DNA of 64,000 bases, taken from the NCBI RefSeq assembly GCF_001434815.1, contig NZ_AZDU01000004.1:1-64000 (forward strand), written 5' to 3'. Under the pieces are notes generated by a model that had not been told where the DNA came from, did no database searches, and was given only the letters and a program-made list of their open reading frames with translations. The DNA is from Lactobacillus equicursoris DSM 19284 = JCM 14600 = CIP 110162 (GTDB lineage Bacteria; Bacillota; Bacilli; Lactobacillales; Lactobacillaceae). Below, piece after piece: positions 1 to 64,000 of the stretch; the stretch's first letter is position 1, and each line of letters opens with the position of its first letter. The position numbers and the translations under genes were made by a program.

Positions 1-41
1 AAAGCTTTCTCTGTACGAATTTAAGTAAGAAAGAAGGAAGG

Positions 42-102
42 CGGCAGGCAAGCCCTATTCCTCCACCCATTGAAATAGGTGGAATCCCGGGCTTGCCTGC
101 CG
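42..102. repeat. Long imperfect inverted repeat (hairpin)
   Basis: A perfect 14-bp stem, cggcaggcaagccc at 42-55 against its complement at 89-102, encloses a second imperfect stem (cctccaccc against ggtgg). No T-run follows on either strand, so it is not a standard intrinsic terminator. It lies between the left window edge and the terminator at 126-169. It could be a processing or decay-protection hairpin at the 3' end of a gene left of the window. Confidence 0.6.
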
Positions 103-125
103 TTGAAAATCATTGAATTATTAGA

Positions 126-169
126 AAATAGAAAAGAGGAAGCATAAGTTTGCTTCCTCTTTTCTATTT
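126..169 (+). terminator. Intrinsic terminator, probably for a gene left of the window
   Basis: A perfect 19-bp stem (aaatagaaaagaggaagca and its complement) has a 6-nt loop. It is followed on the + strand by gatctttttta. No + gene precedes it inside the window, so it probably ends an operon to the left. The T-rich tail favours the + strand. Confidence 0.7.
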
Positions 170-261
170 GATCTTTTTTACTAAACATTAACATAAATAT
201 GTTAAGTTGGTTTATTTACAAAAAATGGGCAAGTATCTAGCCAAAACTTTTTAAACGCAAG

Positions 262-280
262 AGAATCGTCCTCTCAGCAT
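262..280 (+). repeat. 19-bp inverted repeat, left copy, flanking the integrase gene
   Basis: agaatcgtcctctcagcat at 262-280 is the exact reverse complement of 1099-1117. This copy starts 4 bp beyond the integrase stop codon. The two copies bracket the integrase gene and its promoter and nothing else, and they lie in non-coding DNA. This is the arrangement expected of recombination or terminal repeats. Confidence 0.8.
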
Positions 281-284
281 GTGA

Positions 285-926
285 CTATCCAAGCCGGAAT
301 CCCTTCAAATCATCTTCGATTGAGTCGTCCTCTAATCCAATGTAGCGCATAGTGATCGAAGGACTGGAGTGGTTGAGCATCTTTTGTAGTTTGTAAAGAG
401 CCCTGGGATCAGGATCGCCATTCGGTGTAGTCGCATTCTTGATGTAGTGGTAGCCGAAAGTCTTTCTCAAGGTGTGGGTACCAACCGTATCTGGATCAAT
501 CTCGCACTGACGGGCTGCGCGCTTTAAGTCTTTATAAAAAGACTTCCCTTGGATCGGTCCATTTCCTTTTCTGGATGGAAAAAGCCAATCGTCTTCGGAC
601 AAGCCCATAGCGTCGATGTAGTCGAATAAGTCCTTCTTGATATTGCCGATGTAAACGTGGCGATTCTTGTGCGTCTTAGTTTCAACCAGGTTGTACCAGG
701 TACCGTCTTCCACATCCTTTACCTTGGCCTTGATGATGTCGGAAATCCGGAGACCGGTGTTGATGCCGAAGATGAAGATCATGGAATTGCGTAAGCCATT
801 GGGATTCTTACCCATGACACTGCCGGTGCCAAAACGCAAGGCCAGCTTCATGTCCCGAATATCTTTAGGACTGCGGAGCGGCTGGATGTTATGACTGCTT
901 TCAGTCTTCTTATATTTCCTACCCAT
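285..926 (-). CDS. Short tyrosine recombinase/integrase (catalytic domain only)
   Basis: This 213-residue protein carries the tyrosine-recombinase catalytic set: the first Arg in TGLRISD (about residue 56), a basic beta-hairpin (ETKTHKNRH), HTLRKTFGYHY (H-x-x-R), LNHSS, and the nucleophile Tyr in MRYIG near the C-terminus. It lacks the N-terminal SAM-like core-binding domain of phage Int and Xer proteins. Its size resembles FimB/FimE-type invertases (about 200 aa) and small integrases of mobile elements. The ATG is preceded by an AGGGGG ribosome binding site and a TTGAAT-N17-TAAAAT promoter. Inverted repeats flank it (262-280, 1099-1117), and a near-perfect palindrome lies upstream at 1038-1069. 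The family call is secure. Whether it integrates, inverts or resolves DNA cannot be read from the sequence. Confidence 0.88.
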   Translation of the reverse strand: MGRKYKKTESSHNIQPLRSPKDIRDMKLALRFGTGSVMGKNPNGLRNSMIFIFGINTGLRISDIIKAKVKDVEDGTWYNLVETKTHKNRHVYIGNIKKDLFDYIDAMGLSEDDWLFPSRKGNGPIQGKSFYKDLKRAARQCEIDPDTVGTHTLRKTFGYHYIKNATTPNGDPDPRALYKLQKMLNHSSPSITMRYIGLEDDSIEDDLKGFRLG

Positions 927-970
927 TTTTGCCCCCTAATTCTCGCAATTCTAATGCTCTAATATGTTTA

Positions 971-999
971 ATTTTAACATAAAGGTGCATTCAATTCAA
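971..999 (-). promoter_or_regulatory. Promoter of the integrase gene
   Basis: On the minus strand there is a TTGAAT -35 box (994-999), a 17-bp spacer and a TAAAAT -10 box (971-976). It is 45 bp upstream of the ATG and inside the inverted-repeat-bounded segment. Confidence 0.6.
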
Positions 1000-1037
1000 A
1001 AAAGTGACAAAAATGGTTCAGTGCAATATTAACTTTT

Positions 1038-1069
1038 GAATGCGTAAAAATACCTATTTTTACGCATTC
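1038..1069. repeat. 32-bp near-perfect palindrome upstream of the integrase
   Basis: Arms gaatgcgtaaaaata (1038-1052) and tatttttacgcattc (1055-1069) are perfect complements separated by only CC. Read as 12-bp arms around an 8-bp centre, it resembles a tyrosine-recombinase core site. It could also be a repressor operator upstream of the integrase promoter. No T-tract follows, so a terminator is unlikely. Confidence 0.7.
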
Positions 1070-1098
1070 GAGGAAGGTGAAGAAATTTTGGGGGAGGG

Positions 1099-1117
1099 AT
1101 GCTGAGAGGACGATTCT
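1099..1117 (-). repeat. 19-bp inverted repeat, right copy
   Basis: atgctgagaggacgattct is the exact reverse complement of 262-280. It lies 173 bp upstream of the integrase start codon and 30 bp beyond the palindrome. The segment bounded by the two copies is 856 bp long. The rest of the intergenic stretch up to 1303 shows no gene. A weak AGCCG/CGGCT pair at 1267-1298 with a 22-nt loop and a + strand T-run is the only other structure seen. Confidence 0.8.
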
Positions 1118-1303
1118 GAGGCACTGAAATCTATTTTAGACTTACAATTATCCAAAGGGGCGGATTAACTGCTTTATTTACTCTCAAATGAGATTGCTTT
1201 TATAATAAGACTGCTTATGTAATATGAAAAGAAAAGGGCCTATATCGAGTTGGATCCTTAATGCAGAGCCGTTAAACCTTCCAAAGTTATGAGCGGCTTT
1301 TTG

Positions 1304-1900
1304 TTACGCTTGCTGCCCTAATTCCCCATGCTTAAGCATCCCCTGCTTAATCCCAGTTTGGACCACCTTGTATTTATCATTTTTTAAGGCTTCACGGTCT
1401 TGTTTTCTACCGTAAGTAGCAACAGTGGCGCGCACCAAACAGTTTGAGTCATTTACTAATTTATCCAAATCTTGCGGGCGGGCTTTCCGTGCAACGGCTG
1501 CACGAACCTTTGGCTCTTTATCGTTAACCAAGATGTCCAAGTCTTTATCTCTTCCGACTTCCGCCACTTCCTTGCGAACATTGGCAGATGGGTCATGGAC
1601 TAGGATATCTAAGTCCTTGTCGCGCTTACGTAGAGCTACTTTTACCCTTACCTGGTAGATTTGGTCGCTGACTAGCAGATCTAGATCTTCATCATTACCT
1701 TTCTCTGCCCGGTTGCAATTTTGCTCGGCTTTAATCATTTCATGGCCTTGAGCATCATAGATCTTATCCTTTGGCAACTTCTGTGCAACTTCAATAAAGT
1801 GGATATATGCATCTACTACTTGATTTAGCTTCTCATCTGTTGGCTTTTCTGAGCCATTCCAGGAATCTAAAAAGATTTCCTTCAATTCATCTTTTTCCAT
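1304..1900 (-). CDS. LRV/HEAT-like 24-residue tandem-repeat protein
   Basis: The C-terminal 120 residues are five tandem units of exactly 24 residues. The pattern is DLDxLVxD, then five variable residues, VRxxVAxxxR and two more. This matches leucine-rich-repeat-variant/HEAT-like solenoids, usually protein- or nucleic-acid-binding scaffolds. The preceding N-terminal domain (about 70 residues) is helical and unrecognised. Two in-frame ATGs exist. The second (1900) has GGAG eight bases upstream and is preferred. The first (1915) has no good ribosome binding site. The gene lies just downstream of the unknown gene ending at 1928 and is probably co-transcribed with it. Function is unknown. The context next to an integrase suggests accessory DNA. 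Confidence 0.75.
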   Translation of the reverse strand: MEKDELKEIFLDSWNGSEKPTDEKLNQVVDAYIHFIEVAQKLPKDKIYDAQGHEMIKAEQNCNRAEKGNDEDLDLLVSDQIYQVRVKVALRKRDKDLDILVHDPSANVRKEVAEVGRDKDLDILVNDKEPKVRAAVARKARPQDLDKLVNDSNCLVRATVATYGRKQDREALKNDKYKVVQTGIKQGMLKHGELGQQA

Positions 1901-1927
1901 TGCTGTTTTCTCCATGCTTCAACAACA

Positions 1928-2662
1928 TCACTGTGCTTGGGTAACTTTGGGAGTTTCCCACTCCCGCTTGTATTTGCGGATCGTTGATACCGTTAGACCC
2001 ATTTCTTCTGCAACTTCAATTAAGCTTCTTCCAGACAGATAGCTATCCTTAGCTTCATTAACACGGTCCAGATAGGCATCGTGCTGCTTAGCCCGGTCAA
2101 AGAGCCTGATATGACGATCAATCCAACTAGATGCTTCTTCTCTAGTTTTAATCTCTGGTGGCTCTTCTTCCAATTCTTCAGCGATTGTCTTAATGAAGTC
2201 GAGTTGTTTCTCTGTTGGAGTTGTGTCCTTCTCCTCTTTGCTATGGGATTTCTCAAGTGGTGGCAGATCTAGTATTCTTTCTGGATGAGTGAGGTTGACC
2301 ACCTTAGTTGGTCTTGAAAGTTTGTAGTCTTCTTCAATTGGGTGACCATAAACATCATCTCGGTAGCCCATGTAGCCTTTGATATATTTGCTAACGCGTG
2401 CATCAAACTGGAGGACATCCCCTTTCATTGGGTTTGCTACTTCAAAGCCACGCGTAAAGTTGAACCACAGATGATCAGTCACGACCTGACCGTGCTCATC
2501 TTTGATGTCCAAGAGTAGGATGGTTTGGACGCTTCCCCGGTAGCCGTCCTTCCACCCTGTTTTTTCAAAAATACCTGTAAAAGTGTGTCTCGCGTTTGAG
2601 CCAATTTTTCTAAGTTCAGTACGCAATGATTTCACCTTGCTTTCCTTGGTTACTTGTTTCAT
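1928..2662 (-). CDS. Hypothetical protein with C-terminal HTH-like segment
   Basis: This 244-residue protein is not recognised as a whole. Its first half (residues 25-110) is beta-rich and mentions DHLWFNFTRGF and KGDVLQFDARV, reminiscent of OB-fold modules in phage or plasmid proteins. Residues 145-185 resemble the short TxxQ...Id-type helical motif found beside ssDNA-binding or helicase proteins. The C-terminus (about 205-235, SLIEVAEEMGLTVSTIRKYK) reads as a helix-turn-helix. Together these suggest a nucleic-acid-binding protein, by inference only. The ATG at 2662 has no Shine-Dalgarno sequence. A 10-bp palindrome (agtgtacact, 2667-2676) sits directly upstream. An in-frame GTG nine codons in has AAGGA at a good distance and is an alternative start. 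Confidence 0.6.
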   Translation of the reverse strand: MKQVTKESKVKSLRTELRKIGSNARHTFTGIFEKTGWKDGYRGSVQTILLLDIKDEHGQVVTDHLWFNFTRGFEVANPMKGDVLQFDARVSKYIKGYMGYRDDVYGHPIEEDYKLSRPTKVVNLTHPERILDLPPLEKSHSKEEKDTTPTEKQLDFIKTIAEELEEEPPEIKTREEASSWIDRHIRLFDRAKQHDAYLDRVNEAKDSYLSGRSLIEVAEEMGLTVSTIRKYKREWETPKVTQAQ

Positions 2663-3025
2663 GTTGAGTGTACACTAGAAAAATCTTTTTGAAAAATTGC
2701 AAGTGAGTAAGCACGGACTTAGTCATATCAAGGCTTTTACAGGTTAATGAAAGCGTAAGAGTATTGTCTTATCTAGGTGCAGTTGACCTGTTTTCCGGGA
2801 AAAATTTCTCTAAAAAATTCGGATCAATAGATTTATTCTCCTATGAGCAGTATGTGATTTCATCAAGACAGTAAAATTCTTACTTAAAGATAATAGTAGC
2901 GTCGCCATATTTATCTATTATGCTTTCTAGATTGTTCGTAATCGGGTATCTAGACTAGCAGGAAGACTTAGACTGTTAGTGAGTAACATAATACGATTTA
3001 TGTTAAGTAAATACAAAAAATAAAA
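2663..3025. other. Intergenic stretch with no recognisable gene
   Basis: This is AT-rich non-coding DNA between the unknown gene and the Sel1-repeat gene. It contains the palindrome at 2667-2676. No convincing promoter, RNA or ORF was seen elsewhere in it. Confidence 0.5.
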
Positions 3026-3044
3026 GAGGTAGCGTTGCTACCTC
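3026..3044 (-). terminator. Terminator of the Sel1-repeat gene
   Basis: gaggtagc and gctacctc pair around a GTT loop. On the minus strand a T-rich run (ttttattttttg) follows. It lies just after the stop codon at 3051. Confidence 0.85.
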
Positions 3045-3050
3045 ATAAAA

Positions 3051-3644
3051 TTATTCGTATCTAATCTTTGGATGATCTAACAGCTCATCCAATTCCACCA
3101 GAATCTCTTTCCGCAAATCTTCAATTTTCCACTTCAACTTTTGCCATCCAGGCTTATGATAGGCCTGGTCTAAGTAAATTTCTGCCTCTGCATCGTTAAT
3201 GAAATGCAAAGCTGACATCAAGTCCTTTTTAGCCCCAATCCCATAGGCACAGCACTTGGCAAGCCGATAGTCGATATCCGACCGGATGTCGTCATCTTTG
3301 TCCGTTTCTAGATTCTGTCCGGCCATCATATAGTACTTGAAGGCCAGCCGCGGATTCTTTTTTACAAAATCGCCGTAGTAGTAAGCATCTCCGACCTTAT
3401 ATAAGGCGTTAGCATTCCCGCCGAGTGCCGCTTCAGAGTAACAGTAAAAAGCCTGCTCAGGATCCTTTTCCCCGATTCTGCCGTACTCATAGATGTAACC
3501 CAAATTGCACAAGGCTTGGTCGTTGCCTAATTCAGCTGCTTGCTCATAATAGCGTTTTGCCTTTTCGAAGTCGCCATTTCCGTATGCTTCAGCCCCATTG
3601 TCTAGCAAAGCATCGCTCTCTGAATAGTCGCTATGCTCGTCCAT
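3051..3644 (-). CDS. Sel1-like/TPR repeat protein
   Basis: This 197-residue protein contains Sel1-type repeats. Units such as YYEQAAELGNDQALCNLGYIYEYG, FYCYSEAALGGNANALYKVGDAYYYG and FKYYMMAGQN span residues 15-110, followed by a shorter degenerate unit. Each is the two-helix AxxLGxxYxxG pattern that mediates protein-protein contacts. No signal peptide or catalytic domain is visible, so it is probably a cytoplasmic adaptor. The ATG at 3644 has AAGG eight bases upstream and is preferred to the GTG three codons earlier. It lies 27 bp downstream of glycerate kinase on the same strand and may be read from it. Its partner is unknown. Confidence 0.75.
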   Translation of the reverse strand: MDEHSDYSESDALLDNGAEAYGNGDFEKAKRYYEQAAELGNDQALCNLGYIYEYGRIGEKDPEQAFYCYSEAALGGNANALYKVGDAYYYGDFVKKNPRLAFKYYMMAGQNLETDKDDDIRSDIDYRLAKCCAYGIGAKKDLMSALHFINDAEAEIYLDQAYHKPGWQKLKWKIEDLRKEILVELDELLDHPKIRYE

Positions 3645-3671
3645 TCCCCACACCTTTTCTCTCTAAAAATT

Positions 3672-4820
3672 CTACTGCAGCCCAGCGTACAGAACTCTCG
3701 CCAGGTTCTCGCTGGTTCTCTCCACATTTTCCTTGCCGTGAGCCAAGACTTCTTTCAAGTCGCCAGGTTGGCTGATCGTGCCAAATATTGCCGTAAATCC
3801 TGCATCATAGAGACTGTCAATTCCATCTCCTAGACTGCCGCCAATGGCAAAAGTTGGCTTACCTGCTGCCTGCGCAACTTGCGCCACAGCAAATGGTGTT
3901 TTACCAAACTTAGTCTGGAAATCAATCTTGCCTTCACCGGTAATGACGTAATCAGCATCAGCGACCTGGTCTTTTAAGCCAATTTCGTCAATTACTAATT
4001 CCGCACCGTTTTTCAGCTCACAGTTGCTAAAAGCCATGAGCCCGGCACCAATTCCGCCGGCAGCACCGGCACCCGGCAAATGCTCAACATCTTTGCCCAG
4101 ATCCTGTTTGATTACATTAGCAAAATTATGTAAAGCTTTGTCTAGCTTTTCTACGTCGGTCTCACTTGCCCTTTTTTGCGGTCCAAAGACAGCGGATGCC
4201 CCATTTTCTCCAGTTAAGGGATTGGTCACGTCACTAGCCGCAATTACCTGAACATCTTTCAGTCGGGAATCCAAAGTACCAATATCGATCTTGGCTAGCC
4301 TTGCTAAGGCGCCTCCACCAAGGGGCAATTCTTCGCCATTTTCGTCTAAAAATCTCGCGCCTAAGGCCTGGAAGATTCCAGCCCCACCATCGTTGGTGAC
4401 GCTGCCGCCCAGGCCAATGATGATTCGCTTGGCACCTAAATCTAAGGCCTGCTTAATCTGCTGCCCAGTTCCGTAGCTAGTAGTCGTTAGCGGCTTTCTT
4501 TCCTCTTTAGCAAGCAAGGCAATCCCGCTGGCTTCGGCCGTTTCAATGACGGCAGTTTGGTCGTTATCTACCAAGCCAAAAATTGCCTCAACTTCCTGGT
4601 GGCCGCTGGGCCCCATGACTGTGTCTTTTACGATGCGGCCGTCTTTAGCGGCTACTAAAGCCTCAACTGTTCCTTCCCCGCCATCAGCCATCGGAGCGAG
4701 AACTGTTTCAGCGCCAGGGAAGCCCTTTTTAATCCCTTCGGCCATAGCTTGGCAGGCTTCCGGTGCAGTCAAGCATTCTTTGAACGAATCCGCCGCAATC
4801 ACAAATTTCTTTCTTATCAA
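3672..4820 (-). CDS. glxK: Glycerate kinase
   Basis: The 382-residue product fits the type I glycerate kinase family (about 375-385 aa), which phosphorylates glycerate with ATP and links it to lower glycolysis. Diagnostic segments are AADSFKECLTAPEA at the N-terminus, MADGGEGTVEAL near residue 45, and a central LGGSVTNDGGAG loop. GAGAAGGIGAGL and ITGEGKIDFQTKFGKTP lie in the C-terminal half. The first codon is a TTG with no strong ribosome binding site. An in-frame GTG six codons later is possible but would remove the first strand of the fold. The gene is transcribed away from xerS, with a 159-bp gap. glxK and garK are used for the same enzyme family. Confidence 0.9.
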   Translation of the reverse strand: MIRKKFVIAADSFKECLTAPEACQAMAEGIKKGFPGAETVLAPMADGGEGTVEALVAAKDGRIVKDTVMGPSGHQEVEAIFGLVDNDQTAVIETAEASGIALLAKEERKPLTTTSYGTGQQIKQALDLGAKRIIIGLGGSVTNDGGAGIFQALGARFLDENGEELPLGGGALARLAKIDIGTLDSRLKDVQVIAASDVTNPLTGENGASAVFGPQKRASETDVEKLDKALHNFANVIKQDLGKDVEHLPGAGAAGGIGAGLMAFSNCELKNGAELVIDEIGLKDQVADADYVITGEGKIDFQTKFGKTPFAVAQVAQAAGKPTFAIGGSLGDGIDSLYDAGFTAIFGTISQPGDLKEVLAHGKENVERTSENLARVLYAGLQ

Positions 4821-4979
4821 AATATCAACTTCAATCTACTTCAAATTATAATTATTACTAACTCTATTTTAGCAAATGTAGCTGAAATCGAATTAAAAAA
4901 ATCTTGATTCCGAACTTGCATTCGTTTGCTTTTTTCGTTATTCTTGATTTAGCAACTGATGTTCGTTAAGGAGATCTCT
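4821..4979. promoter_or_regulatory. Divergent intergenic region glxK/xerS
   Basis: This 159-bp AT-rich gap must carry the promoters of both genes. A strong AAGGAG ribosome binding site precedes the xerS ATG at 4980. In streptococci the chromosome-dimer resolution site difSL lies just upstream of xerS. I could not identify such a site here with confidence. Two copies of tcttgatt (about 4902 and 4944) are the only repeat noticed. Confidence 0.35.
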
Positions 4980-6062
4980 ATGGACAATAACCACTACCTC
5001 AAGCTGATCCAGCAGGAACTGGATGGCATGCCTGACTTTGTCAAAGAATACCACTTATATACCCGCCATTCCTTGGCGACCAGCTACCAGTATCTGACGG
5101 AAATTCGCCGCTTTTTCACCTGGTTAATTAGTGAAGGCATAACCCATACCAAAAATAATTCGGACGTTCAGCCAAGTGACCTGGAAAAACTGACCCGCGG
5201 CGAGATCATACTCTATATCGACCACTTAGAGCACACCAAAAATGCCCAAGGTCGGCTCAACTCCCCGACCACCGTCAACCGGTCGATCAACGCTTTGCGG
5301 TCTCTTTACAAGTTCTTGACCATTACCTCTGAAGACAAGAACGGTCAGCCCTACTTCGAGCGCAATGTCATGCTCAAGATCTCCTCTCTCCCCTATGCTC
5401 AAACCCTCAACTACCGGGCTAATTCCCTACGCGCCCACATGTATACCGGCAACCTGAAGTACCAATTCCTCGACTTTTTGGATCATGACTATTCAAAAAA
5501 AATTTCTGGCCGAGCCCTAGCCTCTTTCCGGCAGAACAAGGAACGGGACATGGCCATTATCGCCCTGATTCTGGGTACCGGGGTCCGGGTGTCTGAATGT
5601 GCTGGGGTTGACCTGAAAAATCTCAATCTCAAAGACGCTACTTTAGATGTCATTCGTAAGGGCGGGCAAAGAGATTCGGTGCCGATTGCGGATTGGACGC
5701 TGCCCTATCTCAATAGCTACTTGGATGTCCGGCAAGATCGCTATCAGGCATCTGAAAATGACAAGGCCCTTTTTCTCACCAACTACCACCACCAGGTTAA
5801 GCGGATGACCAGCAACGCCATCGAAAAGATGGTGCTGAAATATTCAACCGCCTTTGGCCATCCCCTGACGCCGCACAAACTCCGCCACACCGTGGCCTCA
5901 GAACTCTACCAGGCTACCAAGGACCAGGTCATGGTGGCTCAGCAATTGGGGCAAAAAGGCACTACTGCCACCGACCTTTACACCCACGTGGACCAGGCGG
6001 TCCAAAGAGAAGCCCTCAATGCCAGTGCCAAGAGGCAAAAAGACGCGTCCCCTGATGAATAG
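4980..6062 (+). CDS. xerS: Tyrosine recombinase XerS-type
   Basis: The 360-residue protein has the XerS layout. An N-terminal SAM-like DNA-binding domain (residues 10-130) is followed by a catalytic domain with GVRVSECAGVD (Arg), a KGGQRDS lysine hairpin, TPHKLRHTVASEL (H-x-x-R) and the nucleophile Tyr in DLYTH. XerS resolves chromosome dimers without XerC/XerD in streptococci and lactococci. The position usually occupied by His (LGH) or Trp reads LGQKG here, an unusual Gln. The ATG at 4980 has a good AAGGAG ribosome binding site, so the upstream in-frame codons from 4959 are not translated. It is longer than the integrase at 285-926 and is the housekeeping enzyme of the two. Confidence 0.88.
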   Translation: MDNNHYLKLIQQELDGMPDFVKEYHLYTRHSLATSYQYLTEIRRFFTWLISEGITHTKNNSDVQPSDLEKLTRGEIILYIDHLEHTKNAQGRLNSPTTVNRSINALRSLYKFLTITSEDKNGQPYFERNVMLKISSLPYAQTLNYRANSLRAHMYTGNLKYQFLDFLDHDYSKKISGRALASFRQNKERDMAIIALILGTGVRVSECAGVDLKNLNLKDATLDVIRKGGQRDSVPIADWTLPYLNSYLDVRQDRYQASENDKALFLTNYHHQVKRMTSNAIEKMVLKYSTAFGHPLTPHKLRHTVASELYQATKDQVMVAQQLGQKGTTATDLYTHVDQAVQREALNASAKRQKDASPDE

Positions 6063-6073
6063 GGATGCGTCTT
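6040..6073 (+). terminator. Terminator overlapping the 3' end of xerS
   Basis: aagacgcgtccct pairs with agggatgcgtctt with one wobble pair, followed by TTT. The left arm lies in the last codons and the stop codon lies in the loop. The A-rich left flank also makes it usable for pyrC on the other strand. Confidence 0.8.
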
Positions 6074-6133
6074 TTTCAGTATCTGAGTTAATTGTTAAGT
6101 TGTTAGGATAATTTTCGTATTTACCGTAATTTA

Positions 6134-7411
6134 CTACTTGTGCCGATAAACCAGCTTGCCGCTGACAAAGGTCATGGTCGTCATGCCGTAAACTTCGTTG
6201 CCAGTAAATGGCGTATTAACGGCCTTTGACAGGTAATCAGCCTCTTCAATCACTTCTGGGTGGTCTAAGTCCAGAACTGCCAAGTCAGCTTGCTTGCCTG
6301 GAGCGATCACGCCAGCGTCTAAGCCAAAGAGCTTGGCTGGGTTGTAGCTCATCAGGTCCAAAAGCTGAGCCAATTCCATTTCCCCGTTCTTGACCAGGGC
6401 GGTGTACATGCAGGCAAAGGCAGTTTCGTTGCCGATAATCCCAAAGGCAGCCTTTCTCATGTCGCCGGCCTTTTCTTCCCGGCTGTGAGGAGCGTGGTCC
6501 GTGGCGATCAGGTCAATGGTTCCGTCCAGCAGACCTTCGATCACTGCGTATTGGTCTTCCTTTGATCGCAAAGGTGGGTTCATCTTGTAGTAGCCGTCAT
6601 TGCCGTCGATGTCTTCTTCGCTCAGTAGAACATGGTGCGGAGCTGCTTCAGCAGTTACGTTGATCCCGTATTCCTTGGCCAGGCGTACCAGTTCTACGCT
6701 TTCCTTGGTTGACACATGGCAAACGTGGTAGTGAACGCCAGTGGCCTTTGCCAGCATGATGTCCCGGGCTAATTGGGCCGATTCACTGACGCCCAAGATG
6801 CCAGGCAGGCCCAGTTCGTCAGCCTTTTTACCGGCGTTCATGACGCCGTGGTGGTACAGGGAGTCATCTTGCACATGCTCGCAGATGGCCAGGCCCGCCT
6901 TAGCGGCCTTTTCCATGGCTTCGTACATGACGCCCGCACTTTGGACGCCGTGGCCATCATTGCTGAAGGCAAAGGCGCCAGCCTCTTTCAAGGCTTCCAT
7001 GTCAACGACTTCTTCACTGGTCTCATCCTTGGTGATAGCGGCGTATTGGTAAAGGTGGATGCAAGAGTTAGCTTCGTTTAATTCAACTTGCTTCTTAAAA
7101 GTCTCGACGTCATCAGGCACCGGGTTTAAATTAGGCATGGTGCAGACGGTAGTAAAGCCGCCGCGCGCTGCTGCCTTTGACCCAGTTTCAATGGTTTCCT
7201 TGTAGGTGAAGCCAGGTTCTCTGTAGTGTTCGTGGATGTCTACTAGACCAGGTGCGACCAGCTTGCCGTCTAGGTCAAAAATTTCGGCGTCAGGGGCGAT
7301 TTTTTCTAAATCAGTCCCCAAGGCTTGGATCTTATCACCGTTAATTAAGACGTCTTCTCTTACCAGTTCACCGTCTTGGTAAACCAGACCGTTTTTCAGT
7401 AAAGTTGCCAT
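6134..7411 (-). CDS. pyrC: Dihydroorotase
   Basis: This cytoplasmic zinc amidohydrolase converts N-carbamoyl-aspartate to dihydroorotate, step 3 of pyrimidine synthesis. At 425 residues it has the usual length for Gram-positive type I enzymes. Metal and active-site motifs are intact: DIHEHYREPG near residue 60 (HxH ligands), CEHVQD, HVCHVST, SNDGHGVQ and ATDHAPHSREEK. The start codon overlaps the pyrB stop (TAATG), so the two are translationally coupled. Both are governed by the PyrR-type attenuator ahead of pyrB. Nothing in the sequence suggests loss of function. Confidence 0.95.
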   Translation of the reverse strand: MATLLKNGLVYQDGELVREDVLINGDKIQALGTDLEKIAPDAEIFDLDGKLVAPGLVDIHEHYREPGFTYKETIETGSKAAARGGFTTVCTMPNLNPVPDDVETFKKQVELNEANSCIHLYQYAAITKDETSEEVVDMEALKEAGAFAFSNDGHGVQSAGVMYEAMEKAAKAGLAICEHVQDDSLYHHGVMNAGKKADELGLPGILGVSESAQLARDIMLAKATGVHYHVCHVSTKESVELVRLAKEYGINVTAEAAPHHVLLSEEDIDGNDGYYKMNPPLRSKEDQYAVIEGLLDGTIDLIATDHAPHSREEKAGDMRKAAFGIIGNETAFACMYTALVKNGEMELAQLLDLMSYNPAKLFGLDAGVIAPGKQADLAVLDLDHPEVIEEADYLSKAVNTPFTGNEVYGMTTMTFVSGKLVYRHK

Positions 7412-8418
7412 TATTCAAGACCTGCCAATTTCCGGCCGCGCAAAACCGCTTCGATCATGGCCATTCTGACAAAGACGCCGTTTTCCATTTGCACTGCGTA
7501 GCGTGACTTAGGTGCTTCAACCAGTTCGCCGTCCCATTCAACGCCGCGGTTGATTGGACCTGGGTGCATGATAATGGCATCGTCTTTCAGCATGTCGTAG
7601 CGGCGTTGGTTGAGGCCATAAGCTTCGTTGTAAGTATGAGCGTCAAAAAGTTCTTCAGTCTTGGCTTCAGCGCCGTTGTGGCGTTCGTGTTGAACCCGGA
7701 GGAGCATCAAAACGTCCAAGTTAGGAATCATGTCGTCGATGTTCTTGACATAAGTACCGTACTTGCTGAATTCAGCTTCGTCGTACCAGTATTCTGGACC
7801 TGAGAAGTAAACTTCAGCGCCCAAGGTGTTCAAGATTTCCATGTTGGAGCGGGCAACCCGAGAGTTGGTCAAGTCACCAACGATCATGATCTTAAGTCCG
7901 TCAAAGTGACCAAATTCGTTGTAGATGGTCATCATGTCCAGCATGGATTGGGATGGGTGTTGACCAGAACCGTCACCGGCGTTAACCAGACCCATCTTCA
8001 GATGTTGACCTTCTTGTGGGTGGATAATTTCGTTGTAGTAGCCGTCTTGTGGGTGACGGATCACGCTCAGTTCAATGCCCAGGCTGGCCATGGTCAATTC
8101 AGTGTCGTAGAGGTTTTCACCCTTGTTGACTGATGAGTGGGATGGGTCAAAAGGAATTACCGTCAAGCCCAAGCGCCTTTCGGCAACTTCAAAACTAGTG
8201 TGAGTTCTGGTTGAGTTTTCAAAGAACATGTTGGTGCAGAACAGTGGCCGGCTCAAGGTTGGCACTTGACCGCCGTTTTTGAAGTATTGAGCTCTTTGGA
8301 GCAGGTGCAAAACATCGTCAGCTGACAATTGTTCAACGCTGACAAAATAAGGAAGGCGAAGCAAGTTGTCTTGCTTTTCAGTATTTACGGTAACTTGGTT
8401 TTGAGTAACGGTGTTCAT
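7411..8418 (-). CDS. pyrB: Aspartate carbamoyltransferase catalytic chain
   Basis: This enzyme joins carbamoyl phosphate and aspartate in step 2 of pyrimidine synthesis. Key motifs are intact: [12 protein letters not shown] (carbamoyl-phosphate loop), a Ser-Lys loop around [37 protein letters not shown] and [10 protein letters not shown]. The ATG at 8418 gives about 335 residues. AAAGGA lies 10 bp upstream. The in-frame extension to 8463 falls in the leader terminator and is rejected. It is first gene of pyrB-pyrC behind a PyrR-type attenuator. Its substrate would normally come from CarAB, whose relatives in this window look catalytically degenerate. Confidence 0.95.
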
Positions 8419-8456
8419 TCTTTGGATATTCCTTTCAAAAATTAACTCAAACAAAA

Positions 8457-8497
8457 AGACCACTTAAACACTTAGCCTCCCGTGTCTAAAATGGTCT
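8457..8497 (-). terminator. Attenuator terminator in the pyrB leader
   Basis: On the minus strand, agaccattttagacac pairs imperfectly with gtgtttaagtggtct around a GGGAGGCTA-type loop. The T-rich run cttttt follows. It lies 40 bp upstream of the pyrB ATG and downstream of the PyrR-binding sequence. Confidence 0.85.
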
Positions 8498-8592
8498 CTC
8501 AAAGCAGTAATTTTGAACCTGGCTTATCCAAAAAGTATCCGGACTATTACCATCAAGTTCTAATTTATGTCTGTAATTTGAGTCGCCTTTTC

Positions 8593-8606
8593 AGCCTCAC
8601 GGGACT
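8593..8606 (-). promoter_or_regulatory. PyrR-binding loop (anti-antiterminator) of pyrBC
   Basis: The minus strand reads AGTCCCGTGAGGCT, matching the PyrR binding consensus ARUCCNGNGAGGYU. It lies in a stem-loop with flanking ATTTAGTC/GACTCAAAT pairing. Known mechanism: UMP-bound PyrR stabilises this hairpin and lets the downstream terminator (8457-8497) form. No pyrR gene is in the window, so the regulator must be elsewhere. Confidence 0.9.
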
Positions 8607-8636
8607 AAATTTAAAGGTTCTTCAGATGTTTCCTTA

Positions 8637-8665
8637 ACTATATAGGCTTTTACCTCTTAAGTCAA
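8637..8665 (-). promoter_or_regulatory. Promoter of pyrB-pyrC
   Basis: There is a TTGACT -35 box (8660-8665), a 17-bp spacer and a TATAGT -10 box (8637-8642) on the minus strand. It lies immediately upstream of the PyrR-binding leader. This gives an attenuator leader of roughly 210 nt. Confidence 0.85.
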
Positions 8666-8817
8666 GAGCTTTTAAGATTTTCTTTTACTTTTGGCAAATT
8701 CAAGTAAATTCGAAATCACTTCCAGGATTTTGCGTTATAATTACCACAAAGGAAAGTAAGGAATTAACTAATAAGAAGAATGGAAATGTGTTTTTTCAGA
8801 AAAATAGGAGGTCAAAC

Positions 8818-9325
8818 ATGAAGTTTACCAAATTATTGAAGTCCCGTAAGTCAGTCCGCACCTATACTGGTGAAAAGGCAACTGAAGAAGATCATCAAGG
8901 CGGCAGAACTCTCTCCAATCGCCATGGGCGAATATGAAAACTACCACTTGACGATTGTTAACGATCCTAAAGTCTTGAAAGAAATCGACCAAGAAGCCGC
9001 TATGATGTTTGGTGACCTTAACTCTCACCCACTCTACGGCGTGCCAACCTTCATCCTGGTTTCTGGTAAAAAAGACAACAACATGGCTTATGCCAGTGCC
9101 GGCGCAATCACCCACAACATGGTCTTGGCTGCGGAAAACCAAGACCTGGGTGCTTGCTACCTGTACGGTGCAACCGCTGCTTTGGCCAGCCACCCAGAAA
9201 CGGTTGCCAAGCTCAACCTGCCAGAAGGCTTTATTCCAATTGCCGGCGTAGGCGTGGGTCAAACCGAAGAAGAAATTGAAAAGCGCGACGTTGACACTAA
9301 CCGCATTGGCGTCAACGAAATCTAG
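8818..9325 (+). pseudogene. Nitroreductase-family gene broken by a frameshift
   Basis: An ATG at 8818 with a strong AGGAGG ribosome binding site begins MKFTKLLKSRKSVRTYTGEK, a normal nitroreductase N-terminus. The frame then shifts at about 8880 and stops near 8948. The rest of the protein continues in the +1 frame to 9325 (KKIIKAAELSP... to the C-terminal GVGVGQTEEEIEKR), about 150 residues with FMN/NADH-type nitroreductase features. The sequence gcaactgaagaagatc is exactly what remains if one of two tandem caactgaagaa copies (11 bp) is deleted from a normal ...TEEQLKKII... coding sequence. A GTG at 8870 could start the truncated C-terminal part but has no Shine-Dalgarno sequence and would lack the FMN-phosphate-binding N-terminus. 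Confidence 0.85.
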
Positions 9326-9383
9326 TTGACCTATTTCTATCAAATTAGATCGTAGTCGTTCTAGTTCATTGATTAAAGACAGC

Positions 9384-9411
9384 AAAAAGCTGACCAGTCG
9401 GTCAGCTTTTT
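9384..9411 (+). terminator. Terminator downstream of the nitroreductase pseudogene
   Basis: aaaaagctgacc and ggtcagcttttt form a perfect 12-bp stem with an AGTC loop and a following T-rich tail. It is nearly symmetrical, so it may also end transcription from the convergent histidine phosphatase gene. Confidence 0.9.
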
Positions 9412-9447
9412 CTTTTATCTGCTTTATTAGATTGTGCTTTTGATTAA

Positions 9448-10068
9448 TTATATCTTGGCAGCCCGGTTGTAGTAAACCAGGTGCTGCTTTTGAGTCAAAG
9501 GATCAACGATAATCTTGCTGACGGAGCAGTTGTCCGGCTCCAGGATCTCCAGCCCCTGCCCTTTGACGGCATTAATGGCAAAAGACCGCACCGTAAAGCC
9601 GTGGGTCACTACGCCAATCTTTCCTTCTGGGTATTTTTTAGAAATTTCTGCCACAAAGTCGCGGCAGCGAGCTTCTACATGGGCAAAGCTTTCGGCATGG
9701 GGCGCGGCTTGTACATAGTCTTCAGTTACATCATTGACTAAATCAGAAAAGTATTGCGGATACTCAGCCATTAATTTGGCATTTTCCTGCCCGTCCCAAT
9801 CACCGTATGAGATTTCAAGCAGCCGGTCATCAATTTCCACCGGCAGCTGGCTTTTTTTATTTAAGATTTCAGCCGTTTGCTTGGTTCTAACCAGTGGCGA
9901 CACAAAAAGGCGGTCAAGCTGGCTGAAGTCAAAGTGGTCGGCAAGTTCTCTGGCTTGTTCCTTGCCAAGGTCAGTTAGGTAGGTGTTAGGCGTGTTGATG
10001 GTGCCCTGCTTGAGGCCAGCTTTGTTGGCAGCGGTTTGCCCGTGGCGGACGAAGAAGAATGTTGTCAT
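9448..10068 (-). CDS. Histidine phosphatase family protein (phosphoglycerate mutase-like)
   Basis: The 206-residue protein starts with FFFVRHGQTAAN, the RHG signature whose His becomes phosphorylated. It also has SPLVRTKQTAEIL, LLEISYGDWDG (acid residue) and GVVTHGFTVRSF (second catalytic His). It fits small cytoplasmic broad-specificity phosphatases of this superfamily rather than the 2,3-bisphosphoglycerate-dependent mutase (about 230-250 aa). Substrate cannot be assigned. A good AAAGGA site precedes the ATG. It is a single gene, convergent with the nitroreductase pseudogene and divergent from serC-serA. Confidence 0.88.
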   Translation of the reverse strand: MTTFFFVRHGQTAANKAGLKQGTINTPNTYLTDLGKEQARELADHFDFSQLDRLFVSPLVRTKQTAEILNKKSQLPVEIDDRLLEISYGDWDGQENAKLMAEYPQYFSDLVNDVTEDYVQAAPHAESFAHVEARCRDFVAEISKKYPEGKIGVVTHGFTVRSFAINAVKGQGLEILEPDNCSVSKIIVDPLTQKQHLVYYNRAAKI

Positions 10069-10133
10069 TTTAATCTTTCCTTTTTACATTAAAATCTTTT
10101 GATAAGAAATATTATACCAAAATTAAATTAGGG

Positions 10134-10161
10134 TTGACATTTCTAATGTGAGTTTTATAAT
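10134..10161 (+). promoter_or_regulatory. Near-consensus promoter of the serC-serA leader
   Basis: A consensus TTGACA (10134-10139) and TATAAT (10156-10161) are separated by 16 bp. Transcription would start near 10168, giving a leader of about 230 nt before serC. The strong promoter fits a system controlled mainly by attenuation. Confidence 0.9.
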
Positions 10162-10192
10162 AAAATTAATCACACGAAAGGAGCGAAAGAAC

Positions 10193-10258
10193 ATGTTGAA
10201 TTTTAGTTTACAGTTGAATCATGCATTTGTTCTCTCCTCCTCCCAGTCTTCATCTTAA
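10193..10258 (+). CDS. Serine-rich leader peptide of the serC-serA operon
   Basis: A 21-codon ORF, MLNFSLQLNHAFVLSSSQSSS in two parts (MLNFSLQLNHAF, then VLSSSQSSS), lies just downstream of the promoter. An AAGGAG ribosome binding site lies 9 bp before the ATG. Seven of 21 codons are Ser, six of them in the last seven codons (TCC-TCC-TCC-CAG-TCT-TCA-TCT-TAA). Regulatory Ser codons ahead of serine biosynthesis genes and followed by a terminator are the hallmark of ribosome-mediated attenuation, as in trp or his leaders. No T-box motif is present. The peptide probably has no function apart from being translated. Confidence 0.8.
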   Translation: MLNFSLQLNHAFVLSSSQSSS

Positions 10259-10259
10259 G

Positions 10260-10370
10260 AAGGCTGCATTTTGTGACGGCCTTACATTTAACAGTAGCAG
10301 TGAGGCCAACAGCAACTCCAACATAACATTTGTATGGCAAAAGGCACTCACGACTCTTGAGTGCCTTTTG
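10260..10370 (+). terminator. Attenuator of serC-serA with alternative hairpins
   Basis: The terminator is a perfect 13-bp stem (10338-10350 with 10358-10370) followed by six T. Upstream segments can pair alternatively: AAGGC (10260-10264) with GCCTT (10279-10283), GGCCT (10278-10282) with AGGCC (10303-10307), and TGAGGCC (10301-10307) with GGCACTCA (10343-10350), the left terminator arm. A ribosome stalled at the TCC codons would leave 1:2 free to form and release segment 3 to block the terminator. A ribosome reaching the stop codon would cover segment 1 and allow termination. The pairings are seen in the sequence; the mechanism is inferred. Confidence 0.75.
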
Positions 10371-10397
10371 TTTTTTCTCAGAAAGGAATTAACCCCA

Positions 10398-11480
10398 ATG
10401 ACCTATTATAACTTTGCGGCGGGCCCAGCCATGTTGCCCGTAGAAGTAATCGCCCAAATTAAAGAGGACTTGCCAGTTTACAAAAACAGCGGCATGAGCG
10501 TGATGGAAATTTCGCACCGGTCAAAGCTTTACCAAGACCTCTACGAAGAGACCAAGGCGGACATGTTGGATTTGATGAAGCTCGATCCAGCTGAATACGA
10601 TGTCCTCTTCTTAACGGGCGGGGCCACGCAACAGTTTACCACGATTCCTTTAAACATCGCGAGAAAATACCGCCGCATCGCCCTAGTCGACAGTGGTCAC
10701 TGGGCTCAGCGGGCCGGCGAGGATGCCCAAAAGTTGCCAAACTTGGAAGTAGACACGGTTGCAAGCGCTAAGGACAACAACTACACTGCTGTCCCAGAGA
10801 TTCCAACTGTTTTCGCCAAGGATTACGACTACGTCCATATCACGACCAACAACACTATCATGGGGACGGCTTACCGTGATGACCAAGTGCCTGACCTGGA
10901 CTTGCCCCTGGTCGCGGACATGAGCTCAAACTTCCTGGGGCAAGTCTACGACTTTAACAAGTTTGACCTGATCTATGCTGGCGCGCAAAAGAACCTGGCC
11001 CCTGCCGGCTTAACCGTCTTGATCATTAAGAAGGACCTCTTGGTCAAGCATGATGACCTGCCTGGCTACTTTGACTTTGCGACCGAAGCAGCCAAAAAGT
11101 CAGCCTTGAACACTCCACCCGTTTTCCAAGTCTACGTGGCCGGGCTGGCTCTCAAATGGCTGAAAAAGCAAGGCGGCGTGGCTGGGATCGCCAAGGTCAA
11201 CCAGGAAAAGGCAGATTTGCTTTACAACACCTTGGCTGAGACCAAGAACTTTGAAAGCAAGGTTGATGAAAACAGCCGGTCAATCATGAATGTGCCATTT
11301 GTGACTGGTAACCCTGATCTGGACGCAGAATTTGTCAAGGAAGCTGAAGCACACCATCTCTTGAACCTCAAGGGCCACCGCCTGGTTGGCGGGATGCGGG
11401 CAAGTATCTACAACGCCATGCCGCTTGAGGGCGTACAGGCCTTGTGTGACTTTATCAAGGACTTTGATGCCAAGCATTAA
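10398..11480 (+). CDS. serC: Phosphoserine aminotransferase
   Basis: The 360-residue PLP enzyme converts 3-phosphohydroxypyruvate and glutamate to phosphoserine, step 2 of serine synthesis. Visible signatures are the N-terminal YYNFAAGPAMLPVEV, the EISHRSKLY substrate loop, FLTGGATQQF, the cofactor-anchoring DMSSNFLG, and GAQKNLAPAG with the Schiff-base Lys. The ATG at 10398 has AAAGGA 10 bp upstream. The in-frame extension to 10221 overlaps the attenuator and is not coding. serA follows after 79 bp without a terminator. Expression is probably controlled by the serine-rich leader. Confidence 0.96.
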   Translation: MTYYNFAAGPAMLPVEVIAQIKEDLPVYKNSGMSVMEISHRSKLYQDLYEETKADMLDLMKLDPAEYDVLFLTGGATQQFTTIPLNIARKYRRIALVDSGHWAQRAGEDAQKLPNLEVDTVASAKDNNYTAVPEIPTVFAKDYDYVHITTNNTIMGTAYRDDQVPDLDLPLVADMSSNFLGQVYDFNKFDLIYAGAQKNLAPAGLTVLIIKKDLLVKHDDLPGYFDFATEAAKKSALNTPPVFQVYVAGLALKWLKKQGGVAGIAKVNQEKADLLYNTLAETKNFESKVDENSRSIMNVPFVTGNPDLDAEFVKEAEAHHLLNLKGHRLVGGMRASIYNAMPLEGVQALCDFIKDFDAKH

Positions 11481-11559
11481 TCAGCATTCACCTAGTTAGT
11501 ATTTAGATAGATTTTTTAAAAAAGCACCAAAAATATAGATAGAAAAACGAGGATTGATC

Positions 11560-12732
11560 ATGTACCAAATTAAGACTTACAACGCCATTGCCAAGCAGGG
11601 TTTAGCCGAATTCGGCGACAATTACCGCATCAACCAAACTGACGATGCGGATGCCTACTTGATTAGATCAGTCAACCTGCGTGACCAAGAATTCCCAAAG
11701 ACCTTGAAGGCCATTGCCCGCTGCGGGGCCGGCTTTAACAACATCCCCTTGCATAAGGCCCTAGAAAACGGGACGGTTGTCTTCAATACTCCTGGCGGCA
11801 ATGCCAATGCCGTTAAGGAACTGGTAATTGCCACCATGATTATTGCAAGCAGAAACATTATCGCTGCGGCCAACTGGTCAGCTCAAGCAGCGCCTGGTGC
11901 CGACATTACCTTGAGAACGGAAAAGGAAAAGACCAGCTTCAACGGGACTGAACTGTTGGGCAAGACGGTTGCAGTAATTGGCCTGGGCCACGTTGGCTCC
12001 CTCGTTGCCAACGCCTGCCTAGACCTTGGAATGAAGGTTGTGGGCTATGACCCATATTTGACCGTTGACGCGGCATGGAGACTGTCAGACAAGATCGTCC
12101 GGGCCGACAGCATCGCTGACGCGGTGAAGGATGCTGACTTTGTGACTGTCCACGTCCCAAAGAATGATGAAACGACTGGGTTAATCGCTGACGCCAAGAT
12201 CGCCCAAATGAAACCAACTACCATCTTGCTGAACTACTCACGCCTCGGGATCGTTGACAACAAGGCCGTGGTTGAAGCCTTAGACGAAGGCCGCCTTGGC
12301 AAGTACTACACTGACTTCAGCGATGCCGTGATCTTGAACCGAGATGACGTGGTCATTATGCCGCACATTGGCGGTTCAACCGTTGAAGCGGAAATCAACT
12401 GTGCCCGGATGGCAGCCAGAGAGACGATCGAATTTTTGGAAACTGGGAATATTAAGAATTCAGTCAATCTGCCCGACGTTCAAGCCCCATTTGACAGCGA
12501 CCACCGCATTACCCTGATCCACCAAAACATCCCTAACATGATCGGGCAGATCTCAACTTACCTGGCCGGCCAAGACATCAACATCGAAAACCTGGTCAAC
12601 AAGGCCAAGGGCAAGTACGCCTACACCATGATTGACATCGATGAGATTGGTCATGACAAGCAAGAAGAAGTAGTCGAAAACCTGGAAAAGATCCCAGCTG
12701 TAACCCGGGTCCGCTTCTTAACTCACAAGTAG
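11560..12732 (+). CDS. serA: D-3-phosphoglycerate dehydrogenase
   Basis: The 390-residue NAD enzyme oxidises 3-phosphoglycerate in the first step of serine synthesis. The substrate domain (1-95, ARCGAGFNNI) is followed by the NAD-binding domain with VIGLGHVGSLVANA. Catalytic residues follow, including Arg in NYSRLGIVD and the His of MPHIGGSTVEAE. A C-terminal ACT domain (about residues 315-390) begins at RITLIHQNIPNMIG. ACT domains in SerA bind serine for feedback inhibition. It is shorter than the long-type enzyme (about 525 aa) and lacks its intervening domain. The ATG at 11560 has GAGG seven bases upstream and is preferred to the TTG two codons earlier. Confidence 0.95.
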   Translation: MYQIKTYNAIAKQGLAEFGDNYRINQTDDADAYLIRSVNLRDQEFPKTLKAIARCGAGFNNIPLHKALENGTVVFNTPGGNANAVKELVIATMIIASRNIIAAANWSAQAAPGADITLRTEKEKTSFNGTELLGKTVAVIGLGHVGSLVANACLDLGMKVVGYDPYLTVDAAWRLSDKIVRADSIADAVKDADFVTVHVPKNDETTGLIADAKIAQMKPTTILLNYSRLGIVDNKAVVEALDEGRLGKYYTDFSDAVILNRDDVVIMPHIGGSTVEAEINCARMAARETIEFLETGNIKNSVNLPDVQAPFDSDHRITLIHQNIPNMIGQISTYLAGQDINIENLVNKAKGKYAYTMIDIDEIGHDKQEEVVENLEKIPAVTRVRFLTHK

Positions 12733-12763
12733 TTTTCTATAAGTAATTTTTTAATAAAAAGCA

Positions 12764-12788
12764 AAAAGGAGCTCATTGAGCTCCTTTT
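12764..12788. terminator. Bidirectional terminator between serA and degV
   Basis: aaaaggagctca and tgagctcctttt form an almost uninterrupted palindrome with A/T tracts on both sides. It serves the converging serC-serA and degV transcripts. Confidence 0.88.
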
Positions 12789-12823
12789 AATCTGCAGATT
12801 TTTAAGAAATGGAAAATAGATAA

Positions 12824-13702
12824 TTAGAATTCCATTTGGTCAACGTCAATCATCCAGGTAATGCCCAGGGACTTTTCACCCAGGTGGGTTGCAACCACGG
12901 GATCAAATTCATCCAGTTCATAAACAGCGTTAGGCAATTCAGCCTTGATATCAGCCATGGCATCTTCAGCTTGCTTGGCATCGTTTGATTGAATGATCAA
13001 AACGCGCAACTTGTCTTCCGGAATCCCACAAGCCTTCATCTTTTCAATTGCTTCGCTTTCGATCCGCTTGGTTGCCCGCTTCATGGACCGTACCTTATCG
13101 TATGCGACGATCTTTGGCCCATCAAAGGTTAAAAGGGGCTTGATATTCAAGATGGAGCCAATAAAAGCCGCTGCGTTAGACAAGCGTCCGCCCCGGCTCA
13201 AGTTGTTTAAGTCGTCAACAACAAAGAGTTCGTCAACCGTGTCTCGAATTTCTTCAACCTTGGCCACGATTTCTTCTGGCGTGTAAGTCCCCTTTTCGAT
13301 CATCTTGGCTACTGCCAGGACCAGGTAGCCCATCAAGCGAATGGTGATCTTGGAGTCAATTGGGTACAGCTTGTATTCAGGGTTAGATTGGGCAATCCCC
13401 ATCAAGGTGCTGTAAGAGCCAGAAATCCCGCTAGAGAGGCAGATGTCAATGATTGCGTCATAGCCCTCGTCCTTCAAGCGATCAAAAGTAGCGATCAATT
13501 CACCCATCTTTGGCTGGGAAGTTGATGGGAAGCCGGCACCATTGCGCTGGGTTTCAAAAAGCTTCTCTGAATCGATGTCGATCCCTTCTAAGTATTCTTG
13601 ATCATCGATGTAGATAGGAATTGGTAAAACGTTAATGTTATATTTTTCGATTTCTTCTTTAGACAAGTTAGCTGTACTATCAGTAACTAAAGCGATTTTC
13701 AT
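12824..13702 (-). CDS. DegV family fatty-acid-binding protein
   Basis: The 292-residue protein begins KIALVTDSTANLSKEE, the DegV signature, and continues with FPSTSQPKMGE, DICLSSGISGSYSTL, DDLNNLSRGGRLS and ILNIKPLLTFDG, all conserved in the family. Known members bind a fatty acid. In Gram-positives, related FakB proteins deliver fatty acids to the kinase FakA. No fakA is in the window, so FakB assignment is not made. Start ATG has AAGGA at a good spacing. An extended -10 (TGTTATAAT, -10 core 13738-13743) lies upstream. It is monocistronic and divergent from rqcH. Confidence 0.9.
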   Translation of the reverse strand: MKIALVTDSTANLSKEEIEKYNINVLPIPIYIDDQEYLEGIDIDSEKLFETQRNGAGFPSTSQPKMGELIATFDRLKDEGYDAIIDICLSSGISGSYSTLMGIAQSNPEYKLYPIDSKITIRLMGYLVLAVAKMIEKGTYTPEEIVAKVEEIRDTVDELFVVDDLNNLSRGGRLSNAAAFIGSILNIKPLLTFDGPKIVAYDKVRSMKRATKRIESEAIEKMKACGIPEDKLRVLIIQSNDAKQAEDAMADIKAELPNAVYELDEFDPVVATHLGEKSLGITWMIDVDQMEF

Positions 13703-13890
13703 TGCTAGTCCTTCCGTCTTTTATTGTCAATAAGGAAATTATAACATATGAGGCAAGAAGAAACTAATCAAAACTAAGGTTCTCTATACACGTATAGGAA
13801 TGAATGTACGAAAGCAGTGGATTTCTAGACGCTTACAATTATTTTTGTTAAAATTATTCTTTAGACAATTATGCAAGTGAGGTGCTTCAA

Positions 13891-15579
13891 ATGGCCTTTG
13901 ACGGCTTATTTATTCATAGCTTATTGACAGATTTATCAGACCAGCTCCTAGAAGGTAGACTTTCCAAAATTTACCAGCCTTTTAACAGCGACCTGGTCTT
14001 AGTTTTTAGAAAAAATCGCAAAAATCAGCAATTACTGATCTCGGCTAATCCGGAATACCCTCGCCTCTACCTCACCAAAGAATCTTTTTCAAATCCCGAC
14101 GTAGCGCCTTTGTTCGTGATGGTGCTAAGAAAGTACTTGGAAGGGTCTGTTTTAAAGGGGATCAGCCAAGTAGGTCTCTCCCGAATCGTTAACTTCTCTT
14201 TTTCTAATCGAAACGAACTAGGGGATGAAATGGACTTGGTCTTGTCGGTGGAATTGATGGGCCGGCACTCCAACGTCATCCTCTACGACGCTGGCAGCGG
14301 CAAGATTATCGACCTCTTAAAACGGATCAACCCTGACGAAAACCGGGCAAGGCTGCTTTTGCCAAAAGCAACTTATGAACTGCCGCCGCTGACGCCTGGC
14401 ATTAACGGTTTTACCCTGACAGAAACCGAGTTTGACCAGTTGCAGAAAAAGTACCCTGAAGCTAGCGATTTAGCTAAGGAGATGGATGGTTTGGACGGGG
14501 ATGACCGGAAGGAACTTACCGGTTACCTGAAAGACGATTATTCTTATGAGTCCTTTAAGACTTTTTATAGCCACTTCTCTCGTCCGAAGGCATATGTGCT
14601 CCTGACGCCTAAACATAAGCGGCGGATTTATACCTACCTCCCCTACCACCTGGACATGACCCTGGAGAGCTCTGACAGCGACTTAAACAAGGCGCTGGAC
14701 GACTTTTACTCCTACCAGGCTAACCGGGACTGGGTCAAGCAGCGGTCCCAGCAGGTTGAGCGCGTGGTTAAAAATGAGACCAAGAAGCTGTCCAAAAAGC
14801 TGAAGAAGCTGGAGGCGCAGCTGGACAGTGCGGAAAACTCAGAAGACTTGCGGATCAGCGGTGAGCTGTTAACGGCCTACCTCAACCAGGTCAAGCCAGG
14901 GATGGAAAAAATCGACCTGCCTAACTACTACGAGGAAAATAGGCCGATGACCATCAAGCTGGATCCTGCACTGTCGCCTCAAAGAAATGCCCAAAAATAC
15001 TTCAAGCGCTATAAGAAGATGAGGGACTCCATCAAGCACGTCACCGAGCAGATTGAAATCACCGAATCAACCTTACACTACCTGGACTCAGTGCAAACGG
15101 AAATCGACAATGCTGAACCAGAAGACGTTGAAGCCATCAAAGAAGAATTGATCGCCCAAGGCTACCTGAAGCAGGAACAAAAGCGGCGTCGACGGCCAAA
15201 ATTGACCGAAAAGAGCCTGCACAAGTTTAAGCTGAACTCTGGCAAGACGGTTTTGGTTGGGAAAAACAACCTGCAAAATGACTGGCTGACCTTAAAAAAG
15301 GCTGACAAGAACTACTACTGGTTCCACGTTAAGAATATTCCAGGCTCTCACTGCATTTTGGAAGATACCCATCCAACCGAAAGTGACATTCAAGAAGCGG
15401 CTGAGATTGCGGCTTACTTCTCTAAGGCCAAGAACTCAGCCCACGTGCCGGTTGACTATATCCAAGTTAAGCGGATCAAAAAGCCTAACGGGGCTAAGCC
15501 TGGCTTTGTCATCTACACGGGGCAAAAGTCAATTGAGGTAACGCCAGAAGCTGAAGAAATTATGGCGAAGAAGGCGTAG
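13891..15579 (+). CDS. rqcH: NFACT family protein RqcH (fibronectin-binding-like)
   Basis: The 562-residue protein has the NFACT order. An NFACT-N domain from residue 1 (AFDGLFIHSLL, GRLSKIYQPFNSDLV, MGRHSNVILYD) leads to a helical coiled-coil middle (about 265-425, Lys/Glu rich). The C-terminal NFACT-R domain contains GKNNLQNDWLTLKKA, YWFHVKNIPGSHC and KNSAHVPVDYIQVK. RqcH binds stalled 50S subunits and adds Ala tails to nascent chains. Older annotations call it fibronectin-binding protein, and no signal peptide or anchor is visible. The ATG at 13891 has GAGG eight bases upstream and is preferred to the GTG at 13882. A TGTTAAAAT extended -10 lies at 13846-13854. Confidence 0.92.
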   Translation: MAFDGLFIHSLLTDLSDQLLEGRLSKIYQPFNSDLVLVFRKNRKNQQLLISANPEYPRLYLTKESFSNPDVAPLFVMVLRKYLEGSVLKGISQVGLSRIVNFSFSNRNELGDEMDLVLSVELMGRHSNVILYDAGSGKIIDLLKRINPDENRARLLLPKATYELPPLTPGINGFTLTETEFDQLQKKYPEASDLAKEMDGLDGDDRKELTGYLKDDYSYESFKTFYSHFSRPKAYVLLTPKHKRRIYTYLPYHLDMTLESSDSDLNKALDDFYSYQANRDWVKQRSQQVERVVKNETKKLSKKLKKLEAQLDSAENSEDLRISGELLTAYLNQVKPGMEKIDLPNYYEENRPMTIKLDPALSPQRNAQKYFKRYKKMRDSIKHVTEQIEITESTLHYLDSVQTEIDNAEPEDVEAIKEELIAQGYLKQEQKRRRRPKLTEKSLHKFKLNSGKTVLVGKNNLQNDWLTLKKADKNYYWFHVKNIPGSHCILEDTHPTESDIQEAAEIAAYFSKAKNSAHVPVDYIQVKRIKKPNGAKPGFVIYTGQKSIEVTPEAEEIMAKKA

Positions 15580-15610
15580 GACAAAACTAAATATTCAGAT
15601 TTTTACTAAT

Positions 15611-15643
15611 AAAAAAGTCTCAAGCATTGCTTGAGACTTTTTT
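15611..15643. terminator. Bidirectional terminator between rqcH and the DUF711 gene
   Basis: aaaaaagtctcaagc pairs perfectly with gcttgagactttttt around an ATT loop. Tracts of A and T on both sides fit two convergent transcripts. Confidence 0.92.
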
Positions 15644-15670
15644 GCATCTTTGAAATATCGCTGATTTCTA

Positions 15671-17014
15671 CTAGTTCTTGAAGCTGTGAACTGGAGCCGG
15701 AATCCGGCCGCCGCGGTTGATCATAGCAGCACTTGATTCCTTGTGGACTGGCATGATTGGCGCGTAGCCAAAGAGGCCACCAAATTCGATGGAGTCGCCC
15801 ACACCCTTGCCTGGCACTGGGATGACCCGAACGGCAGTCGTCTTGTTGTTGATCATCCCGATGGCAGCTTCGTCGGCAATCATGGCGCTGATCGTTTCCG
15901 CAGGCGTATCACCTGGTACAGCGATCATATCCAAGCCTACTGAGCAGACAGCGGTCATGGCTTCCAGCTTGTCAACGGTCAAGATGCCCTTTTCCGCTGC
16001 CGCAATCATGCCAGCATCTTCTGATTCAGGGATGAAAGCACCAGACAAGCCACCAACGTGGGAGCAAGCCATGATCCCGCCCTTTTTAACGGCATCGTTG
16101 AGCATGGCCAAAGCGGCAGTTGTCCCGTGAGTCCCGACGCTTTCCAGACCGATTTCTTCCAAAATATTGGCCACAGAGTCGCCTTGAGCTGGGGTTGGGG
16201 CCAAGGACAGGTCGACAATCCCAAAGTCAACGCCAAGCCGCTTAGAAGCTTCTTGACCGACCAGTTGCCCCATCCGGGTCACCTTGAAGGCCGTCTGCTT
16301 GATGGTTTCGGCAACCACGTCCATGGATTCGCCCTTCACCTTTTCTAGCGCCTTCTTAACGACACCTGGGCCAGAAACGCCGACGTTTAAAGCAACGTCG
16401 GATTCACCAACGCCGTGGAAGCCACCAGCCATAAATGGGTTATCTTCAACCGCGTTGCAGAAGATGACCAGGTTGCCGTTGTTGAGTGGGTTGATCTTTT
16501 CGTTTTCGATAACGATTTGCCCCATTTCCTTAACGGCATCCATGTTGATCCCACTCCGAGTTGAGCCAACGTTGACGCTGGAGCATACCCGTTCAGTTGC
16601 CTTTAAGGCTTCAGGAATAGACTTGATCAGGACCCGGTCGCCGTTTTGGTAGCCCTTGTGAACGAGAGCTGAAAAGCCACCGATCAGGTCTACGCCTACA
16701 GCCTTAGCTGCCTTGTCCAGGGTCACGGCGTACTTGACGTAGTCGCTGTCACCGGAAGCGGCTGCGATCAAGGAAATTGGCGTTACCGTGATCCGCTTGT
16801 TGGCAATCGGAATTCCGTATTCAGTTTCCAGGTCCTTAGCCACCTTGACCAGTTTTTCTGCCTTCGTGGTAATCTTGTCATAAATCTTTTGGCAGGCCTT
16901 GTCGCTGTATGAGTCAATACAGTCAAGCAAGGAAATCCCCATCGTGGTTGTCCGCAAGTCGAGGTTTTCGTTGTCGATCATATTGACCGTTTCCATAATT
17001 CGCCGTAAGTCCAT
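15671..17014 (-). CDS. UPF0210/DUF711 family protein (PFL-like fold)
   Basis: The 447-residue protein matches the UPF0210 (DUF711) family in length and conserved segments. These include [25 protein letters not shown] at the N-terminus (split around residues 7-31), [52 protein letters not shown] and a C-terminal [10 protein letters not shown]. The fold is related to pyruvate formate-lyase but no radical Gly motif is seen. Biochemical role is unknown. Its start overlaps the stop of the ACT-domain gene (TAATG), an arrangement common for this pair, suggesting the two proteins work together or that the ACT domain is its sensor. Confidence 0.92.
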
Positions 17015-17295
17015 TATTCCAGGCCTCCGCTCAGTTCGTGCATGGCTGCGTACATCTTTTCGTTCCGGATGTTGATTTCAACGCCCAGCTTCTTGCCGAG
17101 GTCCTTTAATTCGCTGCTCAAAGCCGTGAAGTCGGCGTCATCTGGTACGTCCACCACCATCATCATGGTGAAGTAGCCGTTCAAAATGGTTTGGGACAGG
17201 TCCAGGATATTGATTTCCTTTTCTGCCAAAAAGCCGCTCACGCCAGCCACGATCCCAGTCTTGTCTTGGCCAACCGTTGTCAAAATCGCTCTCAT
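17014..17295 (-). CDS. ACT domain-containing protein (UPF0237)
   Basis: This 93-residue protein is a single ACT domain: [23 protein letters not shown] at the N-terminus (split as helix 1), [20 protein letters not shown], then a second helix and strand. ACT domains bind small ligands such as amino acids. UPF0237 proteins are usually encoded with a DUF711 partner, as here (1-nt stop-start overlap). AGGAGG precedes the ATG. A TATAAT -10 lies at 17338-17343 on the minus strand. Ligand unknown. Confidence 0.9.
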
Positions 17296-17382
17296 TTAGA
17301 GCCCTCCTAGTAAAAATCTCACTAATCAAAAACTAGCATTATAACTCTTAAAAGCCCTTTATTAATCTTTAATAAGATAATA

Positions 17383-17404
17383 AAGTTTTTAATAATAAAA
17401 ACTT
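17383..17404 (-). terminator. Terminator of carB
   Basis: On the minus strand aagtttttA and taaaaactt pair around a 4-nt loop, followed by a T-rich stretch (TATTATCTTATT). The stem is AT-rich and only moderately strong, but it lies at the expected place 28 bp after the carB stop codon. Confidence 0.55.
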
Positions 17405-17431
17405 AATCTAACAAATTCAGTATACCATACT

Positions 17432-20400
17432 CTAGATAGGCTGAGTAGTCAGGGCCAAGGATTCCAGAACATCCAGGATCAATTGGACCGTTTCTAGACT
17501 GGAGAAGACTGGAATGTGCGTATTCAGCGCCTGGTCCTTGATCTTGATCGAGTCTTCTACCGCTGAATCTGACAAGTTGACCACGTTAACCACCATCACG
17601 ATCCGGTGGGATCTGATTCTTTCCAAAAGGTTTCTCGACCCTTCCTGGATCTTGGCAATGACGCCCGTGGTAATGCCGGCTTCCGCCAAAATGTTGGCCG
17701 TCCCTTCCGTCGCCGTAATCTTAAAGCCTAGGCGGGCAAAGCGCTTGGCTAAATTGGCGACCTCACTCTTTTCCTCATCGGAAACCGAGAAGAAAATCGT
17801 CCCGTAGCTGGGAATGTGAAGGTCGCTGGCTTCATAGCCCTTGTAAAGTGCCTTGGCCAGCTGCTTGTCTCGGCCCATGACGGCATCAAATGACTTCATC
17901 TTGGAGTCAAAAGTGTTGTCAGAGCTATAGTTAAGATAAGAGAAGACCGGCATCTTGACGTGGATTAGTTCGTCGACTGGCCAGACCGCGTTTGGATAGC
18001 CCAGGTCCTTGATCTGCCGGCCCGCCAAAACCTTCACCGCATACTTGACCAAGTCCTTTTTCATTGATTTGGACAAGAAAGCCAAATTGTGGCCAGCATA
18101 GGTCTTAATCTGCAAGAGATAAATTTCGTTATCCCTAATCAAGAAGTGCAGGTTAAAAATCCCCCGGATCTTGAAGGAGCGAATCAGCTTGATCGTTTCT
18201 TCTTGCAGCTTCTGAGCCTGCTTTTTAGCCAGATATTGCGGGCCAAAAACGGCGATAGAATCAGAAGCATGCGACCCCGACTGCTCCAGGTGCTCGACAA
18301 TTCCCGGGATGGTCACGTCGGTCCCATCGGTAATGGCCGTAATTTCGTACTTGATCCCAGTGATGAATTGGGAAATCGTGTAGTGGTCCACCTGGTTTTC
18401 CCGATAGTACTTTTCTAAGGCTGGCAGGTCATAAACAACAGCGGCCTTTTGCTTATTCTTTTGGTGGTAACCGCCAACCAAAACAGGATAGCCGACTTTT
18501 TCCGCAAAATTCAAGACAGCTTGGTAGTCGCTGCTTGCTAAATATGGCACTCTTTTAACATCGGAAACCTTACTAGTATCCAGGTGACTGATTGGAAGCA
18601 GCTTGGAAATGTCATGCTGGCCAAAAATCTTCAGCCCATGGCTCATCAAAGGCACCCTTAAGGCTGACACCTGCTTGCCAGAGAATTGGGTGACCACGTC
18701 GGTAATCCCCTCTTCTTCGCAGATGGTGATGATGGAGTCTAGGTTGATCGGTTCAAAGTAGACCCGGTCGACCAAGGAGTAGTCCATCGAGGCAGACTCG
18801 TCGTTGTTGGACAAAAGCACCGTCTCGTAGCCCTCTTCTTTCAAGGCTTGCAGGGCATGGTAGAGCATGTAGTCAAATTCGCTGGTGACAGACACCTGAA
18901 ATGGCGGCATTCCCAAGACCAGGACTTTTTTCTTAGCCTGGTCCAGCTTCAGCTCGTTTTCGGTCCCGTAGCCTTGGTAGTAGACCTTGACCTTGGGCTG
19001 GTAGACCCCGGCACTGTTGTCAATGGCCAAAAAGCCTGGGTGGACCTCTTTTTCCGCTAAGAGTGGGAAGATGTCATGAACGTCCATCTGGGTCAGCTTG
19101 GCCAGCAAGTCGCTGGAAAAGCCGCGGATCTTGGCCTTCATCAAGAGGTCGTGGTCGAGCTCTTTGGCATGGGCAATATCATGACCGATCTTGACTAGGT
19201 ACTTCAGCTTTTGGTAGTAAACTGGGTGGATGTTAAAGACGGCTGAAATCTTCTGGTAGTCAATGTCTTCACTTAAAGCCGCCAAAAGCTGAATCAGGTG
19301 GAGCTCAGTTGGATGAGCCAGGTCATCCAAGATTTCCTCTACGCTCTTGGACCGCTCTTTGATAAAGGCATTCCACATCACTTCCAGGTCGTTTGACGAA
19401 ATCAGTGCCTTGAAAAAGGCACTTTCAAAGTTTCGCCCAATCCCTACGGCTTCCCCAGTTGACTGAGTTCTCTTGCCTAATTGGTAGTGGTTATAGCCAG
19501 TTTTGGAGAAGGACCAGTAAGGGATCTTGATGCTGACGGCATCCCAGACGGGCTCAATTGCCGCACAGAGGTCAGTTGCCGGATCAGTTATTTCATTTAA
19601 GTGGTAGCCAATCGCCACCTTGGCCAAGATGTAGCCGATTGAATACAGACTGGTCTTTTGGTCAAAAATCGCTGTCTTGGTGATTCGCGCTTTTACCGCT
19701 AAGACTTTGCGGTGCATCAGTCCTTCATGGTGAGAAATGGCAAAATGCACGCTTAAAAAGCCGACTAGCTTCAAGGCTTCGGCAATCCGCCGGCAGTCTT
19801 TGCGCAGAACCTGCATTTGGTCGTTGTTGACAGTTAACAGCGGCTTGATCAAGACTGAGTCGCCGGAATCGATCCCCACTGGTTCTAAGGAGCCAGTGGC
19901 GCCGACAAAGGCAATGTTGCCGGCTTCGTCACGGATCAAGTCAATGATAACTTCTTCGCAGCTAGACAGGTCTTCGCTCATGCGGTAGTCGCTTGAATGA
20001 AAGTCCTTGTCTTTAAATTCGCCGCGCAAGTACTTGGCCAAGTCAAAGCTGGTCTTAAAGGAGATGTGCTGGTTCCGCTCAAACAGAAACTTTTTGGTTA
20101 AAAGAATTGGAAAGTCCAGCTTGTTAGCCAGCTGCTCTTGCAGGTGCTCGTCATTTTTTAAGGCTAAACCGTCCAGAGTCCAGCTCTGGCTGAGCGGCAG
20201 GTGGTGGTTAGCCAAAAAATGGGCCCGCTTTTGCGGGTTGGCCATGGCGATGCCTAGATCATTGGTCCCTAAAATCCGGATCCCCATCTGGTGCAAGATT
20301 CCGTCTGCTTGCAGCTTTTTAGTCACGTTTAAGGCAGTGAGCGACCCAAAGGGCGTCATGATGGCATCGGGCTCTTCCATCCGCAAGATCCGCTTCAAAA

Positions 20401-20617
20401 AGTCCAAGGTCATAGGTTCTAGGTAAACCGTGAGACCGGGCACTGGATCGGTCGAAACACTGGCCGGATTAGGGTTGACCAAGACCACCTGGATGTTTTC
20501 CTCAATCAGGGCCTTAATGGCGCTTTTCGTCAACAGGTCGGTATTGGCCACGTTGCCAGCAAGAGAAGAGCCTGACCCAATTATCAAAATTTTGTTTAAT
20601 TCATTTTCGCGAGGCAT
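17432..20617 (-). CDS. carB: Carbamoyl-phosphate synthase large-subunit homologue with degenerate ATP-grasp sites
   Basis: At 1061 residues the length and domain order match CarB: two tandem ATP-grasp halves (about 1-400 and 550-930), a linker domain, and a C-terminal MGS-like domain (about 935-1061, IPSYGTIFFSVSDEEK, VMVVNVV, IPVFSSLET). Family-critical motifs are changed in both halves. The GGTGGG-type loop reads FLFERNQ. The metal-binding ExN segment near residue 305 reads VKARITKT instead of EMNPRVSRSS. RPSYVLGG reads VGGYHQKNKQ. The second ExN segment near 836 reads QIKTYAGH instead of EVNPRASR. NPETVSTD reads NNDESASMD, QFGGQ reads QFSGKQ. The reading frame is nevertheless intact. It probably cannot make carbamoyl phosphate in the usual way. 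Its start overlaps the carA stop (TAATG). Confidence 0.85.
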   Translation of the reverse strand: MPRENELNKILIIGSGSSLAGNVANTDLLTKSAIKALIEENIQVVLVNPNPASVSTDPVPGLTVYLEPMTLDFLKRILRMEEPDAIMTPFGSLTALNVTKKLQADGILHQMGIRILGTNDLGIAMANPQKRAHFLANHHLPLSQSWTLDGLALKNDEHLQEQLANKLDFPILLTKKFLFERNQHISFKTSFDLAKYLRGEFKDKDFHSSDYRMSEDLSSCEEVIIDLIRDEAGNIAFVGATGSLEPVGIDSGDSVLIKPLLTVNNDQMQVLRKDCRRIAEALKLVGFLSVHFAISHHEGLMHRKVLAVKARITKTAIFDQKTSLYSIGYILAKVAIGYHLNEITDPATDLCAAIEPVWDAVSIKIPYWSFSKTGYNHYQLGKRTQSTGEAVGIGRNFESAFFKALISSNDLEVMWNAFIKERSKSVEEILDDLAHPTELHLIQLLAALSEDIDYQKISAVFNIHPVYYQKLKYLVKIGHDIAHAKELDHDLLMKAKIRGFSSDLLAKLTQMDVHDIFPLLAEKEVHPGFLAIDNSAGVYQPKVKVYYQGYGTENELKLDQAKKKVLVLGMPPFQVSVTSEFDYMLYHALQALKEEGYETVLLSNNDESASMDYSLVDRVYFEPINLDSIITICEEEGITDVVTQFSGKQVSALRVPLMSHGLKIFGQHDISKLLPISHLDTSKVSDVKRVPYLASSDYQAVLNFAEKVGYPVLVGGYHQKNKQKAAVVYDLPALEKYYRENQVDHYTISQFITGIKYEITAITDGTDVTIPGIVEHLEQSGSHASDSIAVFGPQYLAKKQAQKLQEETIKLIRSFKIRGIFNLHFLIRDNEIYLLQIKTYAGHNLAFLSKSMKKDLVKYAVKVLAGRQIKDLGYPNAVWPVDELIHVKMPVFSYLNYSSDNTFDSKMKSFDAVMGRDKQLAKALYKGYEASDLHIPSYGTIFFSVSDEEKSEVANLAKRFARLGFKITATEGTANILAEAGITTGVIAKIQEGSRNLLERIRSHRIVMVVNVVNLSDSAVEDSIKIKDQALNTHIPVFSSLETVQLILDVLESLALTTQPI

Positions 20618-21672
20618 TACTTCACCAGTTTCAGAAAATCATCAAAAATCAGCCGACCATCTAAAGCACCTGGCGCCCCTTCGGGGTTGAAGGCGACCGC
20701 CATGAGCTTCATTTTTTCGTTGGTAAAGCCGGCTAAGAGCTCGGTATGGAGGTCAAAATATTCTTCGTTAAAAGTCAGCTGGGCATCATCAGGCAAGACC
20801 AGTTGACCAATATTCATGGCCGTTTGCCAAACTTGCCCTTCCGTTTGGCTGATCACCGGGAAGTTGGTCCCATTTTGGTATTGTGGCAAATCGACCAAGG
20901 TCATGTCCAGATAGTCCGCGATCGCCAAAAAGCCCAGGCCCACGCCCAAAATCGGCAATTGGCCCAGGTAGGCATCTAGGATCTTGCTCAAATAGCGCAT
21001 GACCTCATTGGTTTGGCCAGGACCATTAGAGATGATAATCCCGTCCGGCCGCAGACTCTTTAAATCCCGCACTTCTGCGTTATAAGGCAAAACGTTGGCA
21101 TTGATCTGTCTTAAAGATAGTTCCCGTAGCATGGTGTGCTTGAGGCCTAAGTCAATTACCGCGATGGTCTTGCCCACGTTTGGCGCCGCATAGGCATTTT
21201 TGGTTGAAACCAGTGCGCTCTTATTTTTAGGCAAAACCAGTGCGCGAATCTGGTCAAAGGCGTGGGCATCATCGGTATCCATGATCGAGGCCTTGATGGT
21301 CCCCTGCTTTTGGAGCTTCCGGACCAGGGCCCGGGTGTCCACGTTAAAAATCGCTGGTACGCCTTTTTCTTTTAAAAAGTCCGCCAAAGACTGGAAATTG
21401 TCATTATCCGTAATGTTTAGGGCCACATCGTTAGCAATGACGCCCTTAACGCTAGGTTGCATGCTTTCGTAGTCGACGGCGTTGATCCCGTTTGAGCCGA
21501 TCATGGGCGTCGTAAAAACAATAATCTTGCCGGCATTGGCGGGATCAGTCAGGACTTCCTGGTAGCCGTAATTGCTGGTTTGAACGGCTAATTCTCCGGT
21601 GGCCGTAATGGCGGCTCCGATGCCGTCACCCTTATAAGAGGAACCGTCCTCCAAAATTAAGTAGCGTTTCAT
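20617..21672 (-). CDS. carA: Carbamoyl-phosphate synthase small-subunit homologue lacking the glutaminase Cys and His
   Basis: The 351-residue protein has CarA architecture. The N-terminal domain (RYLILEDGSSYKGDGIGA, GYQEVLTDPANAGKI, FNVDTRALVRKL) is followed by a class I glutamine amidotransferase domain from about residue 165. The nucleophile elbow normally reading GICLGHQ is GVGLGFL, with Gly at the Cys position (near 244). The catalytic His in YHPEASPG is Asn in FNPEGAPG (near 329), though the Glu remains. Hydrolysis of glutamine by the normal triad is therefore not expected. The start lies 3 bp after the rluD stop, so no PyrR leader is possible directly upstream. It could be an ammonia-dependent scaffold, a regulatory relic, or a protein with a new role. 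Confidence 0.85.
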   Translation of the reverse strand: MKRYLILEDGSSYKGDGIGAAITATGELAVQTSNYGYQEVLTDPANAGKIIVFTTPMIGSNGINAVDYESMQPSVKGVIANDVALNITDNDNFQSLADFLKEKGVPAIFNVDTRALVRKLQKQGTIKASIMDTDDAHAFDQIRALVLPKNKSALVSTKNAYAAPNVGKTIAVIDLGLKHTMLRELSLRQINANVLPYNAEVRDLKSLRPDGIIISNGPGQTNEVMRYLSKILDAYLGQLPILGVGLGFLAIADYLDMTLVDLPQYQNGTNFPVISQTEGQVWQTAMNIGQLVLPDDAQLTFNEEYFDLHTELLAGFTNEKMKLMAVAFNPEGAPGALDGRLIFDDFLKLVK

Positions 21673-21675
21673 TCT

Positions 21676-22584
21676 TTACTTCATCTTCTCCCGCAAGCTG
21701 GCCACTGTTTTTTGAAAAATTTCCGGCGGCTCAACTGAAAATTCCAGCCACTGGCCGGTGGTCGGCTGCTCAAAGCCCAGGGTTTGGGCGTGCAAAAATT
21801 GGCCGTGTCCTGGCAGGGTCTTCCTTGGACCATACAAGGGATCACCTGCTAAAGGATGACCGATATAGGCCATGTGGACTCTAATTTGGTGGGTCCGGCC
21901 GGTTTCCAGCTGACATTCGATCAAGCTGTAACCTGGGTATTGTTCTAAGACCTTAAAGTGAGTCACCGCATTTTTGCCATTTTCGACTACGGCCATTTGC
22001 TTGCGATCCCGCGGGTTGCGGGCAATTGGGGCATCGACCGTACCAGATTTTTCCGCAAAATTGCCGTGAACAATCGCCAGGTAGATCCGCTTGTTGGACT
22101 TTTGTGCCAGCTGAGCTTCTAGGGACTCTCTAGCCTTGGCATTTTTAGCTACCATAAGTAGGCCCGACGTGTCCTTGTCAATCCGGTGGACGATGCCTGG
22201 CCGAAAGCCTTCCGGGCTATCTGCCAAATCCCGGGTATGGTAAAGCAGGGCATTCACCAGTGTGTGGTTAGGATGTCCTGCTGCGGGGTGGACGACCATG
22301 CCTTGGGGCTTGTTGACCACAATGACGTCGTCGTCCTCATATACGATATCTAAGGGAATATTTTCGGGTTCCAGGTCTAGGGGTTCGAGAGGCAAAATGT
22401 TGACTTCAATTTGGTCGCCAGCTTCCACCTTATAAGAAACCTTGGTCTTTTTGCCATTGACCAAGACTTGCCCAGCTTGAGCCAGGTCTTTGATCCGGCT
22501 GCGAGACAGATCAATCCGCTCTGCCAGATACTTGTCTAGGCGCAAGCCAGCCTGGTCAACGATCAGCTCAACTTTTTCTGCCAT
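21676..22584 (-). CDS. rluD: RluA-family pseudouridine synthase
   Basis: The 302-residue enzyme has an N-terminal S4 RNA-binding domain (residues 10-65, GLRLDKYLAER, DLSRSRIKDLAQAGQVLVNG). The catalytic domain has PQGMVVHPAAGH and HRIDKDTSGLLMVAKN, whose Asp is the nucleophile. RluD-type enzymes isomerise uridines in 23S rRNA helix 69. The order lspA-rluD followed by pyrimidine genes is standard in Bacilli, but here carA follows directly with pyrR, pyrP, pyrB and pyrC absent from between them. GGGAGG precedes the ATG. The gap to lspA is 2 bp. Confidence 0.92.
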   Translation of the reverse strand: MAEKVELIVDQAGLRLDKYLAERIDLSRSRIKDLAQAGQVLVNGKKTKVSYKVEAGDQIEVNILPLEPLDLEPENIPLDIVYEDDDVIVVNKPQGMVVHPAAGHPNHTLVNALLYHTRDLADSPEGFRPGIVHRIDKDTSGLLMVAKNAKARESLEAQLAQKSNKRIYLAIVHGNFAEKSGTVDAPIARNPRDRKQMAVVENGKNAVTHFKVLEQYPGYSLIECQLETGRTHQIRVHMAYIGHPLAGDPLYGPRKTLPGHGQFLHAQTLGFEQPTTGQWLEFSVEPPEIFQKTVASLREKMK

Positions 22585-22586
22585 CC

Positions 22587-23039
22587 CTAATCCTCCCTTT
22601 CAATAAATAGCAAATAACAAAAGATCAGTACAACGCCCACGGTAATGGCAGAATCGGCCAGGTTAAAAATGTTGAACTGCACGAAGTCCAGCTGGATCAT
22701 GTCGATCACATACTTCAGGTGCAGGCGGTCGATTAAGTTGCCGATGATGCCGCCCAAGGTAAAGATCAAGCCAGTCTTAAACATCCAGTGGCTGTATTTT
22801 TTATTAAAGTAAAAATACAAAACCACGCCAATGGCGATCAGGCTAATCACGTAAAAGAGCCACATCTGGCCAGACAAGACGTTCCAAGCCGCACCGTTAT
22901 TTTTCACGTAGGTGAAGGAAAAAAGTCCCGGCATCACATCATGCACTTCGCCAACCTTGTAGTTAGTGGCAATATAATACTTTAACCCTTGGTCGGCCGC
23001 CGCAATTAGCGCCGCAATTACTAATCCAATTACTTGCAT
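22587..23039 (-). CDS. lspA: Lipoprotein signal peptidase (signal peptidase II)
   Basis: This 150-residue inner-membrane aspartyl protease has four hydrophobic segments (about 5-22, 60-80, 86-105 and 125-145). Catalytic Asp residues lie in GNLIDRLHLKYVIDMIQLDF (family GNxxDR) and FNLADSAITVG. It removes signal peptides from diacylglyceryl-modified prolipoproteins. Length is typical. It sits 11 bp after fhs and 2 bp before rluD in the same operon. Confidence 0.95.
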   Translation of the reverse strand: MQVIGLVIAALIAAADQGLKYYIATNYKVGEVHDVMPGLFSFTYVKNNGAAWNVLSGQMWLFYVISLIAIGVVLYFYFNKKYSHWMFKTGLIFTLGGIIGNLIDRLHLKYVIDMIQLDFVQFNIFNLADSAITVGVVLIFCYLLFIERED

Positions 23040-23050
23040 ATTCCTCTTTT

Positions 23051-24730
23051 CTAGAACAAACCGCTGATCTTCCCGGTTTCGTCCACATCAATATCCAGGG
23101 CTGCTGGGTGTTTTGGCAAGCCTGGCATGTCTAAAATATGGCCGGTTGAAATGACAACAAAGCCTGCACCATTGCGGAGGCTCAAGCCCTTTACGTGCAA
23201 GGTGAAGTCAGTTGGGGCGCCAAGTTCCTTAGCGTTGTCGCTGAAGCTGTATTGGGTCTTGGCGATAATGACTGGCAAACGGTCCTTACCCAGCTTTTGC
23301 AGCTTTTCTAAGTCCCGCTTGGCCTTGTCGCTGTATTCAACATCGGCAGCATGGTAAATCCGCTTAGCAACTTTTTCAATCTTAGTTACTAAGTCATCAT
23401 CTTCATTATAGCTTGAAACGAGCTCGTAGTCGCTATTGTCTGCCAATTCGACGATTTTTTCTGCAGCTGCCTTGGCGCCCTTGGAACCGTCGTCGTGGGC
23501 AGTTACGATTTCTACTGGGAAGCCTTGAGCTTCGATCATGGACTTGAGCAGGTCCAGTTCAGCTTCGGTGTCAGTTGGGAACTTGTTGATGACAACCAAA
23601 ACTGGGATTTGGTATGAGCGAACGTTGTTCATGTGGCGGTCAAGGTTGGCAAAGCCTTCCTTAAGAGAGTCCAAGTTTTCTTCCTTCAAGTGGTCAGTTG
23701 ACTTTTCAGCTTGGTACTTGAGGGCCCGGACAGTAGCCACCACAACGGCTGCATCCGGCTTCTTTTCCAGCTTAGTTGACACAAAGTCAAGGAACTTTTG
23801 CCCGCCAAGATCTGAACCAAAGCCGGCTTCACTCAATACGTAGTCGCTGAGGTGCAAAGCCAGGTTGGTTGAGATAATGGAGTTGTTGCCGTGAGCGATG
23901 TTGGCAAAAGGACCGCCGTGAACGAAGGCTGGAGTGTGTTCCAGGGTTTGCACCAGGTTTGGCTTCAAGGCTGTTGACAAAAGGGCCGCAATAGCGCCTT
24001 GGAAGCCCAGGTCCTTGACATAAACTGGTTCATCGTCGTAAGTGTAGCCAACTAAGATCTTGCTGATTCGCTCCTTGAGGTCCAGGATGTCCTTGGACAG
24101 GCAAAGGATAGCCATCAATTCGTGACCAACCGTCAATTGGAAGCTGGCTGGGCGCTCAACCCCATTAAACTTGGAGCCTTGGCCAATGGTGATCTTCCGC
24201 AAAGTCCGATCGTTAACGTCCAAACCGCGCTTGATCACGATCTTTTCTGGGTCTAAGCCAAGTTCGTTTCCTTGGTAAATGTAGTTGTCAACTAAGGCTG
24301 ACAAGTTGTCGATTGCAGAAGTCAAGGCGTGCATGTCGCCAGTAAAGTGGAGGTTGATGTCCTCCATTGGGATCACTTGAGCGTAGCCGCCGCCAGCAGC
24401 CCCACCCTTCATGCCAAAGACTGGGCCCATGGATGGTTCTCTTAAGGCAATCACAGTCTTCTTGCCGAGCTGGTTGTTGATGGCATCCCCGATCCCGATG
24501 GTCATGGTAGACTTGCCTTCACCGGCTGGAGTTGGAGAAATGGAAGTTACCAAGATCAGCTTGCCCAAGTGGCCGTTTCCTTCGCTTCTCTTGATGGCTT
24601 GCCAGTTGACTTTGGCCTTATCCTTGCCGTATTCTTCTAAATCTTCTGAATGAAGGCCAAGCTTAGCCGCGATATCGGTAATTGGCAATTCCTTAGCTTC
24701 TTGTGCAATTTCAATGTCAGTCTTAACCAT
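23051..24730 (-). CDS. fhs: Formate-tetrahydrofolate ligase
   Basis: The 559-residue cytoplasmic enzyme makes 10-formyl-THF from formate, THF and ATP, feeding purine synthesis. It carries the P-loop TPAGEGKST (about residue 67), [28 protein letters not shown] (split signature from residue 98), [14 protein letters not shown], and a C-terminal [20 protein letters not shown]. Length is normal for the family. The ATG at 24730 overlaps the upstream gene's stop by 8 bp (ATGGTTAA), which suggests translational coupling since no strong ribosome binding site is seen. The GTG three codons upstream is the alternative. Confidence 0.95.
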
Positions 24731-25079
24731 TCTTGTCACGCTTTCTACTGATAACCAGATAATCTAAACTGTGATGCCGCGAAATCTTGGCCCGGTAAAC
24801 AGCAAAGCACTTCCAGCTGCCGACCAGGCTAGGTTTCTTTTCTAGAACAATCGCCCTTCTAAATGGCAAATGGAGCTCCATTTTCTCGCCTAAAGAGACA
24901 AAAGAAGTCAGCCATGTATAAATCAGAAAGAGCCCAAAGAGGAAGAAAGTAACGACCATTGGTGGGTTGACGAACTGGCTCCCTTCCAGGCAAAAAATGA
25001 TTGCCAAGAACAAAAGGCAGAAGAACCAACTGTAATAGATTACTCCCAAATTCCCCAAAAAAACCAAATGCTTCTTCAT
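24723..25079 (-). CDS. Small membrane protein of unknown function
   Basis: This 118-residue protein has two hydrophobic segments (about 10-30 and 42-62) and then a basic, soluble C-terminal half ([35 protein letters not shown]). No family is recognised. AAGGAG precedes the ATG. It heads the operon that continues into fhs-lspA-rluD-carA-carB, overlapping the fhs start by 8 bp. Its own role may be regulatory or simply positional. Confidence 0.7.
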
Positions 25080-25104
25080 GAAAAACTCCTTGTACTAGAT
25101 ATGA

Positions 25105-25113
25105 CTGATTATA
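25105..25113 (-). promoter_or_regulatory. Extended -10 promoter of the fhs-lspA-rluD-carAB operon
   Basis: The minus strand carries TGTTATAAT (-10 core 25108-25113). There is no good -35 at 17 bp. It lies 29 bp upstream of the small membrane-protein ATG. It would drive the whole operon, since no PyrR-type leader is visible. Confidence 0.65.
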
Positions 25114-25233
25114 ACAAATACCGAGGCGAATTCCGACAATTACGAAAAATATTCTTTAATTATCTTTAAATTGTTCGGCTATTTTAACAGATTCTGACTT
25201 TTGTAAAAAAAAATCAAAAAATAGATCGTTTTT

Positions 25234-26460
25234 TTACCAAGCGAGCGTTAGCTCTTGACTTGATTCCTGGCTTTCAGTCAAAGAATTCAGGTACCAGCGC
25301 AGATTTGGCCCCATCTGCAGCAATTTTTGATACGTGGCAGACTTTTTTAAAGTAGCCAATTCTGCTGGTGTCAGATTCCCCTGGCCAGTGAAATAGTTCC
25401 AGTGTAGCTTTTTCAGTAAAGAAATTGCCTCTTGCCCTTCAGCAGTGCCGTCAAAAGTCAAAAAGTGCTCCATCAGCTGGTCGTTAGCTCCATCAAAAAC
25501 TTTGACCAAATAGGAATGAAAATCGTTAAAGGGATAGGCTTTTTTCTCTTGCTCGGTCAGGTAACGATCGATGTCAAAAGTTTTGCGCCGATAGTCAAGC
25601 TGGTTATTGCCCAATTTCACAACGCCGTATCCCTGGTCAGTTTCGGCAAAGCAGGAGCTGACAATTTCCGGTATTGCTACGTTTTTTGCCATAATGTGCT
25701 GGGCGTGAATGTGGCCGGAAAAAGCGCAGCGAACTGGGTACTTTTTTAAGAGGGCCAGCAGTTCAGCGGCATTGTTCAGCCTAAAGCCGTCATGAACCAC
25801 CGAATTATGGTCATAAAGGTTGTGGTGCATGAAAAAGAGCATTTCCTGGTCTGCTTTTTGCCCAGTCTCCAGCTCTTGCGTCAGCCACGCCCGCTCACTG
25901 TCGGTTAAATTGCCGCTAGTAATGGGGTGACCATAGGATTCTTGGTGGCCATAGATGTTGGAATCAAGGCAAATTAGGCGCCAGTGCGGGTTTAAGTTGA
26001 CCGCAAAAGACAGGGAATTTGGATCAAGGCTTTCAGCCAGATCATAAGTAGCCGAAAAAATCTCCCGCCAGTCCCTGGGGCTAAGTTGATCCACCCGGTA
26101 TTCCTGGTCAGCCTCAAACCGCCTGGCCCAGCCATCGAAGATATCATGGTTGCCGGGGATGGCAATCAGCGCCACGCCAGCTTTTTTCAAAGGGGCAAAA
26201 AGCTCGGCAAACTTTTTGGCAGATGCTTTAGCACCGTTAAAGGTTAAATCACCCGTGATCACGACGGCATCCGGCTTTTCTTCAACAACTTTTTTAACAA
26301 AAGCCCTCAGCGCCGTTTCCTGGTAGGTGATGTCCTTACCCGCACTGGTAGCCTGCATCTGCTCAAAGCGGGGGCCAAAGTCGTGCAGGCTGTCTACGAT
26401 TAAATGAGGATCTGACAATAGCCAGAATTCAGGATTGGCCTTATCTGTGATTACTTTCAT
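25234..26460 (-). CDS. Calcineurin-like metallophosphoesterase
   Basis: The 408-residue protein carries the binuclear metallophosphatase motifs in order: SDPHLIVD (normally DxH), VVITGDLTFNG, IAIPGNHDIFDGW, MHHNLYDHN and FSGHIHAQH, all within residues 15-265. The remaining 140 residues are an extra helical C-terminal domain (EQEKKAYPFNDFH onward). Cyclic-nucleotide or nucleotide phosphodiesterase activity is plausible. Substrate cannot be assigned. No signal peptide is visible. The ATG at 26460 has no obvious Shine-Dalgarno sequence. It is monocistronic between the fhs operon and the rRNA methyltransferase gene. Confidence 0.85.
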   Translation of the reverse strand: MKVITDKANPEFWLLSDPHLIVDSLHDFGPRFEQMQATSAGKDITYQETALRAFVKKVVEEKPDAVVITGDLTFNGAKASAKKFAELFAPLKKAGVALIAIPGNHDIFDGWARRFEADQEYRVDQLSPRDWREIFSATYDLAESLDPNSLSFAVNLNPHWRLICLDSNIYGHQESYGHPITSGNLTDSERAWLTQELETGQKADQEMLFFMHHNLYDHNSVVHDGFRLNNAAELLALLKKYPVRCAFSGHIHAQHIMAKNVAIPEIVSSCFAETDQGYGVVKLGNNQLDYRRKTFDIDRYLTEQEKKAYPFNDFHSYLVKVFDGANDQLMEHFLTFDGTAEGQEAISLLKKLHWNYFTGQGNLTPAELATLKKSATYQKLLQMGPNLRWYLNSLTESQESSQELTLAW

Positions 26461-26488
26461 AGTCTTGTAATTATTGTAATATCTATTT

Positions 26489-27613
26489 TTAGTTCCACTT
26501 AGCCCAGTATTGGTAGAAGATTACCGGCAAGTTACCGTTGAAGAACTTCCGCTTCTTGTTGGCCTTTTTCCCGTAAAAATCTTCAAACTTTTGGTCCGCC
26601 GTCAGGTAGTACTGGCTAAAGCTAGACAGCGGCTTTAAAACTTCCCCCATCTGCTCATAGAGGGCTTCGGCGCCCTGCCGGTCCTTCAGCCGCTTACCGT
26701 ATGGCGGGTTGGACACGATGACGCCGTTAGTCAGGTCAGTCTTAAAGTCCTTTACGGCAACTTGTTTAAAGCGGATGTCTTGCAAAACGCCGGCATTGTG
26801 GGCGTTCAGCTTGGCCACTTCCAAGATGGACTGGTCGATGTCGCTGGCCCAGATTGGGGCTTGCGCCGGTGTTTGCATTGACTTGGCTTCTTCAATCAAG
26901 TTTTGGTGCAGCTTTTGGTCAAACCAGTCAAACTTGTCAAAAGAAAAGTCCCGCTTAAGACCTGGCGCAATATTTTTAGCAATCATTGCCGCTTCAATTG
27001 GCAAGGTGCCGGACCCGCACATGGGGTCAACGAAGGGGTGGGTGCCATCGTAGATGGTTAGCTTGATCAAGGAAGCCGCAAAGTTTTCCTTCAGTGGCGC
27101 CCCGCCGTGCTCAATCCGGTAGCCGCGCTTAAACAAACTGTCGCCAGTCGTATCAAGGGACAGTCTAGCCTTGTCTTGGTAGATGTGGATGTCCAGCTGG
27201 TAGAGCGTCCCATTTTCTGGCAAGACGCCCCGTCTTCTGTACTGCTTAGACATCTTGTCGACGATCGCCTTCTTCACGATCCGCTGTACGTCTGGCTCAG
27301 AGTGCAATTTGCTGCGGACGCTGCGACCCTTGACAGGGAAAGCAGCGTCAGGCGGCAAGAGCATGGCCCAGTCATAGGCATAGGTTTCATCATAAAGGGT
27401 GGTAAAGTCGGTTGCCTTAAATTCCTTTAAGAGGATCTTGATCCGGTCAGCCGTTCTCAGCCACAAGTTGCAGCGGGCAATGTCTTCTTGCGTCCCTTCA
27501 AAAAAGACCCGCCCTTTTTCAGTTCTGGTTTCATAACCCAAGGCGTGGAGCTCTTTGGCTACGACATCTTCAAAGCCTGACCCCATGGTTGCGTATAATT
27601 GGTATTTTTCCAT
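26489..27613 (-). CDS. rlmL: THUMP-domain rRNA N2-guanine methyltransferase (RlmL type)
   Basis: The 374-residue protein combines an N-terminal ferredoxin-like/THUMP RNA-binding part (GFEDVVAKELHALGYET, GRVFFEGTQEDIARCNLWLRTADR in two pieces) with a class I SAM-dependent methyltransferase. The methyltransferase has FVDPMCGSGTLPIEAAMIA near residue 190 and the catalytic VSNPPYGKRL near 303. These fit N2-G methyltransferases of 23S rRNA. It corresponds to the N-terminal half of E. coli RlmKL and to Bacillus YpsC. It is transcribed next to rnpB and gpsB, as in other Bacilli. Confidence 0.88.
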   Translation of the reverse strand: MEKYQLYATMGSGFEDVVAKELHALGYETRTEKGRVFFEGTQEDIARCNLWLRTADRIKILLKEFKATDFTTLYDETYAYDWAMLLPPDAAFPVKGRSVRSKLHSEPDVQRIVKKAIVDKMSKQYRRRGVLPENGTLYQLDIHIYQDKARLSLDTTGDSLFKRGYRIEHGGAPLKENFAASLIKLTIYDGTHPFVDPMCGSGTLPIEAAMIAKNIAPGLKRDFSFDKFDWFDQKLHQNLIEEAKSMQTPAQAPIWASDIDQSILEVAKLNAHNAGVLQDIRFKQVAVKDFKTDLTNGVIVSNPPYGKRLKDRQGAEALYEQMGEVLKPLSSFSQYYLTADQKFEDFYGKKANKKRKFFNGNLPVIFYQYWAKWN

Positions 27614-27700
27614 GTTGATTTCTTTCGTCTTTCTTTTACTAACTTCTTACTTCAGTTTTGTTGTTTTACAGAATGGCTTCTTTGTCAAATAAATAAAAAA

Positions 27701-27726
27701 AGTTGGGCTTCCAAAGAAGTCCAACT
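27701..27726 (-). terminator. Terminator of rnpB
   Basis: On the minus strand agttggacttc and gaagcccaact form an 11-bp stem with one mismatch around a TTTG loop. A seven-T run follows. Confidence 0.9.
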
Positions 27727-27730
27727 CTAG

Positions 27731-28107
27731 CCATGCAAATTTCTATAAGCCACGTTCTGTTCCGCTGGCGCCCGGCTAAGCGACAGCTTCAGCAGCCATC
27801 TATCTCTACAGATGTAGTCCAACTTTTAGTTCATTTACCTAAGTTGAGACGCCCCTACCAAATTTTTGGGTTGCACGCTCGCAGGGTTTACCTCGTTCCA
27901 CCAGGTCGGTTTCCCGCCTGCTTCGTCACTGTGGCACTTCCAGGATATTCGCGCATGGCCAAAGGCTTTAGCGTTTTCTCCGCCGTGAAGCTAAGCTTCC
28001 TCCAGCTTATTGGGCTGAATACGATCACTACGGGCATCGCAGCCCGTGCGTGCGTGGACTTTCCTCAGCTAGCAATAGCTAGCCGCGACTGCTCAAAATC
28101 TGCAACG
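27731..28107 (-). ncRNA. rnpB: RNase P RNA (class B)
   Basis: The minus strand carries the class hallmarks: GAGGAAAGTCCACGC (28052-28066) near the 5' side and ACAGAACGTGGCTTA (27746-27760) near the 3' end. The termini TGCAGATTT and AAATTTGCA can pair as helix P1. The long GC-rich stems between agree with a Bacillus-type RNase P RNA of about 375 nt. It matures tRNA 5' ends together with RnpA. A TATAAT-type promoter overlaps the end of gpsB. Any ORF in this stretch is spurious. Confidence 0.93.
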
Positions 28108-28113
28108 TTATCT

Positions 28114-28141
28114 ATTATAGCAAACTTTTCTACTTTTGTAA
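28114..28141 (-). promoter_or_regulatory. Promoter of rnpB, overlapping the gpsB 3' end
   Basis: There is a TTACAA -35 box (28136-28141), a 16-bp spacer and a TATAAT -10 box (28114-28119) on the minus strand. The -35 lies inside the last codons of gpsB. The RNA would start about 7 bp downstream, near 28107. Confidence 0.75.
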
Positions 28142-28609
28142 GTCCTGAATTCCATAAACTCTTTGTTCCAGGTTGTAGACTTTGCGCTCCAGAGTAGACA
28201 ATCTTTGAATAATCGCCATGTTGGTGGAAATTTCACCGCTGCTGGTGCTGGAATCAAGTGAAAATTCCGCTTTTTGCCTTTGTGAGCTTGGAACGTAAGT
28301 CTTTACGTCTTCTTCTTTAGGCTCAGTCGTTGCAGAAGCCGGAACTGCAGGAGCGGCTGGTGCCGGAATTTCAACCGTCTTTTCAGCAGGCTGCTCTTTA
28401 ACTTCCTTCTTTGCCTTGATTACTTCACCTTGCAATTCGCCAATCCGGCCATAGAGATCTTCGATAATGTCTTGGAAGGTCTCGTAGTCGGCAATGATTT
28501 GATCAAGATAAGAATCAACCTCATCTGGATCATAACCCTTAACCTTGCTTCTGAATTTTTTCTTTAAAATATCCTGTGCGGATAGCTTAATATCGTTTAA
28601 ATCTGCCAT
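28130..28609 (-). CDS. gpsB: Cell-division protein GpsB (DivIVA family)
   Basis: The 159-residue protein starts with the DivIVA/GpsB membrane-binding domain. It shows LSAQDILKKKFRSKVKGYDPDEVDSYLDQI in outline (residues 8-37), then a coiled-coil to about 75. A Pro/Ala/Glu-rich linker (about 80-120) precedes a C-terminal coiled-coil (MAIIQRLSTLERKVYNLEQ). GpsB coordinates peptidoglycan synthesis with division and binds PBP1. The pbp1A gene lies nearby. It is longer than Bacillus GpsB (about 100 aa) because of the linker. AAGGAG precedes the ATG. Confidence 0.88.
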   Translation of the reverse strand: MADLNDIKLSAQDILKKKFRSKVKGYDPDEVDSYLDQIIADYETFQDIIEDLYGRIGELQGEVIKAKKEVKEQPAEKTVEIPAPAAPAVPASATTEPKEEDVKTYVPSSQRQKAEFSLDSSTSSGEISTNMAIIQRLSTLERKVYNLEQRVYGIQDLQK

Positions 28610-28684
28610 TAACTTCTAGACTCCTTTGTACTAAAGTAATTTTACCAAAAAGGGGCCTGGTAGAAAAGAAAGAAAGTATAAAAA

Positions 28685-29248
28685 TTACCATTCTCGCAAG
28701 GATTCTTCATAATCTCTCCCGGCTTGCTCCAGGTCATAGTAGTCAATTAAATCAAGCTGGTAGTCGCTTTTACCCTGATCTAAATAGTGCTGAACCATTT
28801 CATAATCGTATTTGGACTTGCCAGGATATTCCGGATCATAGATCATCAGGGCCTGGTCAGTATGGTTAAACATAAAGTGCTGGTACTCCCTAAGCTGCCC
28901 TGCTCCGCTATAGCCGCCCATTGACGTCGCCGAGCAAAAATCGGCGTTGGCCTTCAAGTTGTTGAGCTTGGCCTGGTTGTTTTCGCTCCAGCGAGAGCCA
29001 AAATCCATGTAAGGCAGCATGACGGCCACGCGCAGGTTGTATTTCTCCCTCAGTTCAATGGCAACTTCCGCGCTCCACTGCTCGGTGCCCAGCTGTCCGC
29101 CCGTAATAACCCAGTCCAGCTGGTCTTCTTCTAGCATGGCGGTCAGGCGCTGCTTAAGTGCATACTTAATCACGGTGATTTTCGGGTCCTTATCGCCAAA
29201 AGTTCCCAGTTCATAGCTCCGGTAGCCAGTAATCCATAGTCTTTGCAT
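28685..29248 (-). CDS. ypsA: DUF1273/YpsA (SLOG superfamily) protein
   Basis: The 187-residue protein matches the YpsA/DUF1273 family: [14 protein letters not shown] at the N-terminus, [18 protein letters not shown] near residue 48, [10 protein letters not shown], and a [28 protein letters not shown] segment in the second half. The SLOG fold is related to DprA and lysine-decarboxylase-like proteins and binds nucleotide-type ligands. YpsA affects cell division in some Gram-positives. It sits beside gpsB, as in Bacilli. AGAGG precedes the ATG. Confidence 0.9.
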
Positions 29249-29345
29249 TTTTTCACCTCTTAGCTAGCAGCATGCTCCACTTTTTCTCTAACTAGATAAT
29301 TGTATCATTCTGGAAACAAAAGAATTAGTTTTATGCGCCCATTAT

Positions 29346-29354
29346 TGTTATAAT
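29346..29354 (+). promoter_or_regulatory. Extended -10 promoter of recU-pbp1A
   Basis: TGTTATAAT (29346-29354) lies 21 bp upstream of the recU start codon. It has no good -35 hexamer. The same extended -10 form occurs ahead of degV and the fhs operon. Confidence 0.65.
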
Positions 29355-29375
29355 GACATTCAGGAGTGATCAATT

Positions 29376-29987
29376 ATGATTAAATACCCAACTGGCTCCG
29401 GAGCGTCTTTGGCTGACTTTCAGAAAAATCAGCCAGTTTCGCCCAAGGAGATCAGTTTTTCTGACCGGGGGATGACTTTAGAGCAGCAGATCAATGAATC
29501 CAACCAGTTCTACCTGGCGCAAAAGATGGCTGTCGTCCATAAAAAGCCGACCCCGATTCAAATCGTCAAAGTCGATTATCCCAAGCGTTCACGGGCCGTC
29601 ATCCGCGAAGCCTACTTCCGGCAGGCTTCAACGACCGACTACAATGGCGTCTACCGCGGCTACTACCTGGATTTTGAGGCTAAGGAAACGAAAAACAAGA
29701 AGTCTTTTCCTTTGAAGAACTTCCATGAGCACCAACTCGTTCACCTTGCTAATTGCCTCGACCAAGGCGGCATCTGTTTTGCCATTATTGGCTTTATGAC
29801 CTTGAGACGCTACTTTGTTACCCCAGCCTCTTTTGTCATCGATGCTTGGCATGAATGGAAAAATGGCGCTAAAAGCTCCATGGCTTTAAGCGACATTGTC
29901 AAGAGCTCCATCGAAATCAAAACCGGCTATCGGCCAACCCTGCCTTACCTTGAAGCGGTTGACCAACTAATTGCAGATAGGAAGTAA
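29376..29987 (+). CDS. recU: Holliday junction resolvase RecU
   Basis: The 203-residue nuclease fits RecU in length. It has MTLEQQINESNQFYL, the DNA-binding PTPIQIVKVDYPKRSRAVIREAYFRQASTTDYNGVY region in outline (residues 58-93), and the catalytic YLDFEAKETKNK. NFHEHQ and a GGICFAIIGF strand follow. It cleaves four-way junctions in recombination and repair. AGGAG lies 9 bp before the ATG. The pbp1A start follows the stop by 2 bp, the standard recU-ponA pair of Firmicutes. Confidence 0.95.
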   Translation: MIKYPTGSGASLADFQKNQPVSPKEISFSDRGMTLEQQINESNQFYLAQKMAVVHKKPTPIQIVKVDYPKRSRAVIREAYFRQASTTDYNGVYRGYYLDFEAKETKNKKSFPLKNFHEHQLVHLANCLDQGGICFAIIGFMTLRRYFVTPASFVIDAWHEWKNGAKSSMALSDIVKSSIEIKTGYRPTLPYLEAVDQLIADRK

Positions 29988-29989
29988 CT

Positions 29990-32293
29990 ATGGCAACAAA
30001 CAATTCAAAGCAAAAGAATACTCGCATGGCACGGCGCCGTGCCAGCGAGAAGCAAAGCAAGTCCAGACCGGTGATCAAGATCATTAAATGGTGCTTTTTG
30101 ATCGTCTTCTTGCTGATCGTTACCGGCGTTGGCGTCTTTGCCTACTACGCTAAAGATGCGCCAAGCATCAGCACCTCCCAGCTGCAAAGCGGGGGTTCTT
30201 CCAGTTTTTACACCAGCGATGGCAAGTTCCTCATGTCCTTGGGGTCAGAAACCAGAGTTTATGTCAAAAGCAAGAACATTCCTCAAGAGCTGAAAGATGC
30301 GGTAGTCTCCATCGAAGACAAGCGCTTTTACTCTGAAGGCCTGGGGATTGACCCGGCCAGAATCTTGTCTTCATTCTTGACCAACGTGAAGAGTTCCAGC
30401 ACCGTGGCCGGTGGTTCCACCATCACCCAGCAGCTGGTCAAATTGACCGTCTTCTCAACGGCAGCTTCCCAAAGAACCCTGTCCAGAAAGGCTCAAGAAG
30501 CCTGGCTGGCCATGAAGGTTGAAAGAGAATACACTAAGGATCAAATCTTAGAGTTCTATATCAACAAGGTCTACATGAACTATGGGACCTACGGGATGGG
30601 AACGGCTGCCAGCTACTACTACGGCAAGTCTTTGAAGCAGCTTGACTTGGCCCAGCTGGCTTTAATGGCGGGGATGCCTAACGCCCCTGTTGCCTACAAC
30701 CCTTACCTTTACCCAAAGAAGGCAACCTACCGGCGGAACCTGGTCTTGAAGGCCATGTACAACGACAAGAAGATCACCAAGGCCCAGTACCTGAAGGCCA
30801 AGGCTGAAAACGTGCAAAAGGGCTTGAAGAAGCACACCACTTCAACCGAATCAAAGCTGCGCAAGATCGATGACGCCTATATCAAGGAAGCAATCGCTGA
30901 AGTGCAGGCTGATGGCTATGATCCTTATAACGACAACCTGAAGATCACCTTGAATATCAACCAAAAGGCTCAAAACAAGCTCTACTCTTTGGCAAATTCA
31001 GACTCAGTTGCCTTTTCAAGCAAAAAGATGCAGGTTGGGGCTACGGTCATTGAGCCAAGTACCGGTAAGGTAATTGCGATCCTAGGTGGACGCAAGCTGC
31101 CGTCGGTCCAGCTGGGACTTGACCGAGCTGTCCAAACTGGCCGGTCGACTGGTTCAACCATCAAACCGGTTCTGGACTATGCCCCTGCTATTGAATACCT
31201 CAACTGGGGCACAAGCCACATCGTGGAAGATACCAAGTACACCTACCCTGGCACCAATGTCCAGCTCTACGACTGGGACAACACCTACATGGGATCAATG
31301 AGCATGCGCTATGCCTTGGTTCAATCACGGAACGTGCCAGCTGTTCGGACCTTAAACGAAGTCGGCATTTCCCGTGCTTCCCTTTTTGCTAGAAAAATGG
31401 GCGTGAAGGTCAGCGCCAATGCGGGCCTGTCAACAGCAATCGGGGCCAATGCCTCTAGCTTGCAGATGGCCTCCGCTTACGGGACCTTTGCGACAATGGG
31501 CGTCTACCACAAGCCGCACTTTGTTTCTAAGATCGAAACGGCCGATGGTCAAGTCCGCAGATACGGCTCAACTGGCACCAGGGTGATGAAGAAGTCCACG
31601 GCTTACATGATTACCGACATGCTGAAGGGCGTTTTGTCCAGCGGTACTGGGACTAGCGCCAAGATCTCTGGCATTTACGCAGCCGGCAAGACTGGTACGG
31701 TTAAATATTCAGACGATGAACTGGTTAAGTACCCAAGCTACAGTTCAACGCCTAAGGATTCCTGGTTCGTTGGCTACACCAAGCAGTACTCCATCGGGGT
31801 GTGGACGGGTTATGACAACCTGAAGGACGGGACAATCACCGGCGTTGGCCAATATTCGGCCCAGCTCCTCTACAAGTACATGATGCAGTACCTGATGCAG
31901 GACAAGACCAGCAGTGACTGGACCATGCCTTCAACCGTTGTGAAGAAGCGGATCGTGAAGAATACCGAAGATGAAGTAGCCTCCCCTGGCCAATCCTACA
32001 CTTGGGAACTCTTCGTTAAGGGCCACGCTCCAACGGATGCTGACTATGTTTCATCCAGCACTTCAACTTCGAAGTCAACCAGCATGGTAACGACTAGTTC
32101 CAGCAAGTCGTCAAGCTCATCTAAGTCTTCATCCTCATCAAAGAGCTCATCGTCTTCAAGTTCGAGCTCAGCTAGTTCCAGTTCACAGGCTTCATCTAGT
32201 CAAGCTTCAAGGTCATCAGCGGCCTCTTCCAGTCAGAAGACCACTGAGAATAATGGCAATAACGAGGATACTGATGAGAAGAAGACACAATAG
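29990..32293 (+). CDS. pbp1A: Class A penicillin-binding protein 1A
   Basis: This 767-residue bifunctional cell-wall synthase has a cytoplasmic basic start, one transmembrane segment (about 30-52) and a glycosyltransferase domain (SIEDKRFYSEGLGID, GGSTITQQLVK, KVYMNYGTYGMG; residues 70-260). The transpeptidase domain has STGSTIKP (SxxK), SRN and KTGT motifs between about 385 and 565. The last 85 residues are a Ser-rich low-complexity tail with interspersed Lys, Thr and Ala. It acts outside the membrane in peptidoglycan polymerisation. It is co-transcribed with recU. The tail is made of repeated Ser codons and may vary in length between strains. It is also called ponA. Confidence 0.95.
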   Translation: MATNNSKQKNTRMARRRASEKQSKSRPVIKIIKWCFLIVFLLIVTGVGVFAYYAKDAPSISTSQLQSGGSSSFYTSDGKFLMSLGSETRVYVKSKNIPQELKDAVVSIEDKRFYSEGLGIDPARILSSFLTNVKSSSTVAGGSTITQQLVKLTVFSTAASQRTLSRKAQEAWLAMKVEREYTKDQILEFYINKVYMNYGTYGMGTAASYYYGKSLKQLDLAQLALMAGMPNAPVAYNPYLYPKKATYRRNLVLKAMYNDKKITKAQYLKAKAENVQKGLKKHTTSTESKLRKIDDAYIKEAIAEVQADGYDPYNDNLKITLNINQKAQNKLYSLANSDSVAFSSKKMQVGATVIEPSTGKVIAILGGRKLPSVQLGLDRAVQTGRSTGSTIKPVLDYAPAIEYLNWGTSHIVEDTKYTYPGTNVQLYDWDNTYMGSMSMRYALVQSRNVPAVRTLNEVGISRASLFARKMGVKVSANAGLSTAIGANASSLQMASAYGTFATMGVYHKPHFVSKIETADGQVRRYGSTGTRVMKKSTAYMITDMLKGVLSSGTGTSAKISGIYAAGKTGTVKYSDDELVKYPSYSSTPKDSWFVGYTKQYSIGVWTGYDNLKDGTITGVGQYSAQLLYKYMMQYLMQDKTSSDWTMPSTVVKKRIVKNTEDEVASPGQSYTWELFVKGHAPTDADYVSSSTSTSKSTSMVTTSSSKSSSSSKSSSSSKSSSSSSSSSASSSSQASSSQASRSSAASSSQKTTENNGNNEDTDEKKTQ

Positions 32294-32320
32294 TCTTTGT
32301 TTAAAAATTTAGACAAAAAG

Positions 32321-32344
32321 AAAAGTCCGCTTTTGCGGACTTTT
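32321..32344. terminator. Terminator between pbp1A and nth
   Basis: aaaagtccgc and gcggactttt form a perfect 10-bp stem with a TTTT loop. T-run on the + strand and A-run on the other side make it usable by both converging transcripts. Confidence 0.9.
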
Positions 32345-32359
32345 TTCATGCTCTTTTTA

Positions 32360-33037
32360 CTACTTGAGATAACTGTAAGGATCCTGATTCTTGGCCCGAG
32401 CCGGCATGGTGTAGCGGCCAAAGAAGATCATAGCGTGGTGGGTGTGGATCCATTCGTCTTTTGGCAAAAGCTCCTCCAACCGCTTTTCCACCTGCTCTGG
32501 GGTCGCCTTTTCCGGCACGATCTTGAACTTTTTAGCAATGCGGGAAACGTGAGTGTCAACCGCAATCGCTGGGATCCCCCAGCCTTCGGCTAAAACGACA
32601 TTAGCAGTCTTGCCGCCAACGCCGGGCAGGGTCACCAGTTCGGCCTTGGTGCCGGGGACCTCCCCGCCAAAGTCATCGACCAAGATTTGGGCAGTTTCTT
32701 TTAAGTGCTTGGCCTTGGTCCGGTATAAGCCGAGCCTAGAAATATCGCCCTCAATCGCCTGAATTGGGGCCTTGGCCATGGCTTCTGGGGTCGGAAAATC
32801 CGCAAAGAGCTGTGGCGTTACTTGGTTAACCATCTTGTCGGTGGTTTGGGCACTGATCATGACGGCGCAGAGCAATTGGAATTTATTGTTCCAGTTGAGC
32901 TCCCCCTTGGCGTCGGGGTACATGGCGTCGATCCGTCTTAGAACCTTCCGGGCTTCCTCATCGCTGAGCAGTTCTTCTGTTGTCACTTTAGCAATTTTTG
33001 TTGCTTCTTTACTTTTCGTTTTTGCCTTATCGCTCAT
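32360..33037 (-). CDS. nth: Endonuclease III homologue without the 4Fe-4S cysteines
   Basis: The roughly 225-residue protein has the EndoIII core. NKFQLLCAVMISAQTTDK leads to the helix-hairpin-helix LPGVGGKTANVVL with its catalytic Lys, and AVDTHVSRIAKK supplies the catalytic Asp. It excises oxidised pyrimidines in base-excision repair. The C-terminus after GRYTMPARAKNQD lacks the CxxxxxxCxxCxxxxxC cluster usual in EndoIII. The only Cys in the protein is in LLCAVM. The ATG at 33037 has AGGAG just upstream and is preferred to one four codons earlier. It is co-transcribed after dnaD. Confidence 0.92.
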   Translation of the reverse strand: MSDKAKTKSKEATKIAKVTTEELLSDEEARKVLRRIDAMYPDAKGELNWNNKFQLLCAVMISAQTTDKMVNQVTPQLFADFPTPEAMAKAPIQAIEGDISRLGLYRTKAKHLKETAQILVDDFGGEVPGTKAELVTLPGVGGKTANVVLAEGWGIPAIAVDTHVSRIAKKFKIVPEKATPEQVEKRLEELLPKDEWIHTHHAMIFFGRYTMPARAKNQDPYSYLK

Positions 33038-33061
33038 ATTCTCCTCCATTTTATCAAAAAA

Positions 33062-33706
33062 CTACCGGTTTCTTTCAAGATACTGCTGGACTTCGCTGCT
33101 GGTCTTCAAATTCATCCGCTGCCAGTTGAGCAAGATCCGGTCGACGTACTTAAAGCTCATCGCCCGAGATAATACAGCCTCTCTTAAGGCTAGACGAACC
33201 ACATCTGGTGAATAATGGTCTAAGTTCAGCCAGTCTTGCACTTCTTCGCGCTCAATCGGGGTCAGGTAGCGGCCAAATTCGATCTCAAACTCTCTCGCTA
33301 AATCGTTGACCGGATCATTGTCTAAGGTATCTTCTTGCAGCTTGACTTCCTGGCTGTCTGGCTTGATGGTCACATGATCGTTCAGGTACTGGTCCAGTTT
33401 GTCATACAAGGGATCCAGATTGTAGGAGCTGGATATTTTCCCCTCTTGGTCTTTGGCCTGCAAAATAGTCAGGCAATCCTTCTCAAGCAGGCTCTGAACT
33501 AAAAGCGACACGTCATTTATCGAAAAGTTGGTATTAGCGGCAATTTTCTCGTTGCTTGGAAAAAAGTTGCCCCTTTGGAAAAAGGCCTCTAGTTGGATCA
33601 CCAGGACCAGTTCTGACTCGGTTAAACCAAGTTTTGCGTAGTAGGCAATCAAGCCATTCATCAGCGTTGTCTGCCCCAGCCGACGGTAGTAGTTGTAGCT
33701 CGGCAC
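33062..33706 (-). CDS. dnaD: Primosome protein DnaD
   Basis: The 214-residue protein has a winged-helix N-terminal domain (LMNGLIAYYAKLGLTESELVLVIQL in outline, FFPSNEKIAANTNFS; residues 15-95). Its C-terminal DnaB/DnaD domain contains YLTPIEREEVQDWL, ALREAVLSRAMSFKYVDRILLNW in outline and a W-rich end (residues 140-205). DnaD helps load the replicative helicase with DnaB and DnaI. The start is GTG with AGGG upstream. asnS lies 120 bp upstream and nth 24 bp downstream, the usual asnS-dnaD-nth order. Confidence 0.93.
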   Translation of the reverse strand: MPSYNYYRRLGQTTLMNGLIAYYAKLGLTESELVLVIQLEAFFQRGNFFPSNEKIAANTNFSINDVSLLVQSLLEKDCLTILQAKDQEGKISSSYNLDPLYDKLDQYLNDHVTIKPDSQEVKLQEDTLDNDPVNDLAREFEIEFGRYLTPIEREEVQDWLNLDHYSPDVVRLALREAVLSRAMSFKYVDRILLNWQRMNLKTSSEVQQYLERNR

Positions 33707-33760
33707 CTCTTTGCCCTCTTTCTTTTTCTATCGATTTTCTCTCTTAAAAATTGTCAAAAA

Positions 33761-33794
33761 AATAAAAGAGTGATTGCTCACTCTTTTATTTTAG
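33761..33794 (-). terminator. Terminator between asnS and dnaD
   Basis: aaaataaaagagtga and tcactcttttatttt form a perfect 15-bp stem with a TTGC loop. On the minus strand it ends asnS about 30 bp after the stop codon. dnaD must have its own promoter or rely on readthrough. Confidence 0.88.
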
Positions 33795-33825
33795 CTTTTT
33801 TGCCTTTTCATTAACAGAAAAAGGC

Positions 33826-35124
33826 TTATGGTTGCATTCTGTTGATCATTCTTGGGAATGGAATAGCTTCACGAACGTGGTCCAGCTTGCAGATCCAAGC
33901 GATTACCCGTTCAAAGCCCATGCCAAAGCCAGAGTGAGGAACTGAACCGTACTTGCGCAAGTCTAAGTACCAGCTGTAGTCGTCTAAGCTCAGGCCAGCT
34001 TCTTCGATTTGAGCCTTCAAAGTGTCGTAGTCAGCTTCACGTTCTGACCCACCCATGATTTCACCGTAGCCTTCTGGTGCTTCTACGTCAGCACAGAGGC
34101 AAGTCAATGGGTTTTCTGGGTTCTTCTTCATGTAGAAAGGCTTAATGGCAACTGGGTAGTTGACGATAAAGAATGGACGGTCAAATTTTTCTGACAGGTA
34201 AGCTTCGTCAGGTGCCCCAAAGTCATCGCCCCATTTGATGTCGCGGCCGCCTTCTTGCAGCATCTTAATGGCATCATCGTATGACAAACGAGTGTAGTTG
34301 CCTTCGGCAGCTGGCTTCAGCTTATCAACGTCCCGGCCCAGAATGCTGAGTTCGTATTCACAGTGTTCCAAAACTTGGCCAACAACGTATGACAAGAAGC
34401 GTTCTTGGAGGTCCAGGGATTCATCTTGGTGCATCCAAGCCATTTCTGGTTCCATCATCCAGAATTCAGTCAAGTGCCGACGAGTCTTTGATTCTTCTGC
34501 CCGGAAGGTTGGACCAAAGGTAAAGATCTTGCCAAAGGCTTCTGCCCCAACTTCGCCGTACAATTGGCCTGATTGTGACAGGTAAGCATCGTGGTCAAAG
34601 TATTCGATATGGAAGAGTTCGGTGGTGCCTTCTGGAGCAGAGTGCATCAACAGTGGCGCGTCAAACTTAACGAAGCCTTCGTTTTCAAAGAAGTCAACCG
34701 TTGCTTTGAAGATGCGGTTTCTGATTTGCATAATGGCAAACGGACGACGGCTTCTCAGCCACAAGTGACGGTGGTCGAGCAAGAAGTCAACCCCGTGTTC
34801 CTTGTTGGTAATTGGGTAGCCTTCATTGTTGGAAACAACTTCCAAGTCAGTGATTTGGATTTCGTAGCCAAAGTGTGACCGGGCATCTTCATGGATGGTC
34901 CCAGTGATGTAGAAGCTGGCTTCTTGCCGCAAGCCCTTTGCTGCTTCGAAAACTTCTTCACTAACATTGTTCTTGCGGACTACGCCTTGGAAAAAGGCAG
35001 TACCATCCCGCAATTGCAAGAAGACGATCTTCCCGCTTGAACGCTTGTCAGTCAGCCATACGTGCATATGGACTTCTTCGTCGACGTGCTTAGCTGATTC
35101 TCTAATTGAAATCAATTCTGTCAT
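33826..35124 (-). CDS. asnS: Asparagine-tRNA ligase
   Basis: The 432-residue class IIb synthetase has an N-terminal OB-fold anticodon-binding domain (residues 15-105, [21 protein letters not shown] in outline). The catalytic domain contains motif 2 ([25 protein letters not shown] in outline near residue 203) and motif 3 ([15 protein letters not shown] near 400). It charges tRNA-Asn in the cytoplasm. AAGGTGG precedes the ATG. No T-box leader was found in the short upstream gap. Confidence 0.96.
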
Positions 35125-35177
35125 TCTTTAAATTCCACCTTAAAAATCTTTTAACTCTCTCCATGATAACAAATTTT

Positions 35178-35675
35178 TTACAATTTATCGACAAGAGAAA
35201 GCAGTTTTCCGTCTTTAAACTGATAAATTGCGTAGCAATAGCTGCCATCAGAGTTGGTTGCCGTCACTTCCCAGACTGCCTGCCCCTTATGCCAGCCAAG
35301 GTTGATCTCCTTCACAGTCTTTTTGGGGTACTTCTTTTGGAAGTTCTGCTTAACCGTACTTTCACTGACCCCTTCACTGGCTGAGTAGTAGTAGGCCTTT
35401 TTTGTCCCCGGCAGGTAGACAAAATAGGCCTCCTTGCCGCTCGCCGTCTTACCAGCTGCTGATAGGGACTTAGTGCCCCGGTTCAAGTGGTAATACTTGG
35501 TGACCTTGCTCATTGAGGTCTGCTTGACCAGTTTGGCTACCTTGGCGTCGGCTTTCACGTACGGCTGGGTCGCATTTTTGACTAGCATCACTAAGCCAAA
35601 ATAAGCAATTGCTAGGAAAAAGACCAACCAAGCCAAGTACTGCAATACCGTTTTTACCTTGTCATTCAATAACAA
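35178..35675 (-). CDS. YpmB-like DUF5590/PepSY-type membrane-anchored protein
   Basis: The 165-residue protein has one N-terminal transmembrane segment (about 12-33). An extracytoplasmic domain with repeated beta-alpha features follows (YYHLNRGTKSLSAAG, AYFVYLPGTKKAYYY, INLGWHKGQAVWEVTATN, YAIYQFKDGKLLSLVDKL), like the DUF5590/PepSY fold of YpmB. In Bacilli ypmB sits between dinG and aspartate aminotransferase or asnS, matching its place here. The start is TTG with AGAGG 9 bp upstream. It lies 6 bp after dinG on the same strand. Confidence 0.8.
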   Translation of the reverse strand: MLLNDKVKTVLQYLAWLVFFLAIAYFGLVMLVKNATQPYVKADAKVAKLVKQTSMSKVTKYYHLNRGTKSLSAAGKTASGKEAYFVYLPGTKKAYYYSASEGVSESTVKQNFQKKYPKKTVKEINLGWHKGQAVWEVTATNSDGSYCYAIYQFKDGKLLSLVDKL

Positions 35676-35681
35676 TGAAAC

Positions 35682-38465
35682 TTACCTCTTCATCCTTAAT
35701 CTCTTCTTTAGTTCACCGAACTTCACCTTTTGGACGACCACTGGCAGACTAGCTCTAAATTCTGGTCCATAGCTCTTGGTCCAGATCCGCGGGTCCAAGA
35801 TCAAAAATTGTCCATGGTCGTCTTCGCCGCGGATGAGTCGCCCGCATCCCTGCCGCAGGCGCAAGATGGCCCTTGGCAAGGAATCTTCGTTAAAGACATC
35901 TTTACCTTGGTCTTTCAGGTAATGCTGCCTCAAGGCAACTTCTGGCAGGTCTGGTGATTCAAAAGGCAGGCGGGTCGCAATTACCAAGTCGATCCCGCAG
36001 TTATGAAAGTCCACCCCTTCCCAGAAGCTGTCAGCGCCAAGCAGAATTGACTGCTGGGCAATGACAAAGCGGCGGCTGATCCGTTCATTGGATCCAGTCA
36101 GACCTTGAGCTAAGAGCTCATAGTCTTTGACCGCTGGATCATTCAAGAGCTCCAGGTAAAGCTGCTTAACCAGCTCCAGGTTGGTAAAAAGCACCAATAC
36201 GTGCTTTTGCCCTGAAAGGTCCTTGGTCAAAATTTCTTTGAGCTGGCTCAAAAAGGCTGGACTGTCTGGTTCTGGCTGATTTTCGTCAAGTGCCAAAATC
36301 TCCAGGTGCTCGCTCATTGGGAAGCTAGACCCGCCTTGGTAGGAAATTACGCCTGTAGCTGGCAAAGCCAATGCCTCTTTGGCGAAGTCAAAGCTGTCAT
36401 TATCAGTTATTGTCGCACTGATCAAGGCGATGTGATCAAATCGCTGGTAAATCTTATGCAATTCTTCAGAACTATCGATGCTCAGCCAGTGGAGGTTAGA
36501 ACTCAAGGCGTCTTCAGGGTTAGTCACCGCCATGACAAAGCCCAGGTGATCCAGCAAGGGCTGATTCAAGAGGTCTGAAAGCTGGTAGCTTTTTTCAGCA
36601 TAGTAGTCCAGCTTGTCTACCTGGTCAACCAGGTCATCAATCAAGGACTCTTCCCCTGTTAAGAAGCGATCTTTCTCGATGTAGAGCTGGTCAATCACCT
36701 GGTTGGTGTGGATCCGGACCTCCTCTAGCTTTTGCTGGAAGTCTTTTAGCTTTTTTCTAAAAGACGACTGCTCTGGGAACAGGTCGCTGCCTTGAATGGT
36801 ATACTGCACCGTCTTGTTAGGCAGGGTCGTTTGACCGATCGCTAGGTTCCGGCACTGGTAGAGATACTTCTGCATCCGGTTTAAGACATGGATCAAATCC
36901 ATGCTTTCCGTGTCAAGCAGGTCCAGCATAAACTGCAGCTGCACGTTTTCTTCGCCCTGATTGACCAGGCTGTTGTCGGTGAAAAAGAGCAAATTGCGCA
37001 GGTGACTCAAGCTGCCCCAGATCGATTCAAAGCGCAAAGAATCGGTTCTGGAGGTTTGCAGGTTGCCCGCAAAGCGGTGAGCTTCATCAATCACCAGATA
37101 AGGATTTTGTCCCCAGATGGAATCCATGTAGTGATTGACCAGGTAGGCGTGGTTAGTGACCAAGATATTGGCTGATTCCTGTCTTCTTCTAGCTAAGTTC
37201 CAAAAGTCCACTTCTGCAAACGGCGTCCCAACTCTGGCATCGCCTGGGTGCTTGATCTGGTTGAAGATTGGCAATTGCTCACTGGTCAGCTGCAGCTCGT
37301 CCAGATCCCCGCTGGTCGTTTCCGTCAGCCAGACCAGGATCCCCATCTGCAGGATCAAGGTCGTCTTGTTTGGAGAATTTTGGTAAAGGCTTTGGGCAAA
37401 ACCATCTAGGTCTAAGTAGTGGCTCGAAGCCTTAACCATTTCGGCATTAATCGCTAATCCCGTAACTTTTAGCAACTGGGGAATTTCCTGCTTCAGAAGC
37501 TGCTCTTGCAAGACCTTGGTGGAGGTCGCAATCACCAGCTTTCTACCTGTGTAGAGCTGGTAGGCATAGGCAAAGAGGTAGGCAAAGGTCTTCCCCGTTC
37601 CGTTAGGCGCTTCAGCTATCATGATCCGCTGGTCAGGGTTAACGATGAACTTGTGCAAATGATCAATTAAATTAACCTGCTCTTGCCGATAATTGATCTT
37701 GCCCTTAAAAAGTTCCCGCTTAGTATCCTGGCTGCTTGGAAAGTCGGCTTCTTGTCCCTGAATCACGGCATTGACGTTTTGCCTTTTTAAAACTAGATTG
37801 CGAACCTGAATCCTGTCCTTGTCGAGCTTGCGGCGCACTTGGCGGGACTGGTTGGCGATTTCCTTGATGATGTAGTCCGTCTCCCGGATCAAGCCACCTG
37901 ATAGTGAGCCTAGCACATTCAGGGTCGCTTGCGGCAGACTTGCCAATTTTTCAATGATCTTGATTAAGAGGATTGCCGTTCCATATGCATCAGAATCCGC
38001 TTGGTGGGGGTTGTCGTGCTCAATTTCCAGGCTTGCCGTCAAATCCCGCAGCTTGTAAGATGGCAAAGTCGGAAAAGCAATCTTGGCTAATTCCACCGTA
38101 TCGACTGCCTTGAGGGGCAAGGCATCAAAGCCGGCATTGGTCAATTCATAGTTTAAAAAGGGAAAGTCAAAATTGACATTGTGCGCCACAAAAATCGTGT
38201 CTTTGAGAATTTTGCTGATCTTCGGCGCAAAGTGCTTAAAATCCGGCTGTCCCTTAACCATCTGGTTGCTGATCCCAGTTAAGTTGGTAACAGCCTGCGG
38301 GATTTCCTTATGGGGATTCATCAAGAATGAGTAGCTCTTGACCACCTTCAGGTCTTTCACCAAGACGCAGCCAAACTGAATGATGTGCTCGCCATCTTCT
38401 TTCCTGGTTCCCGTCGTTTCTAAGTCCACGACGGCAAAGGTTTCCCCGGCAAAAAAGGGTGACAT
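35682..38465 (-). CDS. dinG: DinG-type ATP-dependent helicase/3'-5' exonuclease
   Basis: The roughly 927-residue protein fuses an N-terminal DEDD exonuclease (FAVVDLETTGTRKEDGE, VAHNVNFDFPFL, HQADSDAYGTA; residues 5-165) to an SF2 helicase. The helicase has Walker A EAPNGTGKTFAYLFA, LVIDEAHRF (DEAH) and late motifs GADSFWEGVDFHN and RLRQGCGRLIRG. The XPD-like 4Fe-4S cysteines between Walker A and DEAH are absent (VKASSHYLDLDGF in place of a Cys-bearing motif). Bacillus and Staphylococcus proteins share the fusion. The ATG at 38465 has AAGGAAG at good spacing. The 14 preceding in-frame residues lie over the end of addA and are rejected. Confidence 0.9.
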   Translation of the reverse strand: MSPFFAGETFAVVDLETTGTRKEDGEHIIQFGCVLVKDLKVVKSYSFLMNPHKEIPQAVTNLTGISNQMVKGQPDFKHFAPKISKILKDTIFVAHNVNFDFPFLNYELTNAGFDALPLKAVDTVELAKIAFPTLPSYKLRDLTASLEIEHDNPHQADSDAYGTAILLIKIIEKLASLPQATLNVLGSLSGGLIRETDYIIKEIANQSRQVRRKLDKDRIQVRNLVLKRQNVNAVIQGQEADFPSSQDTKRELFKGKINYRQEQVNLIDHLHKFIVNPDQRIMIAEAPNGTGKTFAYLFAYAYQLYTGRKLVIATSTKVLQEQLLKQEIPQLLKVTGLAINAEMVKASSHYLDLDGFAQSLYQNSPNKTTLILQMGILVWLTETTSGDLDELQLTSEQLPIFNQIKHPGDARVGTPFAEVDFWNLARRRQESANILVTNHAYLVNHYMDSIWGQNPYLVIDEAHRFAGNLQTSRTDSLRFESIWGSLSHLRNLLFFTDNSLVNQGEENVQLQFMLDLLDTESMDLIHVLNRMQKYLYQCRNLAIGQTTLPNKTVQYTIQGSDLFPEQSSFRKKLKDFQQKLEEVRIHTNQVIDQLYIEKDRFLTGEESLIDDLVDQVDKLDYYAEKSYQLSDLLNQPLLDHLGFVMAVTNPEDALSSNLHWLSIDSSEELHKIYQRFDHIALISATITDNDSFDFAKEALALPATGVISYQGGSSFPMSEHLEILALDENQPEPDSPAFLSQLKEILTKDLSGQKHVLVLFTNLELVKQLYLELLNDPAVKDYELLAQGLTGSNERISRRFVIAQQSILLGADSFWEGVDFHNCGIDLVIATRLPFESPDLPEVALRQHYLKDQGKDVFNEDSLPRAILRLRQGCGRLIRGEDDHGQFLILDPRIWTKSYGPEFRASLPVVVQKVKFGELKKRLRMKR

Positions 38466-38479
38466 GCTATCTTCCTTTC

Positions 38480-41400
38480 TTAGACCACTTCTACGATTTG
38501 CTGACAAGACAGTAATATCAAATATTTCTTCAGCACCTTTTGGCCAGTCGCTTGCTCAAGCGCTCTTTGGTAAAGGCGGAGCTGGCCCTGGTACTTATTC
38601 TTTAAGTCAGCAATGCTTTGATCCAGTTTATTTGGATTCACGTGGTCAGTCTTGTAGTCAAACAAAATGATACCATTTTCTGTTACATAATAGCCATCAA
38701 TTGTCCCATGAACCAAAATTTTTCCGGAAAAATCACTGAAATCATTAAACAAGGTTCCTGGTTCAATGATTGAGGCAAAGTTTTCTTCTCGGTACAAGTT
38801 GCCCGGATTTTCTCTAAATTGCTGGGCAAAATCGCTAGTCACAAACCATTGCAATGCTTCTTGATCCACTTGGCTAGCGATCTCTTTAGACAGCCGCCCC
38901 TTCTTGATCAAGTGGTCCATGCCAGTTTCGAGGTTAGCTAAGTCAGTGCCTGCTTGGTAATCATAATACTGCAAGATCAAGTGGCTGGCCGTCCCAATTT
39001 CCGCAGCATTGCCGGTATTTTGGTTCAAAAAGTCAGGCTCAGTATCAATTGGCTGCATATAGCGGTTAGCAGACCTCAGCTCGGTCACGTGGCTGTCTTC
39101 CAGTTCTGTTTCAATCGGATCCGCAAAAGCCTTCTTAATTTCAGAAACCGACTGGTAGGCCGTCGTTTGGCTGGCATCCAGGTATGGGTATTGCTGGTCG
39201 CTAAAAGCAAAAAGCCTTTCAGTCGCATCCAAGACTTGCTGCTCTTCAGCAGTTAATTCGGTGTTTTCTGACTGTGCCTCTTTGGCTTCTGGTAAAACAG
39301 GGCTGTCGTTTTTTGAATCGAACTTGACGAATAAAAGCGGATCTTCCTTGCCAGCGGTAAGACCGCCAATGGTCTTATCTGACAGCTTCTGCAGGCTCTT
39401 AGCCTGGTAAAGCGACGGTGCCAAAAAGTCCAGGGGCTTGTTGACCTTCATCTTATCCATCAAGGTCATCTTCTGCCGGTCTAAGGTTCCTAGCCACTTT
39501 TGCTCCAAGCCTTCAAGGCCCTCTTTGCCAGGAGTAATATCCATCACCATGATCAGCTTTTGCTTGGCTCGGGTTAAGGCTACATAAAGGAGCCGGGCTT
39601 CTTCTTCCAGCAGCTTCTGCTTTTTCTCGATTTTGAGCCAGGCCTTGCACAAGGTATCAGCCTGATATTCTGGCTCGTCATCTGGGTAGGCAAAAGCCAG
39701 GCCTAGACCAGCTGAGTCTAATAGGTAGCTGCCAGAGATATCTTGCTTAAAGTTGTATTGGCGGCCAATCCCGGCCAAAAAGACGATTGGAAATTCCAGC
39801 CCTTTAGAAGCATGGATGGTCATCAGGTTGACCGAGCCTTCGGCATTGTCGCTTAAGACTGGCTGAGCCAGGTCCTTTTGATTTTTCCGCATGCGGGCAA
39901 TGAAGTTGATGAACTGGTACAAATCCTTAAAGCCGGCACTTTCATAGGCACTGGCTCTTTCATAAAGAGCCGTCAAGTTTAGACGCCGCTGGCGGCCATT
40001 AGGCATGGCGGTCACAATTTCCAAAAAGCTGGTCTTTTCATAGATAGTCCAAAGCAGCTCACTGATCCGGTGATTCACTGCAAAATCACGGAATTCCTGC
40101 AGCATGGCCAAAAATTCCCGGCAGCGCTGACCCAACTCATCATCGATCTTGCTATAGGTTCTTAAGGCCGCATAGAAGCTGATACTCTTGTTAACCAAGC
40201 GAATCTTGGCTAGGTCAGTGGTCGTGAAGTTAAAGATCGGTGACCTCAAGACCGCGACGAGCGGGATGTCTTGGTCAGGGTTATCGATGATTTTAAGGAA
40301 GGACATGATCACCGTCAGTTCAAAAGTCTGGAAATAGTTAGGAACGTCTGACACAAATAGCGGAATCTGGTACTTGTCAAATTCTTGCTTAATCTCTAAG
40401 TTGTTGGTCTTGGACCGAGTCAAAATGGCAATATCCCCGTAGCCAACTGGACGCTTGTCACCAGTCTTTGGGTCAAAAATCTGGTAGCCGCTCTTCACCA
40501 GCTGCTGGATGCGGGCAATAATCATGGAAATTTCGCCGGCATCTAAGGCTGAATCATCGCCATCTTGACCGCTGTCACTATCAGCACCAGAATTATACCC
40601 CTGCTTGCCCTTTTTTTCTTTTTCCTGATAAATAACTTCGGTCCCTGTTGCCAGATCCATCTTTGGATCATAGGCAGCCGCAAACTTCAACTGCCCTTCT
40701 GCTTCATAATCGATCCCGCCAAAGTCTGCCGTTAAGATGCTGTTAAAAATCAAGTTAACGGCACTAGTTACTGGCTGACTTGACCGGAAGTTTTCTGGGA
40801 AAACAATCCGCTTTTTCGTGCCACTATCGTCTGCCCCATATTGGCGATATTTGGCAATAAACAGGCTTGGCTCCGCTTGCCGGAAGCCGTAAATGGACTG
40901 CTTGACGTCCCCAAACATGAAGAGGTTGTTTTCACCGCTCTTTTTTAGGCGGGCAATCAGACCATCCTGTAGAGCATTGGTGTCCTGGTATTCGTCCACC
41001 ATGATCTCCTTAAAGCGATTTTGATAGTACTCCCGGGCCAAAGCGCCATTTGAAGTATCCTGATTCAAGATGTCATAGGCATACTGTTCCATGTCGGTAA
41101 AGTCCAGCATGCGCTCGCCGCGCTTGAGCTCGCGGAAGCGGTCAATAAAGGCTTGCTCTAATTCCGCAATCGTTTGACTAATTTTTTCGCCTTTGGCCAT
41201 CAAGGCCTTTTGTTCTTCATTGGAACTGGCGTAAAAGCTGGTAAAAGCCTTTGTGACAAAGTCATTAATTGTTTCTTGGACTTTTTTTGATTCATCAATA
41301 AATTCAGGAATCGACTTATTCTTTGCTGGCTTTTTCTCCCGGATCAAGCTGGCTTTTAAGAGATCTCGCTGCTGGTCAAAAGGCGCATCGATTTCTAAGG

Positions 41401-42217
41401 CTTCTTGGAAATTTGTCAAATTATTTTGACAGTTCAAAAATTGGACTTGATACTTGGCAAATTTTTCATGCTCAAAATCTGCTTCAGAAATAAAATGTAC
41501 CAGCTTAGAAATAACCGTCTTTACTTCTTCTAGCAGGTAGGGCTTGATCTTTTCCTGCCACAAGTTGGAGTCCGCCAGGTCGCTGCCTAGAACTTGGTAA
41601 GCCTTTGGCAATTCTCGTAGCCACTTTTGGTAGTCTGGCTTGGCCATGGCAAAATTGTACAAACTTAGCAGGATATCGCAGGGTGAATTGGCATTGCTGT
41701 CGCCGGTAAAGGCATCATAAAATTCCTCAAAAGCAGCCTTTTTGGCTGGATCAGGGCTCTCCAAATAAGCCGACTCCACATCGCTGATTGCTCTTTCTTT
41801 CAAAAGCTCAATCTGTGTGCTATCGGTCAGAATGGAAAAATCTGGGTCCAAGTCAATGACAAAGTAAAAGCGTCTGATGACGTCCAAACAGAAGGAGTCA
41901 ATGGTTGAAATGAGCGCCGTATCAAGCTGAGCTAATTGCTGGCGCAAAAAGTCGGCCTTGGGATCGGTTTTAGGCAGCTCCCGCACCCGGTCTTGGAGAC
42001 GCTTTTTAATCCGCTGCTTCATTTCGCTGGCAGCTAGCCGGGTAAAGGTGATCACCAGCAGTTGGTCAACGCTTAAGCCATCTTCGGCAATTTCCTTGAC
42101 GACCCGTTCAACCAATACGCTGGTTTTACCAGACCCAGCTGAAGCTGATATTAGCAAGTCTTGTCCCCGCGTCTCGATCGCATCCGCTTGAGCGGGCGTA
42201 TATTTAACTTTTCCCAT
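38480..42217 (-). CDS. addA: ATP-dependent helicase/nuclease subunit A
   Basis: The 1245-residue subunit of the AddAB (RexAB) recombination machine has UvrD-type helicase motifs: [20 protein letters not shown] in outline at residue 28, the DEYQDTN box near 410, and [20 protein letters not shown]. The C-terminal RecB-like nuclease domain carries LFDYKTDHV and [12 protein letters not shown]. It degrades DNA ends until a chi site and loads RecA. AAGGAGG precedes the ATG, 2 bp after addB. dinG follows 14 bp downstream. Confidence 0.95.
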
Positions 42218-42219
42218 TC

Positions 42220-45200
42220 TTATTCCTCCTTGCTCATGTTCAGCGCACTTCTCACTTGCGCCAGCAAATCAGCCTTGTGCATGGTTCCTAGGTCATGGTA
42301 GTGATTAGTCGGCAATTGCTCGTCAAAGTAGTAAATATCCTTGTAGTCGGTATAGGTTAAACCGTTTTGTCCACCTTGCCGGAAAGGATTGAGGGCAATC
42401 TGCCCTTCCAAAATACCTTCAGCCGCATTTTCGATCAGGTACTCTACATATTCCAAGAGCAGGTTCATTTCTTCTTTACTGTAGAAGCTGTCGCTAGACT
42501 TAAAAGTCCCCTTCTTAGTAACTGAAGCGCCCCGATAGTAGCTTGAGCTGCCCGTTTTCAGGCTTTGGTCAACTTCACTAAACAAAACAGGATCATTGAC
42601 AGCTACCCCATTCAAGCGCAGTTTGTCTTGTCCACCTAAATATGCCTGTTTAAGGTCAAAATTGGCATCAAAAATGCTGTTAGAGCCTGACCCATTTAAA
42701 GGGTTCAATTTTCTCGTCACGTATTGGTAAAAGGCCCCTAGTAAATCCAGTTCCGCCGTCCCGGTTAGCTGGCTTTGATTTTTTACCAACACATCCAGGT
42801 AAGCAATCATTTGCAGGTCGATCCCACTAGCAAAGCGGGCTGGGTTGAAGGAGTGACTAGAAGACTTGTAGTCAATCAGCTGGGCCAAGACATGCTTATC
42901 TCCTTTGAAGAGGTCCACCCGGTCAATCTTCCCGCGCAAGGAAATCTTCCGCTTGCCCGCTAATTTCTTCAGTGGCAGGATCAAGCCGGCAACTTTTTCA
43001 GCCGGGCCAAAAGGCAATTCCGCAAAGGTAGCCTTGAAGCGATTTTCCTGCTGCTTGACCCGGTAGGTCTGAGCCACCTTGCTGGTCGTCTGGTCAAAGG
43101 TCTTGAAGAGGTACTGATTAAATGGATCCCGCAAAAATTGCTGGTAGATTGGCTCTTGCCAGATTTCTTGCCGAACCTCTTTCAAGAGCAGCTCTAGCTC
43201 CAGTTCAGACATCTTTTCGATTTCCAGTCCTCGCTTTTGCATCTCCTTCACCAGAAGCTCAAAAGTCCGGTGGAAGTAGTTCCCTGACTGGATGGCATTT
43301 AGTTCGTTTTCGGCACGCGGGCTTAAGCGGAGACCATACTTGACAAAGTATTCAAAGGAATTTTGGTAAAAAGTTTCCAACTGGGAAACTGAGCTGAGCA
43401 AGTCTTTCCCGTAGAGCTTTTCTGCCAATTCCTCAGAAATGTTTTCTGGGTTATTGTCGTAGTCAATCCCCTCTTCCACTGCCTTGGTCTTTGCTGGCAA
43501 GTCCTGCCGGCAAAGATCAAGAAGCTTTTTGACTAACAGCGACTGCGGCATCCCTTTAGCGGCATAAGTCAGATAACCTAGACTAGCCGCCGGCGTGGTC
43601 ATGAACAAGAGCAGATCTGGGGTAACTTCACTTTCATCCAAGCTTGGCAAGTCCCTTTGGCGGTATTCTCTGCCATTAACCAGCTTTAGCAAGCGCTGGT
43701 AGTAGACGGATGGCTCAAGCCGCTCGTTATCAGAATTAATTACTGGGTATGACACGTAAACCCGTTCACTGGCTAAAGCCAAAGCCGCGCCAAACTGGTA
43801 ATCCTGGTCCATGTTGTTTAATTCTTGATGGTCTTCCAGGTAGGCATCTTCGGTGAAAAAGTCTTCAAGGACCTTAAGGTTTTCAGGAGTCAGGAAATTC
43901 TTCATGTCACTAATCTGCGGCAGGCTGCCGTTATTGGCCCCGATAATAATCACCTGTTTATAGGAACCACTTTGCACCATCCCATATTCTGAAATAGTCA
44001 CCGCATCCAAAGTTGCTGGAATCGTGGCGAAGGCTGCTTGGCTAAAGCCGGCCGTCAGCATGCTAAAGAAAGACTGCCAGTCAAACTTTTCCGGATTGAC
44101 CAAAAGGTAGTCTTGGAGCAAGCCCAGCATGGAATTCCAGACTTCTTCAGGCTGCTTGGCTTCTTGCAATTGGCCATCGTCGCTAGCCTTTTTCCGCCAG
44201 GACTCAAGCTGGCTGCTGACGCCGGTTTTAACTAAGAAGCTAAAGAAAGTCTTGATCCCAGTTAAGCTATCTTGTTCATCCTTCAATTTTTTCACGAGTG
44301 AATTTACCTGGCTGACGAAAAAGTCTCGCAGCTTATCTAGGCGTTCCAGCCGCCTTTGATACTTTTCTTGGTCAAGGTAAATCACACTGGCCTTGGTAAA
44401 GTCGCTAAATGACTTTTCCCAGAGCTTATACTTGATGCCGTGTGCCAAAACAAAGTTTTCCAGCTGGTCCACGTCTCTTAAATAAGCTGCTTCTGGGTCT
44501 TCTTGCTCTTGATACCAGGCGGGAATGATCAGCCGCGTCTTCATCAGCCCAATCATGGCCGCCGTATCCCCAGTTTTTTCAGCCAGCTTAGCCAAATCTT
44601 CAATCAAGATGACCAAGGGGTGATATTTCATCATCTGCTGCAAGTCGTCAAAAAATGGTATCTGATTCTGCCGGAAGATTGGAGCAAGGTAAGTTTCATA
44701 TTCTGCCAAGTTCGGCGCCAGGATCAAAAAGTCGCGGTACTGGTACTGCTTAGTAGCCACTTGGCTGTAAATAGTCCGCGCCGCAAAATAGGCTTCTGCA
44801 TACCGTGAATCGGCCTTTACTAGTTGCAAGTTAGTTAAGTCCGCATCTTCATTGGCAATCCAGGCAGAATTTAGCTTAGTTGCTGACGTTGCCTTTTCTA
44901 CCAGCTGATCGCTTTGATAGTCTAAGCCATGGGCGCCAAAATAGCCGGTCAAGTCGTTAATCGTTTTTTGAACAACATAGTCATATTCACCGGCAAGTGG
45001 CGCATGGATATCGCCAAATTCCGTCTTAAAGCCCAAGGTCAAGTCCTGGCAAAAAGCAGCCAATAATTGAATCGTCTGCTTTTCCTGCAAAGAAAAATGG
45101 GCAAAATCAGTGACATAAAAGGCGGCCTTTTGCACGTATTCTGGGTGACTGGCCAAAACTTCATTTAGCTGGATATTCAGTTCATCTTTAGTCACAAAGT

Positions 45201-45741
45201 TCTTTTCCTGGATCAGGTCCAAAAAGTCTTGATAGATGATCTTCAAGTCGTGCAGCTTGCTGGACGTTTCAGTATCCAGACTGGCTTCAACCGCAGGATT
45301 GGCTGCATTTTCCAGCAGCTCGTCTAAATCCAGCTGTCCAGTATGAACCTGCAAAATCGTTTGGTATACCTGCTGGATCATCCCTGAATTAGGTTGAGTA
45401 TTCTTGAACAGGTTAAGCTCTTTTTTCCGTTTATTGATGATTTGCTCCAAGATCATGGAAGCTGCCGCGTCATCCAGACTCTGCGGCAAGGAAATGTCAG
45501 CTTTTTTAAAGAAGAACCAGGCTAAACGAGAAAACGACAAGACATGAAGATTCTTGACGCTAGTCTCACTTCTTCCTTGCAATTCCGCAACTTTAGCTAT
45601 TGCCCGCACTTCTGTGTTAAACTTGATATGGTTTGGAACAAGAATGAAGACTTCTTGGCCAGCTAAATATGTTTTAGCTGCTTGGTCCAGAAGCTCTTCT
45701 TGCAAAGGATCTGCTTGTCTTCCAGTTAAGATGTTAATCAT
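42220..45741 (-). CDS. rexB: ATP-dependent helicase/nuclease subunit B, RexB type
   Basis: The 1173-residue partner of AddA has the AddB/RexB layout. A degenerate helicase region begins at [17 protein letters not shown] (no normal Walker A). A RecB-type nuclease near the C-terminus contains [28 protein letters not shown] in outline. The Fe-S cysteines that bracket this nuclease in Bacillus AddB (including a CxxC near the end) are absent, as in RexB proteins. The end reads [20 protein letters not shown] where they would be. The ATG at 45741 has AAGGAG eight bases upstream and is preferred to the GTG three codons earlier. It is divergent from mvk. Confidence 0.92.
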
Positions 45742-45823
45742 TACTTCCACTCCTTAGATGCACTAGACAAGTAGTAATTCAGTCAATTAAATTTTAGCAA
45801 TCTCTTCTCTTTTTGGGAAATTT

Positions 45824-45852
45824 TTGACAAAATACTAACTATTCAATATTTA
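45824..45852 (+). promoter_or_regulatory. Promoter of the mevalonate-pathway operon
   Basis: A consensus TTGACA (45824-45829) is followed after 17 bp by TATTTA (45847-45852). It lies 23 bp before the mvk start codon and serves the four-gene operon. Confidence 0.75.
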
Positions 45853-45874
45853 TTATCTTTTGAGGTGATTATCT

Positions 45875-46783
45875 GTGCAGACATCATGTACTGCTCATGG
45901 GAAAGTTATTTTAATTGGGGAACATTCTGTTGTTTACGGCTATGATGCCTTGGCCATGCCCATCAAGGCCCTCCACATCAAGACGAGTGTGGAAGACTTT
46001 GATGAGCTTTACATGGATACCAAGCTCTATCATGGTCCTTTTTTTGCCGCACCTGACGATTATAACGGCTTAAAGTACGTGCTAAAGACTCTTTTTGCCA
46101 AAAGTGGCAAGGAAGCTAAAGTAAAGGTGACTTACAAAGGCGAAATTCCAATGGAACGCGGCTTTGGTTCTTCTGCTACCGTTGCCTTAGGCACGACCGT
46201 GGCCCTAAGCAAGTACCTGGGCCTAGACTTGACTGAGCAAGAAATCATGGACATCACCAACCAAGCCGAAACCATCAACCATGGCAAGGCCTCAGGCCTA
46301 GACGCAGCCACAGTCAATTCAGACTACCTGGTTTTCTTCAATAAGAAAGACGGAATCCGCAAACTGACCGCCAGTCTTGGCGCCACCCTCTTGATCATGG
46401 ACACAGGTAACCTGGGCAATACGAGAGAAGCCGTCACCATGGTGCATGACCTCTTAGAAAAGGATCCAGCAGCTAAAAAGAACATGGCTCGACTAGGCCA
46501 ATTAGCTGACCTGGTCAAAGCAGCCTGGTTCAAGCAAGACCGACAAGCCATCGGCAGCTACTTTAACGAAGCTCAAAACATCCTAGCCTCTTTCGGGATT
46601 TCGACCCCAAAGATTGACCAAATGTGCCAAATTGCTAAAAGCAATGGTGCTCTTGGCTGCAAGCTGTCAGGTGGCGGTCTGGGCGGGATCGTCATTGCCC
46701 TGTGCGATGACTCTGCCACTGCCAACAAAATTGCTAGCCAATGCCAAGACTTAATCAGTGACTATTGGATCGAAAAGATCTAA
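45875..46783 (+). CDS. mvk: Mevalonate kinase
   Basis: The 302-residue GHMP kinase phosphorylates mevalonate, the first of three ATP-using steps to isopentenyl diphosphate. It has HGKVILIGEHSVVYGYDALAMPI in outline at the start, the ATP-binding PMERGFGSSATVALG near residue 92, and the C-terminal KLSGGGLGGIVIALC. The start is GTG with GAGGTGATT upstream. It heads mvk-mvaD-mvaK2-fni. The upper mevalonate enzymes (HMG-CoA synthase and reductase) are not in the window. Confidence 0.95.
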   Translation: MQTSCTAHGKVILIGEHSVVYGYDALAMPIKALHIKTSVEDFDELYMDTKLYHGPFFAAPDDYNGLKYVLKTLFAKSGKEAKVKVTYKGEIPMERGFGSSATVALGTTVALSKYLGLDLTEQEIMDITNQAETINHGKASGLDAATVNSDYLVFFNKKDGIRKLTASLGATLLIMDTGNLGNTREAVTMVHDLLEKDPAAKKNMARLGQLADLVKAAWFKQDRQAIGSYFNEAQNILASFGISTPKIDQMCQIAKSNGALGCKLSGGGLGGIVIALCDDSATANKIASQCQDLISDYWIEKI

Positions 46784-46819
46784 AATATCAGCTTAAAACA
46801 ATAGAAAGCGTAAAAAATT

Positions 46820-47779
46820 ATGAGTAAGACTTCTCGCGCCCACACCAATATTGCCCTCATTAAATATTGGGGCAAAAAAGATGCCAAGTTGCGCCTTCCT
46901 TTAATGTCTAGCCTGTCCATGACCTTGGATGCCTTTTACAGTGATACTCAAATCGAAGATAGTGACCAAATGTCTTTTTCATTAAACGGCAAACAGATTG
47001 CTGATAAATCAGCAGACCGCGTTTTTTCCTACATTAAGTTGATGCAGGACCGCTATGGCGTCTCTGGCAACTTGGCCATCAAGTCTGACAACCACGTGCC
47101 AACGGCAGCCGGTTTGGCCTCTTCTAGCTCGGCCTTTGCGGCTCTAGCTGCGGCCTTTGCTGACCACTACCACTTAGATGTCGATAAGCGCGAGCTCTCT
47201 CGTATGGCCCGGATGGGGTCAGGATCAGCCTCTAGATCTATCTTTGGTGGCTTCGCCGTTTGGCAAAAAGGCGACAGCGATGAAAGTTCATATGCCTATG
47301 CCCTTGACGAGCACCCACAAATGGATTTAAAGCTCTTAGCCGTTGAATTAAATGACCAGCCAAAGAAGGTTTCCTCAACCAAGGGCATGGAACTGAGCAA
47401 GACCTCTCCTTTTTACCAGCTGTGGCTTGACCGCAATGACCAAGAAATTGCCGACATGGAAGCTGCCATCAAGGCTCAGGACTTCACTAAACTGGGTTCT
47501 TTAGCAGAATTAAATGCTAGTGAGATGCACTCTTTGACCTTCACCGCTCAGCCTGGCTTTACCTATTTTGAGCCTAAGACCATTGAGGCCATTAAGCTAG
47601 TGCAAGAACTGCGGGAAAAAGGCCTTGAATGCTACTACACCATTGATGCTGGTCCAAATATCAAGATCCTCTGCCAGGAAAAGAATTCTAAAGATATCGT
47701 TAATAATTTTGCCTTGGCCTTTGATAGTGTTAAGATTATTGAGGCAGGTTTTGGTCCAGGAGTAACTCTACTAGACTAA
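46820..47779 (+). CDS. mvaD: Diphosphomevalonate decarboxylase
   Basis: The 319-residue enzyme converts diphosphomevalonate to isopentenyl diphosphate. Family landmarks are AHTNIALIKYWGKKDAKLRLPL at the N-terminus in outline, HVPTAAGLASSSSAFAALA near residue 95, MARMGSGSASRSIFGGF near 133, and YTIDAGPNIKILC near 275. Length is normal. It is the second gene of the operon, 36 bp after mvk. Confidence 0.95.
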   Translation: MSKTSRAHTNIALIKYWGKKDAKLRLPLMSSLSMTLDAFYSDTQIEDSDQMSFSLNGKQIADKSADRVFSYIKLMQDRYGVSGNLAIKSDNHVPTAAGLASSSSAFAALAAAFADHYHLDVDKRELSRMARMGSGSASRSIFGGFAVWQKGDSDESSYAYALDEHPQMDLKLLAVELNDQPKKVSSTKGMELSKTSPFYQLWLDRNDQEIADMEAAIKAQDFTKLGSLAELNASEMHSLTFTAQPGFTYFEPKTIEAIKLVQELREKGLECYYTIDAGPNIKILCQEKNSKDIVNNFALAFDSVKIIEAGFGPGVTLLD

Positions 47780-47836
47780 AACTTGTTTAGTTATATAATA
47801 GACAAAGAAACTTAAAAGAATAAGAGGAAGAGTTTT

Positions 47837-48919
47837 TTGATTACTGAAAAAGCACCAGGGAAGCTTTATATTGCAGGTGAATATGCTGTTTTGGAACAAG
47901 ATTGCCCAGCAATCTTAGTCGCTTTAGACCAGTACGTTAGGGTCTCCATTAAGAGGAGCGCTAGCGACACTGGTTTAATCCATTCAAAGCAGTATTCACA
48001 AGATTCAATTCACTGGGTACGGCAAGGATCAAAGATGGTGATTGACAATCGTGACAATCCCTTCGAATACATCCTGTCCGCTATTTCATTCACTGAAAGA
48101 TACTGCTTGGAAAAGAACGTAAAGATGGACGTCTACGATTTGTTCGTCAACTCCGATCTGGACTCCGCCGACGGCAAGAAGTACGGTTTAGGTTCCTCTG
48201 CTGCGGTAACGGTAGCCACGGTTAAGGCCATCTTACACTTTTACGGCGTTAAGGCCACCAAGGACCTAGTTTACAAGCTTTCTACAATTTCTCACTATTC
48301 TGTTCAAGGCAACGGGAGCGCTGGCGACATTGCGGCTAGCGTTTATGGCGGCTGGATTGCCTACCAAACCTTTAATAAGACTTGGCTGGCTGAAGAATTA
48401 GCTGCTAAGCGTCTCTCAGACGTGGTCAGTGAAGCTTGGCCAGGGCTGAAGATCCAAGAATTGGTTCCGCCAGAAGGCATGGATCTCTTGGTTGGTTGGA
48501 GCCAGCAACCCGCTTCTACCTCACGTTTAGTTGACAAGACCAATGCCAACAAGAAGAATCTTAAGGCTGAATATGCTAAATTCCTGGAAGATTCCAGAAA
48601 CTGCGTCTTGAAGATGATCAAGGGCTTTGAAGAAAACAACATCAAGCTGATTCAAAAGCAGATCGCAGTTAACAGACGTCTTTTGCAGCATTTTGCAGCC
48701 ATCAACAATATTGCAATTGAAATTCCGCGGTTGACTGAGTTAATCGAAATCGCCAACAAGTTTGGCGGTGCAGCTAAGACTAGTGGTGCCGGTAACGGCG
48801 ACTGCGGGATTGTCATCGTCAACCAGGATACCAATGTTGACCTCTTAAGAAGAGAATGGCTTAAGAACAACATCCTGCCTTTGGAATTTCATATCCACCA
48901 TTCCGAACTAACATTTTAA
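47837..48919 (+). CDS. mvaK2: Phosphomevalonate kinase
   Basis: The 360-residue GHMP kinase makes diphosphomevalonate. It shows KAPGKLYIAGEYAVLE at the N-terminus, GKKYGLGSSAAVTVATVKAIL in outline near residue 117, NGSAGDIAASVYGGWIAY near 155, and TSGAGNGDCGIVIV near 315. The start is TTG with AGAGGA eight bases upstream. Gene order mvk-mvaD-mvaK2-fni is the standard Gram-positive lower mevalonate cluster. fni follows after 10 bp. Confidence 0.95.
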   Translation: MITEKAPGKLYIAGEYAVLEQDCPAILVALDQYVRVSIKRSASDTGLIHSKQYSQDSIHWVRQGSKMVIDNRDNPFEYILSAISFTERYCLEKNVKMDVYDLFVNSDLDSADGKKYGLGSSAAVTVATVKAILHFYGVKATKDLVYKLSTISHYSVQGNGSAGDIAASVYGGWIAYQTFNKTWLAEELAAKRLSDVVSEAWPGLKIQELVPPEGMDLLVGWSQQPASTSRLVDKTNANKKNLKAEYAKFLEDSRNCVLKMIKGFEENNIKLIQKQIAVNRRLLQHFAAINNIAIEIPRLTELIEIANKFGGAAKTSGAGNGDCGIVIVNQDTNVDLLRREWLKNNILPLEFHIHHSELTF

Positions 48920-48929
48920 GAGGATCGCC

Positions 48930-49952
48930 ATGTCACAACGATCAATCAGAAAAGAAGAACATCTGGCGTTAACGCAGATGTTTTTTAATGCAAAGAAAAC
49001 GAATTCCTTTGACCAAGTCCAGCTCTTGCGGCCAGCCTTGCCAGAAAGCAAGGTGGATCCAGCGGTCATCAAGACCAACTGGTTCGGCAAAGAGTTAGAC
49101 GCCCCCTTCTTCATCAACGCCATGACGGGCGGTTCTGAAAAGTCCAAAGAAGTCAACCAGAATCTTGGTAGATTAGCAGCTAAGCACCACCTGGCACTTG
49201 CCTTAGGGTCAGCCAGCATCCTCGCCAAAGAAGCAGATCAACTGGAATCTTTCTACGTTGCACGCGAAGCCAACCCTGATGGGCTCTTATTTGCTAATGT
49301 CAACCCTTTGACGCCGGTTGAGGCCACGGTAAAAATCGTGAATGACCTCAAGGCTGATGCCTTACAAATTCACCTAAACGTCGCTCAAGAAGCAGCCATG
49401 CCGGAAGGCGACCGAGACTTTATCTGGCTCGACCGGATGAAGGCAATCAAGGATGCCGTCGATGTACCGATCATTGTTAAAGAAGTTGGCAATGGCCTAG
49501 ACCCAACATCCATCAAGACCCTGCAAAAAGCCGGCTTTGAATGGTTCGACCTGGGCGGGGCCGGCGGCACCAACTTTGCTCAGATTGAGAACTCAAGAAA
49601 CGCCTCCCCGCTTCATGCTTTAGACTACGTTGGCTTGCCAACTGCCCTGGCCGCTTTATTAGCTGCTCCTTTGACCGACAATTTAATCGTGTCAGGTGGC
49701 GTCAGAGAGCCGATGGACGTGATGAAGAGTTTAGCTCTAGGCGGCAAGTACGTCGGTGTGGCCAACCACTTCTTGCACACCTTGCTCAGCGAAGGTAAAG
49801 ATAGTCTGGACGAGGAAATTGCCAAGTGGAAGAGCGACCTAACCATGCTTTTTGCTCTTTATGGTCAAAAGGTTCAACCGGTTAAGGTGCCATATTACCT
49901 TGATCTAGAGTTAAAGAGCCAATACGATCAACTCAAGGACCAGATTTGTTAA
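48930..49952 (+). CDS. fni: Type 2 isopentenyl-diphosphate delta-isomerase
   Basis: This 340-residue FMN- and NADPH-dependent enzyme interconverts IPP and DMAPP. Landmarks are an N-terminal RKEEHLALTQMF, FINAMTGGSEKSKEVNQNLG near residue 63, DALQIHLNVAQEAAMPEGDRDF in outline near 138, VKEVGNG, and the FMN-phosphate GGAGGTNFAQIE near 208. It is unrelated to the Nudix-type type 1 isomerase. AGAGG precedes the ATG. A terminator follows. Confidence 0.95.
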   Translation: MSQRSIRKEEHLALTQMFFNAKKTNSFDQVQLLRPALPESKVDPAVIKTNWFGKELDAPFFINAMTGGSEKSKEVNQNLGRLAAKHHLALALGSASILAKEADQLESFYVAREANPDGLLFANVNPLTPVEATVKIVNDLKADALQIHLNVAQEAAMPEGDRDFIWLDRMKAIKDAVDVPIIVKEVGNGLDPTSIKTLQKAGFEWFDLGGAGGTNFAQIENSRNASPLHALDYVGLPTALAALLAAPLTDNLIVSGGVREPMDVMKSLALGGKYVGVANHFLHTLLSEGKDSLDEEIAKWKSDLTMLFALYGQKVQPVKVPYYLDLELKSQYDQLKDQIC

Positions 49953-49968
49953 CTAAGTTTTTAATTTT

Positions 49969-49985
49969 AAAGCGCGAAGCGCTTT
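49969..49985 (+). terminator. Terminator of the mevalonate operon
   Basis: aaagcgc and gcgcttt pair around a GAA loop, followed by a run of T. It is 16 bp after the fni stop. Confidence 0.85.
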
Positions 49986-50032
49986 TTTTATTTTAATAAA
50001 CATTGTAGTAACACTTAGGCTTGTTTGTATAT

Positions 50033-50383
50033 TTAACTATCATCGTCATTTTGATCGTCCCCGCTCCAGATGCTGCCGTCGCCGAATAGCCCTGGGTCAG
50101 AATCATTTGGCCGTTCGAAGCCAAAAAAGGAAAAGAGATCGGTATTGATGGTTGGTAGACCCGCAACATCAGTAATTTCCGTAATATAAGTTAAGACCTC
50201 AAAACCGCTATCTGGAACCATCACCTCGTACTCCGGATTTTCGGTATCAAAAATGATAAAGTCATCAAAGTAGAGCTGCAAGAACTCAGCCAGGCTCTCA
50301 TCTTCTTTTAGCCGAGTCGTAATATGATATTCCCATTCATCCGAGGGACAAGTAAAGTGAATGCATATTTCTTGATTGTTCAT
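50033..50383 (-). CDS. Hypothetical acidic protein
   Basis: This 116-residue protein is strongly acidic. It starts MNNQEICIHFTCPSDEWEYH and ends in an Asp-rich tail (GDDQNDDDS). No family, signal peptide or membrane segment is recognised. It has a good GAAGGGAAG ribosome binding site. It stands alone between the mevalonate and fatty-acid operons on the minus strand. Confidence 0.6.
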   Translation of the reverse strand: MNNQEICIHFTCPSDEWEYHITTRLKEDESLAEFLQLYFDDFIIFDTENPEYEVMVPDSGFEVLTYITEITDVAGLPTINTDLFSFFGFERPNDSDPGLFGDGSIWSGDDQNDDDS

Positions 50384-50608
50384 CGTCTTCCCTTCTATCC
50401 TTTCTATTCAAACTTGAACCTGTGTTCTGTTTCTTCAACTCAAATAGTAGCACCGTTCGCATGTCGAATGCAATGCGAACAAAAAATTGATTTTTTAATT
50501 CACTAAGTAAAAAAACTATTGTTTAATGGTAAGCTTTTTAAATTAATCATCAGCAAAAGGACCAATAGATCCACCTAAAAAGCAGTCCTCAAATAATTTA
50601 CCTAAAAC

Positions 50609-50651
50609 AAAAGATCCAGACTTCTGCAACAAACAGAATCCTAGATCTTTT
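50609..50651 (-). terminator. Terminator of the fab-acc-birA operon
   Basis: aaaagatccagacttctg and cagaatcctagatctttt pair with few mismatches around a CAACAAA loop. On the minus strand the T-rich ATCTTTTGTTTT follows. The remaining 50384-50608 is AT-rich and shows no gene. Confidence 0.8.
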
Positions 50652-50674
50652 TACGTTTATTTTTTCAAAACCTA

Positions 50675-51367
50675 TCAAGCAAAGTTGACCTTGGTCACTT
50701 CACCGCTATTAATATGCAAAATTTTCCCGTCACTAGCCAAAAGGAGGCATCCCTGGTCGTCGATATCTTGAACGATCCCAGACATGCTCCCGTGCCCCAG
50801 CTGCAGGGTCACCTGCTTACCGGTCAAATAAGACAGGCGGCGGTAGTCTGCCAAAATCTGCGAATCTGCTTTGGCCGCAGCTAATACCGCCTGCCCCATC
50901 TGGACAACAAAGTCACGATCAAAGTCGGCACCAGGCAAGAGGCTTGCTGCTTTTTCAGCAAGCTCTTCAGGAAAGAGCTCAATCCCAATATTGACGCCAA
51001 CGCCAACGACATAGTAGCCCAAGACTTTTTCCGTCAAGATGCCGCCAATCTTATGACCATCCAAATAAAGGTCATTGACCCACTTGAGGCGCAAGCGCGA
51101 ATTACCGGACCAATCCATCAAGAGTTCTGCCGCTTTAACCCCGACGGCCAGGGTCAAAATTTGCGAATCCTGCACCATTTTTTCTGGCAGGGCCACCGTC
51201 AAGTAAAGCCCCCGGGCAGGTGAATAAAAGGCCCGTCCTTGCTTGCCATAGCCGGCAGTTTGCCGCTTAGCGCAAATGGCAAAAGCTTCCATGCTCTCCC
51301 CGCGCTTAATCCGCTCTTTGACCAAGTCCTGAGTCGACGTGACCTCATCTAAAAAGGCGATCTTCAT
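50675..51367 (-). CDS. birA: Biotin-[acetyl-CoA-carboxylase] ligase, no HTH domain
   Basis: The 230-residue enzyme attaches biotin to AccB. It has FLDEVTSTQDLVKE, the nucleotide loop TAGYGKQGRAFYSP near residue 52, LKWVNDLYLDGHKIGGILTE near 98 in outline, and a C-terminal beta domain. It begins directly with the catalytic domain, so it is not a repressor-type BirA. It is the last gene of the fatty-acid operon. Its start overlaps the fabI stop (TAATG). Its target AccB is encoded 4.2 kb upstream in the same operon. Confidence 0.92.
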   Translation of the reverse strand: MKIAFLDEVTSTQDLVKERIKRGESMEAFAICAKRQTAGYGKQGRAFYSPARGLYLTVALPEKMVQDSQILTLAVGVKAAELLMDWSGNSRLRLKWVNDLYLDGHKIGGILTEKVLGYYVVGVGVNIGIELFPEELAEKAASLLPGADFDRDFVVQMGQAVLAAAKADSQILADYRRLSYLTGKQVTLQLGHGSMSGIVQDIDDQGCLLLASDGKILHINSGEVTKVNFA

Positions 51368-52131
51368 TAGGACAGGTGCACTCCCTTGTCAACATAGATT
51401 ACGTCGCCAGTTAAGCCGGTTGACAAGTCGCTGACCAAAAAGGCGCAGGCGTTACCCAGTTCTTCTAAGGTAACGTTGACGCCATCAACCGTCCGGCTTT
51501 GGGCTTCTTTTAGCAGCTCTTTGTGGCCGCCAATCCCGGTTACTGCTAAGGTTTTCATCGCCCCAGCTGAAATGGCGTTAACGCGGACGCCTTGTTCACC
51601 AAGGTCGCGGGCCAAATAACGAACACTGCTTTCTAGAGCCGCCTTGGCAATGCCCATGGTGTTGTAGTTGGGCACAGCACGGGTTGAGCCCATAAAGGTT
51701 AAGGTAACAAGGGCAGCAGGATTTTTTAACAAATCTTGCTTTTCAGCTTCTTTAGCAACCGCTAAAAGAGAATAGCTGGACACGTTTTGGGCGGTCAAGT
51801 AGCCATCCCGGGTAGAATTGAGAATTGACCCTTCTAGTTCCCCTTTCGGCGCAAACGCAATAGCGTGAACGATCCCGTCCACCTGACCAAAGCGGCTCTT
51901 AATCTGGCTAAAAGCCGCCTCAATGCTCTCATTGCTAGCCACGTCACACTCAATTAGTTTATCTTCGGTCAATCCCAGCTTTTCCAGGCCCTTTTTCAGC
52001 CGGTCATTTTGGTAGGTGTAAATGACCTCTGCCCCTTGCGCTGACATCTGCTTGGCACAGCCCCAAGCAATGGAGCGCTGGTTGGCCACGCCCATCACAA
52101 CGATTTTTTTACCTGTTAAAAATCCTGACAT
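51367..52131 (-). CDS. fabI: Enoyl-[acyl-carrier-protein] reductase FabI
   Basis: The 254-residue short-chain dehydrogenase completes each elongation cycle by reducing enoyl-ACP with NAD(P)H. It has KIVVMGVANQRSIAWGCAKQ at the cofactor site, and the active-site Tyr-x6-Lys in NYNTMGIAKAALESS. SYSLLAVAKEA and a C-terminal TGDVIYVDKG agree with FabI. Streptococci use FabK in this place, so the FabI type is informative. AGGTGAG precedes the ATG. Confidence 0.94.
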   Translation of the reverse strand: MSGFLTGKKIVVMGVANQRSIAWGCAKQMSAQGAEVIYTYQNDRLKKGLEKLGLTEDKLIECDVASNESIEAAFSQIKSRFGQVDGIVHAIAFAPKGELEGSILNSTRDGYLTAQNVSSYSLLAVAKEAEKQDLLKNPAALVTLTFMGSTRAVPNYNTMGIAKAALESSVRYLARDLGEQGVRVNAISAGAMKTLAVTGIGGHKELLKEAQSRTVDGVNVTLEELGNACAFLVSDLSTGLTGDVIYVDKGVHLS

Positions 52132-52139
52132 TTTCTCAC

Positions 52140-52907
52140 CTAAAATTTCCTAAAGCGTTCATGCCGTCTGGCGAGTAGTTCCTCACTAGACAAGGCCTGA
52201 AGCTTTTTTATTTCCTGACTTAAAACTTGATCAATTTCTCGGCACTGCACTTGCTTGTCTTGGGCAAAAGGAATTACTCCTTCAACCACGCCGTCTTCCA
52301 GCAGCTTGTCTGGCGTCAGCCCCAATAGCTCAGCGGCTTCAGCGCTCCGGCCAGCATCCTTCCACAAAATGGAGGCAAAGCCTTCAGGCGACAGAACCGA
52401 ATACATGGAGTACTTCAGCATGAAGACCTCGTCCCCGCAAGCTAGAGCCAGCGCCCCGCCGCTGCCACCTTCGCCGTAGATGACGGTGATAATTGGCGTT
52501 GGCAACTGGCCCAGCTCTAAAAGGTTCCTGGCAATAGCCTGCCCCTGCCCGTAACGCTCTGCCTTTTTGCCAGGATAAGCACCAGCCGTATCGACAAAAA
52601 GCAGAACCGGCCGGCCAAAATGGGCCGACTGCTTGGCCAGGCGCAAGGCCTTGCGGTAGCCAGAAGGAGACGGCTGACCAAAGTGCTTCTTCATCCGCTC
52701 TTCTAGATTTTTCCCCCGACTGGTCATGATCGCCGTTACCGGCTGACCGTGAAATGTCGCGATCCCGCCGACAATGGCTGGGTCGTCTCCGTAGGCGCCA
52801 TCGCCATGCAGCTCGAAAAAGTCAGGAAAAAGGTATTCGCGAATTTCCTGGTCCGTGATCTTGTTGCTAGACCGGGCAGCTCTAACCGTTTCAATTGCCT
52901 GATTCAT
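52140..52907 (-). CDS. accA: Acetyl-CoA carboxylase carboxyltransferase subunit alpha
   Basis: About 255 residues form the alpha half of the carboxyltransferase that makes malonyl-CoA with AccD. Key segments are FFELHGDGAYGDDPAIVGGIA, VTAIMTSRGKN, FVDTAGAYPGKKAERYGQ near residue 105, and YGEGGSGGALALACGD near 150. It lacks the long N-terminal helical extension of E. coli AccA. The ATG at 52907 has GGAGG five bases upstream and lies inside the end of accD (17-bp overlap). The ATG at 52919 has no ribosome binding site. Confidence 0.93.
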   Translation of the reverse strand: MNQAIETVRAARSSNKITDQEIREYLFPDFFELHGDGAYGDDPAIVGGIATFHGQPVTAIMTSRGKNLEERMKKHFGQPSPSGYRKALRLAKQSAHFGRPVLLFVDTAGAYPGKKAERYGQGQAIARNLLELGQLPTPIITVIYGEGGSGGALALACGDEVFMLKYSMYSVLSPEGFASILWKDAGRSAEAAELLGLTPDKLLEDGVVEGVIPFAQDKQVQCREIDQVLSQEIKKLQALSSEELLARRHERFRKF

Positions 52908-53745
52908 AACGACCTCCATTCTTTAAGAACCACGAAATCGTAGCTTTTTCTTCCTGCCGGCTAACAATCGCATCGATAAAACCATGCCGCATGACCGTTT
53001 CGGCATCCTGGGCGTCTTTAGCCAATTTTTCATGGATGGTCTGCTCAATCACCCGGCGGCCAGCAAAGGCTGCCATGGCCCGGGGCTCAGCAAAGGTGTA
53101 GTCGCCCTCGCTGGCAAAGCTGGCGGTCACCCCACCCGTTGTCGGGTCAGTCAAGACCACGATGTAGGCTAGACCTGCTTTTTTCAGCTGGGCCACCGCG
53201 TTTGACACCTTGGCCATCTGCATCAGGGAAAAAATTCCTTCCTGCATCCTCGCCCCGCCGGAGGCGGTAAACAGCACCACCGGCAATTTCCCAGCAATGG
53301 CCCGTTCAAACATCCGTGTGATTTTTTCACCAGTTGCCTGGCCCAGAGACCCCATGATGAAGGTGGGATCCATGATGCCTAAGGCAGCCTTTTGCCCGCC
53401 AAAGTCGGCTATGCCGGTCCAGACGCTTTCCTTTAGGCCCGAATGTTTCTCGCCCTTGGCAATTGTTTGCTCATAACCTGGGAAATGAAGTGGGTCTGCT
53501 GGACTAATCCCTACATCCCATTCTTCATAATCGTCGACCAGCCATTCTAGACGCTTTTTGGCAGAAATGCGAGAGCCATAGTCACAAGAGGGACAAGTCA
53601 TATACTCATCCAGTTGGTCGCGGAAGATCACCCGCTGACACTTAGGACAGCGCAGGAGGAAGTCGTCTGGCACCTGGTCCCAGGTGGACTGATCAGTTTT
53701 TACATGCCGGCCTGACAGGGTATTATTTTTTTCAAACAGCTGCAT
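52891..53745 (-). CDS. accD: Acetyl-CoA carboxylase carboxyltransferase subunit beta
   Basis: The 284-residue beta half has an N-terminal C4 zinc ribbon (CPKCQRVIF then CPSCDYG; residues 34-57). A crotonase-like domain contains ASGGARMQEGIFSLMQMAK near residue 155 and DPTTGGVTASFASEGD near 190. It works with AccA. AAGGAGG precedes the ATG. The start overlaps the accC end by 14 bp. Confidence 0.95.
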   Translation of the reverse strand: MQLFEKNNTLSGRHVKTDQSTWDQVPDDFLLRCPKCQRVIFRDQLDEYMTCPSCDYGSRISAKKRLEWLVDDYEEWDVGISPADPLHFPGYEQTIAKGEKHSGLKESVWTGIADFGGQKAALGIMDPTFIMGSLGQATGEKITRMFERAIAGKLPVVLFTASGGARMQEGIFSLMQMAKVSNAVAQLKKAGLAYIVVLTDPTTGGVTASFASEGDYTFAEPRAMAAFAGRRVIEQTIHEKLAKDAQDAETVMRHGFIDAIVSRQEEKATISWFLKNGGRYESGN

Positions 53746-55108
53746 CGCAGTCCTCCTTCCACTTCGGTAAAAATTCGCTCTCTAGATAGGTATTGGTAAA
53801 AGTTTCCTTGCCAAAAATCGGATCAGCCAGGATGGCCAGGTGCAGGTTCTGGTTGGTGGTGACGCCGCGCAAGACCAGCTCGCTTAAGAGCCGCTCCATC
53901 CGGGCAATCGCCGCCTCCCGGTTTTCGCCCAAAGCCACCACCTTGGCCAGCATGGAATCGTAAAAGGGCGAAACGGTCATGCCCTGGTAGAGGGCCGAGT
54001 CGATCCGCATTCCCGGATTGCCCACTGGCAAAAAGAGGTAGTCAACCTTGCCAGTGCTTGGCATGAAGCCGTTTTTGGCGTCTTCAGCGTTGATCCGGCA
54101 TTCGATAGCGTGGCCTCTAGGCGCTAGATCCTCTTGCTTAAAAGGCAGCTCCTCTCCAGCTGCCACCAAGATCTGGGCCTTGACCAGGTCGATCCCGGTC
54201 ACCATTTCGGTTACCGTGTGCTCAACCTGGAGCCGCGTATTCATTTCCATGAAGTAGCAATTATGGTCTTGATCCATCAAGAACTCGATGGTCCCGGTGT
54301 TGACGTAGTCAGCTGCTTTGGCCGCCTTGACCGCGATTTGGCCAAGTTTTTCCCGTTCTTCGTCAGATAAAAGCTCGCAGGGGCTTTCTTCGATCACCTT
54401 TTGCTTGCGTCTTTGCAGAGAACAGTCTCTTTCAGGGAAGTAGACGGTATGGCCAAAGGCATCCCGGAAAATCTGGACTTCGATGTGCTTAACATTGAGG
54501 AGCGCTTTTTCCAGATACATGGAATCGTCGCCAAAAACCTGCCGGGCTTCGGTTTGGGCTACCGACAGGGATTCGTCCATCTCGCTTTCGCTAGCCACCT
54601 GCCGGATCCCCTTGCCGCCGCCACCAGCCGCAGCTTTTAAAAGAACTGGGTAGCCCACTTCGGCCGCGATCTTTTTAGCCTCTTGGCTGTCATGAATAAA
54701 GCCGGGACTGCCTGGGGTCACGGGCACGCCATTTTGGGCCATTAATTGTCTTGCATGCTCCTTGTTGCCCATGGCGTCAATGGTGTCAGCGCTCGGGCCG
54801 ATAAAAGTGATCCCGCAAGATTCACATAAACGAGCAAACTCGCTGTTTTCTGACAAAAAGCCATATCCTGGGTGGATGGCTTCGGCGCCTGTCCCGACAG
54901 CAGCGGCGATAATATTTTTCATATTCAAGTAAGAATCCCCAACCCGGGGACCGCCCACGCAGACGGCTTCATCGGCCAGCTGCACGTGCAGGCTCTCCCG
55001 GTCAGCGCTTGAATAAATGGCGACTGACTGGATCCCCATTTCTTTTAAAGTCCGGATCACCCGGACTGCGGCTTCGCCCCGGTTGGCGACTAGAATTTTC
55101 TTAAACAT
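53732..55108 (-). CDS. accC: Biotin carboxylase subunit of acetyl-CoA carboxylase
   Basis: The roughly 458-residue ATP-grasp enzyme carboxylates biotin on AccB. Landmarks are FKKILVANRGEAAVRVIRTL at the start, HPGYGFLSENSEFA, the Gly-rich KAAAGGGGKGIR near residue 158, EKALLNVKHIEVQIFRD in outline, FMEMNTRLQVEHTVTE near 285 and RGHAIECRINAED near 330. These ATP-grasp residues are intact, unlike those of the CarB homologue in this window. The ATG at 55108 is preferred to the GTG at 55117. Confidence 0.95.
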   Translation of the reverse strand: MFKKILVANRGEAAVRVIRTLKEMGIQSVAIYSSADRESLHVQLADEAVCVGGPRVGDSYLNMKNIIAAAVGTGAEAIHPGYGFLSENSEFARLCESCGITFIGPSADTIDAMGNKEHARQLMAQNGVPVTPGSPGFIHDSQEAKKIAAEVGYPVLLKAAAGGGGKGIRQVASESEMDESLSVAQTEARQVFGDDSMYLEKALLNVKHIEVQIFRDAFGHTVYFPERDCSLQRRKQKVIEESPCELLSDEEREKLGQIAVKAAKAADYVNTGTIEFLMDQDHNCYFMEMNTRLQVEHTVTEMVTGIDLVKAQILVAAGEELPFKQEDLAPRGHAIECRINAEDAKNGFMPSTGKVDYLFLPVGNPGMRIDSALYQGMTVSPFYDSMLAKVVALGENREAAIARMERLLSELVLRGVTTNQNLHLAILADPIFGKETFTNTYLESEFLPKWKEDCDAAV

Positions 55109-55117
55109 GCAACTCAC

Positions 55118-55543
55118 CTAGCCAATCATAAAAGTCAATTCCGCCGTAGCAGCTTTTTCCCCGTCAACGCTGGCAACGCCGATTCCCTTGCCGATGTGCC
55201 CCTTCACCTTTTCCAGAGTTACTTCTAAGCGCATGGTGTCGCCAGGCTTGACCATCTTGCGAAAACGAGCCTTGTTGATGCCGCCAAAATAGGCGGTCTT
55301 GCCGGCAAATTCCGGTTGACTGAGCAGGGCCACTGCTCCCGTTTGCGCCAGGGATTCGATGATCAAAACGCCCGGCATGACGGGATTGCCTGGGAAGTGG
55401 CCTTGAAAAATTTCTTCGTGGATCGTTACGTTGCGGATGGCGACCGCCCGCTCGCCTGGCGCAAGCTCCACCACCTTGTCGATCAAGAGCATGGGGTAGC
55501 GGTGAGGAATGATTTTTTGAATGGCAGTACTATCTAATTCCAT
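55118..55543 (-). CDS. fabZ: 3-hydroxyacyl-[acyl-carrier-protein] dehydratase FabZ
   Basis: This 141-residue hot-dog-fold enzyme dehydrates 3-hydroxyacyl-ACP. It has IPHRYPMLLIDKV at the N-terminus and the catalytic FQGHFPGNPVMPGVLIIESLAQ near residue 44 in outline (His and Glu present). AAGGAGG precedes the ATG. It lies directly after the accB stop with no gap and 9 bp before accC. Confidence 0.95.
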   Translation of the reverse strand: MELDSTAIQKIIPHRYPMLLIDKVVELAPGERAVAIRNVTIHEEIFQGHFPGNPVMPGVLIIESLAQTGAVALLSQPEFAGKTAYFGGINKARFRKMVKPGDTMRLEVTLEKVKGHIGKGIGVASVDGEKAATAELTFMIG

Positions 55544-56011
55544 CTAATCCTCCTTGACCAAGAAGAGTTCCTGGTCACACTCAATCAGGTCGCCGTTTTC
55601 AACGCAGACCTGGCTCACGGTGCCGGCCACGTCGCTCTTGATCTCGGTCAGCATCTTCATGGCTTCCACGATGCAGACGACTTGGCCATTTTCAACCCGG
55701 TCGCCCACTTTCACGTAAGGAGCTGCGCCTGGCTTGCTTTGCAGGTAAACCGTCCCAACTAAGGGGGACTTGATGGCAGTACCAGCTGCTTCATTCTTCT
55801 CTTCCGAGCCATCTTCTACAGCTTTTTCCTGTACCTTTTCGGCTACAGCTTCAGCAGTCTTTTCCGGATTAGCTGCTTCTTGCTTATTTAGGGCAGCTGC
55901 ATTCGTATTTTTGCTTAAAAATAAGTGTCCGCCATTTGCGTCCACTTGCATTTCCCTGATAGAAGAAGTTTCAAACTTGTCCATCAGGCGTTCAACATCT
56001 TTTAATTCCAC
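55544..56011 (-). CDS. accB: Biotin carboxyl carrier protein of acetyl-CoA carboxylase
   Basis: The 155-residue carrier has an N-terminal helix (VELKDVERLMDKF), an Ala/Glu/Pro-rich linker and a C-terminal biotinyl domain. In that domain the Lys of VEAMKMLTE (near residue 120) is biotinylated by BirA. The GTG at 56011 has GGGAGGG eight bases upstream and starts 2 bp after the fabF stop, fixing the start. The in-frame extension to 56134 overlaps fabF and is rejected. Confidence 0.93.
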   Translation of the reverse strand: MELKDVERLMDKFETSSIREMQVDANGGHLFLSKNTNAAALNKQEAANPEKTAEAVAEKVQEKAVEDGSEEKNEAAGTAIKSPLVGTVYLQSKPGAAPYVKVGDRVENGQVVCIVEAMKMLTEIKSDVAGTVSQVCVENGDLIECDQELFLVKED

Positions 56012-56013
56012 GC

Positions 56014-57243
56014 TTAGCCCTCCCATTTTTTCAAAGCTAAAACCGCGTTGTGGCCGCCAAAGCCAAAAGAATTGCTCAAGGCATATTTCACATCCTGGCG
56101 GCGGTTGTCTTCCCTTACCAAAGTCACGTCGCATGCAGGATCTTGCTCGCTTGCGCCCACGTTAACCGGCAAGATGCCTTTTGCAAGACTTGCGGCCGTG
56201 ATCACGGCTTCGACTGCGCCAGCAGCGCCCAGCAGATGCCCGGTCATCCCCTTGGTTGAAGACACGAGGACCTTGTTATTTTTGCCAAAAAGTTCCCGGA
56301 TCGCACGCGACTCACCTTCGTCGTTAGCGTGGGTGGCCGTGCCGTGGGCGTTGATGTAGCCGACCTGGTCTGGGCTAATCTGAGCGTCTTTCAGCGCCAG
56401 CTTCATGGCCCTGGCAGCTCCCTGGCCTGCCGGATCAGGGCTGGTGATGTGGTAGGCGTCACTAGAGACACCGTAGCCCACGATTTCACCGTAGATCTTG
56501 GCGCCCCGGGCTTGGGCGTGGCTTAATTCTTCCAAAACCAGAGCGCCCGCGCCTTCGCCTAAAACGAAGCCGTTACGCTTTTTGTCAAAAGGCAGAGAAG
56601 CTGCCAGTGGATCAGTTGCGGCCGACAAGGCGGTCAGGGCCGCAAAGCCGGAAATCGCCGTTTTGTTTAAGCTCGCTTCACTCCCCCCGGTTATGACTAT
56701 GCTGGCCCGGCCTTCTTTAACGTAGCGGTAGGCTTCGCCGATGGCATTGGTGGCTGAGGCGCAAGCGGTGACGACAGTGGTTGAAATATTTTGGGCATTG
56801 AAGCGAATGGAGATGTTGCCGGCCGCCATGTTGGCGATGGCCATGGGGATGAAGAGCGGTGACACGCGCTTGGGCCCCTTGTCGTGCATCTTGATGACCT
56901 GGTCTTGGATAGTGGTTAGCCCTCCAATCCCGCTGCCCCAGATGACGCCGAAGTCTTCAGGATCAACGGCTCCGTCAAGGCCCGCCATGTCATAGGCTTC
57001 CTGGCAAACGGCCAAGGCATACTGGGAAAATAGGTCCATTCTCTTGGCCAATTTTTTCCCGCCAGCTTGGTCAACATTAAAGTCGTCGATCTGGCCAGCC
57101 ACGCTGATGCCAGTGTCTGCTGCGTCAAACTTGGTAATCGGCTTGATCCCGATTTGCCCTTCTAGGGTATTTTTGACAAAAGCCTCGTAGCCATTGCCGT
57201 TGGGGCTGAGGGCGCCCAGGCCCGTAATCACTACTCTGTTCAT
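56014..57243 (-). CDS. fabF: 3-oxoacyl-[acyl-carrier-protein] synthase II
   Basis: The 409-residue condensing enzyme elongates acyl-ACP with malonyl-ACP. Catalytic motifs are the Cys in VVTACASATNAIG near residue 162, His in NAHGTATHANDEGES near 302, and His in GMTGHLLGAAGAVEA near 340. N-terminal VVITGLGALSPNGNGYE is typical. It lies in the operon between fabG and accB. Confidence 0.95.
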   Translation of the reverse strand: MNRVVITGLGALSPNGNGYEAFVKNTLEGQIGIKPITKFDAADTGISVAGQIDDFNVDQAGGKKLAKRMDLFSQYALAVCQEAYDMAGLDGAVDPEDFGVIWGSGIGGLTTIQDQVIKMHDKGPKRVSPLFIPMAIANMAAGNISIRFNAQNISTTVVTACASATNAIGEAYRYVKEGRASIVITGGSEASLNKTAISGFAALTALSAATDPLAASLPFDKKRNGFVLGEGAGALVLEELSHAQARGAKIYGEIVGYGVSSDAYHITSPDPAGQGAARAMKLALKDAQISPDQVGYINAHGTATHANDEGESRAIRELFGKNNKVLVSSTKGMTGHLLGAAGAVEAVITAASLAKGILPVNVGASEQDPACDVTLVREDNRRQDVKYALSNSFGFGGHNAVLALKKWEG

Positions 57244-57256
57244 CCTAATCTCTTTT

Positions 57257-57988
57257 CTAAATTGTCATTCCGCCGTCAACTACTAGGGCTTGACCCGTAA
57301 TGTAGTCGTTTTCTGCCAAAAAGACTGCCGCGTGGGCGATTTCACCAGCCTGACCGTAGCGGCCAAGGGGAATCGCTGCTAGGGCAGCTTCCGCAGCTTC
57401 GTCGCTCACTGCCTCAGTCATCCGGGTCTCAATCATGCCGGGGGCAATCGCGTTCACCCGCACGCCGCGAGCAGCGCCTTCTTTAGCAGCGGTCTTGGTC
57501 AAGGCGATTGCGCCGGCTTTAGCTGCGGCATAGTTGGCTTGCCCTTGGTTGCCGTGCATCCCTACTACGCTGGACAGGTTGATGATCGCCCCGGACCTTT
57601 GCTTCAGCATTTTTTTCATGGCATACTTGTTGATTAAAAAGCTTCCGCGGAGGTTGACATTGATCACCTCGTCAAAGTCGCTGGTCTTCAGGCCAATCAT
57701 GATCTGGTCCTTGGTGATCCCGGCACTGTGGACCAGTACGTCCAAAGATCCAAACTCAGCGACCACTTGCTTGATCAGGCCTTTCACATCTGCTTCCTGA
57801 CTGACGTCAGCAGGCAGGTATTCCCATTGACCCGGGTAAGCCGCAAGTTCAGCCTGCAAGTCCTCCGGCATTTCCTTTCTGCCGTTAAAGACGACCCGGC
57901 TGCCTTTTTGTAAAAAAGCTAAGCCGCACGCCCGGCCAATCCCATGGGTTGACCCGGTCACCAGTACCGTTTTATCCTTCAAATCCAT
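57257..57988 (-). CDS. fabG: 3-oxoacyl-[acyl-carrier-protein] reductase
   Basis: The 243-residue short-chain dehydrogenase reduces 3-oxoacyl-ACP with NADPH. It shows VLVTGSTHGIGRA at the cofactor site, the Ser in INLSSVVGMHGNQGQ, and Tyr-x3-Lys in NYAAAKAG near residue 152. The C-terminal YITGQALVVDGGMTI is standard. Its start overlaps the fabD end by 17 bp. Confidence 0.95.
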   Translation of the reverse strand: MDLKDKTVLVTGSTHGIGRACGLAFLQKGSRVVFNGRKEMPEDLQAELAAYPGQWEYLPADVSQEADVKGLIKQVVAEFGSLDVLVHSAGITKDQIMIGLKTSDFDEVINVNLRGSFLINKYAMKKMLKQRSGAIINLSSVVGMHGNQGQANYAAAKAGAIALTKTAAKEGAARGVRVNAIAPGMIETRMTEAVSDEAAEAALAAIPLGRYGQAGEIAHAAVFLAENDYITGQALVVDGGMTI

Positions 57989-58928
57989 TTTGATAACTTT
58001 CTAAAAAATCTTGGTAATCGGCCATGCTGCCGATGTGGAACTTGCCGAGGCTCCGGTCCAGGCTTTTGGCAAAAGAACTGAGAGTCTTGCCTGGGCCAAT
58101 TTCCAGGGTCTGGGTGAAGCCAGTTTCAGCCTGCAGCTTGGCAAGACAATCGCCAAAATTGGTTGGCTCCATCAGCTGCACTTCCAGGATTTCCGCCAGG
58201 TTGCCAGCCGTAAAAGGCTGGATGATGGTGTTGGAGTAGACCGGATATTGGGGCTGGTTAAAGGCCACACCTCTTAAGCGGTCTTGCATCTTTTTGGCTG
58301 ATTCGAGAAAAAGATGCGTGTGGAAGGCCCCGGCGACGTCTAAATTGACAACCCGCTTGGCTAAGCCCTGCTCCTTGATCAGATCCAAGGCCTGGGCCAG
58401 ATCATCCTTGGTCCCGCCGATCACCACTTGCTTGGGTGAATTGAAGTTGCAGAAGTAGACCTGCTTGCCGGCGCTTTCTAGGTCGCCAAGTAACTTTTTC
58501 AGCTCGTCCAGTTTTGGCTTTACCAAGGCGGCCATGGAGCTGGCTATTTTTTCGCAATCGGCCTGCATGTAGCTTGCTCTGTCGCTAGTCAAAGCAATGT
58601 CCATTTCTAAATCCAAGGCGCCTGAGGCAATCACTGCGCCGTATTCACCAAGCGACAGCCCCAACATGCCGGCTACGTCTAAATCGGTGTCCCGCATGAG
58701 CATCTGCCAGATCCCGGCTTCAAAAGCAACCAAGGACGGCTGCACATAGCGGGTTTGGTCCAGTTCACCGTGCTCATTTTTGAAAACGGCGACTAAGTCC
58801 AGCTTGCTGGCCTCGCTGGCTTTTGCAATTGTTTCAGCAAACAGGGGATCTTCGAGGAGGTCCAGCCCCATGCCAGTTGCTTGTGCGCCCTGCCCGCTAA
58901 AGAGGACGGCGAATTTTTCCCTAGTCAT
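57972..58928 (-). CDS. fabD: Malonyl CoA-acyl carrier protein transacylase
   Basis: The 318-residue transferase loads malonate onto ACP. FLSGQGAQ-type VLFSGQGAQATGMG starts the protein. The nucleophile Ser lies in GLSLGEYGA near residue 92, and the catalytic His in VAGAFHTHLF near 204. It overlaps acpP by 8 bp and fabG by 17 bp, indicating tight translational coupling. Confidence 0.95.
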   Translation of the reverse strand: MTREKFAVLFSGQGAQATGMGLDLLEDPLFAETIAKASEASKLDLVAVFKNEHGELDQTRYVQPSLVAFEAGIWQMLMRDTDLDVAGMLGLSLGEYGAVIASGALDLEMDIALTSDRASYMQADCEKIASSMAALVKPKLDELKKLLGDLESAGKQVYFCNFNSPKQVVIGGTKDDLAQALDLIKEQGLAKRVVNLDVAGAFHTHLFLESAKKMQDRLRGVAFNQPQYPVYSNTIIQPFTAGNLAEILEVQLMEPTNFGDCLAKLQAETGFTQTLEIGPGKTLSSFAKSLDRSLGKFHIGSMADYQDFLESYQNGFEG

Positions 58929-59160
58929 CGAGTTCTGCCTTCACCGTCTTGACTACGTCGCTCACCTTAACCAGGCCTTCGTCGGCGTCAAGATCAATGT
59001 CGTACTTGTCTTCCAGTTCGCTGACAATTTCAAACAGGTCCAAGCTATCAGCGTCCAGGTCTTCCTTGATGTTGGTGTCCATGGTAATGGTGCCGGCGTC
59101 AATATCCAATTGTTCAGCGGCGATTTCCTTTACGGCTTCAAAAATTTCTGCTTCAGTCAT
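58921..59160 (-). CDS. acpP: Acyl carrier protein
   Basis: This 79-residue acidic helical protein has the 4'-phosphopantetheine attachment Ser in DADSLDLFE near residue 39. It carries growing acyl chains between the fab enzymes. AAAGGA precedes the ATG. It lies 61 bp after fabH. Confidence 0.96.
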   Translation of the reverse strand: MTEAEIFEAVKEIAAEQLDIDAGTITMDTNIKEDLDADSLDLFEIVSELEDKYDIDLDADEGLVKVSDVVKTVKAELDD

Positions 59161-59221
59161 GATATGTGTTCCTTTCGTTTTTTTAAAAATCTTCGGTTTA
59201 GTAATTAATTTTTTGCTTATT

Positions 59222-60184
59222 TTACAATTTGACCAACAGGCTGCCGGTGGTCAGCCCCCCGCCAAAGCCGGCCAGCATGATGGTTTGACCCTTTTTGACC
59301 ATGCCTTTGGCCAGGCATTCATCCAGCAGTATCGCCTCGCTGGCGGCGGAGGTATTGCCGCATTCAGTGATGTTGACTGGAAACTTGTCAAGGGGCTGGT
59401 CCAGCCTTTTGGCTACCTGCTTAATGATGCGGGCGTTAGCCTGGTGAAGAAGGAAGGCGTCGATAGCGCCAAGCTCTACCCCGGCCTTTCTAGCCGTTTC
59501 AACAATGCTTTGCGGCACCTGGTGGGTGGCAAAGGTGTAGACTGCTCTGCCATTCATCTGAAAGTAAGAGTAGTCGTGCTGCTGGCCAGGAAAAGGCCGC
59601 GGGGACGTAATCCCAGCTGACAGTTCATCAGCCTTGTCCCCGTAAGTCTTCAGCTGGCTGGCTAAAAAGTGCGGCTGATCGGCGTCTTTACTAAGTAAGA
59701 CACCCCCGGCCCCGTCGCCAAAGAGGACCGCCGTCGACCGGTCGCCCCAGTCTAGCAGCTTGCTCAAGACTTCGGCGCCTAGAACTAAGGACTTTTGCCC
59801 GTCGGCCAGCATCTTGTCTGCAAGGTCTAAGGCATAGACAAAACCCGAGCAGGCAGCCGAGATGTCGAAGGCGGCCGCGTTTTTAGCACCAAGTTTGCCT
59901 TGGATAATGGCGGCGGTTGAGGGCGTTGCCGCATCAGGCGACATGGTGGCCACAACGATCAAGTCTAAGTCGGCTGGATCCAGCTGGCTGTTAGCTAGAA
60001 GCTTTTTGGCCACTTCGAGGGCCAGGTCACTGGTATTCTGGTCTGTGGCCAGGTGCCGGCGCTTGATCCCGGTCCGGGTGTAAATCCATTCGTCACTGGT
60101 GTCCATGATCGCAGACAACTGGTCGTTATCCACGACCAGAGCCGGCAGGTAACTGGCCGCCGTGACAATTCTGGTAAAAGACAT
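59222..60184 (-). CDS. fabH: 3-oxoacyl-[acyl-carrier-protein] synthase III
   Basis: The 320-residue enzyme starts fatty-acid synthesis by condensing acetyl-CoA with malonyl-ACP. The triad is visible: Cys in ISAACSGFVYALD near residue 112, His in LLHQANARI near 247, and Asn in ECGNTSAASEAI near 277. It is first gene of the fab operon. A FabT-type MarR regulator, usual just upstream of fabH in many Firmicutes, is absent. Confidence 0.95.
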   Translation of the reverse strand: MSFTRIVTAASYLPALVVDNDQLSAIMDTSDEWIYTRTGIKRRHLATDQNTSDLALEVAKKLLANSQLDPADLDLIVVATMSPDAATPSTAAIIQGKLGAKNAAAFDISAACSGFVYALDLADKMLADGQKSLVLGAEVLSKLLDWGDRSTAVLFGDGAGGVLLSKDADQPHFLASQLKTYGDKADELSAGITSPRPFPGQQHDYSYFQMNGRAVYTFATHQVPQSIVETARKAGVELGAIDAFLLHQANARIIKQVAKRLDQPLDKFPVNITECGNTSAASEAILLDECLAKGMVKKGQTIMLAGFGGGLTTGSLLVKL

Positions 60185-60239
60185 AGCGTGTCCTCTCTAA
60201 TCTTATTTGTCGGCATTTATTCGGCTCGACGTACTTTGA

Positions 60240-60267
60240 ATTATAGCTTTCAGAAAAACGAAGTCAA
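60240..60267 (-). promoter_or_regulatory. Promoter of the fatty-acid operon
   Basis: TTGACT (60262-60267), a 16-bp spacer and TATAAT (60240-60245) lie on the minus strand, 56 bp upstream of fabH. An interrupted palindrome cagaaaa-N14-ttttctg (60251-60278) covers the -35 and spacer and is a candidate operator. Confidence 0.75.
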
Positions 60268-60279
60268 TACGTTTTCTGG

Positions 60280-60356
60280 TTCGTATAGTTTGTATAGAAA
60301 TCACCAGTCCCGCCGTGACGGGGGCGAATGGTATACAAATTTTTTTCGTATAGTTT
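60280..60356. repeat. Structured non-coding element between fabH and asnA
   Basis: Two direct copies of ttcgtatagttt (60280-60291, 60345-60356) flank a long imperfect hairpin. Its outer arms are TTTGTATA (60289-60296) and TATACAAA (60332-60339), with a GC-rich core containing CCCGCCGTGACGGG. Seven T follow the right arm on the + strand, like a terminator. No + promoter was identified ahead of it. The rest of the 330-bp divergent gap shows only the two promoters. Confidence 0.6.
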
Positions 60357-60449
60357 TAAGCCAATTTTGTTAGCTAAGGTCGTTTTGGACGGCTTAGGCC
60401 CCCGAATCTCGTTAGCCGAATTGCTATCGCATCATTTTCTAAGCAATCA

Positions 60450-60478
60450 TTCACAAAAATCTAAAAAACTAGTAAAAT
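60450..60478 (+). promoter_or_regulatory. Promoter of asnA
   Basis: TTCACA (60450-60455), a 17-bp spacer and TAAAAT (60473-60478) lie 37 bp upstream of the asnA ATG. No T-box motif is present between them and the gene. Confidence 0.6.
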
Positions 60479-60514
60479 AAAGTAGTGAAGATTTTTAGAA
60501 AGAGGAATCACTCT

Positions 60515-61522
60515 ATGAACTTGACCATTCCTGAAAAATACGATCCCAAGATGTCTGTCCGCGAAACGGAAGCCGCAATCAAATACATCCGCGATACCTT
60601 CCAGCGCGAATTTGGCAAGGAGATGGGCCTCGAACGGATCTCTGCTCCCCTCTTCGTGCCAAAATCATCTGGCTTAAACGACAACTTGAACGGGGTTGAG
60701 CGCCCGGTTGCCTTTGATGCCCAAGACATCCCTGGCGAAACCTTCGAAGTTGTCCACTCCCTTGCCAAGTGGAAGCGTTATGCCCTTGGCAAATACAACT
60801 TCCAACCTGGCGAAGGTCTCTACACCAACATGAACGCCATCCGCCGCGACGAAGAACTGGACAACCTCCACTCTGTCTATGTTGACCAGTGGGACTGGGA
60901 ACGGGTTATCACCCGCGAACAAAGAACTACCGAATACCTCCAATCTGTGGTGCGCGAAATCTTTAAGATCATCAAGCACATGGAACACGAGGTTTGGTAC
61001 AAGTTCCCAGCCGCGGTCTACCACTTGCCGGACCAGATCACTTTTGTCACGACTGATGAACTAGAAGACCGCTGGCCTGACAAGAGCCGCAAAGAACGCG
61101 AAGATCTGATTGCCAAGGAATACGGCGCTGTCTTCTTGTCCAAGATCGGCTGGCCGCTGAAAGACGGCGAACCTCATGATGGCCGGGCTCCAGACTACGA
61201 CGACTGGCTCTTAAACGGCGACATCCTCTTCTGGTTTGAACCGCTGCAGCGCGCTTTGGAAATCTCTTCCATGGGGATCCGGGTTGACCGCGATTCTTTG
61301 AAAAAGCAGCTTGCTGCCGCTGGTGAAGAAGAGCGCTTGAACCTGCCATTCCACAAGGCCCTTTTGAGCGACCGCCTGCCGCTGACTATCGGCGGCGGGA
61401 TCGGTCAATCTCGCCTTTGCATGCTGCTGCTTGGCCGGGCCCACATCGGCGAAGTCCAAGCCGGCATCTGGCCAGACGACATGATTGAACAATGCGCTGA
61501 AGCTGGCATTCACCTGCTCTAA
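60515..61522 (+). CDS. asnA: Aspartate-ammonia ligase (asparagine synthetase A)
   Basis: The 335-residue class II synthetase-like enzyme makes asparagine from aspartate, ammonia and ATP. Landmarks are [25 protein letters not shown] in outline near residue 23, [13 protein letters not shown] near 55, [11 protein letters not shown] near 120, [10 protein letters not shown] near 245 and [19 protein letters not shown] near 290 in outline. The ATG at 60515 has AGAGGA 8 bp upstream. The in-frame extension to 60485 overlaps the 5' leader and is rejected. It is monocistronic. Confidence 0.95.
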
Positions 61523-61535
61523 TTTTTAGACATAA

Positions 61536-61564
61536 AAAAGCTCACTCCAATGGAGTGAGCTTTT
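61536..61564. terminator. Bidirectional terminator between asnA and the DUF975 gene
   Basis: aaaagctcactcca and tggagtgagctttt form a 14-bp perfect stem around a single A, with A and T tracts on the two sides. It serves convergent transcripts. Confidence 0.9.
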
Positions 61565-61578
61565 ACTTTATTCAAAGA

Positions 61579-62346
61579 TTACTTTTCTTCTTGGCCACTG
61601 ATTTGAGCGTAGAACTCAGCTTGTGCCAAGTTTTGGTAAGGCAGGGTCCAGATGCTTAAAATCCCAAAAGTCAAGAGAGTAAGCAGACCCCAGCCAATGA
61701 AGGAGATGTTCAGGCAAAAGAGCTTCCAAACGTGCCCCTTCATCATGCGCCAGCTGGCACCCATTTGCTGGAAGATGCTGCGATCATTGCCCTGCTCAAT
61801 GTCATCATCAATGATGTACGGCGTCATGTAGAAGCGATACTGAATCCACAAAACCAAAATCGATAAAAGCAAGAGGAGGGCCAAAAAGCCAAGAGCAGTC
61901 AAGATGATGGGAGTTGGATTGCCATCAGTAGAGAAGCTAAAGGCCAAAGCCCCAGCAACTACCATGCCTAAAATATAGATAAGGTAAAAGGCGGTCAAGG
62001 CAAAGGTCAGCAGGGACATGAAGAAGTTGTAAACCAGGCACTTCCAGGAGTGAGCACTAGACAGCCCGACAAAATAGCCTGGTGCTTCTCCTTCTTCTTT
62101 GGCCAATTTTTGCTGGTAGCGCTTGAAGTAAACCTGCAAGTTGAACTTGAAGATCATGACCAAGAATTCCAGAAGGTACAGGATCAACAGGCTAGTAGTC
62201 TTGCCATCGTCTTTGTCAAAATGCTGACCAATCAGGCTCGTAACGACAACCACAGCCATGTAGATCAAGGCTTCGACCATGTAGTGTTTCTTGGGGATCT
62301 GCGCCAGTTTTTCCCGGGCCTGAGCCCGCAATTCTTTAGCTTTCAT
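61579..62346 (-). CDS. DUF975 family integral membrane protein
   Basis: The 255-residue protein starts with a short basic helix (KAKELRAQAREKLA), the DUF975 hallmark. About six hydrophobic segments follow (near 25-40, 50-68, 100-130, 150-172, 205-230). The conserved QYRFYMTPYIIDDD and SWRMMKGHVWKLFCL loops are present. Function is unknown. AGGAGG precedes the ATG. A TGGTATAAT extended -10 (core 62389-62394) lies on the minus strand upstream. Confidence 0.88.
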   Translation of the reverse strand: MKAKELRAQAREKLAQIPKKHYMVEALIYMAVVVVTSLIGQHFDKDDGKTTSLLILYLLEFLVMIFKFNLQVYFKRYQQKLAKEEGEAPGYFVGLSSAHSWKCLVYNFFMSLLTFALTAFYLIYILGMVVAGALAFSFSTDGNPTPIILTALGFLALLLLLSILVLWIQYRFYMTPYIIDDDIEQGNDRSIFQQMGASWRMMKGHVWKLFCLNISFIGWGLLTLLTFGILSIWTLPYQNLAQAEFYAQISGQEEK

Positions 62347-62453
62347 TGTTACTTCCTCCTATTAAAAGCGATGATATTTTTATTCGTAATTATACCATAA
62401 TGAAATTGAACATTTGCTTTAATTTGAGGATTGTTTAAAAAATATTTTTTTGC

Positions 62454-62710
62454 CTAACGCTCCCTAATCTGCCCCTGGCGGCTCCGATAAAAGTGCTTGA
62501 GGAGATTCCAGGAATATTTAGCCTCTGCTTGGTGAGTTACGTGCTCTGCATTTTGAACCAGAATAAACTGAGCAAAGGGATTTCGGTAACACTTTTTCAT
62601 AATTATTAATAGTCCAGCCATAAGCCGCAATTCCGGCAAAGGTCCGAGGTGGAAGCACCGCCATTAGAAAAGCCCAGAAGACGTAATTGGCGATCGTAAG
62701 GCACGCTTTT
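62454..62710 (-). pseudogene. Relic of an alpha/beta hydrolase
   Basis: In one minus-strand frame (about 62710-62606) the translation contains YDRQLRLLGFSNGGA. GFSNGG resembles the nucleophile elbow of alpha/beta hydrolases. This frame ends at a TAA at 62606-62608. In another frame (62639-62454) the translation has FAQFILVQNAEHVTHQAEAK, which looks like the strand and catalytic-His region near the C-terminus of the same superfamily. Two pieces in order but in different frames, with most of the fold missing, indicate a truncated and frameshifted remnant. The 61-codon ORF starting at 62639 is unlikely to be functional. Confidence 0.55.
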
Positions 62711-62722
62711 TAGCAAAGTAAA

Positions 62723-62740
62723 AGCACGCTTACGCGTGCT
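62723..62740 (-). terminator. Terminator of the DUF2207-like gene
   Basis: On the minus strand AGCACGC and GCGTGCT pair around GTAA, followed by TTTTACTTTG. It lies 43 bp after the stop codon. Confidence 0.7.
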
Positions 62741-62782
62741 CAACATGGTATTCAAATTTTTTAAGTTGCCAGCAACTTGCAG

Positions 62783-63697
62783 CTAAAAAGACTTGAAAAT
62801 AAAATCTAATATTCTCACGACTAAGGCTATCACGGCAATTATCATGACAATGAATAACAGCCCAAACATATTAAATAGATCATAAATCTTACGAAAAATT
62901 GACTTTCTTCTAGGACGACCTGCAACGGCGCTATTTAGCCCTTCTTCCTCATAATAAGCTTCAGATCTGATACTTTTAGATGAAAGATTCTGATTCTGAT
63001 TAACTACACTATTTGGAAAAATCAATCGTAATCTAACAGATTCAACTACATCATCATCTTTCTTAAACCTAACTAGACCAGTTTTATTATTAGCTTTAAG
63101 AGGGGGCTCATACATGTCATCATGCTCATTAGTGTTTGAATAAGCATCAAGGAATTTCACGTTCTGGCCAAGCTCAATCGTCACTTTGACATCATCAGCC
63201 CAGTTTTCTCCGCGAATCTCAACAGCCTTAAAATTAAGATCACTGGCATCTTTATAGGTCTTGACTGCATTGGTGATTGTATATTTATAGGTGACTCTAG
63301 GATAGTTCCAATTCTCATAATCCCGTTTATAGCGATATATCTTAAATTGGTAATAATTCCCGTTCTTTGTTAGCTGATAAGTACCACCCTTCTTAGAAGA
63401 ATTATCTTGCTCGAACTTGAGTGGATTATCTCCTAAATCATCGACTGCTACGATAACATTCTTTAGTTTCTGTCCCCGAAAGACTTTTTGCTTGAAGTTG
63501 ATGATTGGAGTGGGGCCATCTTTAAAAGCATAAAGAAAGTCATAATCAATTTCATTTATTACTGAGAGACTGCCATCCTCATTCACCTTGCCGTTAATAT
63601 CAATGCTGGAGATTGAATTTTCGGCCATGACTGTTTCTTTGGGCATCACCCAAAAAGCAAGCAAAGCTAAAACTAGGAAGAAGATTCTTTTATTCAT
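62783..63697 (-). CDS. DUF2207-like exported membrane-anchored protein
   Basis: The 304-residue protein has a signal or transmembrane segment (residues 5-22, FFLVLALLAFWVMP) and a mostly beta extracellular domain. That domain begins ISSIDINGKVNEDGSLSVINEI, like the start of DUF2207 proteins. A basic linker and a C-terminal transmembrane helix (about 275-300) follow. Normal DUF2207 proteins are about 550-600 aa with several C-terminal helices, so this is a short form. The gene is AT-rich with unusual codon use compared with its neighbours, suggesting transfer. The ATG at 63697 is used. The upstream in-frame codons fall in a terminator hairpin. Confidence 0.65.
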   Translation of the reverse strand: MNKRIFFLVLALLAFWVMPKETVMAENSISSIDINGKVNEDGSLSVINEIDYDFLYAFKDGPTPIINFKQKVFRGQKLKNVIVAVDDLGDNPLKFEQDNSSKKGGTYQLTKNGNYYQFKIYRYKRDYENWNYPRVTYKYTITNAVKTYKDASDLNFKAVEIRGENWADDVKVTIELGQNVKFLDAYSNTNEHDDMYEPPLKANNKTGLVRFKKDDDVVESVRLRLIFPNSVVNQNQNLSSKSIRSEAYYEEEGLNSAVAGRPRRKSIFRKIYDLFNMFGLLFIVMIIAVIALVVRILDFIFKSF

Positions 63698-63718
63698 TTT
63701 CAAAAAATTCCGCAAATA

Positions 63719-63748
63719 ACAAAGCAAGTGCCCCAGCACTTGCTTTGT
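63719..63748 (-). terminator. Terminator after the GH1 gene
   Basis: acaaagcaagtgc and gcacttgctttgt form a perfect 13-bp stem around CCCA, one base after the glycosidase stop codon on the minus strand. Confidence 0.85.
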
Positions 63749-63749
63749 C

Positions 63750-64000
63750 TTATTTCAAATCTTCACCGTTTGAAGCGATCACCTTTTGATACCAATAGTA
63801 GGAATCCTTGACCGACCGCTTGAAGCTGCCCTGGCCGTGGTTGTCAGCGTCGACGTAGATCTGGCCGTAGCGCTTCGCCATCTCGCCTTCGCCGTTTGAC
63901 ACCATGTCCACGCAACCCCAGTAGAGGTAGCCCATCAGGTCCACCCCATCCAGCTCAACGGCGTCCTTCATGGACTGGATGTTGACCCGCATATAGTCGA
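63750..64000 (-). CDS. Glycoside hydrolase family 1 (6-phospho-beta-glucosidase type), C-terminal part
   Basis: The last 80-odd codons of a GH1 enzyme lie in the window. DGVDLMGYLYWGCVDMVS and the family-conserved KRYGQIYVDAD are followed by SVKDSYYWYQKVIASNGEDL. The Lys-Arg-Tyr-Gly phosphate-binding region is characteristic of 6-phospho-beta-glucosidases and -galactosidases, which act on PTS-imported sugars. The frame continues past the window end (DYMRVN...), so the ATG at 63992 is internal and the gene is partial here. Confidence 0.9.
   Translation of the reverse strand, partial: DYMRVNIQSMKDAVELDGVDLMGYLYWGCVDMVSNGEGEMAKRYGQIYVDADNHGQGSFKRSVKDSYYWYQKVIASNGEDLK

Follow-up and report, generated by a model that had tools for sequence, protein, structure and literature searches.

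In the carbamoyl-phosphate synthase (CPSase) of Escherichia coli, Thr977 and Lys993 are reported to be crucial for UMP inhibition and binding, and Ser948 for sensitivity to UMP and IMP (accessible sections of PMC6245113). Two sets of genes named carA and carB are common in Lactobacillus genomes, and the accessible text of PMC10609339 takes both L. acidophilus sets, carA_1/B_1 and carA_2/B_2, as carbamoyl-phosphate synthase. Among the titles and abstract openings of the literature matches listed, we found no description of a dead CPSase pair, and the accessible parts of PMC6099100, PMC5918772, PMC5605880, PMC5712122, and PMC7911632 hold nothing bearing on the function of the pair described here, which we call CarA'B'. 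This pair lies in a 64,000-nucleotide window (the whole stretch of DNA analysed) from Lactobacillus equicursoris. Its status as a pseudoenzyme, which rests on lost catalytic residues together with purifying selection, is well supported; from the evidence below, we infer a regulatory role.

The carB' gene (17432..20617, minus strand) encodes a catalytically dead CarB homologue of 1061 amino acids with no internal stops, as judged from its reading frame, residue mapping, and predicted fold. For CarB' and CarA' we assumed the catalytic-residue assignments of the E. coli CPSase literature, whereas the alignment itself was computed here. The first half of CarB' carries R129P, R169T, H243D, and Q285H and, in the former site-1 metal-binding segment (19673..19705, minus strand, residues 305-315), E299A and N301K, with R303 kept. 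The second half carries R715G, G722K, D753S, E761K, and Q829H and, in the former site-2 segment QIKTYAGH (18089..18112, minus strand, residues 836-843), E841Q, N843K, R845Y, and R848H. A preliminary description of this DNA had reported that both ATP-grasp sites were eroded without stop codons, which the minus-strand frame and the mapping onto E. coli CarB confirm; the replaced ExN segments (VKARITKT near residue 305, QIKTYAGH near 836) were found as it claimed, and the frame, the domain search, and the predicted fold bear out its view that length, domain order, and the MGS domain are kept. Its statement that NPETVSTD was altered in both halves holds for the second (NNDESASMD), the first being largely preserved (NPASVSTD).

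Residue-by-residue inspection covered 55 of the 60 matching genus genomes (G001, G021, G032, G051, and G054 were left out). At ATP-grasp site 1, E299 occurs in none of the 55 CarB' sequences and N301 in one, with alanine and lysine in the window protein; at site 2, E841 is glutamine and N843 is lysine in all 55. Each of the nine listed second-half replacements is seen in 53 to 55 of the 55 sequences, and these changes are therefore far beyond chance. On sequence grounds, CarB' appears to have lost CPSase activity, a conclusion well supported by the absence of residues for both ATP-dependent steps. The adjoining carA' gene (20617..21672, minus strand, 351 amino acids) encodes a dead CarA homologue with C269G, H353N, H272F, and Q273L; because E355 is kept, only two-thirds of the catalytic triad is missing, and not the whole triad as had been proposed. 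Catalytic Cys269 and His353 are replaced in the window protein and in 55/55 genus sequences, and H353N is also present in crystallised E. coli chain 1a9x_B, from an entry titled 'caught in the act of glutamine hydrolysis'.

The pair keeps the CPSase architecture, in which CarA is joined by a CarB that has two repeats, an oligomerisation domain, and an MGS domain. An AlphaFold2 model of CarB' from a 37-sequence alignment (pLDDT 86.9, pTM 0.88) has the CPSase large-subunit fold, matching 1jdb_K with a Foldseek E of 4.4e-89 and a TM of 0.88, and 1a9x_A with a VIA-align Z of 44.4. An earlier model from eight sequences was poor (pLDDT 65.5, pTM 0.41) and was replaced by this one. Directly upstream of the pair, in the same gene run, is an RluA/RluD-type pseudouridine synthase (21676..22584, minus strand) that scores above the TIGR00005 cut-off and below the RluD equivalog model's own cut-off. 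Next come an ORF that we take to be an lspA-like signal peptidase II (22587..23039, minus strand), which is a conserved neighbour of the pair and had no family matches at 1e-30, and fhs, encoding formate-tetrahydrofolate ligase (23051..24739, minus strand; NF010030), upstream in the co-directional run. Rfam at gathering thresholds revealed no regulatory RNA by the pair, the window's only match being an RNase P class B elsewhere, and promoter and terminator counts across 16900-25400 were not above those of shuffles.

CarA'B' is under strong purifying selection throughout the genus and is not decaying. First, dN/dS for CarB' had a median of 0.039 (range 0.022-0.129) over 17 close pairs, which share sequences and hence are not independent; in matched genome pairs, only four of which were close enough, it was 0.038 for CarB' and 0.030 for the intact copy. 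Second, CarB' was present in all 61 genus genomes that were at least 90% complete and was full-length in 60, the frame being interrupted near residue 956 in G021. Sequencing error and a lone decaying copy were rejected on these two grounds. Conservation also differed by domain. In 24 genomes carrying both copies (G045, with L098/L009, was left out), and on an alignment that misplaces the loop around residues 715-722, mean identity in CarB' versus intact CarB was 0.559 versus 0.902 for ATP-grasp 1, 0.649 versus 0.853 for ATP-grasp 2, and 0.743 versus 0.755 for the MGS domain. That alignment also underlies the dN/dS values and the CarA identities, which were 0.797 in CarA' versus 0.785 in intact CarA for the N-terminal domain and 0.676 versus 0.836 for the amidotransferase domain.

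Site statistics for CarB', computed on another alignment, separate the two old active sites. Residues of old site 1 drift, being conserved no better than the surrounding domain. At old site 2 nearly all positions have changed, yet they are now almost invariant and more conserved than their domain, with equally low entropy in 0.7% of random draws (55 sequences; the draws ignore shared ancestry). The parallel loss in both halves that had been suggested thus holds for the ExN ligands but not for the subsequent history, as site 1 drifts and site 2 was substituted and then fixed. Of the two explanations offered in the preliminary description, relaxed selection on catalysis applies in CarB' locally, at old site 1, and not gene-wide, whereas a new function under selection fits the gene as a whole, given its dN/dS, its presence in 61/61 genomes, and its retention without intact CPSase. 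One candidate for such a function is a new enzyme at site 2, in which a pocket of K722, S753, K761, H829, Q841, K843, Y845, and H848 would catalyse a different, perhaps metal-free reaction. The change and renewed conservation of this site point that way, as do 29 ATP-grasp-2 positions that are invariant within each group but carry different residues in 55 CarB' and five intact CarB sequences. However, nothing obvious has taken the place of the two lost acidic metal ligands and the lost phosphate-binding loop, and a conserved pocket may bind without catalysis; we consider a new enzyme unlikely.

We give about an even chance to the reading that CarA'B' is an ancient CPSase-derived pseudoenzyme pair, probably nucleotide-binding and regulatory. 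The MGS-like allosteric domain of CarB' lies at 17504..17761 (minus strand; residues 953-1038 by Pfam limits). In E. coli numbering, S948, K954, T974, T977, K993, N1015, and D1025 are invariant in 55/55 CarB' sequences, an entropy of 0 matched by 0.03% of random draws (shared ancestry ignored); K954, T974, N1015, and D1025 we took to be further effector-site residues. This conservation could reflect structure and not ligand binding. The pair would still assemble as a CarA-CarB complex, CarB' would still bind a UMP- or IMP-like nucleotide at its intact MGS site, the re-tooled, lysine-rich site 2 perhaps holding a second anionic ligand without hydrolysis, and the complex would signal through contact with another protein or RNA. 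The glutaminase was probably lost first, as CarA C269G is common to nearly all family members, followed by the two synthetase sites.

Across the family, related dead pairs are found at one shared locus and group as a single clade in the tree, with CarA C269G in 90 of 91. At 32 of the 37 loci inspected outside Lactobacillus, the pair directly follows either pyrR alone or pyrR and then pyrP (in this gene-order survey, L040 and L161 denote a single place). This family-wide pyrR-(pyrP)-carA'-carB' order would fit a partnership in which CarA'B' acts with PyrR, or with PyrP, a uracil permease, to control pyrimidines or inorganic carbon. We presume that PyrR2, the second PyrR of L. plantarum, belongs to the carA'-carB' locus, and its properties would favour the same partnership. 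PyrR2 is described as responding to inorganic carbon in the accessible part of PMC3582564. Against this, neither pyrR nor pyrP was beside the pair in any of the nine Lactobacillus loci inspected, and neither gene had a match in G005, G009, G040, and G047, all of which retain CarB', making the partnership improbable in our estimation.

Truncated related pairs (type 5; about 820-860 amino acids) occur in at least 21 other genera and adjoin pyrR in 23 of 26 loci examined; an order-wide draw at a threshold of 1e-216 found them in 22 of 295 genomes, all within the window's family. Type 5 aligns to CPSase models only to about residue 635-650, its MGS positions being either gapped or filled by unrelated residues, and nucleotide sensing by the MGS domain therefore cannot be common to all relatives. 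Descent of CarA'B' from the carAB of a pyr locus at lspA-rluD is supported by the tree and gene order. More tentatively, and at somewhat less than an even chance, dead CPSase may have arisen once, in an ancestor of many Lactobacillaceae (CarA C269G, lspA-rluD-pyr locus), founding a class of sensor complexes that is new and non-catalytic, with pockets remodelled per lineage (MGS plus re-tooled site 2 in Lactobacillus, the truncated form in at least 21 other genera) and with the Lactobacillus core pair acting outside pyrimidine synthesis.

A second carAB pair, which the preliminary description had raised as something to look for in the genome, is present: intact carAB lies on a different contig (L007), and the window pair was accordingly rejected as the sole CPSase of the cell. 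CarB' and intact CarB of the genus share ~30% identity, and the ExN motifs are kept in 25/25 intact-type genus copies examined. As fold and architecture are alike and full intact CarB accompanies CarB' in 39/61 genus genomes, CarA'B' might be a regulatory subunit that tunes intact CarAB through mixed oligomers. In a 61-genome draw, however, 14 of 49 near-complete genomes lacked full intact CarB and all 14 kept CarB', four of them also having no match to pyrC, pyrR, or pyrP; the dead pair persists independently of intact CPSase within the genus, and a subunit role is quite improbable. Before counting, we dropped L045 and L048, whose genomes are already represented by L029 and L020, along with fragments L001-L006. 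A pattern scan of species genomes for the full-length Lactobacillus form, which detects only relatives with one of two short motifs, found 53 loci, all titled Lactobacillus or Holzapfeliella except one Faecalicatena.

That CarA'B' is a working CPSase using other residues is highly improbable: CarB' does exceed the cut-off of the large-subunit model PRK05294 (656.2 versus 599), but it scores 638.8 against TIGR01369, far below the cut-off of 1027 and the 1535.2 of the intact same-genome copy, and the pair lacks the two ExN motifs as well as the Cys and His of the glutaminase. CarA' likewise passes PRK12838 (416.9 versus 221) and falls below TIGR01368 (266.5 versus 307.35; intact copy, 480.3). 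The CPSase name of the pair is misleading because the PRK05294 and PRK12838 cut-offs are passed. A slowly decaying pseudogene, to which background-like evolution of old site 1 and the interrupted G021 frame might point, is least probable of all given the low dN/dS range, and the stops and frameshifts of simple decay are contradicted by full-length frames in 60/61 near-complete genomes.

CarA'B' probably does another job, perhaps nucleotide sensing, under the wrong enzyme name. Should one of the two carA/carB sets be dead, counting it introduces errors into metabolic models and auxotrophy predictions for widely used probiotic and dairy species; should it be a nucleotide sensor, an unrecognised layer of core regulation would be open to direct testing. 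In addition, the stages between a channelled multi-site enzyme and a non-enzyme can be studied in this family as a natural series.

Compared with E. coli CarAB (1JDB, 1A9X, 1CE8), CarA'B' has the same domain order, overall fold, and MGS effector residues, with 25-27% identity between the CarB chains in structural alignments, but it has lost the metal-ligand pair of each ATP-grasp site, the phosphate loops, and two of the three members of the CarA triad. Within the genus, intact CarAB (L007 of this genome and its relatives) also has this architecture, but it keeps the ExN motifs that CarB' has lost. PyrAa/PyrAb of the fbpA-adjacent pyr operon in G181 (L055) is the nearest intact sequence in the tree and has pyrP- and fbpA-side neighbours in common with the dead pair; unlike CarA'B', it is intact and lies within a complete pyrP-B-C-Aa-Ab-K-D-F-E run (names read from translations). 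Finally, the inactive dihydroorotases of fungal Ura2 and Pseudomonas ATCase are, like CarA'B', pyrimidine-pathway enzymes retained without catalysis (accessible parts of PMC6022934 and PMC6245113), but they sit in complexes with an active pathway enzyme, whereas CarA'B' persists without an intact CPSase.

CarB′, the eroded CarB homologue of the window (17432-20617, minus strand, 1061 aa), and its partner CarA′ (20617-21672, minus strand, 351 aa, the end overlapping carB′ by one base) retain the architecture of carbamoyl-phosphate synthetase (CPSase). Pfam models identified pre-ATP-grasp, ATP-grasp, oligomerisation, and MGS domains in CarB′, and the length, domain order, and MGS domain given in the preliminary description all stand. 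CarB′ passed the NCBI model PRK05294 (656 versus a cut-off of 599) but fell below the cut-off of the stricter TIGR01369 (639 versus 1027); the intact paralogue of the same genome scored 1583 and 1535, respectively. An AlphaFold2 model of CarB′ built with 37 homologues was confident (pLDDT 86.9, pTM 0.88), and its closest solved structures were CPSases: 1jdb_K (Foldseek E 4.4e-89, TM 0.88, 25% identity), human CPS1 6uel_A (VIA-align Z 46.8), and 1a9x_A (VIA-align Z 44.4, rmsd 2.8 over 989 residues). CarB′ is therefore predicted to retain the whole CPSase fold.

Importantly, the catalytic residues within this fold were lost. Alignment to E. coli CarB, whose numbering we use, bore out the claim that both ExN metal-ligand motifs are replaced, with E299A/N301K at former ATP-grasp site 1 and E841Q/N843K at site 2; the glycine-rich loops and several further site residues were also lost, CarB residue roles being those described for the E. 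coli enzyme. The proposed loss of the CarA triad held for C269G and H353N but not for E355, which CarA′ retains; the E. coli chain crystallised as 1a9x_B likewise has H353N. A search of the window genome (2.05 Mb, 182 contigs, 99.9% complete) for another carAB pair, as the preliminary description had suggested, found one with intact motifs on contig 57, and ExN motifs were retained in all 25 intact-type CarB copies examined in the genus. The window itself carries full-length pyrB and pyrC genes scoring above their family cut-offs and, at its left end, two tyrosine-recombinase-like genes (285-926 and 4959-6062; translations read by eye).

CarB′ is not simply a decaying pseudogene with strain-wide stops and frameshifts. 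First, eroded CarB matched in 60 of 61 genus genomes of the first draw (partially in G001, G021, and G032), the exception being a 59%-complete assembly. Among genus genomes at least 90% complete, it was found in 61/61 with a stop-free matched stretch, and the frame was full-length in 60, being interrupted near residue 956 in G021. Named records included L. delbrueckii, L. johnsonii, L. jensenii, L. psittaci, L. rodentium, and L. kefiranofaciens and, outside the genus, Holzapfeliella floricola; a record titled Faecalicatena absiana (L122) holds an 80% identical Lactobacillus-type CarB′ and agrees in coordinates with G302, a genome assigned to the window's genus, and its title looks wrong. Second, dN/dS for eroded CarB was 0.022-0.129 (median 0.039) across 17 close pairs (0.05 < dS < 0.9), which are not independent because sequences recur between pairs; one of them (L077/L078, 0.074) joins two genomes, each 85% complete, that yielded no intact CarB. 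In four matched genome pairs, three of them drawn from three genomes, median dN/dS for eroded versus intact copies was 0.038 versus 0.030 for CarB and 0.041 versus 0.049 for CarA.

Where this constraint lies was evident from mean pairwise identities in the same 24 genomes. The MGS domain was about as conserved in eroded as in intact CarB (0.743 versus 0.755), whereas ATP-grasp 1 (0.559 versus 0.902), ATP-grasp 2 (0.649 versus 0.853), and the remaining three domains (0.734 versus 0.935, 0.462 versus 0.748, and 0.612 versus 0.888) were looser in eroded copies; eroded conservation equalled or exceeded intact conservation in 187/276 genome pairs for MGS, 0/276 for ATP-grasp 1, and 1/276 for ATP-grasp 2. 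Likewise, the CarA N-terminal domain was equally conserved (0.797 eroded, 0.785 intact) and the amidotransferase domain was relaxed (0.676 versus 0.836). Seven MGS effector residues (S948, K954, T974, T977, K993, N1015, and D1025) were invariant in 55 eroded sequences (0.03% of random draws as low); former site-1 residues varied like their own domain (38% of draws as low), and former site-2 residues were nearly all substituted yet unusually conserved (0.7%), these draws being descriptive only as they ignore shared ancestry. Three of the seven MGS effector residues (S948, T977, and K993) are reported to be linked to UMP/IMP effects in E. coli (PMC6245113). In the Holzapfeliella floricola genome, six of the seven residues are missing from the intact-type CarB (L115) and six are present in the dead CarB (L040).

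Eroded CarB was also kept where the intact enzyme was not. It was present in 49/49 near-complete first-draw genomes, 14 of which lacked a full intact CarB (two retained remnants). Thirteen of these 14 had no pyrC match, and four (G005, G009, G040, and G047) had no pyrR or pyrP match either at the thresholds used. Outside the genus, G087, G093, and G111 each gave a single CarB match, a dead one (threshold 1e-60). Its role therefore cannot require intact CPSase, and the same absences make dependence on PyrR, PyrP, or de novo pyrimidine synthesis unlikely.

Dead pairs extend across the family. CarA C269G occurred in 90/91 dead-pair sequences examined: 57 of the full-length Lactobacillus type (55 from the genus, two from other genera), 26 of the truncated type 5, four of type 2, two of type 3, and L054. 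The lone exception, L105, keeps C269 and carries H353L; it belongs to G093, where the eroded CarB is the only CarB found. Type-2 CarB has K299/T301 at site 1 and A841/D843 at site 2, and type-3 CarB keeps site-1 motifs and has lost site 2. The type-3 sequences L102 and L103 (G117 and G081), paired with CarA C269G and H353Y, could by their motifs possibly be carboxyphosphate-forming half enzymes. Type 5, classed by score and an open frame of ~720-906 aa, occurred in at least 142/251 family genomes and at least 21/40 genera; in an order-wide draw it appeared in 22/295 genomes, all within the family. The 26 type-5 loci examined by residue (L106-L111, L172-L191) all had E299K/R and a CarB of about 820-860 aa. 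A stop was flagged inside the match in 24 of the 142 rows, but five of these when fetched (L173, L174, L176, L184, and L191) had frames of 825-847 aa, and thus the flagged stop must sit near an end in those five.

Inspection of 46 loci, two of which (L040 and L161) mark one place, leaving 45 different ones, gave a common gene order, where neighbours fell inside the stretch, of (fhs)-lspA-rluD-(pyrR)-(pyrP)-carA′-carB′, with convergent fbpA seen at 30. In the window, the tightly packed upstream minus-strand genes encode an RluA/RluD-type pseudouridine synthase (21676-22584), a product we take to be lspA-like (22587-23039), and formate-tetrahydrofolate ligase (23051-24739). Between carB′ and fbpA (15671-17297) lie a PRK05313-family gene, found at the same place in L. 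delbrueckii (L121) and absent from L042-L048, and a small, presumably ACT-domain-like gene. L181 is an exception, the gene ahead of pyrR there being a 404-aa one other than rluD. The pyrR gene directly precedes 23/26 type-5 pairs; it was missing beside the pair at L108, L186, and L191, at L039, and at all nine Lactobacillus loci inspected, and the L105 contig ends short of its expected position. Because this order is shared and an intact pyr run adjoins fbpA in genome G181, dead pairs are best read as remnants of a pyr locus.

In a mixture-model tree of CarA and the first 550 CarB residues (41 rows, seven with unusual letter make-up, including three Lactobacillus-type pairs), all 23 dead rows formed one clade (97/98) within intact PyrAa/PyrAb, beside the G181 copy, although long-branch attraction among fast-evolving rows is possible. 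Of two groupings chosen after the tree was seen, one uniting the G181 and G093 copies withstood the test (p 0.143), which means that a separate, recent loss in G093 is possible, and one uniting the two G070 copies was rejected (p 0.014). From the shared C269G we infer a single glutaminase loss, after which the synthetase sites would have decayed separately. The intact carAB of a close relative (L098, G045) fell outside the group formed by every other copy from the family, a placement that would fit replacement through horizontal transfer.

We propose that CarA′ and CarB′ would assemble as a complex, that CarB′ would bind nucleotide, and that the pair would signal as a regulator reading nucleotide levels. 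Such a regulator would explain full constraint on the MGS and CarA N-terminal domains but not on the catalytic domains. Type 5 is left unexplained by it: the match of this form to CPSase models ends at about residue 635-650, and another retained feature must matter there. A literature search, which covered few subscription papers, returned no description of a dead CarA′B′ pair, and the accessible text of a review of carbamoyl phosphate enzymes (PMC6022934) does not mention one. L. plantarum is reported to have two specialised CPSases and PyrR1/PyrR2 (PMC3582564, PMC6245113), and both carA_1/B_1 and carA_2/B_2 of L. acidophilus are interpreted as CPSase (PMC10609339). L. plantarum PyrR2 responds to inorganic carbon (PMC3582564), and this, with the pyrR gene directly beside the pair at 23/26 type-5 loci, suggests a possible link of that branch to CO2 or pyrimidine.
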